Positions 1 to 33,898 of a stretch of 33,898 bases of DNA are shown here, piece after piece (positions within the stretch are counted from its first letter, which is position 1; the number at the start of each line of letters is the position of its first letter). This stretch comes from an uncultured Coriobacteriaceae bacterium (lineage in GTDB: Bacteria > Actinomycetota > Coriobacteriia > Coriobacteriales > Atopobiaceae): contig CACXDP010000150.1 of the NCBI GenBank assembly GCA_902766445.1, forward strand, positions 1-33,898. Direction: 5' to 3'. A program made the position numbers and the translations under genes. The notes below the pieces were generated by a model. The model made no database searches. It saw only the letters and a list, made by a program, of their open reading frames with translations, and was not told where the DNA came from.

Positions 1-1
1 A

Positions 2-538
2 TCGGCGGCGGGCGTCGTCGACCCCAAGCATGCCAGCATCGCCATCGTACGCGAGTCCGAGCGCATGTCGCGCCAAATCGAGCAGATCCTCGATATCTCG
101 CGTCTAGAGGCAGGTTCCGTACGGCTGGAGAAGCAAAGCATCGCCGTGGATGACTTCGTACAGGACTGTCTCATGCCGTTCGAGGGGCTCGTCCGAACCC
201 GCGGAATAGAGGTGCGCCTGGAACTCAAGGAAGTTGTCATGCGAGCAGACCCAGACCTGTTTGCGCATGCGCTGGAAAACGTCATCTCGAATGCCGTGCG
301 CCACGCGGATAGCTACGTGAGCATGCGCCTTGACGAGCATGAGCTCGCAGTCGAGAACGACGGCGACATACCGTCTGCAGCTGAGATGCCCCACCTCTTT
401 GACCGCTTCCACACGGGCACGAACGGCGGCACGGGAATCGGCCTCGCCCTCGCACGCGAAATCGTGGAGCTACATGGCTGGCACATCGACGCGACCCGAG
501 GCGACAAAACCCTGCGCATGACAATCCGCTTTGCCTGA
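2..538 (+). CDS. Sensor histidine kinase, C-terminal part (5' end outside window)
   Basis: The reading frame is open from base 2 and the real start lies upstream, so only the last 178 residues are present. They hold the end of the dimerisation helix (a segment ending ILDISRLEAG, typical just after the phospho-accepting His) and a complete HATPase_c domain: N-box ALENVISNAVRHA, a G1-like VENDGDI, F-box LFDRFH and G2 box GGTGIGLALAREIVELHG. By family knowledge it autophosphorylates on His and passes the phosphate to a response regulator. The sensor part and the partner gene are not in view, so the stimulus is unknown. It ends 7 bases from the convergent TerB-like gene, and I see no terminator between them. 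Confidence 0.88.
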   Translation, partial: SAAGVVDPKHASIAIVRESERMSRQIEQILDISRLEAGSVRLEKQSIAVDDFVQDCLMPFEGLVRTRGIEVRLELKEVVMRADPDLFAHALENVISNAVRHADSYVSMRLDEHELAVENDGDIPSAAEMPHLFDRFHTGTNGGTGIGLALAREIVELHGWHIDATRGDKTLRMTIRFA

Positions 539-545
539 GACGTGC

Positions 546-2234
546 TCAGCCAAGGGCGTCGCGCACCTCTTGCTCGTAGTCTTCGATGATTGCGGGCACC
601 TCTCCGTCGAACTCGACGACCGTGTCTCCCACGATATCCAGAAACACCTCGTTGATGTCGTCTACGGCAAGCGTCACATAAAGAGAGTCGAAGCCATCGA
701 GCGCGCCCCCGTCCAGCAACGCACGCAAGAGCTCAATCTGCCGATCGTCAAGCGGTAGCTCTTCCGCGGACGACGAGGAACGTTCCTCTTCCACCGTCCG
801 CGAACCGTCGGAAGAAGCTCCCTCGGGTTCCACACCACGCAACTCGAACACCTGCTCAACGACGGCCTCCCCGCCCATCGCCGATATCGCCTGAGGCGTC
901 TCTTCGCGCTCATCGTCGGTGAGCAGGGCCTCGCGCGTTCGAGCGGCAGCAGAGCGGATGGAGCCAAGCGCCTTGCGGTCGATTGTGATGCGCGCCGCCT
1001 CCTCTGCCTCGCGCATCGCCAGCAGCTCGGCAATGCGCGTATCCACGAACTTGCCCTGGTACTTGGGCAGCGGCTTGTCCTTGAGGCCATGCTTGTCACC
1101 GGTCGCACGACGCATACGGCAATCGATGGCATGCAGCAACGCCCCGATCTCGTCGCTCTTTTCGGCACGGCGACACGGCAGCTCGCGCCACCAGAAGCCC
1201 CGCGCGCACACATACCGCTCCGTAGAGCTCAGCTCGTAGGTCGTGTCGGGGTGGCTCGTCTCGCTCCAAAACATCGCACCAGGAAACATCGTGTACGACA
1301 CACGCGACGCTGGCCCGAAGGCTCCCTCGACGAAGCCCGTCTTGCGCCGCTTGGCGCAGTGCGCAACCATATCGGCGTACACCCGACAGGCAACCCATGC
1401 CACGTCCTCGCGTCGCGCGCGAATGAACCTCGACTTGTCGGCACGGTAGCGCGACAGCGTAATCAAAGCATCGAGCAGCTCCTCTGATGAGGGCAGTCCC
1501 GCTTGAGGACGCTCGGGCCACGTAACCTGGCCACCTGGCTCGAGTAGCGCACGCTCCGCCCGGCCGAGCGTTGACACTGCCTGAATATTCGCCGAGGTCG
1601 CGATGCCCGAGACGAGTGAAGAATCGATGCCGTAGTAGATTGCGTAGTCGTGTGTCCAGCGTTTGACCTGGTCGCGCACAACGCCGAGCATCGGGTCATC
1701 CACACCGATGCGCGACAGGGCCTCGAGGCCCGCAAGTCCCGGTTCCATGCCGACACCGCAGATAATCTCAAAGGCATAGATGCGCCAAAACGTCCCCGGC
1801 GCGGCTACCTCCTCGCCCGCTCGCAGCCGCGTCCGCCACGACACGTAGCAGCGCAGATCGTTGTCGCTCAGATCCTCGTAGGTGGGAGTGGCCCCCGTGT
1901 ACCCATAGGGATCCGGCTCCTCGGGATAGTCATCCTCGTAGTCGGCCAAGAGACGCGCCTGCTCCACAAAGAGCTTCGCGGCATCGGTTACGTAAGGATA
2001 CCCCCACACGCCCTTCTTGCGCCCGCGCGCGAGACGGCGCACCTCGCGGTAGCGCTCAGGCAGCGACACGCGTCGCTGTCGCGGCCTCGCCACGCTCGTC
2101 TCCTGCTTGCCGTACGCACGCGCTCCCGTACGCAGGATGGGCTCGTCCACATAGACCTTGTCGCCAAAGAGCTTCGAGTTCGCATAGCGTTCGCCGCCAA
2201 GAATCATGTCTACGATGCGCTGCGCCCTTGACAT
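546..2234 (-). CDS. TerB_N/TerB_C-type domain protein (tellurite-resistance-like family), 562 aa
   Basis: The start is taken at the ATG at 2234, which overlaps the metK stop as TGATG; the longer frame runs back inside metK. This overlap suggests translational coupling to metK. The N-terminal part contains an element around KLFVEQARLL and a conserved Trp/Arg/Tyr-rich middle (YVSWRTRLRAGE, FWRIYAFEIICGVG) that resembles the TerB_N domain. The C-terminal part has a low-complexity Ser/Glu linker followed by an acidic segment (DDRQIELLRALLDGG...) like TerB_C. I see no classical TerB core and no predicted membrane segment. Proteins of this architecture are linked to stress or phage-defence-like contexts in general, but no function can be assigned here. 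The domain call is from pattern memory and is moderately sure. The coding call is strong, from length, coupling and codon use. Confidence 0.75.
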   Translation of the reverse strand: MSRAQRIVDMILGGERYANSKLFGDKVYVDEPILRTGARAYGKQETSVARPRQRRVSLPERYREVRRLARGRKKGVWGYPYVTDAAKLFVEQARLLADYEDDYPEEPDPYGYTGATPTYEDLSDNDLRCYVSWRTRLRAGEEVAAPGTFWRIYAFEIICGVGMEPGLAGLEALSRIGVDDPMLGVVRDQVKRWTHDYAIYYGIDSSLVSGIATSANIQAVSTLGRAERALLEPGGQVTWPERPQAGLPSSEELLDALITLSRYRADKSRFIRARREDVAWVACRVYADMVAHCAKRRKTGFVEGAFGPASRVSYTMFPGAMFWSETSHPDTTYELSSTERYVCARGFWWRELPCRRAEKSDEIGALLHAIDCRMRRATGDKHGLKDKPLPKYQGKFVDTRIAELLAMREAEEAARITIDRKALGSIRSAAARTREALLTDDEREETPQAISAMGGEAVVEQVFELRGVEPEGASSDGSRTVEEERSSSSAEELPLDDRQIELLRALLDGGALDGFDSLYVTLAVDDINEVFLDIVGDTVVEFDGEVPAIIEDYEQEVRDALG

Positions 2235-3481
2235 CAGAGCTCCTTGACAGCGGCAAGCAACTCCTCGACGCGGTCGGTGCGCTCCCACGTAAAGTCAGCA
2301 TCCTCGCGACCGAAATGGCCGTAGGCAGCTGTCTTTTCAAAGATGGGACGGCGTAGGTCAAGGTCATGGATGATGGCACCGGGGCGCAGGTCAAAGACCT
2401 TCTTTACCGCACGCTCCAGAACTCGCTCGTCAACCGTCGAGGTCCCAAAGGTGGTCACGAGCACGGAAACCGGATGGCTCACGCCGATGGCGTAGGCGAT
2501 CTGCACCTCGCAGCGACGCGCCAAGCCTGCAGCCACGACGTTCTTTGCCACCCAACGCGCCGCATAGGCACCCGAGCGATCCACCTTGGTGCAGTCCTTG
2601 CCACTGAAGGCACCGCCACCATGTCGGCCCATACCACCGTAGGTGTCCACGATAATCTTTCGTCCGGTCAGACCCGTGTCGCCCATCGGACCGCCCACGA
2701 CGAAGCGCCCGGTCGGGTTCACGTAAATCTCGGCGTCAGCCCATGCTATGCCCGCGGCATCAAGAACGGGACCGATCACATGCTGCAGCATGTCGTTTTT
2801 GATAACGTCCATGCTCTCGATCTCAGGCGCATGCTGTGTAGATACAACCACGGCCGCGACCTCGACCGGCTCGTCGTCCTCATAGCGCACGGTCACCTGC
2901 GTCTTGCCATCGGGACGCAGGTAGCTCAAGGTGCCGTCCTTGCGCACTGCGGCGAGTCGTTCTGCCATGCGTTGAGCCAAATATATGGGCATCGGCATGA
3001 GCACGTCGGTCTCGTCCGACGCGTAGCCAAACATCATGCCCTGGTCGCCCGCGCCGATGCGCTCGAGCTCGTCCGCGCCTTCGCGAGCGTACGTACCGTC
3101 TACGCCCTGCGCAATGTCGGGACTCTGCTCGTGAATCATGTTGATGACGCCGCAGGTCTCACAGTCGAAGCCAAACTTTGCGCGGTCGTAGCCGATGCGC
3201 CGTACCGTGTCGCGTACGATCTTTTGCACGTCGACATAAGCCTGCGTACGAATCTCGCCCGCCACGATGACCGTGCCTGTCGTGAGGAAGGTCTCGCAGG
3301 CACAGCGCACGTTCGCAAGCGAAGCCGGCACGTTGGTCGGCGAGACGTAGCCCTCGGCTTCAAGCCGCGCCTCCTTGGCGAGTATCGCGTCGAGCACGGC
3401 ATCGGAAATCTGGTCCGCCATCTTGTCAGGGTGTCCCTCGGTCACGCTCTCAGAAGTGAAGAAATAGGATCCACCTGTCAT
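2234..3481 (-). CDS. metK: S-adenosylmethionine synthetase
   Basis: Makes S-adenosylmethionine from methionine and ATP in the cytoplasm. At 415 residues it is close to the usual family length (about 380-400), slightly longer through insertions. Visible signatures are the N-terminal [13 protein letters not shown], the ATP-binding [12 protein letters not shown] hexa/nonapeptide region, and the P-loop-like [19 protein letters not shown]. The ATG at 3481 is preceded by an AAAGGGG ribosome binding site about 6 bases upstream. The stop overlaps the start of the downstream TerB-like gene by one base. No SAM riboswitch is recognisable in the 130 bases upstream. A MetRS-like gene also lies in this window, but far away. 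Confidence 0.97.
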
Positions 3482-3506
3482 AATTCGCCCCTTTCATCCG
3501 TGAACA

Positions 3507-3536
3507 AGTGTAGCGCATGTTGTCCCCACATGGAAA
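3507..3536 (-). promoter_or_regulatory. Candidate metK promoter
   Basis: Read on the minus strand, TTTCCA (3536-3531) and TACACT (3512-3507) are separated by 18 bases and sit about 25 bases upstream of the metK start. Each hexamer matches the sigma-70 consensus at 4 of 6 positions. No experiment or scoring supports it. Confidence 0.3.
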
Positions 3537-3613
3537 AAATGTCACGTATGAAGAGGTTTCTTTACGGGTTGGAGCATCGAACATTGAAGAAGGCATCTCA
3601 AAGGACACAAGGC

Positions 3614-3874
3614 ATGAGTGACATCGATATCCGCACCCGCATCGGGTTACGCATAAAGCAAATTCGGGCGGAGCGAGGTCTCACGCAGGACGCGCTCGCA
3701 TACGGCATCGGCCTCTCGCGCTCCTACTTGGCCGAGGTCGAGACAGGCAAGCGCAACGTGTCTGCCGTCAACATCGAGCGCATCAGCAATGGCCTCGGCA
3801 TCTCGCTCTCAGACTTCTTCGCAGGTGAGCTCTTTGATAGCATCACCCAAGATGACGTGATCTCCCATCCCTAG
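3614..3874 (+). CDS. XRE-family helix-turn-helix regulator, 86 aa
   Basis: A small single-domain DNA-binding protein. Residues 8-67 form a classic Cro/CI-type helix-turn-helix: IGLRIKQIRAERGLTQDALA followed by GLSRSYLAEVETGKRNVS and an AVNIERISNGLGISLSDFF tail. There is no effector or dimerisation domain. The frame is open far upstream, but that part is antisense to metK, so the start was set at the ATG at 3614 directly before the conserved domain. Its ribosome binding site is weak (AAGGACACAAGGC). An alternative ATG at 3548 would add 22 residues of no clear character. It is divergent from metK and could act on that region, but no operator is recognised, so its target is unknown. Confidence 0.85.
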   Translation: MSDIDIRTRIGLRIKQIRAERGLTQDALAYGIGLSRSYLAEVETGKRNVSAVNIERISNGLGISLSDFFAGELFDSITQDDVISHP

Positions 3875-3983
3875 CGACTCCTAATTGTCTTCCATACCTT
3901 ACGCTCAATTGTCCAAGCGCGCATTAGCCAACAGCTAATGTGTCATCCCCGAGCGGCACATCTTGTGTGCCTTCAAAAACTTC

Positions 3984-4014
3984 TTGACACGCGCGCGCAT
4001 TCCTGCCAAACTAT
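3984..4014 (+). promoter_or_regulatory. Promoter of tRNA-Ala
   Basis: A perfect -35 TTGACA (3984-3989) is followed after 19 bases by AACTAT (4009-4014), about 10 bases before the first tRNA base. The position fits transcription starting just upstream of the tRNA. The -10 is a weak match. Confidence 0.5.
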
Positions 4015-4024
4015 TCGTTGCTTC

Positions 4025-4100
4025 GGGGATGTAGCTCAGTTGGGAGAGCGCTGCCTTCGCAAGGCAGAGGCCGAGGGTTCGAATCCCTTCATCTCCACCA
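4025..4100 (+). tRNA. tRNA-Ala (anticodon CGC)
   Basis: A 76-base cloverleaf. The acceptor stem GGGGATG pairs with CATCTCC, followed by discriminator A and an encoded CCA. The anticodon stem CTGCC/GGCAG encloses loop TTCGCAA, giving anticodon CGC, which reads GCG. The T arm is CGAGGGTTCGAATCCCTTC. The stem contains the G3:U70 wobble pair, the main identity element of alanine tRNA, which supports the assignment independently of the anticodon. It is followed by an intrinsic terminator. Confidence 0.97.
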
Positions 4101-4109
4101 AGCTTTCTG

Positions 4110-4136
4110 GACCTGGCGGCGGCCGGGTCTTTTTTT
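4110..4136 (+). terminator. Intrinsic terminator after tRNA-Ala
   Basis: The stem GACCTGGC/GCCGGGTC (8 pairs, one G-U) with a GGCG loop is followed by seven T (4130-4136). It ends the tRNA transcript 23 bases before the radical SAM gene. Confidence 0.9.
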
Positions 4137-4159
4137 ATCGCTAGAGGACGGGATGAGAC

Positions 4160-5089
4160 ATGAGACTAGATGCTAGCGCCTACGAGAGATGCACGCTCTG
4201 CCCACGTCGTTGCGGAGCACGGCGGGCAGAAGGTCAGCGAGGCGTATGCGGCTGCACATCCGAGCTTCTGGTGGCTCGTGCCGCCCTGCATTTCTGGGAG
4301 GAACCTCCCATCTCGGGTGAGGCTGGATCAGGAGCGATATTTTTCTCCGGATGCCCGCTTCGCTGCGTCTTTTGCCAGAACGAGACGATCTCGCACGAGG
4401 GTTTCGGCATCGGAGTAAGCACGGCCCGCCTCACCGAGATGATGCTCGAGCTTCAGGACCAAGGTGCCCTCAATATCAACCTCGTGACACCGCTCCACTA
4501 CGCCCCGCACGTCGTCGTCGCCATCAAGCGCGCACGCGAGAACGGGCTTACGATTCCCATAGTGTGCAACACCTCGGGATACGAGCGGCCAGAGCTCATT
4601 CGCGAACTTGGCGACGTTATCGACATATGGCTGACCGACTTCAAATACGCCTCAAGCGACCTGGCACGACAACTCTCGGGAGCCGATGACTACCCGGCCA
4701 TCGCGACTGAGGCACTCGCGGAGATGCTGTCCCTGCTCAGGGCTCGCGGTGGCCGTCGCGTAACCGCTGACGGAACGATGCTTCAGGGCATCATCGTGCG
4801 CCACCTCGTCTTGCCTGGCCACGCCGATGACTCGTGCGCCGTCGTGAGCCGAGTATGGGAAATCGCGGGCAATGAGGTCGACCTTTCGATCATGAACCAA
4901 TACACGCCAAATGCCCGCTGCCGCACACGCAAAGACGGACTTCAGAATGCCGTGAGCGAGGAAGAATACGACCTCGTCGTGTGCCATGCTGACGAGGTCG
5001 GGTTCGAGAACATCTGGTGGCAGGAGGGTGGCACCGTTGGCGAGAGCTTTATCCCCGCCTTCGATGCCACCGGCGTAAGGAGAGACTAA
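4160..5089 (+). CDS. PflX-type radical SAM protein (PFL-activase homologue), 309 aa
   Basis: A radical SAM enzyme of the group related to pyruvate formate-lyase activating proteins. The N-terminus has a separate cysteine cluster typical of the PflX group (C11, C14, C18, C30, in CTLCPRRCGARR...GVCG). The catalytic CxxxCxxC is C65-P-L-R-C69-V-F-C72, which would bind the [4Fe-4S] cluster and SAM. The rest fits a partial TIM barrel, ending with SIMNQYTPNARC. No glycyl-radical enzyme lies next to it, so its substrate is unknown. The ATG at 4160 has a GAGGA box about 11 bases upstream. The gene starts after the tRNA-Ala terminator. Its stop codon overlaps the stop of the convergent acyltransferase gene (4 shared bases). 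Confidence 0.88.
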   Translation: MRLDASAYERCTLCPRRCGARRAEGQRGVCGCTSELLVARAALHFWEEPPISGEAGSGAIFFSGCPLRCVFCQNETISHEGFGIGVSTARLTEMMLELQDQGALNINLVTPLHYAPHVVVAIKRARENGLTIPIVCNTSGYERPELIRELGDVIDIWLTDFKYASSDLARQLSGADDYPAIATEALAEMLSLLRARGGRRVTADGTMLQGIIVRHLVLPGHADDSCAVVSRVWEIAGNEVDLSIMNQYTPNARCRTRKDGLQNAVSEEEYDLVVCHADEVGFENIWWQEGGTVGESFIPAFDATGVRRD

Positions 5090-7662
5090 TCCTTGCTTGT
5101 GCTGTCGGAATCGCTAGTGCTGGTATCAGACCCTGTACTCGAATCCGACTTCGCCGTACTCGAGCCGGACCCCGTCTCGGATGTGGACTCATCGCTGTCA
5201 GAGGTGCTTCCGCTACCACCGTCATCCTCGCTGTCACTTGAGCTGGACTCGCTCGTCCCAGACTCATCTGTGCTCTCGGTATCGCTTGAATCATCAGAGT
5301 CGCTGGTATAGCTGTAGACGTAGTCGTACGAGCCGTACATCTCCTCGATCTCCTCTTCATTCTCGGAGGGCTCTGCATCGGGATTGCGAACCTTGACCTT
5401 CTCCTTGACGAGACTCACGTAGGCGGCGATACCCTCCTCAGTCAGATGTACGCCATCGGCCTCAAACCAGTCGTCGTGATCCTTCGAGGCAGAGAACCAA
5501 TCAATGACTTGCACGTTCGGGGTGGTTGCCGCGTTGTCAATCATCTGGTTGTTCGGATCCTGCCAAGACCCTCCTCGCACGTTGACAATCCAAAGGTCCT
5601 TGTCTTTGCCGACGGCGTTCACGAAGTCGCTCACGTCGTTCGCCGAGAGCTGCCCCTCGTTGCCAATAGCCAAGACGACAGCAGTACCCACCACGTCCTG
5701 CTTCACATAGTTGAGGTAAGCCTTCGTGACGTCCTGGGGTTTGCGTCCGTCAGCCGTGTCGATGATACCCTTGGGGAAGGCCTTCGCCATGGCGTCAGCG
5801 GCACCAAGGCTCACGGTGTCACCCATAAAGGTAACGTCATAGACGGTATTCGTGTCGTCAGGAACCTCGTACTCCATGGTGTCCACCACGAGCTTAGCAA
5901 AGGCATCTCTTCCATCCCACGTGAGATGGATACCGTCCTCTATGAGCCAGTCCTCATGACCCTCTGTCGCGCCGTTCCAATCGATAAGATGCACGTTGTC
6001 ATAGTGCTCCACATACTCGTCAATGAGCGCGTTGTTGTCTATGTCCTTTGCGTTGGGACTGCGCAGGTTCACGAGCCACAGCTGGCGATCCTTGCCCACG
6101 AGCGCACGCAACTCATCCAAATCACTCTGGCTCAGGACTCCGTTAGTGCCAACGCTTATCACCACCTGGTCCCCCACGATGTTTGGTTCCTGGCTGAGAT
6201 AACCTCGCAACGCGGTGATGGCCTCACTTGCCTGACGCTCACCCATCGTGTCGATGAGTCCATGCGGGAAGGCTTCGTTGAGCTGTTCGTTCGCACCGAG
6301 CGACACCGAGTCGCCGATAAACACAACGTCGTAAACACCATCCTGCAAGGGCTTTTTCAGCGCGGTATGCATTACCTTGCGGTCCTCAGGTCTGTCACCC
6401 GCGATTGTCACTGGTTCCACCGTGATAAGTCCGTACACAGTGATGACGGTACCGATCAAGGTAAGCGCAAGAGCGGGAGCCATCACGCCGAGCTTCGCGC
6501 GAAGCGGTGACGCGCCGCGTGATTCATCCGCTTCTGCATCTTCGCGAGCGGGCCTGCCCAACTTACGCAAAGGCACCTCTACGAAACGGTACGACATCTC
6601 AGCCACCACGAAAATGATGACAAGCTCGAGCAGAAGATTCCACCATGGGATACCCGTCGTGTTGTTGAGCGGATTCATGAGCTCCAAAAGCGGGTAGTGC
6701 CACACATAGATGGCAAACGAGCGCGAGCCTATCCATGTGAGCGGCTTGAACGACATGACCTTGGCGAAATAGCTGCGATCGGGAACGAGTCCCGCAATCG
6801 CACCGATTGACAAGACCGAGCAGAGCAGAAAGCCCCCATAGTACGAGAAAGCCGTGTAACCCTCCGTGAAGAGCATCATGAGCACGATGCCGACAACGCA
6901 CAAAGGGCCGACGAGGATGGGTATGGTAGCAGCGAAGCCCTCGAGATGACGCGCCCTGCTCTTGCTCATGCGATCAAATGGCCAGACGATAGCCAACCAG
7001 CAACCCAGAAGAAGGCTCATCGCACGTGTGTCCGTGCCGTAGTACGGTCTCGACGGGTCAGCACCGGGAACATACAGCAACGCCATGAGCAGCGCGGAAA
7101 ATAGAGCCACCACAAGCGTTCCGACACTCACCATCCGTCTCGGGACCTTCTTGCGCATCAGCAGGTAAAAGATCGGCGGCCAGATGAGGTAGAACTGCGC
7201 CTCAATGGCAAGCGACCAGAAGTGCGTCAGCGGCGAAGGATTGCCCGCCGCGGCAAAGTACGACTCGTTGCTAAAAATCTTCGTCCAGTTAATCACCATG
7301 AGTAGGGCGGGAATGATGTCGGGGCGCATCTTTGTAAAGAGCGCCGCATCGGCGAATGCGCATACTGCCCCCGTCACCGCCACAAACACGAGGCAGGTCG
7401 GCATAAGCCGAGCAATACGGCGACGCCAAAACGAGCCGAGACTGATGGTACCCCGCGTCTTGCTGAACTCGCGCATGAGTCCCGCGGTCACCAAATAGCC
7501 CGAAAGCACAAAGAGAACCGTTACGCCTAGGAGTCCACCCCCACACCAGCTTAGTCGCATGTGATAAGCAATAACACCCAAGGCACAGAGCGCCCTCAGA
7601 CCATCGAGAGAGTCGACATAGCGCGACGTAGGCTTAGCCTGCGTTTGTCCCATCTGAGCCAT
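5086..7662 (-). CDS. Membrane O-acyltransferase (acyltransferase 3) with two SGNH domains and a Ser/Asp-rich tail, 858 aa
   Basis: An OatA-like envelope-modifying enzyme. Residues about 15-410 form an acyltransferase-3 domain with about ten membrane helices; DGLRALCALGVIAYH carries the conserved His34. After a further helix (about 390-415) come two extracytoplasmic SGNH domains. The first (about 440-600) has GDSVSLGA (Ser452), VGTNG (Asn507) and DGIHLT (Asp576, His579). The second (about 608-760) is a recent-looking copy with GDTVSLGA (Thr616 for Ser), IGNEG for VGTNG, and an intact DGVHLT. The last 80 or so residues are almost only Ser, Asp, Thr, Glu and Gly. The start at 7662 follows AAGGGGAG; the longer frame lacks family similarity. 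The substrate (peptidoglycan or a surface glycan) is not shown. It is divergent from a WecA/TagO gene, consistent with an envelope role. Confidence 0.9.
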   Translation of the reverse strand: MAQMGQTQAKPTSRYVDSLDGLRALCALGVIAYHMRLSWCGGGLLGVTVLFVLSGYLVTAGLMREFSKTRGTISLGSFWRRRIARLMPTCLVFVAVTGAVCAFADAALFTKMRPDIIPALLMVINWTKIFSNESYFAAAGNPSPLTHFWSLAIEAQFYLIWPPIFYLLMRKKVPRRMVSVGTLVVALFSALLMALLYVPGADPSRPYYGTDTRAMSLLLGCWLAIVWPFDRMSKSRARHLEGFAATIPILVGPLCVVGIVLMMLFTEGYTAFSYYGGFLLCSVLSIGAIAGLVPDRSYFAKVMSFKPLTWIGSRSFAIYVWHYPLLELMNPLNNTTGIPWWNLLLELVIIFVVAEMSYRFVEVPLRKLGRPAREDAEADESRGASPLRAKLGVMAPALALTLIGTVITVYGLITVEPVTIAGDRPEDRKVMHTALKKPLQDGVYDVVFIGDSVSLGANEQLNEAFPHGLIDTMGERQASEAITALRGYLSQEPNIVGDQVVISVGTNGVLSQSDLDELRALVGKDRQLWLVNLRSPNAKDIDNNALIDEYVEHYDNVHLIDWNGATEGHEDWLIEDGIHLTWDGRDAFAKLVVDTMEYEVPDDTNTVYDVTFMGDTVSLGAADAMAKAFPKGIIDTADGRKPQDVTKAYLNYVKQDVVGTAVVLAIGNEGQLSANDVSDFVNAVGKDKDLWIVNVRGGSWQDPNNQMIDNAATTPNVQVIDWFSASKDHDDWFEADGVHLTEEGIAAYVSLVKEKVKVRNPDAEPSENEEEIEEMYGSYDYVYSYTSDSDDSSDTESTDESGTSESSSSDSEDDGGSGSTSDSDESTSETGSGSSTAKSDSSTGSDTSTSDSDSTSKD

Positions 7663-8018
7663 GTAGACGCCACTCCCCTTCTTGCACCGTACACATATCA
7701 TCGTGTCAAAAGGATAGCGTACTGCTGTCCTTAAGCCAACACAAAAAGCGCCCCTGCGGTTGCTATTATGAACCCACCTCTCAAAGGTGGGTGTCCTCGT
7801 CGCCTGTTCCAGCTTCCCCAACAACGGAGGATCCCTGTACTGAGCACGAGATATGGACTCCCAAACAACACTTGTCGGTTCACCCAGTTTGCACCGCAGG
7901 AAACGCTACCTACATAGTAAGACTTTCGTTACATAAGAACAGTCTTGACATGTCGGCGATGTAAGAAAAAATAGAAAGATAGCAACGATTGACTGTCACG
8001 GAAGGAGGCGCATCGGCA
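7663..8018. other. Divergent intergenic region (356 bp) with hairpins, no gene recognised
   Basis: This lies between the acyltransferase (-) and WecA/TagO (+) starts. It holds an 8-bp perfect hairpin (ACCCACCT 7772-7779 / AGGTGGGT 7785-7792), a 7-bp hairpin (GGATAGC 7712-7718 / GCTGTCC 7724-7730, one G-U), an extended -10-like TGCTATTAT (7761-7769), and TTGACA at 7945-7950. No ORF here looks real. A small RNA (I considered 6S) is possible, but no closing stem could be found. Confidence 0.5.
7945..7974 (+). promoter_or_regulatory. Candidate promoter of the WecA/TagO gene
   Basis: A perfect -35 TTGACA (7945-7950) is followed after 17-18 bases by an A-rich AAAATA/AAATAG, a poor -10. It sits about 45 bases upstream of the start codon. 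Confidence 0.3.
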
Positions 8019-9218
8019 ATGGGATGGTGGGTACCGTTCGTAGTCCTCTTTTCCACGGCGCTCGTAATCGCGCTGCTCGTCACCCCGCTCGCCCGACGCC
8101 TTGCGTGGCGACTCGGGTCGGTGGACTATCCGGGTGGTCGTCGCATCAACTGCAAGCCGCTGCCCCGCATGGGCGGCATCGCCATCTTTTGCTCGCTTAT
8201 CGCAGGCACGTTCATGCAAACCCTAGGATTCAGGGTGTTTGGCTGGCCCTCCGTCGTCGTCGGGGGCATGCGTCCGCCCGGAAGCGTCAACTACCCGGCT
8301 CTCTTGTTGGGCTTCTGCATCGTCTTTCTCACCGGCCTCTTGGATGACTATCTAGAACTGAACCCCAAGCAGAAGCTTCTTGGTCAGAGCCTGGCAGCCG
8401 TCATCGCCGTGTCTGGAGGGCTCATGATCGACGTCGTCGTAAATCCCTTCACCAACGACGGCATCTATCTCGGCTGGGCCGCATGGCCTATCACGGTCTG
8501 CTATCTCGTGGCCTATGCAAACATCTTTAACCTCATCGATGGGATGGACGGCCTCTCCGCCGGTATCGCCTGCATCGCCAGCATCACGATGTGGGTTGTC
8601 TCGACCATGGCCGGACACCTTGATGCTGCAGCGCTCTCCATCGTGCTTGCAGGCGCGACGCTGGGGTTTCTCCGGTACAACTTCAACCCCGCTTCCATCA
8701 TCCTCGGTGACTCAGGCGCGCTGCTCATCGGTTTCGCGCTCGGCACGGTATCGCTCCTCTCGGTGCAACGCGTGGCCGGACTAACCTCCATCATCGTTCC
8801 GCTCGTGATATCAGGCATCCCTATCATCGACACGTTCTCAGCCATCGTACGTCGCGGAAGGGCCCACGTGAGCATCGGACAGGCCGACAAGGGACACATT
8901 CACCACAGACTCCTAGACGAGGGTTTCAACCAGCGTCAGACTGTGCTCTTCATCTATCTCTGGACAGGCCTTCTTAGCATTGGTTCCATTGTGATGACCC
9001 AAGTGGGCGTCGCTCCTCGCATCGCGATATTTTGCTTTCTCATCGTCGCGTCGGTACTCTTTGCAATGCGGCTGCATCTCTTTAGGCCTGTGCTCCTGCA
9101 CCATTACAACCCCGAGACGGGCCGTGACGAACTTGTGGGTCCCCAGGATGAGGCCTTCGAGGAGGAAGCCGAAAGGTTCGAAGAGGAGCATCCGATCTTT
9201 CCCCACGTCGGAGAGTAA
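8019..9218 (+). CDS. Undecaprenyl-phosphate GlcNAc-1-phosphate transferase family (WecA/TagO), 399 aa
   Basis: A polytopic membrane enzyme of the MraY/WecA/TagO superfamily that, by family, moves a sugar-1-phosphate (usually GlcNAc-1-P) from its UDP form to undecaprenyl phosphate. This starts assembly of wall teichoic acid-like or other surface glycans. Signatures seen are LLDDYLELNPKQKLLGQ (Asp pair), NIFNLIDGMDGLSAG, FNPASIILGDSGALLIGF and the cytoplasmic KGHIHHRL loop, with about ten or eleven hydrophobic segments. The C-terminal 45 residues are acidic and likely cytoplasmic. The start was set at the ATG at 8019, with a strong GGAAGGAGG 10 bases upstream; a TTG 30 bases earlier is inside that signal. 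MraY is less likely because of the overall WecA-like motifs. The exact glycan is unknown. Confidence 0.88.
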   Translation: MGWWVPFVVLFSTALVIALLVTPLARRLAWRLGSVDYPGGRRINCKPLPRMGGIAIFCSLIAGTFMQTLGFRVFGWPSVVVGGMRPPGSVNYPALLLGFCIVFLTGLLDDYLELNPKQKLLGQSLAAVIAVSGGLMIDVVVNPFTNDGIYLGWAAWPITVCYLVAYANIFNLIDGMDGLSAGIACIASITMWVVSTMAGHLDAAALSIVLAGATLGFLRYNFNPASIILGDSGALLIGFALGTVSLLSVQRVAGLTSIIVPLVISGIPIIDTFSAIVRRGRAHVSIGQADKGHIHHRLLDEGFNQRQTVLFIYLWTGLLSIGSIVMTQVGVAPRIAIFCFLIVASVLFAMRLHLFRPVLLHHYNPETGRDELVGPQDEAFEEEAERFEEEHPIFPHVGE

Positions 9219-9248
9219 AAGAGACCCCGGCATCGCGGCCGGGGTCTC
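9217..9248 (-). terminator. Intrinsic terminator of the infC-rpmI-rplT operon
   Basis: A perfect 10-bp stem GAGACCCCGG (9221-9230) / CCGGGGTCTC (9239-9248) with an 8-base loop. Read on the minus strand it is followed by TTTTA, so it best serves the leftward ribosomal operon. The T-run overlaps the stop codon of the convergent WecA/TagO gene, and on the plus strand no T-run follows. Confidence 0.85.
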
Positions 9249-9270
9249 CTCACGCATCTGATATGCGAGA

Positions 9271-9633
9271 CTACTCCTGCTCGAGCGCCTTCTTTGCGAC
9301 GTCAGCGAGGTCAGCGAAAGCCTTCTCATCCTCGTAGGCGATGGCGGCAAGGACCTTCCGGTCGAGCTCGACGCCCGCGAGCTTGAGACCGTGCATGAAG
9401 CGACTGTAGGACAGGTCGTTCATGCGAGCGGCAGCATTGATGCGCTGAATCCACAGGCCGCGGATGTCACGTTTCTTGTTGCGGCGATCACGATACTGGT
9501 ACTGCAGGGAGTGCTGCACCTGTTCCTTCATGCCACGGAAGGTACGCGAACGTACGCCGTAATAACCCTTCGAACGTTCCTTCAGCGTGTTGCGCTTCTT
9601 GCGACCTGCGACGGCGCGCTTGATTCGTGCCAT
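9271..9633 (-). CDS. rplT: 50S ribosomal protein L20 (bL20)
   Basis: A 120-residue protein matching bL20 along its full length: [18 protein letters not shown] at the start, [12 protein letters not shown], then [21 protein letters not shown] and the [18 protein letters not shown] region. It binds 23S rRNA early in large-subunit assembly. In other bacteria L20 also represses its own operon by binding the leader RNA. The GAGGAG box lies about 10 bases upstream of the ATG. It is the last gene of infC-rpmI-rplT, 20 bases after rpmI, and is followed by a strong terminator. Confidence 0.98.
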
Positions 9634-9653
9634 AGTATATCAACTCCTCAAAT

Positions 9654-9851
9654 CTAGTTCTTGCCCATCCTCTGGCTCACGACCTTGGCGTCACCCTTGG
9701 TGAGTTCGGTCTCCTGGCGGAAGCCGCGAATGCGCTTGGGCGACTTCTTGGTGAGAATGTGGCTCTTGAACGCCTTGGCACGCATAATCTTGCCGGTGCC
9801 AGTCCGACGGAAGCGCTTGGCCGACCCCTTGTGCGTCTTCATCTTAGGCAT
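9654..9851 (-). CDS. rpmI: 50S ribosomal protein L35 (bL35)
   Basis: A 65-residue basic protein with the family start [20 protein letters not shown], followed by [20 protein letters not shown] and ending in VSQRMGKN. It is a component of the large ribosomal subunit. It lies 3 bases after the infC stop and 20 bases before rplT, the standard order for this operon. An AAGGGAAG ribosome binding site overlaps the end of infC, which suggests translational coupling. Confidence 0.98.
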
Positions 9852-9854
9852 GAG

Positions 9855-10433
9855 TTATCTTCCCTTCTTCTGGTTGTTGCCTTCGCCCTCGTCCTGAGGC
9901 TCCTCCCTATCGAAGGCTCCACGTATGGGGGCGACGAGCATGTGCATGTTACGACCCTCCATCTTTGGCTGCTGCTCTACCGTGGCATACGGACGCAGGT
10001 CCTCTGCAAGGCGATCGAGCACATTCAGGCCCTGCTCCGGGTGAGCCATCTCGCGGCCACGGAACATGATGGTGATCTTTACGCGGGCACCCTTACGCAG
10101 GAAACGCATGACGTGGTTCTTTTTGGTCTCATAGTCGCCCACGTCAATCTTTGGACGGAACTTCATCTCCTTGACCTCGACCCGCACCTGCTTCTTGCGC
10201 GCGGCCTTGGCCTTGCGATCCTGCTCGTACTTATACTTGCTGTAGTCCATGACCTTGCACACGGGAGGCTCTGCGTTCGGAGCAATCTCCACAAGGTCCA
10301 TGTTTTGCTCGCGCGCGATGCGAAGCGCGTCACGCACGCCAAAGAGACCGAGCTGCGTACCATCGGCAGCTATGAGCCTGCACGTCCGCGATGTGATCTC
10401 TTCGTTGATGCGGGGACCCTCGTTCCTGGCTAT
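9855..10433 (-). CDS. infC: Translation initiation factor IF-3, starting at AUA
   Basis: IF-3 binds the 30S subunit, checks start-codon pairing and prevents early subunit joining. The usual ATG/GTG choice (a GTG at 10337) would cut off the first 32 residues of the N-domain. Reading upstream in frame gives ARNEGPRINEEITSRTCRLI...GVRDALRIA, the normal IF-3 N-terminus, reached from an ATA codon at 10433. That ATA has an AAAGGAAGG box 8 bases upstream, and an in-frame TAG lies two codons before it, so no earlier start is possible. Non-AUG starts on infC are known from other bacteria (AUU in E. coli) and allow IF-3 to repress its own synthesis. The result is 192 residues with an IF3-N domain (about 1-75), an IF3-C domain (80-170) and a short charged tail. 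Confidence 0.93.
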   Translation of the reverse strand: MARNEGPRINEEITSRTCRLIAADGTQLGLFGVRDALRIAREQNMDLVEIAPNAEPPVCKVMDYSKYKYEQDRKAKAARKKQVRVEVKEMKFRPKIDVGDYETKKNHVMRFLRKGARVKITIMFRGREMAHPEQGLNVLDRLAEDLRPYATVEQQPKMEGRNMHMLVAPIRGAFDREEPQDEGEGNNQKKGR

Positions 10434-10453
10434 CTTCTACACCTTCCTTTCAT

Positions 10454-10471
10454 TGCGATGCGCGCATCGCA
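10454..10471. repeat. 18-base perfect palindrome just upstream of the infC ribosome binding site
   Basis: TGCGATGCGCGCATCGCA is fully self-complementary and ends 5 bases from the AAAGGAAGG box of infC. In the leftward transcript it could form a hairpin next to the ribosome binding site. Confidence 0.7.
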
Positions 10472-10532
10472 CTCCTTGCGGCTCACGCCACAAAAAACTG
10501 CCTTCCCAGCCACGCACAGCCAAGGAGACAGC

Positions 10533-10560
10533 AAAACAAAACGTGGTAAAACCTACCACG
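10533..10560 (-). terminator. Attenuator-like hairpin in the infC leader
   Basis: On the minus strand CGTGGTA (10560-10554) pairs with TACCACG (10548-10542) across a 5-base loop and is followed by TTTTGTTTT. It lies about 100 bases upstream of the infC start, downstream of a plausible promoter. It could be a transcription attenuator, as known for L20-controlled infC operons in Firmicutes, or simply a terminator. Confidence 0.6.
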
Positions 10561-10643
10561 CACTTCGTTTCATGAAACCAGGCAGCTGCACACGGCACCG
10601 CGTAGGTGGGGACGGGACAAACCTATCCCACTTAGCAAACCGT

Positions 10644-10672
10644 ATGGTAGCGCTTCGCGAGCCATGACGCAA
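10644..10672 (-). promoter_or_regulatory. Candidate infC operon promoter
   Basis: On the minus strand TTGCGT (10672-10667), a 17-base spacer and TACCAT (10649-10644) give a reasonable sigma-70-like site. It would make a leader of about 200 bases that includes the attenuator-like hairpin. Confidence 0.35.
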
Positions 10673-10768
10673 GCGCAAGCTCGTCGTTCACAGGATGGAC
10701 GAATCCGCACCGGTGCTCTGAAGCTGAACGGGAAGTACACCGCGCTCTACAACAGCCAGTTTGGCTAA
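10664..10768 (+). CDS. Doubtful 34-codon frame, perhaps a gene remnant
   Basis: An ATG-to-TAA frame encoding a short basic peptide ending KYTALYNSQFG. There is no ribosome binding site, and the frame stays open upstream of the ATG, which would fit the tail of a decayed gene. It overlaps the candidate infC promoter on the other strand. No family is recognised, and it may be chance. Confidence 0.15.
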   Translation: MTQAQARRSQDGRIRTGALKLNGKYTALYNSQFG

Positions 10769-10780
10769 TGAGCTAAACTA

Positions 10781-10809
10781 GGGTACAGGGGGGACAGTCC
10801 CCTGTACCC
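10781..10809. repeat. Hairpin repeat with core GGGGACAGTCCCC
   Basis: The arms GGGTACAGGGG (10781-10791) and CCCCTGTACCC (10799-10809) are perfectly complementary around a 7-base loop; the core GGGGACAGTCCCC is at 10790-10802. The reverse complement of this core recurs three times at 31702-31765, so this is a dispersed repeat family. Confidence 0.8.
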
Positions 10810-10840
10810 CTGTACCAGCAACGGATTGAAAGCCGGCGAT

Positions 10841-11443
10841 ATGACCATGCCAGTAACCCCTACCCTTGCTTACTACGCTCACAACGCCGAAGAGTTCGTG
10901 GCGTCGACCGTAGATGTGGACTTCTCCGCCACGCAGGAGAAATTTGCGGCGCTGTTGCCCAAGGGCGGACGCGTACTCGACCTGGGATGCGGATCGGGAC
11001 GCGACGCACGTTGGTTCCTTGAGCGAGGATTCGACGTGACGGCGACCGATGGCTCACCGGAACTTGCATCCGTTGCTCAGCGCTTGGCAGGTATCCTCGT
11101 GCGGGTTGAGCTCTTCAGCGACCTCGCCGATGTGGAGCACTATGACGGCGTGTGGGCATGCTCCTCAATCCTGCACCTACCCAAGCAGGAGCTCTCCGAC
11201 GTGATGGGCCGCATCGAGCGCGCACTCGTGCCTGGGGGCGTGCTCTATACCTCCTTCAAATACGGCAACTTCGAGGGAATGCGCAACGGGCGTCACTTCA
11301 CCGACTTCACAGAGCCAGTCTTTAGAGAGTTCGTCGCCAAGACATGCAACCTAGCCATCGAAGGCCTCTGGATCTCGGGTGATGTCCGCCCCGGCCGCGC
11401 AGACGAGCGTTGGCTCAACGTCATCATGCGGAAGGCATTTTAG
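10841..11443 (+). CDS. Class I SAM-dependent methyltransferase, 200 aa
   Basis: A Rossmann-fold methyltransferase. Motif I is RVLDLGCGSGRDARWF (SAM binding), followed by the acidic VTATDGSPELA (motif II), SDLADVEHYDGVWACSSILHLP (motif IV region) and ALVPGGVLYTSFKYG (post-II). The N-terminus, LAYYAHNAEEFVASTVDVD, is typical of a group of small soluble methyltransferases whose substrates are mostly unknown. The start is uncertain: an ATG at 10841 is used, a second ATG lies at 10847, and a TTG at 10826 would lengthen it by 5 residues. None has a strong ribosome binding site. It is directly preceded by a repeat hairpin and stands apart from its neighbours, so context gives no substrate. Confidence 0.85.
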   Translation: MTMPVTPTLAYYAHNAEEFVASTVDVDFSATQEKFAALLPKGGRVLDLGCGSGRDARWFLERGFDVTATDGSPELASVAQRLAGILVRVELFSDLADVEHYDGVWACSSILHLPKQELSDVMGRIERALVPGGVLYTSFKYGNFEGMRNGRHFTDFTEPVFREFVAKTCNLAIEGLWISGDVRPGRADERWLNVIMRKAF

Positions 11444-11527
11444 CGCCTGCTCTTCCGCTGTGATCAACTTCGCAAAACCCTATCATGGCGTTCTGCTACT
11501 ATGTGACTGCCGTCAACGGGAGGTCAC

Positions 11528-12127
11528 ATGACGAAGGAAAGCACAAAACGCATGCTGTGGAGCAAGGTCATCTTGCTCGTGTTCGTCTACTCGCTAGTGA
11601 CCCTCGGGATGGCCGCCCTCAACCCCACACACACGACAACTGAACCCGACGTCAAGCCAACGGCGCACCTAAGCTTCAACGAGGAAATGGCCAGCGTCGT
11701 CAGCGAGGCGGAAGGGCAAATATACGACAACACCTTCTACGCTTGGTATGACGCCTACACACAATCTCGCATCGTGCCACTCATACTTAACGACCGCGAA
11801 TCCCTACGCTACGGTCCCTGGGAGGCACGTCCCGAGAAGGGCACAGTGGACGCCAGTTCCGATGGGGCTCTCACGGAATGGGCAACCAACTACTACATAG
11901 CTCACGACTGGTCAGATTACGGCCAAGAGATACTGACTATGCAACCAGGCGACGAAGCTGAGGTCAACGGTAAAACTTTCACCGTGGAAGGAATCTTCAA
12001 CTATCCCAAGGATAGCTTCTATGAGGAAATCATGCGCATTGTGGATAAAGATGCGACGGGCGTTACGGTAGTCTTTCAGACCTGTTATCCGGATTCCACA
12101 TTCAATCGCATTGTCTATGGCCGTTAG
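11528..12127 (+). CDS. Membrane-anchored sortase-like protein, 199 aa
   Basis: Residues 11-31 form an N-terminal membrane anchor or uncleaved signal (MLWSKVILLVFVYSLVTLGM), with the rest outside the cell. The C-terminal half looks like a sortase core: His126 in NYYIAHDWSD, then LTMQPGDEAEVNGKTFTVEGIF (like the LKVGDEI...Y.V strand pair), and finally VVFQTCYPDSTFNRIVYGR, matching the sortase TxxTC...R signature with Cys186 and Arg194. Sortases join LPXTG-type proteins to the wall or to pilins. No substrate protein or pilin gene is in the window. The gene has a clear GGGAGG box before the ATG and lies upstream of tRNA-Leu. The family call rests on three spaced residues and strand patterns, so it is likely but not certain. 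Confidence 0.65.
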   Translation: MTKESTKRMLWSKVILLVFVYSLVTLGMAALNPTHTTTEPDVKPTAHLSFNEEMASVVSEAEGQIYDNTFYAWYDAYTQSRIVPLILNDRESLRYGPWEARPEKGTVDASSDGALTEWATNYYIAHDWSDYGQEILTMQPGDEAEVNGKTFTVEGIFNYPKDSFYEEIMRIVDKDATGVTVVFQTCYPDSTFNRIVYGR

Positions 12128-12163
12128 CAAAGAAATGTGCTATAGTATCCCTGCTTTTGTTGA

Positions 12164-12248
12164 GCCCGAGTGGCGGAATTGGCAGACGCGGAGGTCTCAA
12201 AAACCTTTGAGGAAACTCGTGTGGGTTCGAGTCCCACCTCGGGCACCA
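12164..12248 (+). tRNA. tRNA-Leu (anticodon CAA)
   Basis: An 85-base class II tRNA. The acceptor stem GCCCGAG/CTCGGGC is followed by A and an encoded CCA. The anticodon loop CTCAAAA gives CAA, which reads UUG. A long variable arm (TTTGAGGAAACTCGT region) and the T arm GTGGGTTCGAGTCCCAC agree with leucine tRNA. An extended -10-like TGCTATAGT lies about 20 bases upstream. A strong terminator follows. Confidence 0.96.
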
Positions 12249-12255
12249 GAAATCA

Positions 12256-12288
12256 ACAGGCCGAGTTCACGCTCGGCCTGTTTTGTTT
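12256..12288 (+). terminator. Intrinsic terminator after tRNA-Leu
   Basis: A perfect 10-bp stem ACAGGCCGAG (12256-12265) / CTCGGCCTGT (12272-12281) is followed by TTTTGTTT. On the minus strand the same stem is followed by TTGATTT, so it may also stop the leftward seven-gene cluster that ends at 12310. Confidence 0.92.
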
Positions 12289-12309
12289 ACTCAAGTGTAG
12301 GCATACACC

Positions 12310-12939
12310 TCAAGCAAGCCAAGGATTGTAAGCAAGCTCTTGTTTCATCGTAGTGGCAGGACCGTGACCGCAAAGAAGAACCGTGGCGGGATCAATCTCG
12401 CGCTTGAGCCTTGCCAACGTGCGCATGAGGGTCTCATGGTCCCCTCCGACAAGGTCGGTACGCCCACACGACCCCGCAAAGAGCGTGTCCCCCATAAAGG
12501 AATAGCCATCCCCTATGAGCACGATACCTCCCTCAGTGTGTCCCGGCGCCTCAAGGACGCGCAACTCGGCACTCCCCACGCGGAGCACATCACCCTCCGA
12601 GAGCTGCCGGTCAGGTGCCGGGGCATCCTCGACCTCGGCCTGCGACACATCAAAGACGTGCGAGGAAAGCTCAAGCGCATGCTGTGCGCGCTCGGCATCC
12701 CCCACCGATACCGCAAAGCTCGCTCCCGTTGCCTCCTTGAGCGCCCGCACGCCTCCCACGTGGTCATGATGCCCATGCGTGGCTACGATTTGGGTAACCT
12801 TCACGTCCGACAGCGCTGCCGCAATGCGTGCTCCCTCGGCTCCTGGATCGACGACCAGGCACTCCTCGTCGCTCACGAGCGCATAGCAGTTAGTGGAGAG
12901 GTGTCCCACAACGAACTGCCGAATGCCGTCCTTGGCCAT
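12310..12939 (-). CDS. Metallo-beta-lactamase-fold hydrolase (glyoxalase II-like), 209 aa
   Basis: A small cytoplasmic MBL-fold enzyme. The metal site motif is THGHHDHVGG, followed by EAPGHTEGG, SFMGDTLFAGSCGRTDL and LLCGHGPATTM, the order seen in glyoxalase II-like thioester or lactone hydrolases of the YcbL/GloB-related group. The C-terminal substrate domain of true GloB is absent, so the substrate is unknown. The ATG at 12939 lies one base after the stop of rel, which indicates tight operon coupling at the end of the ptsH-to-rel cluster. In many Gram-positive genomes a similar hydrolase follows relA. That link is known only as a neighbourhood. Confidence 0.9.
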   Translation of the reverse strand: MAKDGIRQFVVGHLSTNCYALVSDEECLVVDPGAEGARIAAALSDVKVTQIVATHGHHDHVGGVRALKEATGASFAVSVGDAERAQHALELSSHVFDVSQAEVEDAPAPDRQLSEGDVLRVGSAELRVLEAPGHTEGGIVLIGDGYSFMGDTLFAGSCGRTDLVGGDHETLMRTLARLKREIDPATVLLCGHGPATTMKQELAYNPWLA

Positions 12940-12940
12940 A

Positions 12941-15283
12941 CTAGACCCTCCTCTTCATCTGGACAGAACCCTCACCGGGCATGATACGCCTCGCGTCAAA
13001 GACTGACGGAACACGGCTGATGGATGCAAGCAAGGAATCGAGCAAGCTCGCATCACTGATACTCACCATGAAACGCAGGCGGGCAACACCCTCACGCGTC
13101 GTCTGCGTAGAAGCAGACAGGATGTTTGCCGCCGCATCAGCCACCGCAATTGTGATGTCCTTGAGCAGGCCCATTCGGTCGGTAGCCTCAATGACTATCT
13201 CGACGTTGAACTCCGTGGCACCCGAGGTATCCCACTCGACCTCTATCATGCGCTCGGGATTATTCATGAGTGACGCCACGTTGGGACAACTGCTTCGATG
13301 TACCGAGACACCTCGACCGCGTGTAATAAAGCCCACGATGTCATCGCCAGCAACAGGATTGCAGCAATGTGCGAGATGTGCGAGCAGATCGGGGTCGCCC
13401 TTGACCACCACGCCGCAACTACCCCGCTTCTTTTTGCCCTTGGAGGCATGGGTACGCGGGACGCGCAGATGCTGCTCGCCACCACGGAGATCCTCGAGCG
13501 CCTGACGCTCCTCAGCCTCCTTGCGCGCTTGGGCGAGCTGTTCGGGCGAACCCGCCTCGAGTACGGCCTGGATACGGTTCGCAACCTGCTTGACCGAGCA
13601 CTTACCCAGATGTATCGCTTGAAAGAGCCTCTCGGGAGTGCGCGCATCGAACTGAGGGAGCACCTGCTCGATGGCCCGCGTGGTGCGCGCTGTGGATATG
13701 CCATAGCCGCGCTTGCGGAGCTCACGCGCAAGCTCGGCACGCCCCTGTTCAGCGTCATCGGCCTTGTTCACCGTCGAGAAGTACCTGCGAATCTTTGAGC
13801 GGGCAGACGGTGTGACCACGATGCCCATCCAGTCACGCGACGGACGGGCGTTTTTGTTTGTGAGGACCTCCACGCGGTCACCCATCTGCAGGTTATAGGT
13901 GAGCGGCACCACCGAACCGTTGACCTTGGCTCCCACGCAGTGATTGCCCACCTCAGTGTGGACTGCGTAGGCAAAGTCGAGCGGTGTTGACTCACGCCTG
14001 AGACTCACCACTTCGCCCTTCGGCGTAAATACAAAGATCTCCCCCTCAAAGAGGTCAACGCGGAGGTTGTTCAGGAACTCGTGCGGATCCCCTAGCTCGT
14101 CTTCGTTCACCCAGTCGAGACTGCGACGAATGTGATTGATCGTGGAATCGATGCTGCGATCGTCTTTGGACATTTTGCCTTGCGATCCGCCTGACTTCTT
14201 GTAAAGCCAGTGAGCCGCCACGCCATACTCAGCGTGCTCGTGCATCTCAGCCGTGCGAATCTGAACCTCGATGGGTCGCGCATCGGGACCAACGACCGTG
14301 GTATGCAGCGATTGGTAGAGGTTCGCCTTAGGCGTGGCAATGTAGTCCTTGAACCGTCCTGGAAGCGGATGCCATAGCGAGTGAACCGCGCCCAAAACCG
14401 AGTAACACTCCTCCACCGTGCTCGTGATGACACGCAATGCGATGAGGTCGTATATGTCGGTGAACTCCACGTCTCGCCGCTGCATCTTTTGGTAGATGGA
14501 CCAGAGATGCTTGGGCCTTCCCGTCACCTGGAAGCTACCGACTCCCACGCGGCGCAACTCGTCGGTGAGCGTCCTGATTGCCTCGTCGGTATCGCGCTCC
14601 CGCTGCGCCCGCGAATCCTGCACCATGCGCGCAATTCGCTCGTATTCCTCAGGCTCCAAGTAAAAGAACGAGAGGTCTTCCAGCTCCCACTTGATGGAAG
14701 AAATGCCCAGACGGTCAGCCAGGGGGGCGTAGACATCCATCGTCTCACGTGACTTGAACTCACGCTTGTGAGGCGGCAGCGCAGCGAGCGTCCGCATGTT
14801 GTGCAGGCGGTCGGCGATCTTTATGATAACGACGCGAATGTCCTTCGACATGGCGAGAACCATCTTGCGCAGGTTGAGAGCCTGCTTCTCGTCCATGTTT
14901 GATACTTGGATGTTTGTGAGCTTGGTGACGCCATCCACGAGCTCGGCGACGGTCTCCCCAAATCGCTCGGTGAGGTCATCAAGCGTCGCAGGAGTGTCTT
15001 CCACCGTATCGTGCAGAAGTGCGGCGCATACGGTGTCGGTATCCATGTGTAGGTCTTTCGCAAGGATGAGGGCCACTTCGACGGGATGGTTGATGTAGGG
15101 CTCACCAGACCTGCGCCGCTGCGTGCGATGGAACTCAGCCGCAAAGCGATAGGCGCGCTCGGTCTTTTCGCAGCCAGCCTTGTCCAAGTAGCTCGTACAG
15201 GCGCTCTGTAGCAGGCGGTAGTTGTCGGCACCGGGCGCATCAAGATCGCGCCCTTTATAAGCCCTCGTCTCCCTTACCCTCAT
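12941..15283 (-). CDS. rel: Bifunctional (p)ppGpp synthetase/hydrolase
   Basis: A long RelA/SpoT homologue controlling the stringent response in the cytoplasm and on ribosomes. In order: an HD hydrolase domain (HPVEVALILA, HDTVED at about 91-96, intact), a synthetase domain (GRFKDYIATPKANLYQSLHT, EVQIRTAEMHEHAEYGVAAHW) carrying the RxKD signature of bifunctional Rel enzymes, a TGS domain (about 416-476), a Cys-containing conserved region (HCCNPVAGDDIVGFITRGRGVSVH), and a C-terminal ACT domain (about 690-765). The start was taken at the ATG at 15283 with a GAAAGGGG box; the longer frame from a TTG at 15325 overlaps the upstream gene. It begins 19 bases after the recJ-like gene and is followed at 1 base by an MBL hydrolase. 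At 780 residues it has the family's usual length. Confidence 0.96.
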   Translation of the reverse strand: MRVRETRAYKGRDLDAPGADNYRLLQSACTSYLDKAGCEKTERAYRFAAEFHRTQRRRSGEPYINHPVEVALILAKDLHMDTDTVCAALLHDTVEDTPATLDDLTERFGETVAELVDGVTKLTNIQVSNMDEKQALNLRKMVLAMSKDIRVVIIKIADRLHNMRTLAALPPHKREFKSRETMDVYAPLADRLGISSIKWELEDLSFFYLEPEEYERIARMVQDSRAQRERDTDEAIRTLTDELRRVGVGSFQVTGRPKHLWSIYQKMQRRDVEFTDIYDLIALRVITSTVEECYSVLGAVHSLWHPLPGRFKDYIATPKANLYQSLHTTVVGPDARPIEVQIRTAEMHEHAEYGVAAHWLYKKSGGSQGKMSKDDRSIDSTINHIRRSLDWVNEDELGDPHEFLNNLRVDLFEGEIFVFTPKGEVVSLRRESTPLDFAYAVHTEVGNHCVGAKVNGSVVPLTYNLQMGDRVEVLTNKNARPSRDWMGIVVTPSARSKIRRYFSTVNKADDAEQGRAELARELRKRGYGISTARTTRAIEQVLPQFDARTPERLFQAIHLGKCSVKQVANRIQAVLEAGSPEQLAQARKEAEERQALEDLRGGEQHLRVPRTHASKGKKKRGSCGVVVKGDPDLLAHLAHCCNPVAGDDIVGFITRGRGVSVHRSSCPNVASLMNNPERMIEVEWDTSGATEFNVEIVIEATDRMGLLKDITIAVADAAANILSASTQTTREGVARLRFMVSISDASLLDSLLASISRVPSVFDARRIMPGEGSVQMKRRV

Positions 15284-15302
15284 GCGCCGACACCCCTTTC
15301 CC

Positions 15303-18300
15303 TCATCTGTCCACCATATTTCCAAAGCTCGGAACGATAGGCCTGTTTATGCGATCTATCAGCTCCTGCGAGGTGGCCGTGAGCGCCCAATCGCGGAAAC
15401 GAACGAATTCTGTCAACGAGTGCCTACCCTCAACGTAGCGAATGGAGCTCGTAAGGTCTGCGTGAATCGGCGATGGATTCATGATAATGGTACGGCTGTC
15501 TTCGAAACCCTCGACCTTAAGAAAGCCGAGCTCGCCAAAAACCGCAATCCCACTCGCCACTGCCGCCGTATCCAGCTGCACTTCCGGCTCCTGCGCGCGC
15601 ACGGCTTCAAGGAGGTCGGCATCAGCAAGCGACAGAGAGCCGTTACCCACACTTGCGGCTTCACGCCGGAGCACACGATACAATGCCACCAAGTCCTTGC
15701 GTGGCGGAGCAGCTGACGATAGCAGCTTCTCGTTGATTATCGCGTCCTTGCCACCAAACAACAGACGAATGTATGCCGGGGCACCATCTCGACCCGCACG
15801 TCCACTCATCTGATTGAATTCCGTCGCGCCAAACGGCATATGATAAAGAACCACGTTGCGGATGCCGGGCAGGTTGACACCCTCACCAAAAGCGCTCGTC
15901 GAGACGATGCAGCATAGGCCATCGCTTCTGAATGCCTGCTCGATTCGTCTCCGCAAATCGCGTGAGAGACCCGCATGATAGAACGCAATGCGTTCACCAA
16001 GTCCCTGCGCCCGGGACCTGAGCGTTCTCACGAGTGACACGGCCTGATCGCGAGAATTGACGTAGACGACGCACTTCTCGCCCGACGAGACGATGGACGA
16101 GAGATAGAGGTCACGATCGCGTAAGTCACGCTGGTCATCAAGCATGAGGTTGGGTCGCACCGTACGGTCAACAATGACGTCCTCCTCGCGTACCGAGAGC
16201 AGCCTGCATATCTCTCGGGCCACGGGCTCTGATGCCGTAGCCGTAACGGCCAATGCCGTTGGATTCCCTAATTCGCGCAAGATGCGATCGAGCTCCGTAT
16301 ACGCCTCCCTATCGCCTCCCTTGGCAGAGCCAGCATGGTGTGCCTCATCGACGACTACGAAGCCCACGTGCCCTGACCGCGCAAAGTCTCTCGTGTGGAT
16401 TGCCAAGAACTCAGGCGTCGTGAGCACGACATCGACATGCCTCTGTCGCAGGCCTTCAAAGATCTCGCTGCGCTCCGTTGCGTCAGACTCGCCCGTGAGC
16501 ACGCGAACGGATAGGCCCATCCTCGCAAATTCCTGTTCGAGATGAAAAGCCTGATCGGAAACAAGCGCTCGCAGCGGATACACAAAGACGCTCGCCATTC
16601 CCTTCGCCAAAGCCATGCGAGCCGCATGGATGTGAAAAATGAGCGACTTGCCACGCCCCGTCGCCATGACGCAGAGGGTGCTGTGGTTTTGCGCAAGTTT
16701 GTCTAGCGCCGCTTTCTGAGCCGGCAGCAAACTCGCATCTCCGATGAGTTGGGCACGCAGACGTTCAGTGAGCACGTCTGTTGATAGCTCAGCAAGCTGT
16801 GAGCGCACGCCCGCAATCTCATTCGTGAACGCACGACCCTGCAACGCAGAGAAAACGGCTGACTCTCGCTGACTCGAGAAGAGAACGTCGCTGCCATGCA
16901 TGCCGCCAGTTGGCGTCACCAAGGCAGCGGTTGGCACATCCTTAATACGGGTACCTTTCGACTGATAGAGTATGTCACGCACCATGAGCTTTGCTTGGGT
17001 GCGGCCCTGCCATGTCTCACTCACCGCGTCAACGACCAAGTCGACCATGTCCTCGCACGCGTAGGCTTGACTCATATGTGGGGCCCGAAACATGATGGCC
17101 GGTACGGAGCTCACGCCATCGGTCGCAACGAATCGCAAGTGATTGGCCTCGTAGCCTACACGAGCCCGGTTGCGCATAAACACTCCCTGCACGCCAAAGA
17201 GCGGACGCTTGTTGCCCTGTCCAAACGGCTGGAGCGTTTCAAGCGCCTGTATACCCGGCAAGTCGAGCTCGCCGAGAGACGCGATGGCAGTCACCTCTCC
17301 CAAGTCTTGGAACTGCTCCTCGGGCAATTCGGCCATGACCTGTTGAAGCCGACGACGGAACTCTCCGACTCTGTTTGCCTCACAAGTGACACCCACCGCA
17401 CCGGCATGTCCTCCGAAACGCACGAGGATGTCCGAGCACTGCTCCACCGCATGAAAGAGGTCCACCGAGCCAACGCTGCGCCCCGATCCTCGGGCAATAC
17501 CATCCTGCAAGGTGAAGACAATCGTCGGAACATGATAGATGCTCACGATGCGACTCGCAACGATACCCTTAACACCCTCATGCCAGCCCTCTCCCGCCAC
17601 AACGATGACGCGCTCACCATCGTAGGTAGCTTTGAGAAGCTTGATGGCCTCCTCGGAGAGAACCGACTCCGTCTCCCTGCGTTCGGCGTTAATGGATTCA
17701 AGGGATGCCGCCAGCATTGCCGCCTCTGCCGGGTTATCCGAGATCAGGAGGTCGAATGCCGCATCGGTGCTTCCCATGCGACCGGCGGCGTTGAGACGGG
17801 GAATGAGCGAAAACGGAAGATTATCGGAGGTAATCTGCGTAAGGTCACACTTTGCACTTGCGGCAAGCGCGACGATACCCGGTCTCGTAGACGAGCGCAT
17901 CCGGGCAATTCCTTCGGCTACGAGAGAGCGATTCTCGCCCTGCAGCAGCATCATGTCGGATATAGTGCCCAAAGCGGCAAGGTCCACATACGACCACCAG
18001 AGATCCGGATTGCCAAGCCAGCGCCCCAAGAGGCAAACGAGCTTGAGCGCAACCCCTGCGCCAGCCAACTCTCGCGACATACACGTGTCGGAAAGCTTGG
18101 GATCGGTGACGGGTACACCCTCCGGAACGAGGTCACCCGGCTCATGGTGATCGGTAATCACCACATCGACACCCTGCTCAAGTAGCCACGCAACCTCATG
18201 CTTTGCAGCTATGCCATTGTCGACCGTCACAATGAGATCAGGATGACAGTCATCGATAACTCTATGGAGCGCCTCGTGGGATAGTCCGTAGCCCTCGCCG

Positions 18301-18665
18301 AACCGATGGGGTATGTAAGGGTGCGCATGCGCACCAAGTGCCCTCAAGCCCAAAGTAAGCAGACAGGTAGACGTCATGCCGTCTACGTCGAAGTCGCCGT
18401 AGACGGCAATGGTCTCTCCGTCAATGATTGCACGCTCCACCCGTCGCGCAGCTTCTTCCATCCCCGGAATCTCAATTGGGTCGGTCCAATCCCGCTTGAG
18501 TGAAGGTTGCAGGAAACGAATGGCCTCCTGAGGCTCGCGCACGCCACGCGCACACAGAACACGCGCAACGAGGGGCGTCAGGCCAAGTCTCTCGCACAGC
18601 ACACGCTCGGACTCCCCATGACTGGGGAGCACCTCCCAGCGCTTGTTGTCGAGAAGACTCGCCAT
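15303..18665 (-). CDS. recJ: RecJ single-strand exonuclease fused to a RecQ-like DEAH helicase, 1120 aa
   Basis: One uninterrupted frame joins two repair activities. Residues 1-570 are RecJ: VYGDFDVDGMTST (88-100), VTVDNGIA, VITDHHEPG (the DHH motif, about 171-174), SLIPRLNAAGRMG, the DHHA1 motif RFGGHAGAVG (416-425) and an OB-like domain. Residues 625-1000 are a superfamily 2 helicase: MATGRGKS (motif I, 667-674), VVDEAHH (motif II, 771-777), AVTATAS (III), FYHAGLS (IV) and QMSGRAGRDG (VI, 952-961), closest in style to RecQ. The end (about 1040-1120) resembles the RecJ C-terminal domain of Firmicutes. By family it would unwind and degrade 5'-ended single strands in repair. A GAAGGAG box precedes the ATG. 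It sits between secD-like and rel genes in the leftward cluster. Confidence 0.92.
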   Translation of the reverse strand: MASLLDNKRWEVLPSHGESERVLCERLGLTPLVARVLCARGVREPQEAIRFLQPSLKRDWTDPIEIPGMEEAARRVERAIIDGETIAVYGDFDVDGMTSTCLLTLGLRALGAHAHPYIPHRFGEGYGLSHEALHRVIDDCHPDLIVTVDNGIAAKHEVAWLLEQGVDVVITDHHEPGDLVPEGVPVTDPKLSDTCMSRELAGAGVALKLVCLLGRWLGNPDLWWSYVDLAALGTISDMMLLQGENRSLVAEGIARMRSSTRPGIVALAASAKCDLTQITSDNLPFSLIPRLNAAGRMGSTDAAFDLLISDNPAEAAMLAASLESINAERRETESVLSEEAIKLLKATYDGERVIVVAGEGWHEGVKGIVASRIVSIYHVPTIVFTLQDGIARGSGRSVGSVDLFHAVEQCSDILVRFGGHAGAVGVTCEANRVGEFRRRLQQVMAELPEEQFQDLGEVTAIASLGELDLPGIQALETLQPFGQGNKRPLFGVQGVFMRNRARVGYEANHLRFVATDGVSSVPAIMFRAPHMSQAYACEDMVDLVVDAVSETWQGRTQAKLMVRDILYQSKGTRIKDVPTAALVTPTGGMHGSDVLFSSQRESAVFSALQGRAFTNEIAGVRSQLAELSTDVLTERLRAQLIGDASLLPAQKAALDKLAQNHSTLCVMATGRGKSLIFHIHAARMALAKGMASVFVYPLRALVSDQAFHLEQEFARMGLSVRVLTGESDATERSEIFEGLRQRHVDVVLTTPEFLAIHTRDFARSGHVGFVVVDEAHHAGSAKGGDREAYTELDRILRELGNPTALAVTATASEPVAREICRLLSVREEDVIVDRTVRPNLMLDDQRDLRDRDLYLSSIVSSGEKCVVYVNSRDQAVSLVRTLRSRAQGLGERIAFYHAGLSRDLRRRIEQAFRSDGLCCIVSTSAFGEGVNLPGIRNVVLYHMPFGATEFNQMSGRAGRDGAPAYIRLLFGGKDAIINEKLLSSAAPPRKDLVALYRVLRREAASVGNGSLSLADADLLEAVRAQEPEVQLDTAAVASGIAVFGELGFLKVEGFEDSRTIIMNPSPIHADLTSSIRYVEGRHSLTEFVRFRDWALTATSQELIDRINRPIVPSFGNMVDR

Positions 18666-18680
18666 TCATGCTCCTTCGTG

Positions 18681-20117
18681 CTAGGATTCCTCTGACTTCG
18701 AATCCTCACCTTCGGAGGCAGATGCCTCCAAGCCCCAAGCTGCGGGGTCTTCCTGCATGGAGCCGACAGCCAGAACCCTCATGAGCGGCACCTCAAAGAG
18801 CAGCACCGCCATCGTAGAGGCAATGGCGCCCAGCACGATGCCGAGGCCAAACTCACGCAACTGGGCGAACGGCAAGAAGAGAAGCACGAGCGAGACGACT
18901 ACGATTCCCATCAGGGGCAGCGCCATGGGATTCAGGGCGTCTGACACGGCGCTAAGCGAGGACCCGCGTACGCTCTTGCCCAAGCGAGCGAGCTCCTGGA
19001 AGCGCGCCGCGACAGCCCATGCCGCAACCACGCCACCAGCGCAGGCAAACACACCGCCTACAAGCGAGGGCATGGTGAGCACAAATACCTCGATGCGCGA
19101 GACGACAGCCATCAGGCCAATCATCAGGATGCCTTCGACGACCTCGCTCCCCAAGACTAGCAAACCGGTCTTCTTCATGCGCATGAAAGCGATGACGGCG
19201 ATCACGATGATCGCGACCGCGGCGGCACCAGCGAGCATCACTGCCGCCTTGTCACCCGCAACTGCTCCAATCTCGGTGGAGTCGGTAAGCTTGAGATTTG
19301 TCGGCAGGACCTCAGAGTCAAGAACGGCCTTGAGCGCCCTCGCCTCAGCCTCGCTGAAGCCACCGGATATGGACACCTGACCACCGTCAATCTTCTCCGA
19401 GACGTTCGGCGCAGAAATCACGTTGCCGTCTATCACGATGGCAATCGAGCCGTATTCCTTCGCAAGCTCCTCCGTGACGTCGGCAAACTTCTTTGCGCCT
19501 TCGTCATCGAAGTTGATCGTCACCGCATAGATGCCCTCGCTCACCATCACGACATCACATGAGGTAACGTTGTCGTTGTTGAGAAAAGCGGTGTAGGTGC
19601 CATCCTTGAGCGTGGCGTCCTTTGAGCCGGCATTGAGCAGGGAGAGGGCATCGGCATCACCGATATCGTCCACGCGTACGAACTCGAGCTTGCCCGCTCC
19701 ACCCACAGATTCGGCGATGCGCTTGCCCTCGACGTTCCATGGGAGCTTGATGACCACACCGTTGGATCCGCTAGGATCCGCAAGGTATTCCGACACGCCA
19801 ACATTACCGAGCCTGTCGCGTATGGTAGCGACCGCTTTGGACTGCTCGTCCGCAGAAAGGTCCTTGTCGGCAGTCATGGTCTGCGCCGTACCGCCCTTGA
19901 ACCACAGTCCTCGCGTGATACGTTCCTGAATAGGCCATGCGCACACGACGCTCAGCACGCAGCATATGACTACGAACGCTACCACCGCCACGCGGCGACG
20001 GCGGTCCTGTGCCAAGCGCTTGCCTCTATTTGCACGAGAATCGCGTCCCGTGCCTTCGCTCTCGTTCCATCCGGCGACACCCGTCTTGTGCGTGGTCGCC
20101 TCCTTGCCTCGGGCCAT
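18681..20117 (-). CDS. SecD-like preprotein translocase subunit, divergent, 478 aa
   Basis: An RND-type membrane protein assisting Sec export. There is an N-terminal Arg-rich cytoplasmic part, TM1 (about 44-62), a degenerate GLDLxGG motif (GLWFKGG, 70-76), a large extracytoplasmic domain ending in the hallmark SISGGFSEAEARALKAVL (about 250-267), then five hydrophobic segments. In the TM4 region, where SecD has AVDANVLIxER, this protein reads GVVAAWAVAAR: the Asp, Asn and Glu are gone. That Asp is implicated in proton coupling in SecDF. No secF or yajC lies next to it. The ATG at 20117 has an AGAAGGA box; longer frames have none as good. It lies 97 bases after tgt and 15 bases before the recJ-like gene. 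It may be a specialised or impaired SecD. Confidence 0.78.
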   Translation of the reverse strand: MARGKEATTHKTGVAGWNESEGTGRDSRANRGKRLAQDRRRRVAVVAFVVICCVLSVVCAWPIQERITRGLWFKGGTAQTMTADKDLSADEQSKAVATIRDRLGNVGVSEYLADPSGSNGVVIKLPWNVEGKRIAESVGGAGKLEFVRVDDIGDADALSLLNAGSKDATLKDGTYTAFLNNDNVTSCDVVMVSEGIYAVTINFDDEGAKKFADVTEELAKEYGSIAIVIDGNVISAPNVSEKIDGGQVSISGGFSEAEARALKAVLDSEVLPTNLKLTDSTEIGAVAGDKAAVMLAGAAAVAIIVIAVIAFMRMKKTGLLVLGSEVVEGILMIGLMAVVSRIEVFVLTMPSLVGGVFACAGGVVAAWAVAARFQELARLGKSVRGSSLSAVSDALNPMALPLMGIVVVSLVLLFLPFAQLREFGLGIVLGAIASTMAVLLFEVPLMRVLAVGSMQEDPAAWGLEASASEGEDSKSEES

Positions 20118-20214
20118 GAGTATTCCTTCTTTCGCTTCCATATGTCCTGCATATGAGTAACTTATGAAGTCTATCACTCACCACATAGCCGTTACAAGGG
20201 TGAATTTCTTGACA

Positions 20215-21354
20215 CTAGAAGTCATTCACCGCCGTGCTCTGCTCCCAATCCTGCACGAAGTCGGCGTAGGTGCCCGCGATGATGGCTTCTCGCGCACGAC
20301 GCATGAGGTCGAGCAGGTAGAAGATGTTGTGCAGCGAGAGCAGTTGCGCACCCACCATCTCGTGTTGCTTCACCAGATGATGTACGTAGGCACGCGAGAA
20401 CCCACCCGCGCATGCCGGACAGCCACAGCCCGGGTCGATGGGCCTCTCGTCGGCAACGAAGCGGGCGTTCTTGAGGTTGAGACGACCCTCGTTCGAGAAC
20501 GCCGTACCCATGCGAGCGGTCCTGGTAGGTAGAACACAGTCGAACATGTCGATGCCACAGGCCACACCGCGCACAAGCGTCGTGGGATTGCCCACGCCCA
20601 TGAGATAGCGGGGCTTATGGCGAGGCATGTGCTCGCTTACCAGCGGCGTCAGGGACTCAAACATCGTCTCGTGGCTCTCCCCCACCGAATATCCCCCGAT
20701 GCCATAGCCCGGGAAGTCACCGCAGCTCTCCAAATGCGCAAGCGAACGCAGACGAAGGTCGAGGTCCATGCCGCCTTGAACGATGCCGAAGAGCGCCTGG
20801 TCCTCACGGGTATGGGCGGCAAAGCAGCGCTCCGCCCACTTGCTCGAAAGCTCGACCGCACGTTCCACGAACGCGCGCGGCGACGGATAGCCCGGGCATT
20901 GATCAAGCTGCATCACGATGTCGGCGCCGAGCAGCTGGGCGATCCGCATGTTTTCCTCAGGCGTCCAGCTCATGCGCTCACCGCCGTAGTCAACCGCGCG
21001 GAAGCTCACCCCATCATCCGTGAGCTTGAAATGCTCGCCCAAGCTAAATACCTGAAATCCGCCGGAATCCGTGAGAATCGGCCCATCCCAGCGCATAAAG
21101 CCGTGGAGGCCACCCATCTGAGCCACGAGCTCGGCACCGGGCCGCACTGACAGATGGTAGAGGTTTGCCAACAAGATCTTCGTTCCGAGTTCCTTGAGCT
21201 GAGCGGGCAAGATTCCCTTTACCGTCGCCTTCGTGCCCACCGGCATGAATATGGGCGTCGGCACGTCTCCGTGCGGAGTGTGAAACACACCCGCGCGCGC
21301 CGACGTATGCTCGTCCTCGGCCACGATGTCATAGGTAAACCATGCCTTACACAT
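20215..21354 (-). CDS. tgt: Queuine/preQ1 tRNA-ribosyltransferase
   Basis: Exchanges guanine-34 for preQ1 in GUN-anticodon tRNAs, the committed step of queuosine formation in tRNA. Its 379 residues match the family. Signatures are TPHGDVPTPIFMPVGTKATVKG, the active-site region LTDSGGFQVFSL, GADIVMQLDQC, FGIVQGG, the second catalytic Asp in MFDCVLPTRTARMG, and the zinc site GCGCPACAGGFSRAYVHHL (three Cys, one His). The ATG at 21354 lies inside the end of the upstream HAD gene (8-base overlap), so translation is probably coupled. queA and queH lie about 3-7 kb away on the same strand. Confidence 0.97.
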   Translation of the reverse strand: MCKAWFTYDIVAEDEHTSARAGVFHTPHGDVPTPIFMPVGTKATVKGILPAQLKELGTKILLANLYHLSVRPGAELVAQMGGLHGFMRWDGPILTDSGGFQVFSLGEHFKLTDDGVSFRAVDYGGERMSWTPEENMRIAQLLGADIVMQLDQCPGYPSPRAFVERAVELSSKWAERCFAAHTREDQALFGIVQGGMDLDLRLRSLAHLESCGDFPGYGIGGYSVGESHETMFESLTPLVSEHMPRHKPRYLMGVGNPTTLVRGVACGIDMFDCVLPTRTARMGTAFSNEGRLNLKNARFVADERPIDPGCGCPACAGGFSRAYVHHLVKQHEMVGAQLLSLHNIFYLLDLMRRAREAIIAGTYADFVQDWEQSTAVNDF

Positions 21355-22336
21355 ATCTCACACCCTCCTCGAGCCCGCCAGCGGCAAGCATGTTTTCGAT
21401 CCAGACCGCCACGCCGTCCTCGCTTACTGGCGGACAAACCTCGAAGGCCGCCTCCTTGACGTCCTCGTCCGCGTTTCCCATGGCGACAAACCTGCCCACC
21501 GCCGAAGCCAAGGGAAGGTCATTGCCACCGTCACCAAACGCCACCGAGCGCCCCCGTTCAATCCCGACGGCGCGCAAGAGCGCTGTGGCCCCCGTTCCCT
21601 TGGTCACGCCACGAGCCGTGATCTCAAGCTCTTGCTCGCTCATCGACACGACCTCGAATCTCCCGTCGGCACGCAGGAGCTGCTCTACCTCTACACAGGC
21701 GGCGCGATCCACGATGGTACAGCCCATCTTTTCGATGTCCCCTCGCGCGTTCAAGAGATGCCTTCTGATAGATACGACCTGGCGATTCCCTCCCTTTGGG
21801 ACCATACGCAAGAAAAAGCGAATGCCGCGCTTGCCTATCTTGACCAACCGCAGAATACCACTCCCCTGATCCTCGCGACGCATCGCGCGGGCTATCGCCC
21901 CCGTCCTGCCCGTGAGCATGTACGAGGCGCCCCTCCACTCGAAGTATGCTCGCCCGTCAAAGAATGCGTTCCACGCAGGGTGATAGGACTCAAGCATCTC
22001 ATAGCAGTCAAGCGCATCCTCCTGCGAGAGATGGTTCGCTACCAGTTCGACGCCATCAGACAGCCTGGCGACCGTGGCGCCGTTTGAGCACAACGCAAAG
22101 TCCATCACGCCGCTCTCAAGAACGGACTTGGTCACGATACACAATGGCCTGCCCGTCGCAATCCCCAAAAGAAAGCCTGCCTCGCGAGCCGCAACAAGTG
22201 ATGCCATGACCCTCGGCGACACAATCGAGCCATATTGCACGATAGTGTCATCCAAATCAAACAAGAGAAGCCCGACACCGCTGAGGTGCCGGGCGTTCGT
22301 GGCAATGCTTCGATCTAATCCCTTCGGACTACTCAC
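21347..22336 (-). CDS. HAD-superfamily hydrolase, Cof-like, about 329 aa
   Basis: A cytoplasmic phosphatase of the Cof/YidA-type HAD group. Motif I is LLFDLDDTIV (DxD nucleophile pair, with Asp where most have Gly after it), motif II is CSNGA, and motif IV is FGDGGNDLPLA, with a C2-type cap between them. The substrate is unknown, usually sugar phosphates or flavin-type compounds in this group. The start is hard to place. The longest frame begins inside ptsH, and no ATG lies between the ptsH stop and motif I. I use the GTG at 22336, which overlaps the ptsH stop by 8 bases, without a good ribosome binding site. The 3' end overlaps tgt by 8 bases. Confidence 0.82.
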   Translation of the reverse strand: MSSPKGLDRSIATNARHLSGVGLLLFDLDDTIVQYGSIVSPRVMASLVAAREAGFLLGIATGRPLCIVTKSVLESGVMDFALCSNGATVARLSDGVELVANHLSQEDALDCYEMLESYHPAWNAFFDGRAYFEWRGASYMLTGRTGAIARAMRREDQGSGILRLVKIGKRGIRFFLRMVPKGGNRQVVSIRRHLLNARGDIEKMGCTIVDRAACVEVEQLLRADGRFEVVSMSEQELEITARGVTKGTGATALLRAVGIERGRSVAFGDGGNDLPLASAVGRFVAMGNADEDVKEAAFEVCPPVSEDGVAVWIENMLAAGGLEEGVRYV

Positions 22337-22601
22337 CAAAGCCGCTGTCCACGAGGGCGATGAGGGCGTCGAGAGCGGCCTGCTCATCGGGACCGTCGCA
22401 TGCGATCTCGACCTTGGTGCCAGAGCCCATGCCGGCAGCCAGGATCATCATGATGGACTTGGCGTTGACAGGAGCGGAACCCTTGTCGACGTCCTTGATG
22501 GTGACGGTGCTCTCATACTTCTTGGCCTCGGTAACGAAGACGGAAGCGGGGCGGGCGTGCAGGCCGGTGGCGTTGACAATGGACGTCTGCTTAGAAACCA
22601 T
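22329..22601 (-). CDS. ptsH: Phosphocarrier protein HPr
   Basis: A 90-residue HPr, which carries phosphate from enzyme I to sugar-specific PTS enzymes IIA. The active site is GLHARPA with His15. The regulatory site NAKSIMMI has a Ser (Ser49, equivalent to Ser46 of B. subtilis HPr) that could be a target of HPr kinase; no such kinase is in the window. The start at the ATG at 22601 has an AAGGAG box. The longer frame upstream is leader. It is the first gene of the leftward cluster, with a perfect -35 TTGACA about 95 bases upstream and hairpins in its leader. ptsI is not adjacent. Confidence 0.96.
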   Translation of the reverse strand: MVSKQTSIVNATGLHARPASVFVTEAKKYESTVTIKDVDKGSAPVNAKSIMMILAAGMGSGTKVEIACDGPDEQAALDALIALVDSGFGE

Positions 22602-22670
22602 GTGATGCTCCTTCGACTCGTACGACGGAGATTGGCCCGTTTGGCCATCTCCCCAAACACTGGGGATTAC

Positions 22671-22699
22671 CCTATCACACAATGCAAGAAAATTGTCAA
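22671..22699 (-). promoter_or_regulatory. Promoter of ptsH and the leftward cluster
   Basis: On the minus strand, a perfect TTGACA (22699-22694), a 17-base spacer and GATAGG (22676-22671). The -35 is strong and the -10 weak. The leader between it and ptsH can form overlapping hairpins. Confidence 0.5.
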
Positions 22700-22768
22700 G
22701 CATCTCGCCGAGTTGCGATTCTCACACGTTGAGCGGTTGTTGGCGTTCGCGGACGGCTCAAAGACGGC

Positions 22769-22774
22769 TACAAT
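22769..22774 (+). promoter_or_regulatory. Candidate -10 element of the coiled-coil gene
   Basis: TACAAT, a good -10 match, lies about 40 bases before the ATG at 22814. No convincing -35 is seen. Confidence 0.3.
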
Positions 22775-22813
22775 GTATGAGGCGAGAACGCCGAGCGAAA
22801 GGATCTGTGAGGG

Positions 22814-24058
22814 ATGCAAAGCGCGACACAACGCCCAGACGAGCCACATGAACAGAGCGAAGTCACAGACGAAGTTGCGACTACAGCTACACTCGCACGC
22901 GTAGGGTCATCCGCCCGCAACGCGGCGGCTGGGGCAGGCCAGTCCATAGCAGTAGGCATCAGCGCACTCAAAAAGGTGCGCCAAGCCTCCAAGATGCGCT
23001 CTGATGCCGAAGCGTACATGCGCGAGATTGAGCGGGGGCTTGCGGAGGACTACGACGAACTTACCCACCGTGAGGACGTCGAGCAGAACTACGACCAGAT
23101 CGTCTACACACAGACCACCGAAATCGAAAGTGCGCAGTCGGAGATCGCGAACGCAGAGGCACGCATGGAGCAGCAGCGAGCCGAGGCGACAAGGCTCACC
23201 AGCGAACTCAGGCAGATGCGCGAGCAGCATGAGCAGGAGCTGCGCCCCTATCGCAACCTCATGGACAGCACGCGCGGGCGATCGGACGATGCGGCTAAGT
23301 CATTGGCTGCCATTCGACGCGACGTCCGCGCAGCCGAACGAGCCATGGCCGAGGCCACCAAGGACCGCGACGCAAAGATATCGGCCGCACACCGCGCGGT
23401 CGACACGGCCCAGGAGCGCGTCACCGCCTTGGAGACGGAGCTTGGGTCCTTGGGTATGGACGGCGAGGCAGCATCACCAGACGCAATGGCGCATATGGAG
23501 TCGGAACTCGCATCCAACCGCGCCACCCTCGCGACTGCCCGTAACGACGTAGTCCAAATCACCCAGCAGGCGCAGGACGCCGTGGACCAGGCACAGCGCA
23601 AGCTTCTTACGCTCCAGCGCGATCAGGCGCAGGCGGAGCGTCTCGCGGAAAGCACCAAGACCGAGGCTACGACGCGCAAGGACGAGTATGACCGCATGTA
23701 CCGAGAGGCGCAGACGCAGGAACGCAAGCACGAGGAGCTGATCAAGGGCTGCGAGGGACGTATCCGCGAACTCACGCAGACTCGCAATGATGCGCAGGCC
23801 AGGCTTACTGATGCGCAGGACATGCTCGACGAGGCCAACGAGATTCATGCTCATCCCGAGACCACCGAGGGACTCCGCGAGCGCATCGCCGACGAGGAGG
23901 CCGACCTTGAGGATGCCAGAGCCGAGCTCGAGGAGCTATGCGAGAGCGAACGCGAGCTCAGGCGCTCCACGAGAACCGCGCGCCTCGTGGTCATCACCAT
24001 CGCACTCGTGGTGGTCCTTCTCATTGCGCTCGGCGTGTGGTTCTTCGTCAGAGGATGA
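22814..24058 (+). CDS. Long coiled-coil protein with a C-terminal membrane anchor, 414 aa
   Basis: No known family is recognised. Residues about 55-385 are almost entirely charged, heptad-like sequence rich in Glu, Ala, Arg and Gln, predicted to form one long coiled coil with a short break near 220-235 (GSLGMDGEAASPDAM). Residues about 391-411 are a single hydrophobic helix (VVITIALVVVLLIALGVWFF) followed by only three residues, so the protein is probably tail-anchored with its body in the cytoplasm. There is no signal peptide. An AAAGGA box lies upstream of the ATG. It is divergent from ptsH and its last 11 bases overlap the 3' end of convergent queA. A structural or scaffolding role is a guess only. 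Confidence 0.8.
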   Translation: MQSATQRPDEPHEQSEVTDEVATTATLARVGSSARNAAAGAGQSIAVGISALKKVRQASKMRSDAEAYMREIERGLAEDYDELTHREDVEQNYDQIVYTQTTEIESAQSEIANAEARMEQQRAEATRLTSELRQMREQHEQELRPYRNLMDSTRGRSDDAAKSLAAIRRDVRAAERAMAEATKDRDAKISAAHRAVDTAQERVTALETELGSLGMDGEAASPDAMAHMESELASNRATLATARNDVVQITQQAQDAVDQAQRKLLTLQRDQAQAERLAESTKTEATTRKDEYDRMYREAQTQERKHEELIKGCEGRIRELTQTRNDAQARLTDAQDMLDEANEIHAHPETTEGLRERIADEEADLEDARAELEELCESERELRRSTRTARLVVITIALVVVLLIALGVWFFVRG

Positions 24059-25136
24059 GCATAGCGTCACCAAAGGAAAGCATGCGGTAGCGCCGCTCGA
24101 TGGCCTCAGCGTACGCGGCCATGATTTGCTCACGCGTCGCAAAGGCCGAGACGAGCATCATGAGGGTTGATCGCGGCACGTGGAAGTTCGTGATCATGGC
24201 ATCTACCACGTGAAACTCGGAGCCTGGCATCAGGAAGAGGTTCGTCGTTGCGTTCTCGCGCGCAACCATAGCCTTGGCGTCAGCATCCCACGCGCTCTCA
24301 AGCGAACGGACGCTCGTCGTGCCCACGGCCACCACGCGGTGTCCGGCCTCATGCGTCGCGCACACGGCATCGACGACCGACTGCGGCACGTGATAGCGCT
24401 CGGTATGGATGGTGTGGTCGCGCGGGTCGTCCTCTTCGACCAGACGGAAGGTGTCGATACCCACCTCGAGCTCCACCTCGGCCCAGCCCACGCCCGATGC
24501 CTTGAGCTGGGAGAGTAGCCCGGGCGTGAAGTGCAGACCCGCTGTCGGTGCCGCTGCCGAATGCTCCTCTTGCATGGCATAGACCGTCTGATACTTCTCG
24601 GGATCTCCCTTGTATGCGGTGATGTAAGGTGGCAACGGTACGTTGCCCACGGCATGAATGGCCTCGTCGAGCGTTCGTCCGCCTTGCGGTTCGAAGCGCA
24701 CGATGCGCCCTCCCCTGCTGCCCTCCACGAAATCGAGGACCTCACCGACGAGGACTACCTCAGCGGTTTCTGGCGCCAAGAGGCCACCGGCGCGAAACTC
24801 GATGCGAGCTCCCTGCCTCAGGCGCCTTCCCGGGTGCACGAGGCACTCCCAGGTCGTCCCCAAGGAATCAAGGTCCTCCCTTCGACGAAGAAGCAGCGCC
24901 TCGGCCACGCCGCCCGTGGGCTTGTGTCCAACGAGGCGTGCTGGCAGGACGCGCGTGCGATTCGCGACGAGCAGGTCGCCCGGATCGAGGTACTCTCCGA
25001 CGTCGGAGAAGCGGCGATGCTCGATGGTGCCTTCCTTGCGGTGCAGGACCAGAAGTCGGCACGAGTCGCGCGGCTCGGCTGGTGCCTGCGCGATCAGCTC
25101 CTCGGGAAGGTCGTAGTCAAAGTCATCGGTTCGCAT
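24048..25136 (-). CDS. queA: S-adenosylmethionine:tRNA ribosyltransferase-isomerase
   Basis: Transfers the ribosyl part of SAM to preQ1-tRNA to give epoxyqueuosine-tRNA. Signatures are MRTDDFDYDLPEELIAQ.P.PRD at the start, GDLLVANRTRVLPARL, NVPLPPYI, SAAAPTAGLHFTPGLL, HTERYHVP, VGTTSVRSLE and ITNFHVPRSTLMMLVSAFA. At 362 residues it is slightly longer than typical (about 340-350). The start at 25136 has GGAG in front; the longer frame adds 32 residues without similarity. Together with tgt and queH it completes the late queuosine pathway in this window. It is the last gene of a leftward group, 40 bases after the zinc-ribbon gene. Confidence 0.97.
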   Translation of the reverse strand: MRTDDFDYDLPEELIAQAPAEPRDSCRLLVLHRKEGTIEHRRFSDVGEYLDPGDLLVANRTRVLPARLVGHKPTGGVAEALLLRRREDLDSLGTTWECLVHPGRRLRQGARIEFRAGGLLAPETAEVVLVGEVLDFVEGSRGGRIVRFEPQGGRTLDEAIHAVGNVPLPPYITAYKGDPEKYQTVYAMQEEHSAAAPTAGLHFTPGLLSQLKASGVGWAEVELEVGIDTFRLVEEDDPRDHTIHTERYHVPQSVVDAVCATHEAGHRVVAVGTTSVRSLESAWDADAKAMVARENATTNLFLMPGSEFHVVDAMITNFHVPRSTLMMLVSAFATREQIMAAYAEAIERRYRMLSFGDAMLIL

Positions 25137-25176
25137 CTGTCTCCTACCTTTCGTCCGGTTCGTGGCACGCCATCGC

Positions 25177-26883
25177 TCACGCGCGGGGAATCTCGGTCCA
25201 GTCAGCACCGGGGTCGAAGCCTCCAGATCCACCGATCACGTCCCCGGCCTGATTCTCGTACGCACGGTCCGCCGACACGTCCAGCTCGACCTCGCGCCCG
25301 TCGGAGGTGACGAACGTGTTGACCCCACGTATGGCCTCCGACCAGTCGCCCACACCACCTCCGGTAGCGCTTCCCCTGAACTCCGCGTTTGTTCGCTCGC
25401 GGAACGCGGCGTGGTGCGCGTCGCTTTGGGCATGCCAAGAGGCGAGCTGCGCATCAAACGCGGCCTGGCGTTGTCGGTCAGCCGCGAGCGCCGCCTGCGT
25501 CTGCGCATTCATCATCGCAATCTGCTGGTTGGTGGCCTGCTGCATGGCTGCCGCTTCTTGGCGGGAGTCCGACTCGGCGAGCGCAATGAGCTCCTCATGC
25601 AGCGCATAGTCATTGACTAGCGGAACAAACGCCTGTTGATAGAGACGGTCAAACTTGCTTGCAGGTGCAAAGAGCACCGCAACACCCGCCACATCCCAGT
25701 AGATGCTACCCGTGTGGCGGTAGGGCTCGAACTCAGGCAGGCTCCAAGCGCCAGCAGCTCCCGAGCCGGCCGTGACGGATCCGCTTCGAACGTCCTGCGT
25801 CTCCCTGCGCTTTTTGCGCCTGCCAAAGAGCCCACCTACCGCAGCACCAAGACCCACAACCATACCAGCGGGATTCAACATATCGACGCCGGAGGCATCG
25901 CGAATGGCATACATGCGCACGTATGCTGCCAGTCGGTATGCGATGTCCTGGTAGACGAACTCGTAGATGCGCGTAAGCTCTGCTGCGAAGGGGTCTTTGA
26001 GCAGCGCCCCGCCAGAGGACTGTGCGGCACGCCGAAACTGCGCATGCCCCATCTCTTGGAGCTGGCCGAGGCGCGATGACCCCACCTCGCGCACGAGCCG
26101 CACGCCATGACCGGCGGCTTGACCCGTGACGCGGCGCATCGCAGCGTCGGCAAGCTCGCGTGGATCGGGCATATCGGCGTAGTTGGTACGGTCCACGCCC
26201 GCAAGCGCCCCGCCATACATGGCCATCGTGGCTCGCATGCTTTCGCTCATACGCATGCCCGCATCACCGAGCTCGAGGCTCATCTTGCCACTCGAGCCAT
26301 CGTCAAAGCTCGCTCGTGCCAGATACGGCCGCGAGCTGGAGCTACCACGCAGCAACCTCGCATCGCTGAGCTGCCAATTCGTGGGAAGCGTCAGCAAGAA
26401 CAACCCCCGGCCGCTCGACGCGTCACGCACGACGGCGCCATGGCGGTATTGTGGCTGTGCGGTCTCGCGGGCGGCGGCTTCGCGGGCGGCCTGCTCCCGC
26501 GCGGCGGCTTCGCGGGCGGCACGCTCTCGTTCCGCCCGCTCCCGCGCCGCCTGCCTCCGGGCCTCCTCAGCCTTCCTGGCCTCCTCTTGCTGCCGGAGCT
26601 CCTCTTGCTGTGCCTCGAAGGTGAGTCGTTGCTCTTCGGCCTTCCTCTTGGCCTCTTCGGCGTCGCGCTCAGCCTGTTTGCACGTCTCCTCAGCCTGCCG
26701 CGCCGCCTCCTGTGCCTCACGCATCGTCGCCCGAGCGGCTCGCAGCATCTCCTCAATCGCCCGAGCCTGCGCTATGTCAACCGGCTTCCCGCAATGCGGA
26801 CAGAAGCACCTCACGGCATCCGCACGCGGCACGAAGCTCTCGCCACACGCAGGGCACATCAGCGGCTTGTCGGACCCACTCAT
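25177..26883 (-). CDS. Zinc-ribbon, coiled-coil protein of unknown function, 568 aa
   Basis: Not recognised as a named family. The N-terminus has a zinc ribbon (Cys10-x2-Cys13 ... Cys28-x2-Cys31, in MCPACGESF...CFCPHCGKPV). Residues about 36-145 are a highly charged coiled coil ending in near-perfect AARE/AAREQ repeats. Then comes a globular part with a strand-rich region (FLLTLPTNWQLSDARLL), a Gly-rich hydrophobic stretch (GMVVGLGAAVGGLFG) followed by basic RRKKRR, and an Ala/Gln/His-rich C-terminal region. No signal peptide is seen. Its ATG overlaps the queH stop as ATGA, so it is translationally coupled to queH, and queA follows. Whether it takes part in queuosine biology or only shares the operon cannot be told. 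Confidence 0.78.
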   Translation of the reverse strand: MSGSDKPLMCPACGESFVPRADAVRCFCPHCGKPVDIAQARAIEEMLRAARATMREAQEAARQAEETCKQAERDAEEAKRKAEEQRLTFEAQQEELRQQEEARKAEEARRQAARERAERERAAREAAAREQAAREAAARETAQPQYRHGAVVRDASSGRGLFLLTLPTNWQLSDARLLRGSSSSRPYLARASFDDGSSGKMSLELGDAGMRMSESMRATMAMYGGALAGVDRTNYADMPDPRELADAAMRRVTGQAAGHGVRLVREVGSSRLGQLQEMGHAQFRRAAQSSGGALLKDPFAAELTRIYEFVYQDIAYRLAAYVRMYAIRDASGVDMLNPAGMVVGLGAAVGGLFGRRKKRRETQDVRSGSVTAGSGAAGAWSLPEFEPYRHTGSIYWDVAGVAVLFAPASKFDRLYQQAFVPLVNDYALHEELIALAESDSRQEAAAMQQATNQQIAMMNAQTQAALAADRQRQAAFDAQLASWHAQSDAHHAAFRERTNAEFRGSATGGGVGDWSEAIRGVNTFVTSDGREVELDVSADRAYENQAGDVIGGSGGFDPGADWTEIPRA

Positions 26884-27518
26884 CTTGCGCTTCCCTTCGA
26901 TGGTGACCCATTCGTACCAGCGGCAGCTTCTCGCGCGGCCTTCTTTGCAGCCTTGCGGGCGTCTCGACGCTCTTGTCGTTCGATGGCAGCCTCAGCCGCA
27001 CTGAAGCGACAGCCGCAATAGTTCTGCCGATACATGCCCAGTTCACGCGAGCGCCTCGTCGCCTCGGGATAGTGTGGCCTGAAGTCGCGTACCACCGGCG
27101 TGAGCCCGTGATGGGCCGCCAGCGCTACGAGCACCTCGTTGCAGGTCTCAAAAAGCTGATACGGCGAGACGGCAAGCGTCGTGGAGATGTGACTGAAGCC
27201 CCTCTCCCCTGCCACGCGGCAACTCTCGGCCAGACGCAGCGCGTAGCAGGCACGGCAACGGCGCTCACGGTCGAAGCCCGCCGGTGCCGCGCCGCGCTCC
27301 CATGCCTCACGATCGTCACCCGCTATGATGACCTCGACCTGCGCCACCTCACGCGCCCAGTCGAGCAGCGTTTGTAGGCGCAGGTCGTGCTCTGCCACTG
27401 GCTGGATGTTTGGGTTCGTCCAGCAAATCGTCGGCTCGAAGCCCTCCTCGCGCAGCAAACGCAGCGGCTCGAGAGAGCACGGGCCGCAGCAGGCATGCAA
27501 GAGGAGCGGTGTGGGCAT
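26880..27518 (-). CDS. queH: Epoxyqueuosine reductase QueH
   Basis: The non-orthologous replacement of QueG (formerly DUF208), reducing epoxyqueuosine to queuosine in tRNA. Visible are LLLHACCGPCSLEPLR with the Cys pair and third Cys (10, 11, 14), the RCRACYALRLAES cysteine pair, and RQNYCGCRFS near residue 180; these Cys bind an iron-sulfur cluster and catalytic metal in the family. The C-terminal 30 residues are basic and Ala-rich. The start at 27518 follows AAGGAGG; the longer frame has none. It is preceded by thrH (63 bases) and overlaps the zinc-ribbon gene by 4 bases. Confidence 0.93.
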   Translation of the reverse strand: MPTPLLLHACCGPCSLEPLRLLREEGFEPTICWTNPNIQPVAEHDLRLQTLLDWAREVAQVEVIIAGDDREAWERGAAPAGFDRERRCRACYALRLAESCRVAGERGFSHISTTLAVSPYQLFETCNEVLVALAAHHGLTPVVRDFRPHYPEATRRSRELGMYRQNYCGCRFSAAEAAIERQERRDARKAAKKAAREAAAGTNGSPSKGSAR

Positions 27519-27581
27519 GGAGCCTCCTTGGGGCGAAGTATTGGAGTACATCAATCGGTCAGACAGCACAAAACAACGTGT

Positions 27582-28187
27582 CTATGACGCCAACGCAGCC
27601 TTGAAGGCAGCCAACAGCTCGTCAAATTCCTCGTATGCAGGAATCTCCGGATAGTCCGCCTTTATTTGCTCGGTGCTACGGAAGAGAAAACCTGCCTTGC
27701 TCGCCTGTATCATCGCGAGGTCGTTGAACGAGTCACCCGTGGCAATAGTGTCGAAGCCCATACCCTGCAGCCCTCGCACCGTGGTGAGCTTGGACTCGGG
27801 ACAGCGCATCCGCACGCCCGCGACCATGCCCTCTGCGTCGATCTCCAACGAGTTGCAGAAGAGCGTAGGCCAGCCGAGCTTCTTCATGAGCGGTTTCGCG
27901 AACTCCTCGAACGTGTCAGAGATGATGATCACCTGACTCAGCGTACGCAGCTCGTCGAGGAACTCTTTCGCCCCGGGCAAGGGATCAATCGTGGCGATGA
28001 CGTCCTGAATCTGCTTGAGCCCAAGCCCATGCTCGCGCAGAATGTCCATGCGAAAGCGCATGAGCTTATCGTAGTCGGGCTCGTCGCGTGTGGTACGGCG
28101 CAGCTCAGGTATACCCGTCGCCTCGCTGAAGGCGATCCAAATCTCGGGGACGAGCACGCCCTCCATGTCCAAGCAACATACGTTCAT
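27582..28187 (-). CDS. thrH: ThrH-type phosphoserine phosphatase/homoserine phosphotransferase, 201 aa
   Basis: A HAD enzyme closely resembling Pseudomonas ThrH over its full length. The start is CCLDMEGVLVPEIWIAFSEATGI (nucleophile Asp in a DxEG motif), then DYDKLMRFRM, IISDTFEEFAKPLMKKLGWPTLFCNSLEID and the metal motif ATGDSFNDLAMI. ThrH removes phosphate from phosphoserine and can pass it to homoserine, linking serine and threonine synthesis. Other genes of those pathways are not here. A GGGAGGAG box precedes the ATG, and a possible promoter TTGTTC-18-TAGAGT lies at 28253-28224 on the minus strand. It is likely the first gene of the thrH-queH-zinc ribbon-queA operon. Confidence 0.92.
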   Translation of the reverse strand: MNVCCLDMEGVLVPEIWIAFSEATGIPELRRTTRDEPDYDKLMRFRMDILREHGLGLKQIQDVIATIDPLPGAKEFLDELRTLSQVIIISDTFEEFAKPLMKKLGWPTLFCNSLEIDAEGMVAGVRMRCPESKLTTVRGLQGMGFDTIATGDSFNDLAMIQASKAGFLFRSTEQIKADYPEIPAYEEFDELLAAFKAALAS

Positions 28188-28223
28188 GGTTCTTCTCCTC
28201 CCGGATGGTCATTCGCGTGACCT

Positions 28224-28253
28224 ACTCTAGCGCAAAAGGCAACGAAAGAACAA
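28224..28253 (-). promoter_or_regulatory. Candidate thrH-queH operon promoter
   Basis: On the minus strand TTGTTC (28253-28248), an 18-base spacer and TAGAGT (28229-28224). It is a fair sigma-70 match about 37 bases before the thrH start. Confidence 0.35.
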
Positions 28254-28282
28254 CGGAAGAAGCGCACGACGTTCACCGGGGG

Positions 28283-29992
28283 TTACAAGCTGCGGTAGTA
28301 GTCCTCCAGATGCGGGCGCGCAGCCACATAGACTTCCTGCAGGTTCGGGTCGAACTGGCTCCCCATGCCATCCATGATGATGGCATCGGCCTTCTCGAAG
28401 GACATGGCCTCCTTGTAGACACGCTTGCTCACCAGCGCGTCGTAGACGTCAGCAATCGCCATGATGCGTGCCTCAAGCGGGATACCCTCGCCCGCCAGGC
28501 CCTCTGGATAGCCCGAACCATCCCAGCGTTCGTGGTGATAGTGCGCCACGTTTTCGGCGATGTGGTGGAACTTCACGTCATCGGTGTTCTTCAGAATCTC
28601 GTGTACGATGCGGGCGCCTTCAGCCGCATGCGCTTTCATCTTGTCGAATTCCTCGGGCGTAAAGCGTCCCGGCTTGCGCAGCACCGCGTCATCGACGGCA
28701 ATCTTTCCCAAGTCGTGCATGGGCGCCGCCTTGATGACGTTGCGGCAGAAGTCATCCGAGAGCTCGTATGCACCGCTGGCACCGCTTGCACGCATCTGCC
28801 CGATGAGGAGCCGCACGCCCTCGCTCGTGCGCTTGATGTGCCCACCCGTGGAGTTGTCGCGGCTCTCGACCATCATCGCCATGCCCATGACAAGGTTGTC
28901 GTGCATCTCCACGATATGCGCCGTCTTTTTGCTCACCTCATCCTGCAACGTGACATTGAAGGTGTTGAGCAGCTTGATGTAGCGTTGCTCCTCGGTGTCA
29001 TCCACGACGAAGAGCTGGTAGCCGCGCTTGCGCTTCCCGCTAAAGAGGTGCTGCACCGTCACGCGATAGGTGTACTCGCCTCGCTCGTACATCACAACCG
29101 CATCGTCCTTATCCGCCTCGAAAGCCTGGATCCATGGCGTCATCGTGGAAGCCAAGCCCACGTCCTGTGCCAGAGGCTTGTCGACCGTCAGCTCCTCAAG
29201 CTGCGGAAACACACGCTTGGCAATCGCGTTGCTGCCCAGGTAGTTAAGCTTGTGATCGAAGGAAATGAAGCCCGTCTCACCGGTCTGCACGAGCGAGTCA
29301 ATGGCTGAGTCCGTCACGTCATACAGACTGATGCGATGCGCAATGACCAGGTACAACACCAGCGCGAAGTCGTAAGCCGCCGGCAAAAGCTCCACCGTCG
29401 GTATGACGCGCCTCCCACCAAAGAAGAAGACCATGGCAACCGCCTCGGTGAGGAAGAGCAGGATGAGCGTCTTGCGCGAGACTTGCTTCTTGTTCTGGTA
29501 ACTGTAGATGATGGCCGCCATGCTTGCGCAGACGTAGACGATGACGAGTGCGATGAAGACCGTATGCATGGGTCCGTACACTTTCGTCAGCACAGGCACG
29601 CCATCGACGAGGTCGAAGGACACGCTACGGTAGAAGGACGTCGCAAAGGGCACGGGCGTGCCGACGGTAAGCGCGGAGGCATAGACGAGGGTACTCGCCA
29701 AAAAGAGTGCCACGCGCAGGCGGCGGCTCACATCGATGGTACATAAGCTGAAGACGGCGAGCATGAGGATGAGGACCAGATAACACCCTCCCACATAGGA
29801 GAGCTTGTTTGCAATTATCGCCTCACCCAAGGTCCGCGCACTGGCCAGGAGCACATAGCCGAGGTTCGCCACGGGAACAAGCGCAAATATCAGCGTGATG
29901 TGGATGTCGAGGTGTTTGTGCCAGATGTAGAGGTAGGCGATCATGAGGACCATCGCCACAGCAAATACACCCACGTAATACCAAGCCACCAT
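28283..29992 (-). CDS. Membrane HD-GYP-type phosphohydrolase with 7TM-like sensor and PAS-like domains, 569 aa
   Basis: A signalling protein. Residues about 1-225 hold about seven hydrophobic helices, resembling the 7TM sensor region of some histidine kinases. A PAS-like segment (about 237-347, TGETGFISFDHKLNYLGSNAIAK) and a short helix follow. The HD-GYP domain covers about 355-545: GGHIKRTSEG, MHDLGKIAV (His426-Asp427), HYHHERWDGSGYP (about 484-496) and ARIMAIADVYDALVSKRVYK. HD-GYP enzymes usually hydrolyse cyclic di-GMP, but the nucleotide is not proven here. The start at 29992 has GGGAG about 10 bases upstream; the longer frame would run into a 66-bp palindrome. A TACAAT -10-like site lies at 30039-30034 on this strand. 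Confidence 0.9.
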   Translation of the reverse strand: MVAWYYVGVFAVAMVLMIAYLYIWHKHLDIHITLIFALVPVANLGYVLLASARTLGEAIIANKLSYVGGCYLVLILMLAVFSLCTIDVSRRLRVALFLASTLVYASALTVGTPVPFATSFYRSVSFDLVDGVPVLTKVYGPMHTVFIALVIVYVCASMAAIIYSYQNKKQVSRKTLILLFLTEAVAMVFFFGGRRVIPTVELLPAAYDFALVLYLVIAHRISLYDVTDSAIDSLVQTGETGFISFDHKLNYLGSNAIAKRVFPQLEELTVDKPLAQDVGLASTMTPWIQAFEADKDDAVVMYERGEYTYRVTVQHLFSGKRKRGYQLFVVDDTEEQRYIKLLNTFNVTLQDEVSKKTAHIVEMHDNLVMGMAMMVESRDNSTGGHIKRTSEGVRLLIGQMRASGASGAYELSDDFCRNVIKAAPMHDLGKIAVDDAVLRKPGRFTPEEFDKMKAHAAEGARIVHEILKNTDDVKFHHIAENVAHYHHERWDGSGYPEGLAGEGIPLEARIMAIADVYDALVSKRVYKEAMSFEKADAIIMDGMGSQFDPNLQEVYVAARPHLEDYYRSL

Positions 29993-30072
29993 ATCGCAAC
30001 GTCTCCCACCACGAGCTGGACCATTTGCAAGCCATTGTAGTACGACGGGACGCGCAACGGAAACACTCGGCT

Positions 30073-30138
30073 TTGACCACGATCCCGCTGTGGGAAAGTG
30101 GTCATCTGACCACTTTCCCACAGCGGGATCGTGGTCAA
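30073..30138. repeat. 66-bp palindrome with perfect 32-bp arms
   Basis: The left arm 30073-30104 (starting TTGACCACGATCCCGC, ending GTGGTCA) and the right arm 30107-30138 are exact reverse complements, separated by only two bases (TC). It lies between the divergent HD-GYP and HAD genes, upstream of both. No T-run follows on either side, so it is not a standard terminator. Its role is unknown; a MITE-like or REP-like repeat, or a regulatory site, are options. Confidence 0.95.
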
Positions 30139-30165
30139 TGTCTGCTCCCACAGCCTTGCATTGAG

Positions 30166-30196
30166 TGTGATGTTTGGGGATACTCCAAACATCACA
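30166..30196. repeat. 12-bp inverted repeat upstream of the HAD gene
   Basis: The arms TGTGATGTTTGG (30166-30177) and CCAAACATCACA (30185-30196) are perfect, around a 7-base spacer. It lies 37 bases before the HAD start codon. It could be an operator or a leader hairpin. Confidence 0.75.
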
Positions 30197-30232
30197 AACG
30201 CTCGACGCATCTCAACCGATTGAGGGGGAATC

Positions 30233-31048
30233 ATGACGCGCTATCGACTCTTGGCGCTTGACATGGATGGCACACTGCTCAACTCGCACAAGAAGGTCTC
30301 GCCCAAGACCGCAACCGCACTTGCGGAGCTGGCAGAGCGAGGCGTGCCCATCGCCTTTTGCACGGGCAGAAACATTGCCGAACTCGAGCCCTATCTGGGC
30401 GACCTCACGTTCGTCCGTTATGGCGTCTTGGTGAGTGGCGCGCTCGTGCGCGACCTCGTGACAGGCGAGATCGTCGCGTCGTGGCCACATGACACCCCAA
30501 CGGCGCTTGATATCGTCGAGACGGGGTTCCTCGAAGACGCGATGGTACATGTGCTTGCGGTCAACGAGTCGTTTGTGTCGCAAAGGGACTTGAGCCGACT
30601 CGAGGACGTGCACATGGGCGTGTACCGCCCGCTATACGAGGAGCATGCCAAGCACGTAAGCGACATACGTGACGTAATAAACGCGTGCGATGGAGAAGTC
30701 TTGAAGGTCAATCTCTACCACCTATCACCAGAATCGCGCGAGAGGAGCCGTGCACGCCTCGCAGACCACGCCATCACGCTGAGTGATGCGGAGACCACCT
30801 CGCTCGAGTGCTCGCCATTGGGCGTGAGTAAGGCACGTGGGCTGTTGGCGCTCTGCGAGCGCATCGGCTGCACGCTCGACGATGTGGTGATGGTGGGCGA
30901 CGCGGAAAACGACCTGGAGGCGTTGCAAGCGGTAGGCATGCCCGTCGCGATGGGCAACGCCGTACCCGAGGTGGCGCGCACGGCAAAGCTCCAGGTCGCC
31001 GACTGCGATCACGACGGTGTGGCCGAGGTTGTCAGACGGCTGTTTTAG
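30233..31048 (+). CDS. Cof-type HAD-superfamily phosphatase, 271 aa
   Basis: A cytoplasmic sugar-phosphate-type phosphatase. Motif I is LLALDMDGTLLNS (Asp10, Asp12), motif II lies in AFCTGRN, motif III is a Lys in GVSKARGL, and motif IV is MVGDAENDLEALQAVGMPVAMGNA, with a C2B cap between about 85 and 190. The length is typical of the Cof family. The substrate cannot be inferred. A GAGGGGG box lies about 8 bases before the ATG. It is divergent from the HD-GYP gene across the palindromic region and convergent with the DUF3267 gene, 11 bases apart. It is a different branch from the HAD gene next to tgt. Confidence 0.93.
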   Translation: MTRYRLLALDMDGTLLNSHKKVSPKTATALAELAERGVPIAFCTGRNIAELEPYLGDLTFVRYGVLVSGALVRDLVTGEIVASWPHDTPTALDIVETGFLEDAMVHVLAVNESFVSQRDLSRLEDVHMGVYRPLYEEHAKHVSDIRDVINACDGEVLKVNLYHLSPESRERSRARLADHAITLSDAETTSLECSPLGVSKARGLLALCERIGCTLDDVVMVGDAENDLEALQAVGMPVAMGNAVPEVARTAKLQVADCDHDGVAEVVRRLF

Positions 31049-31059
31049 CGGGATGCCCG

Positions 31060-31602
31060 TCAGGCATCGTAAAAGAGGGCAATACCCCGCTCGGTATCCT
31101 CCACATGAGTCGCCTTTGGCTCGCGCAGGATGATGCCCACATAGGCGAAGTCACCCGTGCAACCCGCGAGGTGTATGACAGCAAGAAACCATCCCAGCAA
31201 GGGGAAGCCCAACGACCAAGGCACCGCAAGCAGCGCCGTGGTAACGAGCATCGCAGGCGCGAGCAGCACGGCACAGAAGCGGTGCCTTCGCAACACCGTC
31301 CCTGGCGCCATGGTGTAGAGCATCCAGTCGGTAATCCCGAATCGTAAGTGCGCGGTGAATCCCGTCAGCAGCATGAACGCCCCAGCATGGACCAGCTCGT
31401 GGATCGGTAGCGCCACGACGCTGACGAGCACGAGCACCAAGAACCACAACAGGCTCACAACCTCATGAGGCAAGGCAAAGGCAGCAATGACGCCTACGAG
31501 CACACCGGCCACAAAGATGCCCATGCTCGCCCACACCATCTGCTGCTGCAGCACATAGTCGTTCAGCAGTTCTATGTCTGCCAGTCTTCTCATGCGCTTC
31601 AT
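31060..31602 (-). CDS. DUF3267-type putative membrane zinc metalloprotease, 180 aa
   Basis: A small integral membrane protein with about four hydrophobic segments. HELVH (68-72), at the end of the second helix, is an HExxH zinc site, and the later LAGCTGDFAYVGIILREP matches the conserved Gly-Asp segment of the DUF3267 family of putative zincins. Activity has not been shown by anything seen here. The start is uncertain. I use the ATG at 31602 before KRMRRLADIELLNDYV, with only a weak ribosome binding site; an ATG three codons later is possible, and the longest frame begins upstream at 31677. It is convergent with the HAD gene and divergent from a repeat cluster. Confidence 0.82.
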   Translation of the reverse strand: MKRMRRLADIELLNDYVLQQQMVWASMGIFVAGVLVGVIAAFALPHEVVSLLWFLVLVLVSVVALPIHELVHAGAFMLLTGFTAHLRFGITDWMLYTMAPGTVLRRHRFCAVLLAPAMLVTTALLAVPWSLGFPLLGWFLAVIHLAGCTGDFAYVGIILREPKATHVEDTERGIALFYDA

Positions 31603-31701
31603 AGTAAAGCACTTCGAGGCACACCACAAGGGTTTTACCTTGTGTACAATTGGTTTACATCGTAGGGAATAGTGCACGCAAGGGGGTGCTTCCCGTCGTC
31701 A

Positions 31702-31771
31702 GGGGACTGTCCCCATGATCCAGGGGACTGTCCCCCCAGTCCCCATAACCCAGGGGACTGTCCCCCCAGTC
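31702..31771. repeat. Cluster of three GGGGACTGTCCCC repeats
   Basis: The 13-base near-palindrome GGGGACTGTCCCC occurs at 31702-31714, 31723-31735 and 31753-31765. The last two lie in a longer direct repeat starting CCAGGGGACTGTCCCCCCAG (31720 and 31750, 30 bases apart). The reverse complement is the core of the hairpin at 10781-10809. It sits just upstream of the RNase Z-like gene. Confidence 0.9.
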
Positions 31772-31814
31772 ACTAGGGACACCCCCCTTCGCGCATCTCA
31801 TGGAGGACTGACTG

Positions 31815-32567
31815 ATGGCAGACAGGTTGTGGGTACTAGGAAGCGCGGGGTGGATGCCCTCCGCAGGCAACGAGACGAGTTGCTTCCTCGTGGAGCTTGG
31901 CGACGAGCTGGTGATGCTCGACGCTGGCACGGGCGTGGCCAACCTCGGTCTCGCTTCCGAGGCGCTGAAACGACACGACCGCGTGCACGTCTTGCTCTCG
32001 CACTACCACCTCGACCATGTGGTCGGCCTTATGTATCTCAAACGCTTCTTTGACGATAAGCGCGTGGACGTATACGGACCGGGAATCCCCGTGTATCCGC
32101 GCAGCACCGCCTCGTATATCGCCGACCTCCTGCAAGACACGCTGTATTCCGCCGGTAGCGAGGGGTTCGCCCGCGAAGTGCGCTTCCACGACTACGCCGG
32201 ACAAGACTTCCGGGTTGGCGACGTTCCCGTGACCGTGCGCCCCCAGCAGCATTCGGCACCCTCCTTCGAGCTCAGGCTCGCTGACGCCGTGACCTACGCC
32301 ACCGACACGAGCTACTGCCCCGCGGCATGGAAGAATCCAGTCCCCACCAAGGTGCTGCTCCACGAATGCTGGCAGCAAGGGAGCGGAGACCCTCGCCACA
32401 CGAGCGTGGAGACTCTGGCCCAAGACCTGGCAACCGACCGCTTCGAACGTACGCTGCTCATACACCACAACCCCGCATGGGACGAGGCAACCCGCGCAGA
32501 GGTCGCGCGCATCGCAAAGCGTCACGGCATGGAACTCGCTCGCGACGGCATGGTCATCGACTTGTGA
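31815..32567 (+). CDS. RNase Z-like metallo-beta-lactamase-fold protein, 250 aa
   Basis: A cytoplasmic MBL-fold hydrolase of the RNase Z/phosphodiesterase-like group. Visible are ETSCFLVELGDELVMLDAGTG, the metal motif LSHYHLDHVVGL (HxHxDH), QHSAPSFELRL, TYATDTSY (metal-bridging Asp), VLLHECW and HTSVETLAQ with the late His in LLIHHNPAW. The flexible exosite arm of true RNase Z is not obvious, so a tRNA 3' processing role is unlikely, in line with the encoded CCA of both tRNAs here. The ATG at 31815 has GGAGG 9 bases upstream. It directly follows the triple repeat. A small gene follows downstream. Confidence 0.87.
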   Translation: MADRLWVLGSAGWMPSAGNETSCFLVELGDELVMLDAGTGVANLGLASEALKRHDRVHVLLSHYHLDHVVGLMYLKRFFDDKRVDVYGPGIPVYPRSTASYIADLLQDTLYSAGSEGFAREVRFHDYAGQDFRVGDVPVTVRPQQHSAPSFELRLADAVTYATDTSYCPAAWKNPVPTKVLLHECWQQGSGDPRHTSVETLAQDLATDRFERTLLIHHNPAWDEATRAEVARIAKRHGMELARDGMVIDL

Positions 32568-32592
32568 CACGATGGTCCTCTGTTTTTTGACC

Positions 32593-32598
32593 TATAAT
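32593..32598 (+). promoter_or_regulatory. Candidate -10 of the small downstream gene
   Basis: A perfect TATAAT (32593-32598) about 43 bases before the start at 32641. No good -35 is visible at the right distance. Confidence 0.4.
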
Positions 32599-32640
32599 GA
32601 GTCCAGACAGAAGCTTGTGACGAATGGGGAAGACATGGGT

Positions 32641-32781
32641 ATGACTGACCTTCAGTTCAAAGACTTCTTGCGCGGCCTTCTCGACGACCTTGAGAGCGCC
32701 AAGTCCAAGAAGGACAAGAAAGAAACGGACGAGAAGCTCGACCGTATGATTGAACGTTTCAAGAAAGCCGTCGAGGACTAA
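32641..32781 (+). CDS. Small charged protein, 46 aa
   Basis: A short acidic/basic helical protein (MTDLQFKDFLRGLLDDLE... KLDRMIERFKKAVED), probably one or two amphipathic helices. No known family can be named. Evidence for being real is a GGGGAAG box 8 bases before the ATG at 32641, a perfect TATAAT upstream, and a composition unlike random frames. An ATG two codons earlier (32635) is possible but lies very close to the ribosome binding site. No partner is indicated by its position between the MBL gene and the MetRS-like gene. Confidence 0.65.
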   Translation: MTDLQFKDFLRGLLDDLESAKSKKDKKETDEKLDRMIERFKKAVED

Positions 32782-32861
32782 AGCGCCACTTCTCCGAGTC
32801 CACCTCTGCGACAACCGCAGTAGATTGCTCGCGCCGCATGTGAGCGGCACGGAATGTTACC

Positions 32862-32886
32862 ACACGAAGGGGTAACCCCTTTGTGT
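32862..32886. repeat. Hairpin between the small gene and the MetRS-like gene
   Basis: The arms ACACGAAGGGG (32862-32872) and CCCCTTTGTGT (32876-32886) pair over 11 bases with one G-U and a 3-base spacer. No T-run follows, so it is at best a weak terminator. Confidence 0.5.
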
Positions 32887-32923
32887 ACCACGATGGTCGG
32901 GCGCAGCAGTCGCCAACTTGTGC

Positions 32924-32929
32924 GATAAT
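32924..32929 (+). promoter_or_regulatory. Candidate extended -10 of the MetRS-like gene
   Basis: TGCGATAAT (TG at 32921, GATAAT 32924-32929) lies about 36 bases before the ATG. No clear -35. Confidence 0.35.
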
Positions 32930-32965
32930 CCCTTCGTCAACGAACAACCCCACGAGAGGAGCACC

Positions 32966-33898
32966 ATGGCCTCTGAATCCCGTCCGCACTTCCCCACCCG
33001 TGCCGTCATCACCGGCGGCATGCCTTACGGCAACAAGAACCTCCATTTCGGCCACATCGGCGGCGTGTTCGTGCCGGCCGACTTCTTTGCGCGCTTCTTG
33101 CGCGACCGCATCGGCAAGCACAACGTGCTCTTCGTCTCGGGCACCGACTGCTACGGTTCCCCCATCATGGAGGGCTATCGCAAGCGCAAGGAAGCCGGTT
33201 ACGAGGGCACCATCACCGACTACGTCAAGGAAAACCACACAGCCCAGAAAGAAGCCCTCGACGCCTATGGAATCTCGCTTGACCTCTTTGGGGGATCGGG
33301 CCTCAAACCAGCCGCTCCCTTCCACGAGGCACTCACCGAGGACCTCATCAGGCGCCTGTATGAGAGGGGACATCTCATCAAGCTCTCGACGCGCCAGTTC
33401 TATGACGTGGAGGCGGGCCAGTTCCTCAACGGCCGCCAGGTGCAGGGTCGCTGCCCCGTGCGCGGTTGCAAGAGCGAGAAGGCCTATGCAGACGAGTGTG
33501 ACCTCGGTCACCAGTTCGACCCCGAGGAGCTCATCGCACCCGTGTCACAGCTTACTGGCACCACGCCCGAGCTGCGTCCGGTCGACAACTGGTACTTCGA
33601 CCTGCCGGCCTTCCGGGGGGAGCTCGAGGCACTCATGGACGAGTGGGACGCGGATCCGCAGGTGCGCGCCGTCGTGACCAAGACCGTGCGTGAGTCGCTT
33701 GCCGACCCCGTCATCTATGTGCAGAACAAGTTCCGTGAGGCGTTCGATGCCGTGGAAGGCGAGCTTCCCGCCCACACAATCCAGGAGCCGCAGGGCAACC
33801 AGCAGTCCTTCTCCGTCACCTTCGCTGACTGGCGTGCTCGTGACGCCGCCCGCGAGGTGCTCGATGCCGCAGGCGTGCGCTTCCGCACCGGCAAGACC
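32966..33898 (+). CDS. Methionyl-tRNA synthetase-like class I aminoacyl-tRNA synthetase, N-terminal 311 residues (3' end outside window)
   Basis: The frame stays open to the window end. It follows the MetRS layout: GGMPYGNKNLHFGHIGGVFVPADFFARFLRD, with the HIGH-like HFGH (27-30) in the nucleotide-binding fold, then VLFVSGTDCYGSPI, where MetRS normally reads GTDEHGTPI, and a zinc-knuckle-like insertion RCPVRGCKSEKAYADECDLGH ending in the expected FDPEEL. KMSKS would lie beyond the window. The changed GTD motif (Cys-Tyr for Glu-His) makes a MetRS paralogue possible instead of the housekeeping enzyme. A GAGAGGAG box lies 5 bases before the ATG. No T-box is seen upstream. Confidence 0.82.
   Translation, partial: MASESRPHFPTRAVITGGMPYGNKNLHFGHIGGVFVPADFFARFLRDRIGKHNVLFVSGTDCYGSPIMEGYRKRKEAGYEGTITDYVKENHTAQKEALDAYGISLDLFGGSGLKPAAPFHEALTEDLIRRLYERGHLIKLSTRQFYDVEAGQFLNGRQVQGRCPVRGCKSEKAYADECDLGHQFDPEELIAPVSQLTGTTPELRPVDNWYFDLPAFRGELEALMDEWDADPQVRAVVTKTVRESLADPVIYVQNKFREAFDAVEGELPAHTIQEPQGNQQSFSVTFADWRARDAAREVLDAAGVRFRTGKT

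Follow-up and report, generated by a model that had tools for sequence, protein, structure and literature searches.

The window, by which we mean the whole stretch of 33,898 nucleotides that was analysed, encodes an 858-aa protein on its minus strand (7662→5086), with the ATG at 7662 and the stop codon at 5086-5088. The earlier note on this DNA gave the coordinates of this ORF exactly and left the strand unstated. The protein joins an acyltransferase-3 (AT3) membrane domain to two SGNH domains, here called D1 and D2. In the following list, counts refer to the 41 relatives in which both D1 and D2 are readable; these span three families of Coriobacteriales.

5086..7662, minus strand: predicted AT3-SGNH-pseudoSGNH protein, 858 aa (ORF; relatives match in length and domain order)
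6601..7614, minus strand: AT3 membrane domain, aa 17-354 (Pfam PF01757)
6343..6600, minus strand: linker with one more predicted helix (aa 386-414), probably TM11 (from the weak full-length model, pLDDT 68.8)
5863..6342, minus strand: SGNH domain D1, aa 441-600, intact catalytic set (phmmer to 6vjp; VIA to S. aureus OatA)
6307..6309, minus strand: D1 Ser452, nucleophile position (Ser in 41/41 D1)
6142..6144, minus strand: D1 Asn507, oxyanion-hole position (Asn in 41/41 D1)
5926..5937, minus strand: D1 Asp576 and His579, DGIH (each in 41/41 D1)
5377..5862, minus strand: SGNH domain D2, aa 601-762, degenerate catalytic set (phmmer to 6wn9; identity to D1; VIA to TesA)
5815..5817, minus strand: D2 Thr616 at the Ser position (D2s: Ser 5/41, Thr 11/41)
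5656..5658, minus strand: D2 Glu669 at the Asn position (D2s: Asn 1/41, Glu 20/41, Asp 10/41)
5446..5457, minus strand: D2 Asp736 and His739, DGVH (D2s: Asp 38/41, His 18/41)
5089..5376, minus strand: acidic Ser/Asp/Thr-rich C-terminal tail, aa 763-858 (translation)
7989..9218, plus strand: divergent neighbour, WecA/TagO/MraY-type glycosyl-1-phosphate transferase (Glycos_transf_4; Pfam 7e-38)

In the Pfam search, Acyl_transf_3 (PF01757) matched aa 17-354 at 4.9e-28 (98.6 bits against a cut-off of 31), and two stretches of Lipase_GDSL_2 were also found. Within the AT3 domain, R23 and H34 are spaced like R14 and H25 in TMH1 of OafA and are invariant in 12 of 12 rows of the alignment; PMC7448272 describes loss of activity for both OafA R14A and H25A. 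The acidic tail is poorly conserved between species. The tandem enzyme occurs in gut and rumen bacteria, where it probably acetylates sugars of the cell surface.

The first SGNH domain contains the catalytic set Ser452/Asn507/Asp576/His579, and the full Ser-Asn-Asp-His set is present in the D1 of all 41 relatives. D1 matched 6vjp at 2.1e-20 with phmmer and is 34-35% identical to S. aureus OatA (SaOatA), with a VIA Z of 22.6 and an rmsd of 1.6 over 150 residues. At the block II position that, according to PMC5697884, is an invariant Val/Ile in OatA (V460 in S. pneumoniae SpOatA), D1 carries Gly474; across the 41 D1s this position is Gly in 22, Val in 13, and Ile in 6. The same source reports that SpOatA V460G lowers transfer to 9.9% and raises hydrolysis. 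Because Gly474 matches this change, efficient transferase activity of D1 is not assured, and because D1 has glycine where OatA has Val or Ile, we name the enzyme OatA-like and not OatA.

The two SGNH domains are identical at 64 of 155 positions (41%; E 7e-40 for a single comparison), which is far beyond chance and bears out the homology proposed in the earlier note, as do the motif pairs it described (GDSVSLGA/GDTVSLGA, DGIHLT/DGVHLT, and VGTNG/IGNEG). Ser452 of D1 aligns with Thr616 of D2 and Asn507 with Glu669, in keeping with the replacements it had read from the motifs. The Asp-His pair of block V is present in D2 of the window protein, and the block I Ser and block III Asn are gone. Its view of the second domain as non-catalytic agrees with the complete set being found in 0 of 41 D2s versus 41 of 41 D1s. 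Thr and Glu, whose fixation among relatives it had put forward as a point to check, turn out not to be fixed. At the Ser position there are ten different residues, with Ser or Thr in only 16 of the 41 D2s, and at least 18 residue changes are needed at this position on the D2 tree; the oxyanion Asn is replaced by an acid (Glu or Asp) in 30 of 41. A fixed second chemistry based on Thr and Glu was discarded given the ten residues at the Ser position and the spread of the Asn position over Glu, Asp, and others. The D2 sequences of Parafannyhessea umbonata (L096/L018) lack Ser and His at the catalytic positions. The earlier note had also named relatives with an intact second triad as a case against its reading. 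This case is realised in part: three relatives from the same genus (L074, L075, and L076) do carry Ser-Asp-His in D2, and all three lack the Asn.

Mutational work on SpOatA described in PMC5697884 bears on these losses. S438A and H571A had no activity; N491A gave no transfer and kept 41.8% of hydrolysis. A D2 without the Asn should therefore not be a transferase. Other positions of D2 are strongly conserved: 40 of 41 keep the block I Asp, while each of the block II residues Asp and Arg, the Asp-Trp pair, and the Leu following DGxH are present in 41 of 41. D2 also has a consensus of its own, e.g., (I/V)D(T/C)A.GR, and some of the residues conserved specifically in it fall within the helix that follows block I (equivalents of Ala457, Asp459, and Leu461).

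Both domains have S. aureus OatA (6vjp/6wn9) as the closest PDB sequence, followed for D1 by SpOatA; D2 matched 6wn9 at 2.9e-15 with phmmer. The model of the D1-D2 tandem is confident (pLDDT 89, pTM 0.85), and its top fold matches are again 6vjp/6wn9 and then SpOatA. The D2 region (model residues 178-329) matched TesA (5tic_B) with a VIA Z of 15.3 over 151 residues. A few of the VIA rows have a single SGNH chain extending over model residues 1 to about 330, a hint that the strand ahead of D1 lies near D2. Foldseek rows over about 330 columns (EngA and others) had an rmsd >10 and were set aside as spurious. The full-length AlphaFold model is weak (pLDDT 68.8, pTM 0.49) and was left out of the domain geometry. 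AT3-SGNH fused acyltransferases have 11 TM helices that put the SGNH domain on the outer side; for the window protein, this weak model gives the helix at aa 386-414 as a candidate for TM11.

The D2s of all 41 proteins group in a single clade (support 100; 100/100 in a second tree), which argues for one old duplication in Coriobacteriales and rules out an independent recent duplication in each species. The distances between D1s and between D2s across the 41 proteins correlate with an r of 0.67, whereas none of 999 shuffles exceeded 0.17, so that D1 and D2 are inherited as a unit. The dN/dS of D2 is 0.07-0.40 in 10 pairs, indicating purifying selection; D2 evolved faster than D1 in eight of nine comparable pairs, which also fits weak constraint. 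The carriers of the tandem gene include at least one named isolate, P. umbonata (L018). The G035 protein (L099/L125), an independent tandem from another subfamily, was excluded from the 41. The tandem was also sought outside Coriobacteriales: among 396 genomes sampled from the phylum, a match spanning both SGNH domains was found only in the window's own genome; adjacent SGNH matches in G509 and G597 proved to be separate ORFs and not a tandem protein. Our literature search found no report of an AT3-SGNH-SGNH tandem form.

Of 40 tandem loci, 14 have a WecA-type gene close to the tandem gene; several loci are too short to judge. Across these 40 loci, several of them short, no one gene accompanies the tandem gene throughout, and a conserved operon was rejected. 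The conserved ORF at 9759-10667 had no Pfam match; it is found at the same ten loci as another ORF cluster and so may be a shadow ORF.

Since the active-site residues were lost, yet the copy was kept in many species, D2 probably has a non-catalytic job. We read the protein as an OatA-like AT3-SGNH O-acyltransferase whose D2 is a pseudoenzyme that most likely helps D1 to hold or choose its glycan acceptor, and we give this reading as a whole a probability of about 0.55. That D2 is a pseudoenzyme is well supported. The AT3 membrane domain would pass an acyl group, probably acetyl, outwards; Ser452 of D1, presumably the catalytic domain, would accept it, and D1 would then acylate a hydroxyl group on an extracytoplasmic glycan. 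D2 arose as a copy of D1 in the old internal duplication, lost its chemistry, kept its fold, and was retained. Its part in acceptor recognition is suggested by analogy to OafB, in which, according to PMC7448272, partial removal of the SGNH extension (SGNHext) widens acceptor use; D2 would most likely assist D1 in a similar manner, by placing the acceptor polymer or by choosing it. The conserved D2 residues may, as a counterpoint, only maintain the fold. Further points against the reading are the intact Asp-His pair in the D2 of the window protein, the intact Ser-Asp-His in that of L074, L075, and L076, the faster evolution of D2, and Gly474 in D1. The suggestion in the earlier note of a glycan-binding or regulatory module is plausible.

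More tentatively, D2 could be a pseudoenzyme turned lectin, its old cleft binding a cell-surface polymer and presenting it to D1; we consider this specific form possible but rather unlikely. It draws on the acid at the oxyanion-hole position and on the invariant block II Arg. If true, an order of gut Actinomycetota sets AT3-SGNH acceptor specificity through a dead copy of the catalytic domain, and the acceptor is possibly a polymer whose synthesis begins with the linked WecA/TagO-type enzyme and not peptidoglycan. A retained degenerate SGNH twin beside an invariant, active-looking D1 amounts to a natural deletion experiment on AT3-SGNH acceptor choice. O-acetylation of wall polymers is described as able to affect lysozyme resistance, and would thereby matter to how gut bacteria live within the host.

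Among the alternatives to a role in acceptor recognition, a non-catalytic structural or regulatory partner is also a doubtful but serious candidate: D2 would form an internal pseudo-dimer with D1, stabilising, spacing, or gating it above the membrane, and would bind no glycan. The pTM of the tandem model suggests a defined D1-D2 arrangement, the D2-specific residues in the helix after block I could form an interface, and the long VIA rows hint at the pre-D1 strand being near D2; the low pTM of the full-length model speaks against this. Clearly less probable is that D2 still works as another catalytic site, weak or altered, with a Thr or Ser nucleophile, acting with D1 as an acyl relay or esterase in the style of AlgJ-AlgX. 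Thr616, Asp736, and His739 are in place in the window protein, as is the Ser-Asp-His triad in L074, L075, and L076; the residual hydrolysis of SpOatA N491A fits, as do the AlgX-like enzymes without the block III Asn described in PMC5697884 and the role of intermediary before AlgX that PMC10302187 proposes for AlgJ. However, with so few D2s retaining Ser or Thr, His, or Asn, the many changes at the Ser position, and the frequent acid in place of Asn, such a site could exist at most in a subset, e.g., the genus of the window protein. That D2 is a functionless relic being lost is very improbable: it evolves faster than D1 and is broken by a frame change at two loci (L085 and L097), but faulty MAG assembly may account for both breaks, and the 41 readable copies in three families, a dN/dS well below 1, and the D2-specific consensus all argue against decay.

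Peptidoglycan O-acetyltransferase OatA (SaOatA 6vjp/6wn9; SpOatA 5ufy), which acts on C6 of MurNAc, combines AT3 with an extracytoplasmic SGNH domain, an arrangement that the tandem protein probably shares, and D1 resembles it in keeping Ser, Asn, Asp, and His. The tandem protein differs in its second SGNH domain and acidic tail and in the Val/Ile to Gly replacement in block II of the window D1 and 22 of 41 D1s; a single SGNH domain is the norm for OatA-type enzymes, as the earlier note held in agreement with the descriptions in PMC7448272 and PMC9558356. The O-antigen acetyltransferases OafA and OafB of Gram-negative bacteria share the AT3-SGNH fusion and the TMH1 Arg/His spacing, whereas their accessory region is a structured linker in place of a whole second SGNH domain. 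Two SGNH-type proteins also serve one acylation pathway in the AlgJ/AlgX and WssI/WssF pairs (PMC10302187), and esterase activity is reported for both AlgJ and AlgX (PMC9487903); these are separate proteins, whereas D2 is degenerate and fused to D1. The OSK domain of Oskar is described as a catalytically inactive SGNH fold, reused for binding (PMC12247748), although it is eukaryotic, binds RNA, and belongs to an unrelated context. Two SGNH units per AT3 unit are also present in the tandem protein of G035 (L099) and, as adjacent SGNH ORFs, in G509 and G597 (L127-L129); the former is an independent duplication and the latter are two separate genes, and in these the Ser is kept in both SGNH units.

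The layout of the window's acyltransferase gene is as follows.

5086-7662, minus strand: AT3-SGNH-SGNH reading frame (ATG at 7662, stop at 5086) encoding 858 aa; AT3 is the acyltransferase-3 membrane domain
aa 17-354: Acyl_transf_3 domain
aa ~441-600: first SGNH domain (D1)
aa ~601-762: second SGNH domain (D2)
C-terminal to D2: acidic, Ser-rich tail

D1 and D2 share 41% identity across 155 residues. D1 carries the catalytic set Ser452, Asn507, Asp576, and His579; the equivalent positions of D2 are occupied by Thr616, Glu669, Asp736, and His739, i.e., the Asp-His pair is retained. The Arg and His of the AT3 domain are present (R23 and H34). The earlier note, which left the strand unstated, had described two SGNH domains with Ser replaced by Thr and Asn by Glu in the second; the reading frame is real, and inspection of the residues showed this description to be correct.

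Residues were counted in all tandem (AT3-SGNH-SGNH) loci in which both domains were readable (41 proteins from 40 loci); a protein from another subfamily (genome G035), two loci with a frame-broken D2 (L085 and L097), and fragments were excluded. Near-copies occur among the 41 rows, and the counts therefore refer to sequences, not events. Ser-Asn-Asp-His is present in 41/41 D1s, and the complete set in 0/41 D2s. At the catalytic positions, D2 has Ser in 5/41, Thr in 11/41, Asn in 1/41, Asp in 38/41, and His in 18/41; the Asn position is acidic in 30/41 (Glu in 20, Asp in 10). The minimum number of changes on the D2 tree is 4 for Ser/non-Ser, 7 for His/non-His, and 18 for residue identity at the Ser position. 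Twenty-nine positions show at least 95% conservation in D1; 14 of these are retained in at least 37/41 D2s, including Asp in block I, Asp and Arg in block II, and the Asp-Trp pair. The loss in D2 extends beyond catalysis, since some non-catalytic positions conserved in D1 are altered as well (Gly442, Gln477, Tyr598, and Asp445).

The D2s of the family form one clade (SH-aLRT 100; again 100/100 in a careful tree of 99 rows), and D1 and D2 jointly form a clade in the latter tree (90/92). The distance matrices of D1 and D2 correlate with r 0.67, while 999 shuffles reach at most 0.17. The two clades and the correlated distances point to a single duplication, which would either be older than the divergence of these families or have spread among them with the gene, followed by joint inheritance.

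On a reading of the match lists, tandem proteins of the family are present in 12/16 genomes of the window's genus, in 32/140 genomes of its family (two of them with a D2 whose frame is broken; the independent G035 case is excluded), and in 8 genomes from two other families of the same order (class sample, 396 genomes). In the phylum sample (396 genomes), a single match spanning both domains was found only in the window's own genome. Among records that carry a name, the closest are MAGs from uncultured Coriobacteriaceae, Atopobiaceae, and Olsenella, together with a named isolate, Parafannyhessea umbonata. Three genomes have two tandem genes apiece (G068, with locus L079, G021, and G050); in G068 the two frames lie ~0.6 kb apart.

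AT3 proteins with a single SGNH domain are common within this order, and additional one-SGNH relatives (L002, L003, and the cut-off L006) are encoded in the window's own genome. These three belong, with L102-L104 and L106, to a paralogous AT3-SGNH subfamily in which block III reads FSN instead of GTN and block I is mostly DSVPGD or DSVAGD. Ser is retained in both SGNH copies of an independent AT3-SGNH-SGNH protein from the GDSVPGD/FSN subfamily (L099 3558-6446 in G035, also L125). In another family of the phylum (G509 and G597; L127, L128, and L129), an AT3-SGNH gene is directly followed by a separate SGNH reading frame, with Ser, GTN, and DG.H intact in both; this gene pair is a two-gene counterpart of the tandem. 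L101 4194-6116 (G088) encodes an AT3 protein whose only SGNH domain has the catalytic set intact and is 42.8% identical to the window's D2 and 35.8% to its D1, yet falls outside the D2 clade.

Two further reading frames in the window were inspected.

11528-12127, plus strand: 199-aa protein that has a hydrophobic segment at its N-terminus, without a Pfam match
25177-26883, minus strand: 568-aa reading frame between queA and queH, without a significant Pfam family

In the former, a Cys then Arg near the end and a His upstream make up a putative sortase-like motif; a relative occurs at 8/40 tandem loci. In the latter, the N-terminus resembles a zinc ribbon only weakly, and a long stretch is rich in Ala and Glu.

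The best reading, by analogy, is that D2 is a pseudoenzyme retained to recognise or position the acceptor; in the available text on OafB, an SGNH extension limits the choice of acceptor (PMC7448272). The main rival is a purely structural role. The AlphaFold2 model of the D1-D2 segment (13 aligned sequences) has pLDDT 89.0 and pTM 0.85; a model of the whole protein scored poorly (pTM 0.49). In Foldseek with VIA-align, the D2 part of the segment model matches TesA (Z 15.3, 151 residues), and a sequence search with D2 alone matched S. aureus OatA at 2.9e-15. D2 may form a second catalytic site in a subset at most. An intact second triad in relatives, which the earlier note had named as evidence against its claim, is found in part: D2 has Ser, Asp, and His in three proteins from the window's genus (L074, L075, and L076), and the Asn is replaced there by Asp or Glu. 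Weak esterase activity might persist in these three, because SpOatA (S. pneumoniae) N491A reportedly keeps 41.8% of hydrolysis, with no transfer (PMC5697884, in part). A relic without function fits worst: dN/dS is 0.07-0.40 for D2 (10 pairs) and 0-0.25 for D1 (9 computable pairs), higher in D2 in 8/9 comparable pairs, which indicates that D2 is under constraint, weaker than that on D1.

The AT3 protein builds described in the available text of four papers are AT3-only, AT3-SGNH, and AT3-racemase (PMC7448272, PMC9558356, PMC9833829, PMC9487903). No bacterial acyltransferase with a tandem, second, duplicated, or inactive SGNH domain was found in the open-licence literature searched, as far as its text was available. 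The AT3-SGNH fusion is already known; the tandem with a second SGNH domain appears new, although such a search is not proof of absence. In AT3-SGNH enzymes, AT3 is described as carrying the acyl group through the membrane, with SGNH performing the final transfer (PMC7448272, PMC9558356, both in part). A divergent neighbour of WecA/TagO type lies near the tandem gene in 14/40 loci, weak evidence consistent with a wall-polymer acceptor. D1 is OatA-like, and its model superimposes on S. aureus OatA (Foldseek, VIA-align) with Z 22.6 and rmsd 1.6 over 150 residues. It differs from OatA in block II, where the window's D1 has Gly474 (a Gly common to 22/41 D1s) and OatA an invariant Val or Ile. In the accessible part of the SpOatA study, transfer falls to 9.9% and hydrolysis rises to 148% in the V460G variant, and its authors tie V460 to acceptor binding (PMC5697884); given this replacement, the acceptor of D1 may well differ from the peptidoglycan.

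Follow-up and report, generated by a model that had tools for sequence, protein, structure and literature searches.

Does the long open reading frame (ORF) near the middle of the window (the whole stretch of 33,898 nucleotides analysed here) encode a genuine union of a RecJ nuclease with a RecQ-like helicase, and if so, what kind of motor is this, what could it do and where does it come from? In textbook accounts of the RecF pathway, RecJ and RecQ carry out resection as a pair. On blunt or 3'-tailed ends, RecJ depends on the 3'-5' helicase RecQ to begin, and the two cooperate as separate proteins, between which direct contact was not found (PMC4846377; PMC11442139). We consider it likely that the ordinary, vertically inherited recJ of Coriobacteriia encodes a single-chain nuclease-helicase, probably an old form in Gram-positives from which RecA1 was lost elsewhere; from the comparisons below we infer its polarity, coupling, role in repair and evolutionary direction.

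The first-pass annotation had read the frame as one polypeptide, and its coordinates, frame and continuity proved correct. The ORF reading of the window gives 1120 codons from an ATG start on the minus strand, with zero internal stops, in the following setting:

12941..15325, minus strand: relA/spoT, directly downstream of the fusion gene, overlapping the recJ stop if a TTG start is used
15303..18665, minus strand: recJ-helicase fusion gene, ATG start, 1120 aa, with homologues in 80 of 80 loci
18681..20177, minus strand: secD-like gene, directly upstream of the fusion gene

The ORF contains no frameshift or stop, which the annotation had named as grounds against the fusion, and the 80 best genome loci, from Atopobiaceae, Coriobacteriaceae and uncultured Coriobacteriia metagenome-assembled genomes (MAGs), all carry the same fusion at full length (54–93% identity). 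Because 80 independent loci share it, a chance frame or an assembly error is excluded, and a sequencing or frameshift artefact is ruled out by the same loci together with the intact ORF; the RecJ-helicase fusion is real and conserved. A relA homologue follows recJ in 76 of the 80 related loci, and Listeria recJ lies between secDF and apt-relA. With sec genes upstream and relA downstream, this is the usual Gram-positive recJ locus. Elsewhere in the window, a 912-aa ORF on the minus strand (5086-7824) gave a partial match to the acetyltransferase SucT model at 87.6 bits, far below the cut-off of 1275.

Within the fusion protein, the domains are arranged as follows:

17964..18413, minus strand: DHH phosphoesterase domain (aa 85-234), Pfam match over cut-off, GDxDxDG and DHH motifs invariant
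17331..17612, minus strand: DHHA1 domain (aa 352-445), Pfam match over cut-off, GGHxxAxG invariant
16974..17279, minus strand: RecJ_OB, an OB fold (aa 463-564), Pfam match over cut-off
16827..16955, minus strand: linker (aa 571-613), disordered at pLDDT under 50; this is where relatives from beyond the order have a HIRAN domain
16221..16724, minus strand: helicase RecA1 domain (aa 648-815), with motif 0 Q, TGRGKS, PLR, DEAHH and AT
15711..16190, minus strand: helicase RecA2 domain (aa 826-985), with motifs IV, V (TSAFGEG) and VI (QxxGRxGR)
15306..15710, minus strand: C-terminal helices and winged helix (WH; aa 986-1120), homologous to the last part of RecJ proteins of the PF10141 type

Residues 30-565 match the NCBIfam recJ model TIGR00644 with 455.2 bits (cut-off 396.9). 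The Pfam models DEAD (aa 648-815) and Helicase_C (aa 858-961) both match far above their cut-offs, and motifs I, II, III, V and VI, spread over two RecA domains, place the second enzyme among the SF2 helicases. Among 59 aligned homologues, the most distant at 37% identity, GDxDxDG, DHH and GGHxxAxG of the nuclease are invariant, as are the Q motif, TxRGKS, PLR, DExHH, AT, TSAFGEG and NQxxGRxGR of the helicase, with invariant residues in each of motifs 0, I, Ia, II, III, IV, V and VI. Codon third positions vary far more than first and second positions, a pattern seen in each of RecJ, RecA1, RecA2 and WH. This excess, together with the invariant motifs, indicates that both enzymes are under selection. 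The full DHH/DHHA1 nuclease and intact helicase core of the first reading are confirmed. The "RecJ_C-like end" was right in substance: the last ~135 residues form the WH region common to PF10141-type RecJ C-termini, with PF10141 (ssDNA-exonuc_C) itself remaining below cut-off in the window protein and matching a relative (L163) with E 0.028 over aa 1028-1178 and a helicase-less RecJ (L186) with E 0.0019.

The fusion is no peculiarity of one lineage. A RecJ match was found in 144 of 149 genomes of the class, by our own count in frames over 900 aa in about 135 of the 144. Among the shorter frames, two run off the contig end (L174, L176), two are genuine and the rest are fragments or unchecked; every other class locus fetched at full length has the helicase in frame. 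The fusion spans about 20 family-level groups of Coriobacteriia, and among the fully read loci of the class no split form, with the helicase as a neighbouring ORF, occurs. Beyond the class, the same helicase recurs in a family of this phylum (f27), in four genomes whose RecJ proteins measure 1230-1279 aa; in the remaining RecJs fetched from the phylum (573-981 aa), sequence search detects no helicase. The search for long RecJ proteins and their taxonomic spread, proposed with the first reading, upholds the fusion and shows it to be the standard RecJ of a whole class and of one further family. Scans of viral contigs revealed no viral spread of the fusion, and the best phage records match the RecJ half only. 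UNVERIFIED "Bacteriophage sp." faecal contigs (L253-L260; MT83xxxx) carry Firmicute-type recJ genes and are probably bacterial DNA filed as phage.

The two genuine short forms (G007 and G091, one genus) encode RecJs of 566-571 aa with relA directly next and are nested inside the fused clade; this is a clean secondary loss of the helicase. The helicase motifs, expected to be kept in close relatives, are retained in 59 of 59 aligned sequences, and the expectation fails in these two members of one genus, so the helicase is not indispensable. The same genus contains fused RecJs (G003 and G005, about 1210 aa) as well as loss of HIRAN and helicase (G007:C6, L173, 571 aa; G091:C20, L175, 566 aa), and offers a natural knockout for phenotype comparison.

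What kind of helicase was joined to RecJ? The best model match of the helicase part is RecQ (TIGR00614), at 167.1 bits and so below the cut-off of 219.8, and the highest score among the fused proteins of the class is about 217. The nearest solved structures by sequence are RecQ, WRN, BLM and RECQL5. Structure prediction of the full protein (AF2; mean pLDDT 86, pTM 0.54), another check proposed at the outset, recovered a RecJ core matching solved RecJ and a helicase core resembling RecQ/WRN/BLM: residues 627-1111 match the catalytic cores of these three with Z 23-27, and RecA2+WH folded alone matches RecQ with Z 21. However, the aromatic-rich loop that follows DEAH in RecQ (pattern S.WGH.F) is present in 0 of 59 fused sequences, which read HxGxAxxGxRxAY at this position; eight stand-alone RecQs of the class read SQWG[HQ]DFRPxY. 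Neither RecQ_Zn_bind nor RQC nor HRDC has a Pfam match in the window protein. Between the fused WH and the C-terminal region of RecQ, profile comparison finds no match (probability about 2%), and RecQ RQC was dropped as a source of WH. The tree groups the fused helicases in a single clade that is sister to the stand-alone RecQs and not nested within them. "RecQ-like helicase" is therefore apt in that the core is nearest to RecQ, and too specific if taken to mean RecQ itself, given the sub-threshold score, the missing loop, zinc-binding, RQC and HRDC elements, and the sister position.

The annotation had also advised looking for a separate recQ, and a stand-alone RecQ is present in the window's own genome. 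Because of this and of the separate clade of the fused helicases, fusion to the genome's own RecQ was rejected. Across the class, a stand-alone RecQ over cut-off occurs in 28 of 59 genomes and is absent from 31, 27 of which have the fused helicase; in G007 no match to the RecQ family reached the threshold applied. Two features of this survey deserve mention. The two identical head-to-head RecQ matches on one short contig of G000 (C233:550-3155; L004, L005) are a palindromic assembly product, and this MAG, with 4.07 Mb in 484 contigs against mostly 1.5-2.8 Mb in the same family, may be inflated or mixed. In addition, two ORFs of 1173-1195 aa (G010:C2:2097-3245; G013:C7:8034-9182) contain a RecQ-like helicase over cut-off (about 270 bits) alongside additional domains and are not RecJ fusions.

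The fused proteins differ among themselves in the region joining the two enzymes. Full-length class members fetched from beyond the window's order all have a HIRAN domain separating OB fold and helicase, as do the f27 proteins; this domain was not found in the best 80 loci, and a search of the window's linker for a hidden copy yielded none. The ancestral form probably also had HIRAN, which was then lost in the window's order.

A further question is the origin of the RecJ C-terminus in other Gram-positives. From 16 actinobacterial RecJs without a helicase, we took the regions that follow the OB fold and compared them by hhalign with parts of the fused protein. Their profile matches fused RecA2+WH with a probability of 98.8% (E 8e-17), RecA2 alone with 93.5% and WH alone with 96.9%; matches to fused RecA1 and to the RecJ core are under 1%, and 20 column shuffles and a reversal reach at most 0.2%. 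Against RecA2 of RecQ, the same profile gives 0.8%, no match, whereas fused RecA2 matches RecQ RecA2 at 99.9%; the fused protein is thus the link between these tails and RecQ. Some tails match the fused part even as single sequences (L182, E 1.5e-11; L186, 5e-8; L189, 6e-7), and several others do not on their own. At the level of profiles, this demonstrates that the unassigned RecJ C-terminus of helicase-less actinobacteria is homologous to fused RecA2+WH. A RecA1 remnant was sought in helicase-less RecJs, and none was found. Helicase-less actinobacterial RecJs (L186, L196-L200) have a cysteine cluster of the CxxxCDxxC type right after the OB fold and before the RecA2-like region, a possible metal site.

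For Firmicutes, 12 RecJ tails, mostly from gut-metagenome records filed as phage, match WH with 97.5% (E 5e-12) and give no match to RecA2 alone, and in some Clostridia the tail is WH-like and RecA2 is absent. The S. aureus RecJ structure 8y30 aligns to model residues 7-1108 over 735 of its 756 residues, a match weaker than its length suggests, since with the high rmsd of 28 there is no rigid-body superposition of all domains at once. Its absence among the matches listed for RecA2+WH folded alone excludes nothing, that list being filled by RecQ-type chains. For the earlier suggestion that the Firmicute RecJ C-terminus descends from such a fusion, the evidence is strong for WH only; the RecA2 part can be demonstrated in RecJs of actinobacteria, and Bacilli give no more than a hint of it.

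These tails fit a course in which RecA1 was lost, RecA2 decayed and WH was retained. We propose that a RecJ-(HIRAN)-RecA1-RecA2-WH protein is probably old in Gram-positive lineages, and that RecA1 was dropped in most others, where a decayed RecA2, the WH or both would remain as the C-terminal domain of RecJ. The boldest version, to which we give about equal weight for and against, is that a RecJ-HIRAN-helicase resection machine was the early Gram-positive RecJ, that it survives as a fossil in the RecJ C-terminal domain of Actinomycetota and Firmicutes, with RecA1 deleted, RecA2 stripped of its motifs and WH kept, and that Coriobacteriia still run the original. In the RecJ-core tree, f27 stands apart from Coriobacteriia, beside a RecJ with a RecA2+WH remnant (L182). 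This placement favours an old fusion with repeated loss; since f27 is not grouped with Coriobacteriia, it also allows lateral transfer of the 3' half as an alternative to ancient descent. The converse history, in which helicase-less RecJ is ancestral, a RecQ-like core was inserted late into a WH-tailed RecJ, and the RecA2-like regions of other actinobacteria came from that very insertion by lateral exchange, could draw on the same f27 cores and on the Clostridia tails that lack RecA2. We regard it as possible but doubtful, as the helicase parts form one clade, the HIRAN-helicase unit is common to both fused groups, and the RecA2 remnants in many helicase-less families match fused RecA2 and not RecQ.

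For the function, we propose the following hypothetical mechanism, in which (i) the SF2 RecQ-like motor would load at a single-strand/double-strand junction; (ii) it would move 3' to 5' on the 3'-ended strand, a polarity taken from family membership, and peel off the 5'-ended strand; (iii) the RecJ active site of the same chain would degrade the peeled strand 5' to 3'; (iv) 3' single-stranded DNA would be left for RecA. One chain can do both, because a 3'-5' motor and a 5'-3' nuclease on opposite strands advance into the duplex in a common direction. As judged from family membership, the protein would probably resect ends and gaps, with 3'-5' unwinding driven by ATP and coupled in cis to 5'-3' degradation. 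In the relatives, HIRAN, situated between nuclease and helicase, may hold the 3' DNA end; HIRAN has been suggested to bind 3' single-stranded DNA ends, and that of HLTF directs fork reversal (PMC4666394). A survey for AddA gave no match over cut-off, which is uninformative on the presence of RecBCD-type resection.

Unwinding, as opposed to translocation, is not assured, because the RecQ loop that couples ATP hydrolysis to DNA is missing. The motor could instead be a translocase on double- or single-stranded DNA that feeds RecJ or remodels forks in the manner of HLTF, leaving the regressed or lagging 5' end to be trimmed by RecJ. The loop, missing in 59 of 59 sequences, and the HIRAN domain of the relatives, given its role in HLTF (PMC4666394), would suit such an activity; we nevertheless consider it unlikely, since the core is nearest to the 3'-5' helicases of the RecQ family in both sequence and structure, and the window's own order does without HIRAN. 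That the halves are merely co-translated and act separately or are split by proteolysis, so that their coupling would be functionally meaningless, as the disordered, poorly conserved linker might suggest, is very improbable for a fusion that persists over about 20 family-level groups and has no split form among the fully read loci of the class.

A natural single-chain RecJ-helicase makes RecJ/RecQ coupling directly testable with one purified protein, and it also occurs in genomes without a stand-alone RecQ. Coriobacteriia are a gut-associated class common in humans. The architecture is presumably already displayed in domain databases, and the motor is easily overlooked, because the fused proteins are likely filed simply as RecJ. 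We found no description of the fusion, of RecJ with HIRAN or of a relation between the RecJ C-terminal domain and helicases in the open-licence literature; a review on S. aureus terms this domain nonconserved, and the fusion suggests where the C-terminal domain of Gram-positive RecJ, so far without an assignment, may come from.

Among known systems, SaDinG (PMC12345164) and WRN are likewise single chains in which a nuclease is joined to an SF2 helicase; their nuclease is a 3'-5' exonuclease of another fold, and DinG belongs to a different helicase family. Deinococcus RecJ likewise has an extra C-terminal domain (domain IV), which is needed in vivo; unlike the region described here, it is short, binds the SSB tail and has no helicase motifs (PMC4663267, PMC4846377), and its authors found no homologue (PMC4663267). 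We do not claim domain IV as a helicase remnant: the Foldseek alignment passes the OB fold, and most VIA alignments stop there. With the RecQ family (TIGR00614, E. coli RecQ, WRN, BLM, RECQL5), the fused core shares the Q motif, the DEAH box and the SF2 motifs, and it differs in its score below cut-off, its lack of the aromatic-rich loop, RecQ-type zinc site, RQC and HRDC, its separate clade and its attachment to a nuclease. Firmicute RecJ with PF10141 (S. aureus RecJ, PDB 8y30) has no RecA1 and no helicase motifs, and its RecA2-like part is decayed or absent. Yet it has DHH, DHHA1, OB and C-terminal WH in common with the window protein, its gene is likewise followed by apt and/or relA, and 8y30 aligns nearly end to end with the fused protein, RecA1 being skipped.
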